From assembly GCA_030616165.1 (NCBI GenBank), contig JAUWXV010000219.1:1-6140 (forward strand): DNA of 6,140 bases. The letters are read 5' to 3'. This DNA is from a bacterium. Its GTDB lineage: Bacteria > SM23-31 > JAUVVT01. A program made the position numbers and the translations under genes. The notes under the pieces are model-generated. The model made no database searches. It worked only from the letters and a program-made list of their open reading frames with translations, and was not told where the DNA came from. Each line of letters opens with the position of its first letter. The stretch's first letter is position 1. Positions 1 through 6,140 of this stretch are shown one piece after another.

Positions 1-28
1 AATATATTTAATCATAAATGATTATTAT

Positions 29-53
29 GTAGGGACAGAACAGCGTTCTGTCC
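29..53 (+). repeat. REP-like palindrome with GTAG foot
   Basis: GTAG at 29-32 is followed directly by a perfect 9-bp stem, GGACAGAAC (33-41) and GTTCTGTCC (45-53), with the 3-base loop AGC. A GTAG or similar tetranucleotide at the 5' foot of a GC-richer hairpin is the known layout of REP sequences mobilised by REP-associated tyrosine (Y1-type) transposases. Only one copy is visible and no such transposase is in the window. A transcription terminator for a gene left of the window is possible, but no T-run follows the stem. Confidence 0.6.
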
Positions 54-98
54 GTTAACATATTTTTGAAAATCATACAAATATAAAAATTAAGGAAC

Positions 99-166
99 TT
101 TTTTTATTTTCTCATTAAAAAAATGCTTAACTCCAGTCAAAATTTTTTTGTAAAAATTACAAAAAA
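99..166. repeat. Two A/T-only inverted repeats
   Basis: TTTTTTTA (99-106) is the exact reverse complement of TAAAAAAA (116-123), with a 9-base loop. TTTTTTGTAA (144-153) is the exact reverse complement of TTACAAAAAA (157-166), with loop AAA. In such AT-rich DNA some of this is expected by chance. However, the same T-run/A-run architecture recurs in the palindrome at 5982-6007, so these may be decayed members of that hairpin class. The second could also act as a bidirectional terminator-like structure. Confidence 0.4.
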
Positions 167-190
167 GAACATATGTTATTTAACATGGCA

Positions 191-309
191 CTAATTCATC
201 CCTCGAGTATTTGAGAGATGAATTAGAAATAATTTAAAGTTTCTTTTCCGCCAAAGGCGGATCCCCCGAGTCCTCGGGGGAGCTTATTTTCTTTTTCAAA
301 AGAAAGTAG
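191..309. repeat. Composite hairpin element, copy A
   Basis: A 10-bp stem (CTAATTCATC 191-200 with GATGAATTAG 217-226) continues past one mismatch into CTCGA/TTGAG (one G-T wobble) around the loop GTAT (207-210). It is followed by the 14-base string ATAATTTAAAGTTT at 229-242. That string and the CGA-GTAW-TTG hairpin top recur at 5945-5975. Next come two GC-rich hairpins (248-260 and 262-281), then TTTCTTT/AAAGAAA (288-294 with 299-305) and GTAG at 306-309. The shared order of hairpin, common string and T-run/A-run hairpin in two distant intergenic regions marks it as a dispersed element. It ends about 30 bases before the argF ribosome binding site. Confidence 0.55.
248..287. repeat. Double GC hairpin, possible small insertion
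   Basis: This 40-base segment holds CCGCC-AAA-GGCGG (248-260) and an 8-bp stem TCCCCCGA/TCGGGGGA with loop GTCC (262-281). It is flanked on both sides by TTTCTTTT (240-247 and 288-295). The element copy at 5945-6007 has no such GC segment at the equivalent place. The flanking octamer therefore resembles a target duplication around an inserted hairpin pair. The octamer is low-complexity, so chance duplication is a real alternative. Confidence 0.4.
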
Positions 310-355
310 AAGATTTAATAAAAAATAAAAATTTACCGGAGGATAGAAAAATAAA

Positions 356-1267
356 ATGAAAAATGATTTTATATCAATTTATGATTATTCTCGGGAATGG
401 TTTGAAGAAATATTTAAAATTGCAAGGGATTTGAAGAATAAAATAAGAACAGGAGAAGTTTATCATCCATTGAAAGATAAAACACTAACAATGATTTTTC
501 AAAAATCCTCCGCAAGAACAAGAATATCATTTGAAATGGGGATGTATCAACTTGGGGGATATGCTTTGTATCTTGCTCCAGATGATATTCAACTGGGTAA
601 AAGAGAATCGGTCAAAGATATAGCGAGAGTAATTTCAAGATATAATGACTGCATTATGGCAAGGTTGTTTGACCATAAACATATTATTGAACTTGCTGAA
701 TACAGCTCCGTTCCTGTAATAAACGGACTGACGAACCTTTTGCATCCTTGTCAGGTAACTGCTGATATTTTCACGATATTGGAATACAAAGGTGTAATTG
801 ATAATATAAAAGTAGCCTTCATCGGTGATGGGAATAATGTTGCTAATTCATGGTTGAATATGTCGTCAAAGTTCCCGCTGAATATGTCATTTGCTATACC
901 AGAAGGATATGACCCGAATCAAGAAATTTTAGAGAGAGCATTAAATTCAAAAGTTAGTAATATTCAAATCTTCAGAGAACCATTTTTAGCAGCGGAAGAT
1001 GCGGATGTAATTTATACTGATGTTTGGACAAGTATGGGAAAAGAAAATGAAATAGAAAAGAGGAAAATTGATTTTAAAAATTTTCAAGTTAATGAAGAAC
1101 TATTAAAGTTTGCTAAAGACGATTGTGTAGTAATGCACTGCCTTCCTGCTCACAGAGGAGAAGAGATTACTGATGATGTGATTGATGGTAACAATTCAAT
1201 TGTATATGATGAAGCGGAAAACAGAATGCACATCCAGAAAGCTATCTTAATAAAATTATTGACATAA
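356..1267 (+). CDS. argF: Ornithine carbamoyltransferase
   Basis: A cytoplasmic enzyme that converts ornithine and carbamoyl phosphate to citrulline and phosphate, the sixth step of arginine synthesis. The 303-residue product has the usual full length. Visible motifs in order are the carbamoyl-phosphate loop KSSARTR with the following SFE (residues 50-60), HPCQ (130-133) after the family-typical SSVPVINGLT, the ornithine-side segment GDGNNVANSW (157-166), the SMG loop in DVWTSMG (222-228), and the catalytic HCLPAHRGEEI (261-271). The last two separate it from aspartate carbamoyltransferase. The ATG at 356 is preceded by GGAGG at 338-342, a slightly long but credible spacing, and the N-terminus starts as expected for the family. 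It is not grouped with other arginine genes here: the next genes are unrelated and separated by about 200 bases of repeats. I see no ArgR-type operator near the start. Confidence 0.96.
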   Translation: MKNDFISIYDYSREWFEEIFKIARDLKNKIRTGEVYHPLKDKTLTMIFQKSSARTRISFEMGMYQLGGYALYLAPDDIQLGKRESVKDIARVISRYNDCIMARLFDHKHIIELAEYSSVPVINGLTNLLHPCQVTADIFTILEYKGVIDNIKVAFIGDGNNVANSWLNMSSKFPLNMSFAIPEGYDPNQEILERALNSKVSNIQIFREPFLAAEDADVIYTDVWTSMGKENEIEKRKIDFKNFQVNEELLKFAKDDCVVMHCLPAHRGEEITDDVIDGNNSIVYDEAENRMHIQKAILIKLLT

Positions 1268-1282
1268 ATATCAATTTTTTTT
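1258..1282 (+). terminator. Weak intrinsic terminator candidate after argF
   Basis: A 5-bp stem, ATTGA (1258-1262) with TCAAT (1271-1275), is followed by a T-run that fills 1275-1282. The stem is short, AT-rich and overlaps the argF stop codon, so it would be a poor terminator by itself. The same bases also fit the promoter called at 1259-1287, and the two readings may both be true. Confidence 0.25.
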
Positions 1283-1287
1283 ATATC
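1259..1287 (+). promoter_or_regulatory. Sigma-70-type promoter overlapping argF stop
   Basis: A perfect -35 box TTGACA (1259-1264) is followed by a 17-base spacer and TATATC (1282-1287), which matches 4 of 6 positions of TATAAT. The argF stop codon lies in the spacer. Transcription would start near 1294, inside the repeat cluster, giving a leader of about 180 bases rich in hairpins before the methyltransferase. It is the best promoter match upstream of the methyltransferase, fusion gene and priA. Promoter-like strings are common in AT-rich DNA, so confidence is moderate. Confidence 0.4.
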
Positions 1288-1338
1288 ATTTCAAGCAGAG
1301 CCCCACCGCAGCTGCGGGGGTCGAAGTCGAGAAATCTC
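1287..1338. repeat. Dispersed CATTTC...GAAATCTC repeat with nested GC hairpin
   Basis: The outer bases ATTTC (1288-1292) and GAAAT (1331-1335) pair, and the flanks CATTTCAAGCAGAG and CGAAGTCGAGAAATCTC match, from memory, a short repeat unit frequent in intergenic DNA of many uncultivated bacteria. In the usual unit those flanks join directly. Here 21 bases (1301-1321) lie between them, containing the 12-base palindrome CCGCAGCTGCGG (1306-1317) extended by CCC/GGG pairing around an unpaired A (1305). This looks like a small hairpin inserted into an older repeat. The GC content is far above that of the neighbouring genes. Confidence 0.55.
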
Positions 1339-1372
1339 TTTTAAATTCTATCGTGAAAAGTACTGCAGGGAC

Positions 1373-1429
1373 AATGTGGCAATCCTGCTCGCTCATGTCA
1401 TTGCGAGGAGCGAAGCGACGTGGCAATCT
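1373..1429. repeat. Dispersed CATTGCGAGGAGCGAAGCGACG repeat, full plus partial unit
   Basis: CATTGC (1399-1404) through GAGGAGCGAAGCGACG to GTGGCAATC (1420-1428) forms a stem with ATTGC/GCAAT. I recognise it as a very widespread bacterial intergenic repeat. A second GTGGCAATC lies at 1376-1384, followed by a shortened, altered arm (CTGCTCGCTCATGT). ATTGC at 1400-1404 can thus pair with GCAAT on either side (1379-1383 or 1423-1427). The first part is probably the remnant of an adjacent inverted unit. No transposase is encoded nearby. Confidence 0.6.
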
Positions 1430-1436
1430 AAATGTT

Positions 1437-1460
1437 AAAATCTGTGTTATCCGTGGATAC
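1437..1460. repeat. Dispersed ATCTGTG...CCGTGGAT repeat fragment
   Basis: The string AAAATCTGTGTTATCCGTGG followed by ATAC closely resembles a short repeat (ATCTGTGTAATCCGTGG type) that I recall from intergenic DNA of several candidate phyla. It directly follows the previous repeat and ends 14 bases before the methyltransferase start codon, so it supplies the DNA where a ribosome binding site would be expected. It is a single copy in this window, and the identification is by memory. Confidence 0.4.
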
Positions 1461-1474
1461 AAAAATTACTAATT

Positions 1475-2131
1475 ATGAGCACTTTTGTTTTAATGAAGAT
1501 TCTTGAATCGGCGCCGAGTAGGTATGACCTTGGTATCAAAATTATAACACTCGGCAGAATAAACAGGGTTTATGATAGATTAGTCGAAAGTATAAAACCG
1601 GGTTTTAATGTTCTTGACATTGGGTGCGGAACAGGAAATCTAACCATAAGAATTCTTGGAAAGGGCGCAAAAGTTGTGGGTATAGATGTTAATCCAGATA
1701 TGATTAAGATTGCAAAACAGAAGATTGAAAAGTATGGATTTCAGGATAGTGCTGAGTTTCGGGAAGAGGGAGTATCGGAACTTTCATCGGAGTCCGATTC
1801 CAGATATGATGCCGTTGTTAGTGGGCTGTGCTTTTCTGAACTCTCAGATGATGAGCGAAAATTTGCACTCAAACAAATATATCGAATTTTAAAACCAGGA
1901 GGACTTCTTCTGCTTGCTGACGAAACCCAGCCAAATAATTTCTTAAAAAAATTGCTGCACCTTATGATGAAAATCCCATTAACTATAATTACTTATCTCA
2001 TCACTCAAACGACTACAAGTTCTTTGAAAAATATCGATGATATGTTACGTTTTGCCGGGTTTAATATAAAATCTGCTGATAAAAACTGGATTGATGATTT
2101 TATTTTATTAACTGCTGAGAAACCATTTTAA
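1475..2131 (+). CDS. Class I SAM-dependent methyltransferase
   Basis: A Rossmann-fold methyltransferase of the Methyltransf_11/UbiE-like type, 218 residues. Motif I is VLDIGCGTG (46-54). The acidic end of strand 2 is in VVGIDVNPDM (67-76, Asp71). The motif IV region is YDAVVSGLCFSEL (111-123), and the post-I strand-4/5 signature is ILKPGGLLLLADE (138-150). A hydrophobic stretch around 158-178 could rest on a membrane or bind a greasy partner. The substrate cannot be read from the sequence. Only two Cys (51, 119) are present, against an ArsM-type arsenite methyltransferase. The start at 1475 has no clear Shine-Dalgarno. ATG 1493 (Met7, beginning MKILESAPSRYD) is an equally plausible start. The gene lies 38 bases before the HgcA/HgcB-like gene, so it may methylate that corrinoid protein or act on the same substrate; this is inference. 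A quinone or small-molecule methylase is the main alternative. Confidence 0.88.
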   Translation: MSTFVLMKILESAPSRYDLGIKIITLGRINRVYDRLVESIKPGFNVLDIGCGTGNLTIRILGKGAKVVGIDVNPDMIKIAKQKIEKYGFQDSAEFREEGVSELSSESDSRYDAVVSGLCFSELSDDERKFALKQIYRILKPGGLLLLADETQPNNFLKKLLHLMMKIPLTIITYLITQTTTSSLKNIDDMLRFAGFNIKSADKNWIDDFILLTAEKPF

Positions 2132-2169
2132 AATAATTCTCTTAAAGTGATTTTTATCATAATAATAAA

Positions 2170-3306
2170 ATGTACTTTATAAAGTATATTATTGAAACTT
2201 TTTTAAGATTTCTTCCTTTTCCGAGAAAGACCGGTTTGATAAAAATTGGTTCGCCGGGTCGGAATTCTCCTGTGTTTCTGACATGCAACTTTGACTTGAC
2301 TGTTGAAAAGGTTAAGAGAGAGATTCGAGGGTTAGATGCCTATCTTCTTATAGCAAACAGCAGAGGAATAAATGTATGGTGTGGAGCCGCAGGTGGACGT
2401 TTTACAAATCATGACGTGATATCAGTTCTTAAGACCAGCGGTATAGAAAATCTAATTGAGCATCGAACGGTAATACTGCCCCAGCTCTCTGCTGTCGGTA
2501 TTCAGCCTGATATTATATATCAGAAGACAGGATGGAGAGCAGTTTTTGGTCCTGTTTATGCAAAGGATATTTTAAAATATATAAATGACGGTAATAAAAA
2601 AACAGAGTCGATGAGGAAAGTAGGTTTCGGTTTTTTTGACCGGCTTGAGGTGGCTGTTCAATGGGCTTTCCCTATATCTATAATTTCTGCGGTTATTTTA
2701 GCCTTCCTATGGCAAAAAATGATTGTTCCCTCTGTGAGTATTGCTTGGGCGGTCTCTCTAATTGTTTTTTTATCCTTTCCTCTATATTCTAGATATATGA
2801 ATCCCAAAAAAGGGAGTAAAAGGTTTGCAGTTTTTGATTTCGGGAGAGGGGGAATCATGATTATTTTTTGGGTTTTTATAATGCTCTGCATTTTATTATA
2901 TTCTTTATTACTCTCTAAGTTTGATTTAGGATTATATTTAGGGTGGGGAATAGTTTCATTAATTGTTGTTCTTATTATTTTTATTGACCTTGCTGGAAGT
3001 ACTCCTGTGTATAAAGGGGGACTGCACAAAGAAAACCTCCTGCAGGTCATTCTGGATAAAAAAAGATGCAGGGGAACAGGAGTTTGTGAGGATGTATGTC
3101 CCAGAAATTGTTTTGAAGTTGATAGAAAAAATCATATCGCCAAAATGCCCAGGATAGATTTGTGTGAACAATGCAGTGCATGTATTGTTCAGTGTCCATC
3201 TAACGCATTAAGGTTTAAAATCCTTGACGGCAGATTTATACACCCCGAAACTATCAGAAAATATAAACTGAATCTTGTTGGAAAAAGAATTGTAAATATA
3301 AAATAA
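2170..3306 (+). CDS. HgcA-HgcB-like fusion: membrane corrinoid protein with ferredoxin domain
   Basis: The 378-residue protein starts with a corrinoid-binding domain of the CdhD/HgcA type (about 25-140). It contains NSPVFLTCN, GINVWC (66-71, Cys71 the expected cobalt ligand), HRTVILPQL (98-106) and FGPVYAKDI, all in HgcA order. A charged linker leads to about four membrane helices (163-182, 186-205, 228-249, 254-274) and the HgcA-like DLAGSTPVYKGGLHKE. The C-terminal domain is ferredoxin-like, with Cys300, 306, 310 and 314, then CEQCSACIVQCP (332-343). HgcA and HgcB are normally separate and methylate Hg(II); fused relatives are known, notably in Thermococci. Oddities: the cap-helix motif reads NVWCGAAGG rather than N(V/I)WCA(A/G)GK, Thr303 sits where the second Cys of the first cluster is expected, and no Cys follows 342. 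Family membership is confident. The substrate is not known, and mercury methylation is doubtful. No clear ribosome binding site precedes ATG 2170. Confidence 0.85.
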   Translation: MYFIKYIIETFLRFLPFPRKTGLIKIGSPGRNSPVFLTCNFDLTVEKVKREIRGLDAYLLIANSRGINVWCGAAGGRFTNHDVISVLKTSGIENLIEHRTVILPQLSAVGIQPDIIYQKTGWRAVFGPVYAKDILKYINDGNKKTESMRKVGFGFFDRLEVAVQWAFPISIISAVILAFLWQKMIVPSVSIAWAVSLIVFLSFPLYSRYMNPKKGSKRFAVFDFGRGGIMIIFWVFIMLCILLYSLLLSKFDLGLYLGWGIVSLIVVLIIFIDLAGSTPVYKGGLHKENLLQVILDKKRCRGTGVCEDVCPRNCFEVDRKNHIAKMPRIDLCEQCSACIVQCPSNALRFKILDGRFIHPETIRKYKLNLVGKRIVNIK

Positions 3307-3341
3307 AATTGCCAATCTTCGGTAAATTTTACTTTGGGAAG

Positions 3342-5801
3342 ATGGAAGATAAAAATAAAAAATATGTGGATGTGGCGGTTTCAATGCCAGTAAAAGGTTT
3401 ATTCACTTATGAGGTGCCCGAAGTATTAAAAGAAAAGATTAAACCAGGATTAATGGTTTTAGTTCCTTTTAAAAATAGATTAATCACTGGATATGTATTT
3501 GGAGAATGTAAGGATAAACCAAATGTTGAAATTAAAGAGATTTCTGATGTTATAGGTGATGAACCGGTATTGACACCCGAACTTATTAAACTTGCAAAAT
3601 GGATATCTGAATACTATTTGTGCCCCCTTGGAGAGGTTTTCAGAGCTATGCTTCCAAAGGGTATTGAGAAAAAAAGCATAAAAATTGTCCATTTAAATTG
3701 TAAAAGTGTCCAGAAATCTATTTCTGGCATTGAATCATATTCAGAATATGAAAAGAAAATTCTCGAAAAATTAATGAGCAAAAAATCTTTGACTTTAAAG
3801 CAGTTGAAGAAAATCTTCGACGAAAAAATTATTGATAGAGCATTAGAACATTTTCAAAAGGATGGCATTATTGAGATTTCAAAAAAATTAATGGAGCCAA
3901 AGGTTAAAATAAAATTCGAAGATTATGTTAAATTAAAAAATGGTTTTGATTATGAGAAATTGAAGGAGAAAATAAATAAAAGAGCAAAATCACAGATTAA
4001 TATTGTCGAGAATCTGAAGAATTCTAAAGGATTAATCAAGAAGAGTGAGTTGTTGAAGAAAGCGGCTGGAAATATTAATGCATTGAAATCCCTTATTAAA
4101 AAGGAAATAGTTGAGATATTTTCAAAGGAAATATTAAGAAAGTATCCAATTGTTTTTGGGGAGGAGTATATTAAACCAGAAAAATTAACCGATGAACAGA
4201 GTCAGATAATTGATGAGATAAAGGGAGTAATTAAAGATAATCTATTTAAAGTATTTCTTCTTTATGGAGTAACAGGAAGCGGAAAGACGCAGGTTTATAT
4301 AGAATTAATTTCAGAGGTTATTAAGAAGGGGAAGGGAGTGATAATGCTTGTTCCGGAGATATCGCTTACATCACAGGCGGTAAATCGGCTGGATTCTTAT
4401 TTTGAAGGGAATGTTTCGTTTTTGCACAGTCATATGTCACCCGGGGAAAAATATGATTACTGGCGAAAAATAAGAGATGGAGACAAAAAACTTGTTGTAG
4501 GTCCCCGCTCGGCGGTTTTTGCTCCAGTTAGAAATCTTGGTCTGATAATAGTTGATGAAGAACACGATAATTCATACAAGCAGAGCGAACCCGCTCCAAG
4601 ATATAATGCAAAAGATGCGGCTATTATGAGGGGGAAAATAAATAATTGTCAGGTGATATTGGGTTCTGCTACTCCTGTTATGGAATCTTATTATAATTCT
4701 CAGATTGGAAAATATAAACTTGTAAAGTTAACTCGCAGAATAGATAATATCCCGATGCCAAAAGTGAAAATAGTAAACTTGCTCAAAGAAAAAATGGGCA
4801 ATAAGATATTTTCTGAATATTTATCCCAGAGAATAGTAGAGCGATTGAGGAGAAATGAACAGGTAATATTGCTTCAAAATAGGCGTGGATTTTCTACCTT
4901 TATTCAGTGTAGAGACTGCGGATTTATTGAGCGATGCAGGAATTGTAATATTACTTTGACATATCATAAAGATGGATACATGCTTAGATGTCATTACTGC
5001 GGTTACTCTAAAAATGCTCCTTCAAGATGTCCAAACTGTCTGGGAAAAAATGTCTATTATAGCGGTGTAGGAACACAAAGAGTTCATGGAGAGATAAAGA
5101 GGATTTTTCCAGAGGATACAGTGATTAGGATGGATGCAGATTCAACAACTAAAAAAGGCTCCCACAGTGAAATTACCGCACAATTTGAAAAGGGGCTGTT
5201 TAAGATACTTTTAGGAACACAGATGATATCAAAAGGTTTTGATTTTCCGAATGTTAATCTTGTGGGAGTTATTTCTGCTGATACCGGGCTTTTAATACCA
5301 GATTTTAGGGCAAATGAGAAAACATTCCAGTTATTAACTCAAGTGGCAGGCAGAGCAGGAAGAAGAAAAATAAGGGGAGAGGTTATTATACAAACTTATC
5401 TTCCTGAAAATTATAGCATTAAGTCGGCTGTTAAACAGGATTTCGAAGAATTTTACAAAATTGAAAGCGAGATAAGAAGTCAGTTGAATTATCCCCCTTT
5501 CGGAAGGTTGATTTTAATCGGATTTAAAGGGGAAAAAGATAAAGAGTTGATTTCTGCTTCTAACAAGTTTGCCGATATACTCAATCGGAATAAAGGAGAA
5601 TGTCAGATGTTCGGTCCAGCGCCTTCTCCATTATCAAAAATTAAGAAAAAATTTAGATGGCAGATTTTAGTCAAGGGAGAAAGAATTTATTCAAAAAAAA
5701 TGAGGAATTTAGTCGAGGATTCCTTTAGAATTTTCAGGGAAAAGTATAAATTTAAAAATGTTACTATTAATATTGATGTTGACCCTGTTAATATGATGTA
5801 A
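3342..5801 (+). CDS. priA: Primosomal protein N', replication restart helicase PriA
   Basis: A 3'-to-5' superfamily 2 DNA helicase that reloads the replisome at stalled forks. Numbered from ATG 3342 it has 819 residues, near the size of the Bacillus protein. Domains in order are the N-terminal 3'-DNA-end binding domain (YVDVAV, PVLTPELIKLAKWISEYY), a lysine-rich winged-helix and linker region (about 130-275) longer than in E. coli, Walker A GVTGSGKT (309-316), Walker B DEEH (405-408), GSATP (441-445), eight zinc-binding Cys (523, 526, 532, 535, 550, 553, 563, 566), GTQMISKGFDFPNV (625-638), QVAGRAGR (667-674), and the C-terminal domain ending DVDPVNMM. All catalytic and zinc residues are present. 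An in-frame TTG at 3309, two bases after the previous stop, adds 11 residues but lacks a ribosome binding site. ATG 3342 places the family's YVDVAV near the start and is preferred. The 35-base gap suggests cotranscription with the fusion gene. Confidence 0.95.
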   Translation: MEDKNKKYVDVAVSMPVKGLFTYEVPEVLKEKIKPGLMVLVPFKNRLITGYVFGECKDKPNVEIKEISDVIGDEPVLTPELIKLAKWISEYYLCPLGEVFRAMLPKGIEKKSIKIVHLNCKSVQKSISGIESYSEYEKKILEKLMSKKSLTLKQLKKIFDEKIIDRALEHFQKDGIIEISKKLMEPKVKIKFEDYVKLKNGFDYEKLKEKINKRAKSQINIVENLKNSKGLIKKSELLKKAAGNINALKSLIKKEIVEIFSKEILRKYPIVFGEEYIKPEKLTDEQSQIIDEIKGVIKDNLFKVFLLYGVTGSGKTQVYIELISEVIKKGKGVIMLVPEISLTSQAVNRLDSYFEGNVSFLHSHMSPGEKYDYWRKIRDGDKKLVVGPRSAVFAPVRNLGLIIVDEEHDNSYKQSEPAPRYNAKDAAIMRGKINNCQVILGSATPVMESYYNSQIGKYKLVKLTRRIDNIPMPKVKIVNLLKEKMGNKIFSEYLSQRIVERLRRNEQVILLQNRRGFSTFIQCRDCGFIERCRNCNITLTYHKDGYMLRCHYCGYSKNAPSRCPNCLGKNVYYSGVGTQRVHGEIKRIFPEDTVIRMDADSTTKKGSHSEITAQFEKGLFKILLGTQMISKGFDFPNVNLVGVISADTGLLIPDFRANEKTFQLLTQVAGRAGRRKIRGEVIIQTYLPENYSIKSAVKQDFEEFYKIESEIRSQLNYPPFGRLILIGFKGEKDKELISASNKFADILNRNKGECQMFGPAPSPLSKIKKKFRWQILVKGERIYSKKMRNLVEDSFRIFREKYKFKNVTINIDVDPVNMM

Positions 5802-5835
5802 TTAATCTGGAATAATATTTAAATTTATTTTCCAA

Positions 5836-5864
5836 TTGACATTTTGGTTAACTTTTAATATTAT
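5836..5864 (+). promoter_or_regulatory. Sigma-70-type promoter match leading out of the window
   Basis: TTGACA (5836-5841), a 17-base spacer and TATTAT (5859-5864; 5 of 6 to consensus) make a near-ideal vegetative promoter on the + strand. A second -10-like TATAAT lies at 5870-5875, with TTAACT 16 bases upstream at 5848-5853. Transcription would begin around 5871-5882 and run through the hairpins towards a gene beyond 6140, or produce a short RNA ending near the T-run at 5973-5979. Nothing in the window distinguishes these outcomes. Confidence 0.5.
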
Positions 5865-5944
5865 TTATATATAATTGTACTTGAGAGTGTTCAATTTTTT
5901 AACCCCCAAAATTACCTTTTTTCCAAAAAACTAAGAAATTTAAC

Positions 5945-6007
5945 TATCCCGAGTAATTGGGATAATTTAAAGTTTTTTTGTGCAACTTTTTTTATAAAAA
6001 AAGTTGC
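5945..6007. repeat. Composite hairpin element, copy B, with 26-bp perfect palindrome
   Basis: TATCCCGA (5945-5952) pairs with TTGGGATA (5957-5964; one G-T wobble) around the loop GTAA. Then comes ATAATTTAAAGTTT (5962-5975), identical to 229-242 in copy A, and a T-run (5973-5979). The bases 5982-6007 form a perfect 26-bp palindrome: GCAAC plus seven T, centre AT, seven A plus GTTGC. Copy A has the same order but carries extra GC hairpins. The first hairpin with its T-run could serve as a weak terminator. The palindrome itself has no T-run after it on either strand, so a plain terminator does not explain it. Confidence 0.55.
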
Positions 6008-6090
6008 GAATTAAAAAGTTTGACAAATTTTATTTTATTTAGCAGAACTTTTTTAAATTTATAATTGATATTTTAATTATATTTTTGCAT

Positions 6091-6139
6091 AAGCATTATT
6101 TAAATGTAATGCTGAATTTATTTCAGCATCTAAATGCTT
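6091..6139. repeat. Overlapping AGCAT/ATGCT hairpins at the window edge
   Basis: Four arms can pair in alternative ways: AGCATTA (6092-6098), TAATGCTGAA (6107-6116), TTCAGCAT (6122-6129) and AATGCTT (6133-6139). Arm 1 pairs with arm 2 (7 bp), arm 2 with arm 3 (8 bp, ATGCTGAA/TTCAGCAT, loop TTTAT), arm 3 with arm 4 (AGCAT/ATGCT, loop CTAA), and arm 1 with arm 4 (7 bp). The structure is cut by the window end. It could be an alternating leader structure of a downstream gene, or the start of a short repeat array. Confidence 0.4.
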
Positions 6140-6140
6140 G

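Follow-up and report, generated by a model that had tools for sequence, protein, structure and literature searches.

The window analysed here is a 6,140-nt stretch of a bacterial contig in which an ornithine carbamoyltransferase gene (356-1267) and a PriA gene (3309-5801) enclose two closely spaced genes on the forward strand. The first of these, cpaM (1475..2131), encodes a class I SAM-dependent methyltransferase of 218 aa and ends 38 bp upstream of the second (2170..3306), a single uninterrupted ORF with an ATG start whose 378 aa product is an HgcAB-like fusion protein. No cobalamin riboswitch or other Rfam RNA was found in the 6,140 nt. Two repeats were also noted, an interspersed repeat GCGAGGAGCGAAGCGACGTGGCAATCT at 1403-1429 with four genome copies carrying up to 3 mismatches, and a palindromic intergenic repeat AGGGACAGAACAGCGTTCTGTCC at 31-53. 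Elsewhere in the host genome (G000) the palindrome recurs at about 30 sites on further contigs, several of which lie close to where a contig ends. It gave 46 matches counting both strands and a control pattern gave none, and its recurrence on so many other contigs indicates that the contig fits its genome.

The host shares its class with a genome that bears the label candidate division KSB1 (G003, locus L048), as was expected from a sequence-only reading of this DNA that had suspected a candidate-phylum bacterium. Two adjacent CFeSP-family genes lie on another of its contigs (C249), so methyl-folate chemistry is likely in the host. CobS was not found in the assembly, which is 90% complete, and corrinoid would therefore need to be salvaged. 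No canonical HgcA was found in the genome; a member of the host's family (G001) carries canonical separate hgcA and hgcB genes beside a MarR-like regulator (L012), whereas the host has the fused form only.

The N-terminal part of the fusion protein is a corrinoid-binding domain (residues 16-142; 2215..2595, +) that carries the motifs NSPV (residues 32-35), GINVWC (66-71), HRTVILPQL (98-106) and FGPVYAKD (126-133) and matches Pfam PF03599 (CdhD) over residues 16-135 with 62.7 bits against a cut-off of 24.8, the match being to the C-terminal part of the profile only (265-384 of 387). The cap-helix motif NVWC (residues 68-71; 2371..2382, +) is present in all relatives scanned, N68, V69, W70 and C71 being invariant across 51 aligned sequences, and Cys71 is the counterpart of the cobalt-ligating Cys93 of HgcA, in which the cap-helix cysteine binds cobalt as a thiolate (PMC11588087). 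Four predicted transmembrane helices (155-180, 182-201, 226-247 and 253-277; 2632..3000, +) lead to an HgcB-like dicluster ferredoxin domain (residues 286-350; 3025..3219, +) with a Fer4 match at residues 330-347 (24.7 bits, cut-off 21.1) and structural matches to ferredoxin folds at Z 8-8.7. The first cluster motif of this domain is incomplete, reading C300-x2-T303-x2-C306-x3-C310-P with an extra Cys314 (3067..3111, +), and the second, C332-x2-C335-x2-C338-x3-C342 (3163..3195, +), is complete with all four cysteines invariant in the 51 aligned sequences. In place of the Cys-rich tail of HgcB the chain ends in a conserved basic helix, IRKYKLNLVGKR (3244..3300, +; predicted helix 359-377).

An AlphaFold2 model based on 51 sequences (pLDDT 85.6, pTM 0.84) shows the corrinoid domain, four membrane helices, a ferredoxin fold and the C-terminal helix, with low confidence in the cap loop 67-75, as may be expected of a model without cofactor. 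The corrinoid domain superimposes on the CFeSP large subunit (2ycl_A) with Z 17.6 and an rmsd of 2.1 A over 125 residues, and residues 1-286 on the published HgcA model 9a0b with Z 15.5 and an rmsd of 5.2 A over 261 residues. The latter match covers residues 13-296 of 9a0b and leaves its end, the fifth helix, without a counterpart, so that on the model the fifth helix of HgcA is absent from the fusion protein and the ferredoxin stands in its place. Dropping this helix leaves an even number, which would place ferredoxin and corrinoid domain together on one side of the membrane. Five helices are kept in the model of a relative (L074) in which CpaM is fused to HgcA and the ferredoxin is a separate gene. 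Helix counts were taken from structure models throughout, hydropathy counts being too noisy.

The fusion protein is a full-length member of the NCBIfam family NF043039 (HgcAB_like), which it matches over residues 4-348 (profile 1-350 of 350, E 4e-131) at 437.8 bits against a cut-off of 285, and it has the family's architecture of an HgcA-type corrinoid domain, membrane domain and ferredoxin in one chain. Scores against canonical HgcA (NF040863, 155.9 bits), canonical HgcB (NF040864, 40.7 bits) and full-length AcsC/CdhE (NF003195, 83.1 bits) all lie under their cut-offs of 275, 99 and 306 respectively. The cap-helix cysteine within NVWC that marks canonical HgcA is present; the HgcB hallmarks of two complete CxxCxxCxxxCP motifs and of Cys73 with at least one C-terminal Cys are both absent, as Thr303 occupies the second Cys position of the first motif and no Cys follows residue 342. 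The protein is thus a member of a catalogued sister family of HgcA/HgcB and not of a new family, and both the fused protein and its association with CpaM have already been named by NCBI. The proposal of a natural HgcA-type/HgcB-type fusion in one frame is borne out by the single ORF, the full set of motifs and the NF043039 match, with the profile search passing HgcAB_like and failing both canonical models; the description of it as undescribed holds for the function and not for the protein. Frameshift, misassembly or chance fusion was considered and ruled out, since relatives with the identical architecture and 42-57% identity occur in dozens of unrelated genomes.

Fused HgcAB sequences have been used as the paralogue with which to root HgcA trees (PMC7438021). 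In our IQ-TREE phylogeny 15 canonical HgcA sequences group together with 100/100 support, and the fusion protein falls outside this clade with other fusions, a placement that the sequence-only reading had named as support for its view; the tree alignment has only 165 columns and we therefore claim this separation and not the order inside the fused group. The placement of one relative, L019, differs between methods, falling in the CpaM-linked clade in FastTree (0.904) and beside the canonical clade in IQ-TREE with weak aLRT (41.5/95), and our claim does not extend to L019 or to the root. At this locus (G045) CpaM and HgcA form one protein, the next gene is a separate HgcB that has a Cys-rich tail, and the same genome also carries a divergent fused HgcAB-like protein (L011).

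The sequence-only reading took fused forms to be known mainly from Thermococci. Thermococci are indeed among the published lineages, but so are Atribacteria, Aminicenantes, Chloroflexi, Kosmotoga, Desulfarculaceae and Methanococcoides (PMC7573106; PMC7438021), and to these our scan adds others, Desulfobacterota, Neomarinimicrobiota, Asgard archaea and Archaeoglobus among them. The scan, which was alignment-based and covered 84,980 species, recovered 56 loci from bacteria and archaea, including Desulfobacterota, Aminicenantes, Chloroflexota, Neomarinimicrobiota, Acidobacteria and Thermotogae together with Archaeoglobus, Methanohalophilus, Thermococcaceae and Heimdallarchaeota (Asgard archaea); as these were fetched with patterns from fused sequences they say little about intermediate forms. 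A single-protein scan of genome contigs returned no relatives. Spread by plasmids was considered and rejected, as no plasmid match was found at E 1e-10. Two genomes (G112 and G298) hold both canonical and CpaM-linked types, which are therefore probably not redundant.

A few loci depart from the common form. In L087 (G241) CpaM stands with a fused HgcAB in which HgcB-type cysteines and a Cys-rich tail are retained; an ArsR-type regulator lies upstream of the pair, thioredoxin-like and CcdA-like genes follow it, and this locus is a possible intermediate between the canonical and fused families. An Atribacteria gene (L065) is HgcAB-like without the ferredoxin core and retains the KFKLNLMGKR tail, reflecting either internal deletion or assembly collapse. 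The sole in-frame TGA of L085 (G061, around position 740) was considered as selenocysteine and rejected, as it stands at an aromatic column and not at a Cys; it is most likely a mutation or assembly error. In L101 (G298) scaffolding has produced an artefact in which a canonical hgcA reads on through a run of N into an ORF unrelated to it.

The strongest clue to function, and one that the sequence-only reading had not raised, is the methyltransferase partner. The cpaM product matches NF043040, named corrinoid protein-associated methyltransferase CpaM, over the full profile (1-216 of 216) at 275.7 bits against a cut-off of 180; it carries the SAM motif LDIGCGTGN and has a standard class I methyltransferase fold matching RebM, CysG(N-16) and Coq5. 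An ArsM-like conserved Cys triad is absent from CpaM, its two recurrent cysteines sitting in the SAM motif and in GLCFSEL. Across 61 loci (the 56 scanned, the 2170-3306 locus and four from sampled genomes) cpaM is the next gene upstream, in the same orientation, in 51, forms a single polypeptide with the HgcA-like protein in 5 and is missing from 5. Four of the five loci without it start about 210 bp or less from a contig end, and of the 57 loci whose upstream sequence is long enough to tell, 56 carry cpaM either immediately before the HgcA-like gene or joined to it in a single chain. The exception, L056, has the fusion, and neither the preceding 8 kb nor the rest of its assembly contains a CpaM. 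In 47 of the 49 cases where the two are separate genes, the spacing between them is -13 to +40 nt. The single polypeptides comprise four in which CpaM is fused to HgcA with HgcB separate (L019, L072, L074 and L075) and a triple CpaM-HgcA-HgcB fusion of 592 aa (L086).

The linkage also shows in 290 genomes sampled without regard to CpaM, where all seven genomes with a fusion (called where the HgcAB_like cut-off was exceeded) have CpaM and none of the 14 with canonical HgcA only does (7/7 against 0/14). A further genome with CpaM (G010) has it beside an HgcA-like protein without ferredoxin (L013); judged from sequence, the neighbours there are YHS/TRASH-like, thioredoxin-like and DUF169-like genes. 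Distances between CpaM proteins also track those between HgcA domains (r 0.88 overall, 0.77 within the core clade), no shuffle out of 2000 reaching as high a value. Neither BLAST clustering of neighbours nor a Pfam tally of 118 neighbour proteins gave a conserved third gene, and the unit is thus a compact two-gene cassette. A model of the CpaM-HgcA fusion L074 reached a pTM of only 0.66 and does not settle how CpaM docks. Among the open-licence papers searched we found none treating CpaM together with HgcA or an HgcAB-like fusion, and on that basis the linkage figures, the triple fusion and the comparison of cysteines below may be unreported.

In HgcB the C73A substitution abolishes Hg methylation and C94A/C95A lowers it by 95% (PMC7305189). 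The GVGC element and the Cys-rich tail are found at 15 of 15 canonical loci, while the 2170-3306 product and 51 of 52 other fused relatives have neither Cys73 nor the terminal Cys pair, L087 alone among the 53 fused sequences having an HgcB-like cysteine set. No Cys at all follows the second motif in 41 of the 53 and a single one does in 11, mostly a few residues from the motif and in two cases at the terminus itself. Within the first motif, 45 of 53 have lost the second Cys, a cluster ligand whose absence had likewise gone without comment in the sequence-only reading; 43 carry an extra Cys (CPRNC) and 47 the basic C-terminal signature KFKLNLMGKR. The 2170-3306 product is of this kind, with Thr303 at the lost position, Cys314, a basic tail and no tail Cys. 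Judged by its motif, the three-cysteine first cluster could possibly be 3Fe-4S or site-differentiated. The cysteine loss is not universal among CpaM-linked systems, as L087 and the separate HgcB beside L019 keep HgcB-type cysteines.

Taken together we read the cpaM and hgcAB-like cassette as a membrane-bound corrinoid methyltransferase, a sister of HgcAB, in which CpaM moves the SAM methyl group to cobalt and the acceptor is probably not mercury, and we place the probability of this reading at about 0.5. The ferredoxin domain would reduce the corrinoid to Co(I), SAM-binding CpaM would transfer a methyl group to it or re-methylate it after formation of Co(II), Cys71 in the cap helix would ligate the cobalt from below, and the methyl group would then pass to an acceptor at the membrane face. 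Family, architecture, the genetic and physical linkage of CpaM, the separate clade and the missing cysteines are results of the analysis; from them we infer which way the methyl group flows, that SAM is the donor in this family, that CpaM docks on the corrinoid domain and that the acceptor is something other than mercury. Purified canonical HgcAB transfers the SAM methyl to Co(I), giving methylcob(III)alamin with Cys ligation, and does not use methyl-THF (PMC11588087), and by analogy a tie or fusion to a class I SAM methyltransferase fits SAM as donor here. That same canonical complex is methylated by SAM without CpaM, and CpaM may therefore act on product or substrate and not on cobalt. A fuller version, in which a distinct system widely transferred among bacteria and archaea loads cobalt through CpaM, works with a three-cysteine first cluster and methylates a non-mercury metabolite or metal, is plausible but a little short of an even chance.

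As the HgcB cysteines for Hg uptake and handover are missing, the acceptor is probably not mercury: this is a sister family without mercury-handling cysteines that nearly always occurs with a SAM methyltransferase. A non-mercury substrate, proposed earlier as conjecture, stays the better guess and gains support from the missing HgcB cysteines and from Pyrococcus furiosus, which was reported to fail to methylate Hg (PMC8261052); a mercury substrate is accordingly unlikely for the core clade, the 2170-3306 product included. That the protein is a mercury methylator after all, taking Hg from small thiols instead of HgcB cysteines, would agree with the retention of Cys71 and of the overall fold, but Cys73 and the terminal Cys pair, both important in HgcB, are gone, the scores lie far under the HgcA and HgcB cut-offs and the P. 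furiosus result is negative, so we regard it as very improbable. Homology to HgcA could also point to methylation and detoxification of another metal or metalloid (As, Sb, Se, Te or similar), with CpaM and the corrinoid protein acting in sequence. ArsR-type regulators beside the divergent CpaM-linked L011/L070, L019 and L087, a permease at L011 and the YHS/TRASH-like and thioredoxin-like proteins at L013, all judged from sequence, would suit this, and canonical hgcAB is also ars-linked (PMC10349881, PMC7438021). Such neighbours do not recur around the core clade, however: of 118 neighbour proteins there, no family accounts for more than 4, ArsR is not one of the commonest, and CpaM lacks a Cys triad of the ArsM kind; we consider such a role unlikely. 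An arsenic island for the core clade finds no support in the neighbour tally, being seen in divergent members only.

Two further explanations were weighed. CpaM could act downstream or in reverse, HgcAB-like being methylated from, for example, methyl-tetrahydrofolate and CpaM methylating a second substrate with SAM or receiving the cobalt-bound methyl; the resemblance of its fold to small-molecule methyltransferases of the RebM/Coq5 kind and the adjacent CFeSP-family genes on C249 speak for this, yet HgcAB does not accept methyl-THF in vitro (PMC11588087) and CpaM fused to the corrinoid domain in 5 loci favours direct contact, which makes the arrangement rather improbable. The pair might otherwise serve corrinoid housekeeping, making or maintaining methylcobalamin or reactivating another corrinoid protein with no separate acceptor. 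A stand-alone two-gene cassette with no conserved partner speaks for this, and the reductive methylation of MetH parallels a ferredoxin plus SAM. The conserved membrane domain would be left unexplained, however, and the distribution is rare and patchy (7 of 290 genomes), and we think this improbable.

What HgcAB natively does is an old question, and SAM has only recently been shown to be its methyl donor. A direct handle on it comes from a sister family that is linked to a SAM methyltransferase, at times within one polypeptide, and is without the mercury-handling cysteines; the same family offers a route to the first half-reaction that makes no methylmercury. If the fuller version above is true, CpaM-HgcAB-like would represent a sister, perhaps the original, function from which mercury methylation derived. 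Surveys of mercury methylators ought to leave fused sequences out, and an adjoining cpaM, or a missing GVGC and Cys tail, can serve as simple markers for doing so.

Among known systems the closest are the NF043039 and NF043040 families, to which the two genes give full-length matches passing both curated cut-offs while lying adjacent in the usual order; against other members the 2170-3306 product is typical of the core clade, with Thr replacing the second Cys of the first motif. The fused HgcAB of Pyrococcus, Atribacteria, Kosmotoga and Methanococcoides is likewise a single-chain HgcA-HgcB, and the Thermococcaceae and Atribacteria relatives fall among the same fusions as our protein; a Thermococcaceae relative and others (L039, L031, L054, L055, L059 and L066) differ in keeping all four first-motif cysteines. 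Canonical HgcA and HgcB share the corrinoid domain, NVWC cap motif, membrane domain and dicluster ferredoxin, but are separate genes with five membrane helices and no CpaM nearby, the fusion differing in all three respects; their cap sequence is also distinct (NVWCAAGKGTF in canonical HgcA, NVWCGAAGGRF in the fusion), and canonical HgcB has the GVGC element and Cys-rich tail, both of which the fusion lacks. The large subunit of the CFeSP (AcsC/CdhE) of the Wood-Ljungdahl pathway has in common with the fusion the C-terminal corrinoid-binding fold (Z 17.6) and, unlike it, is without a membrane domain, a C-terminal ferredoxin and the NVWC cysteine in its cap.
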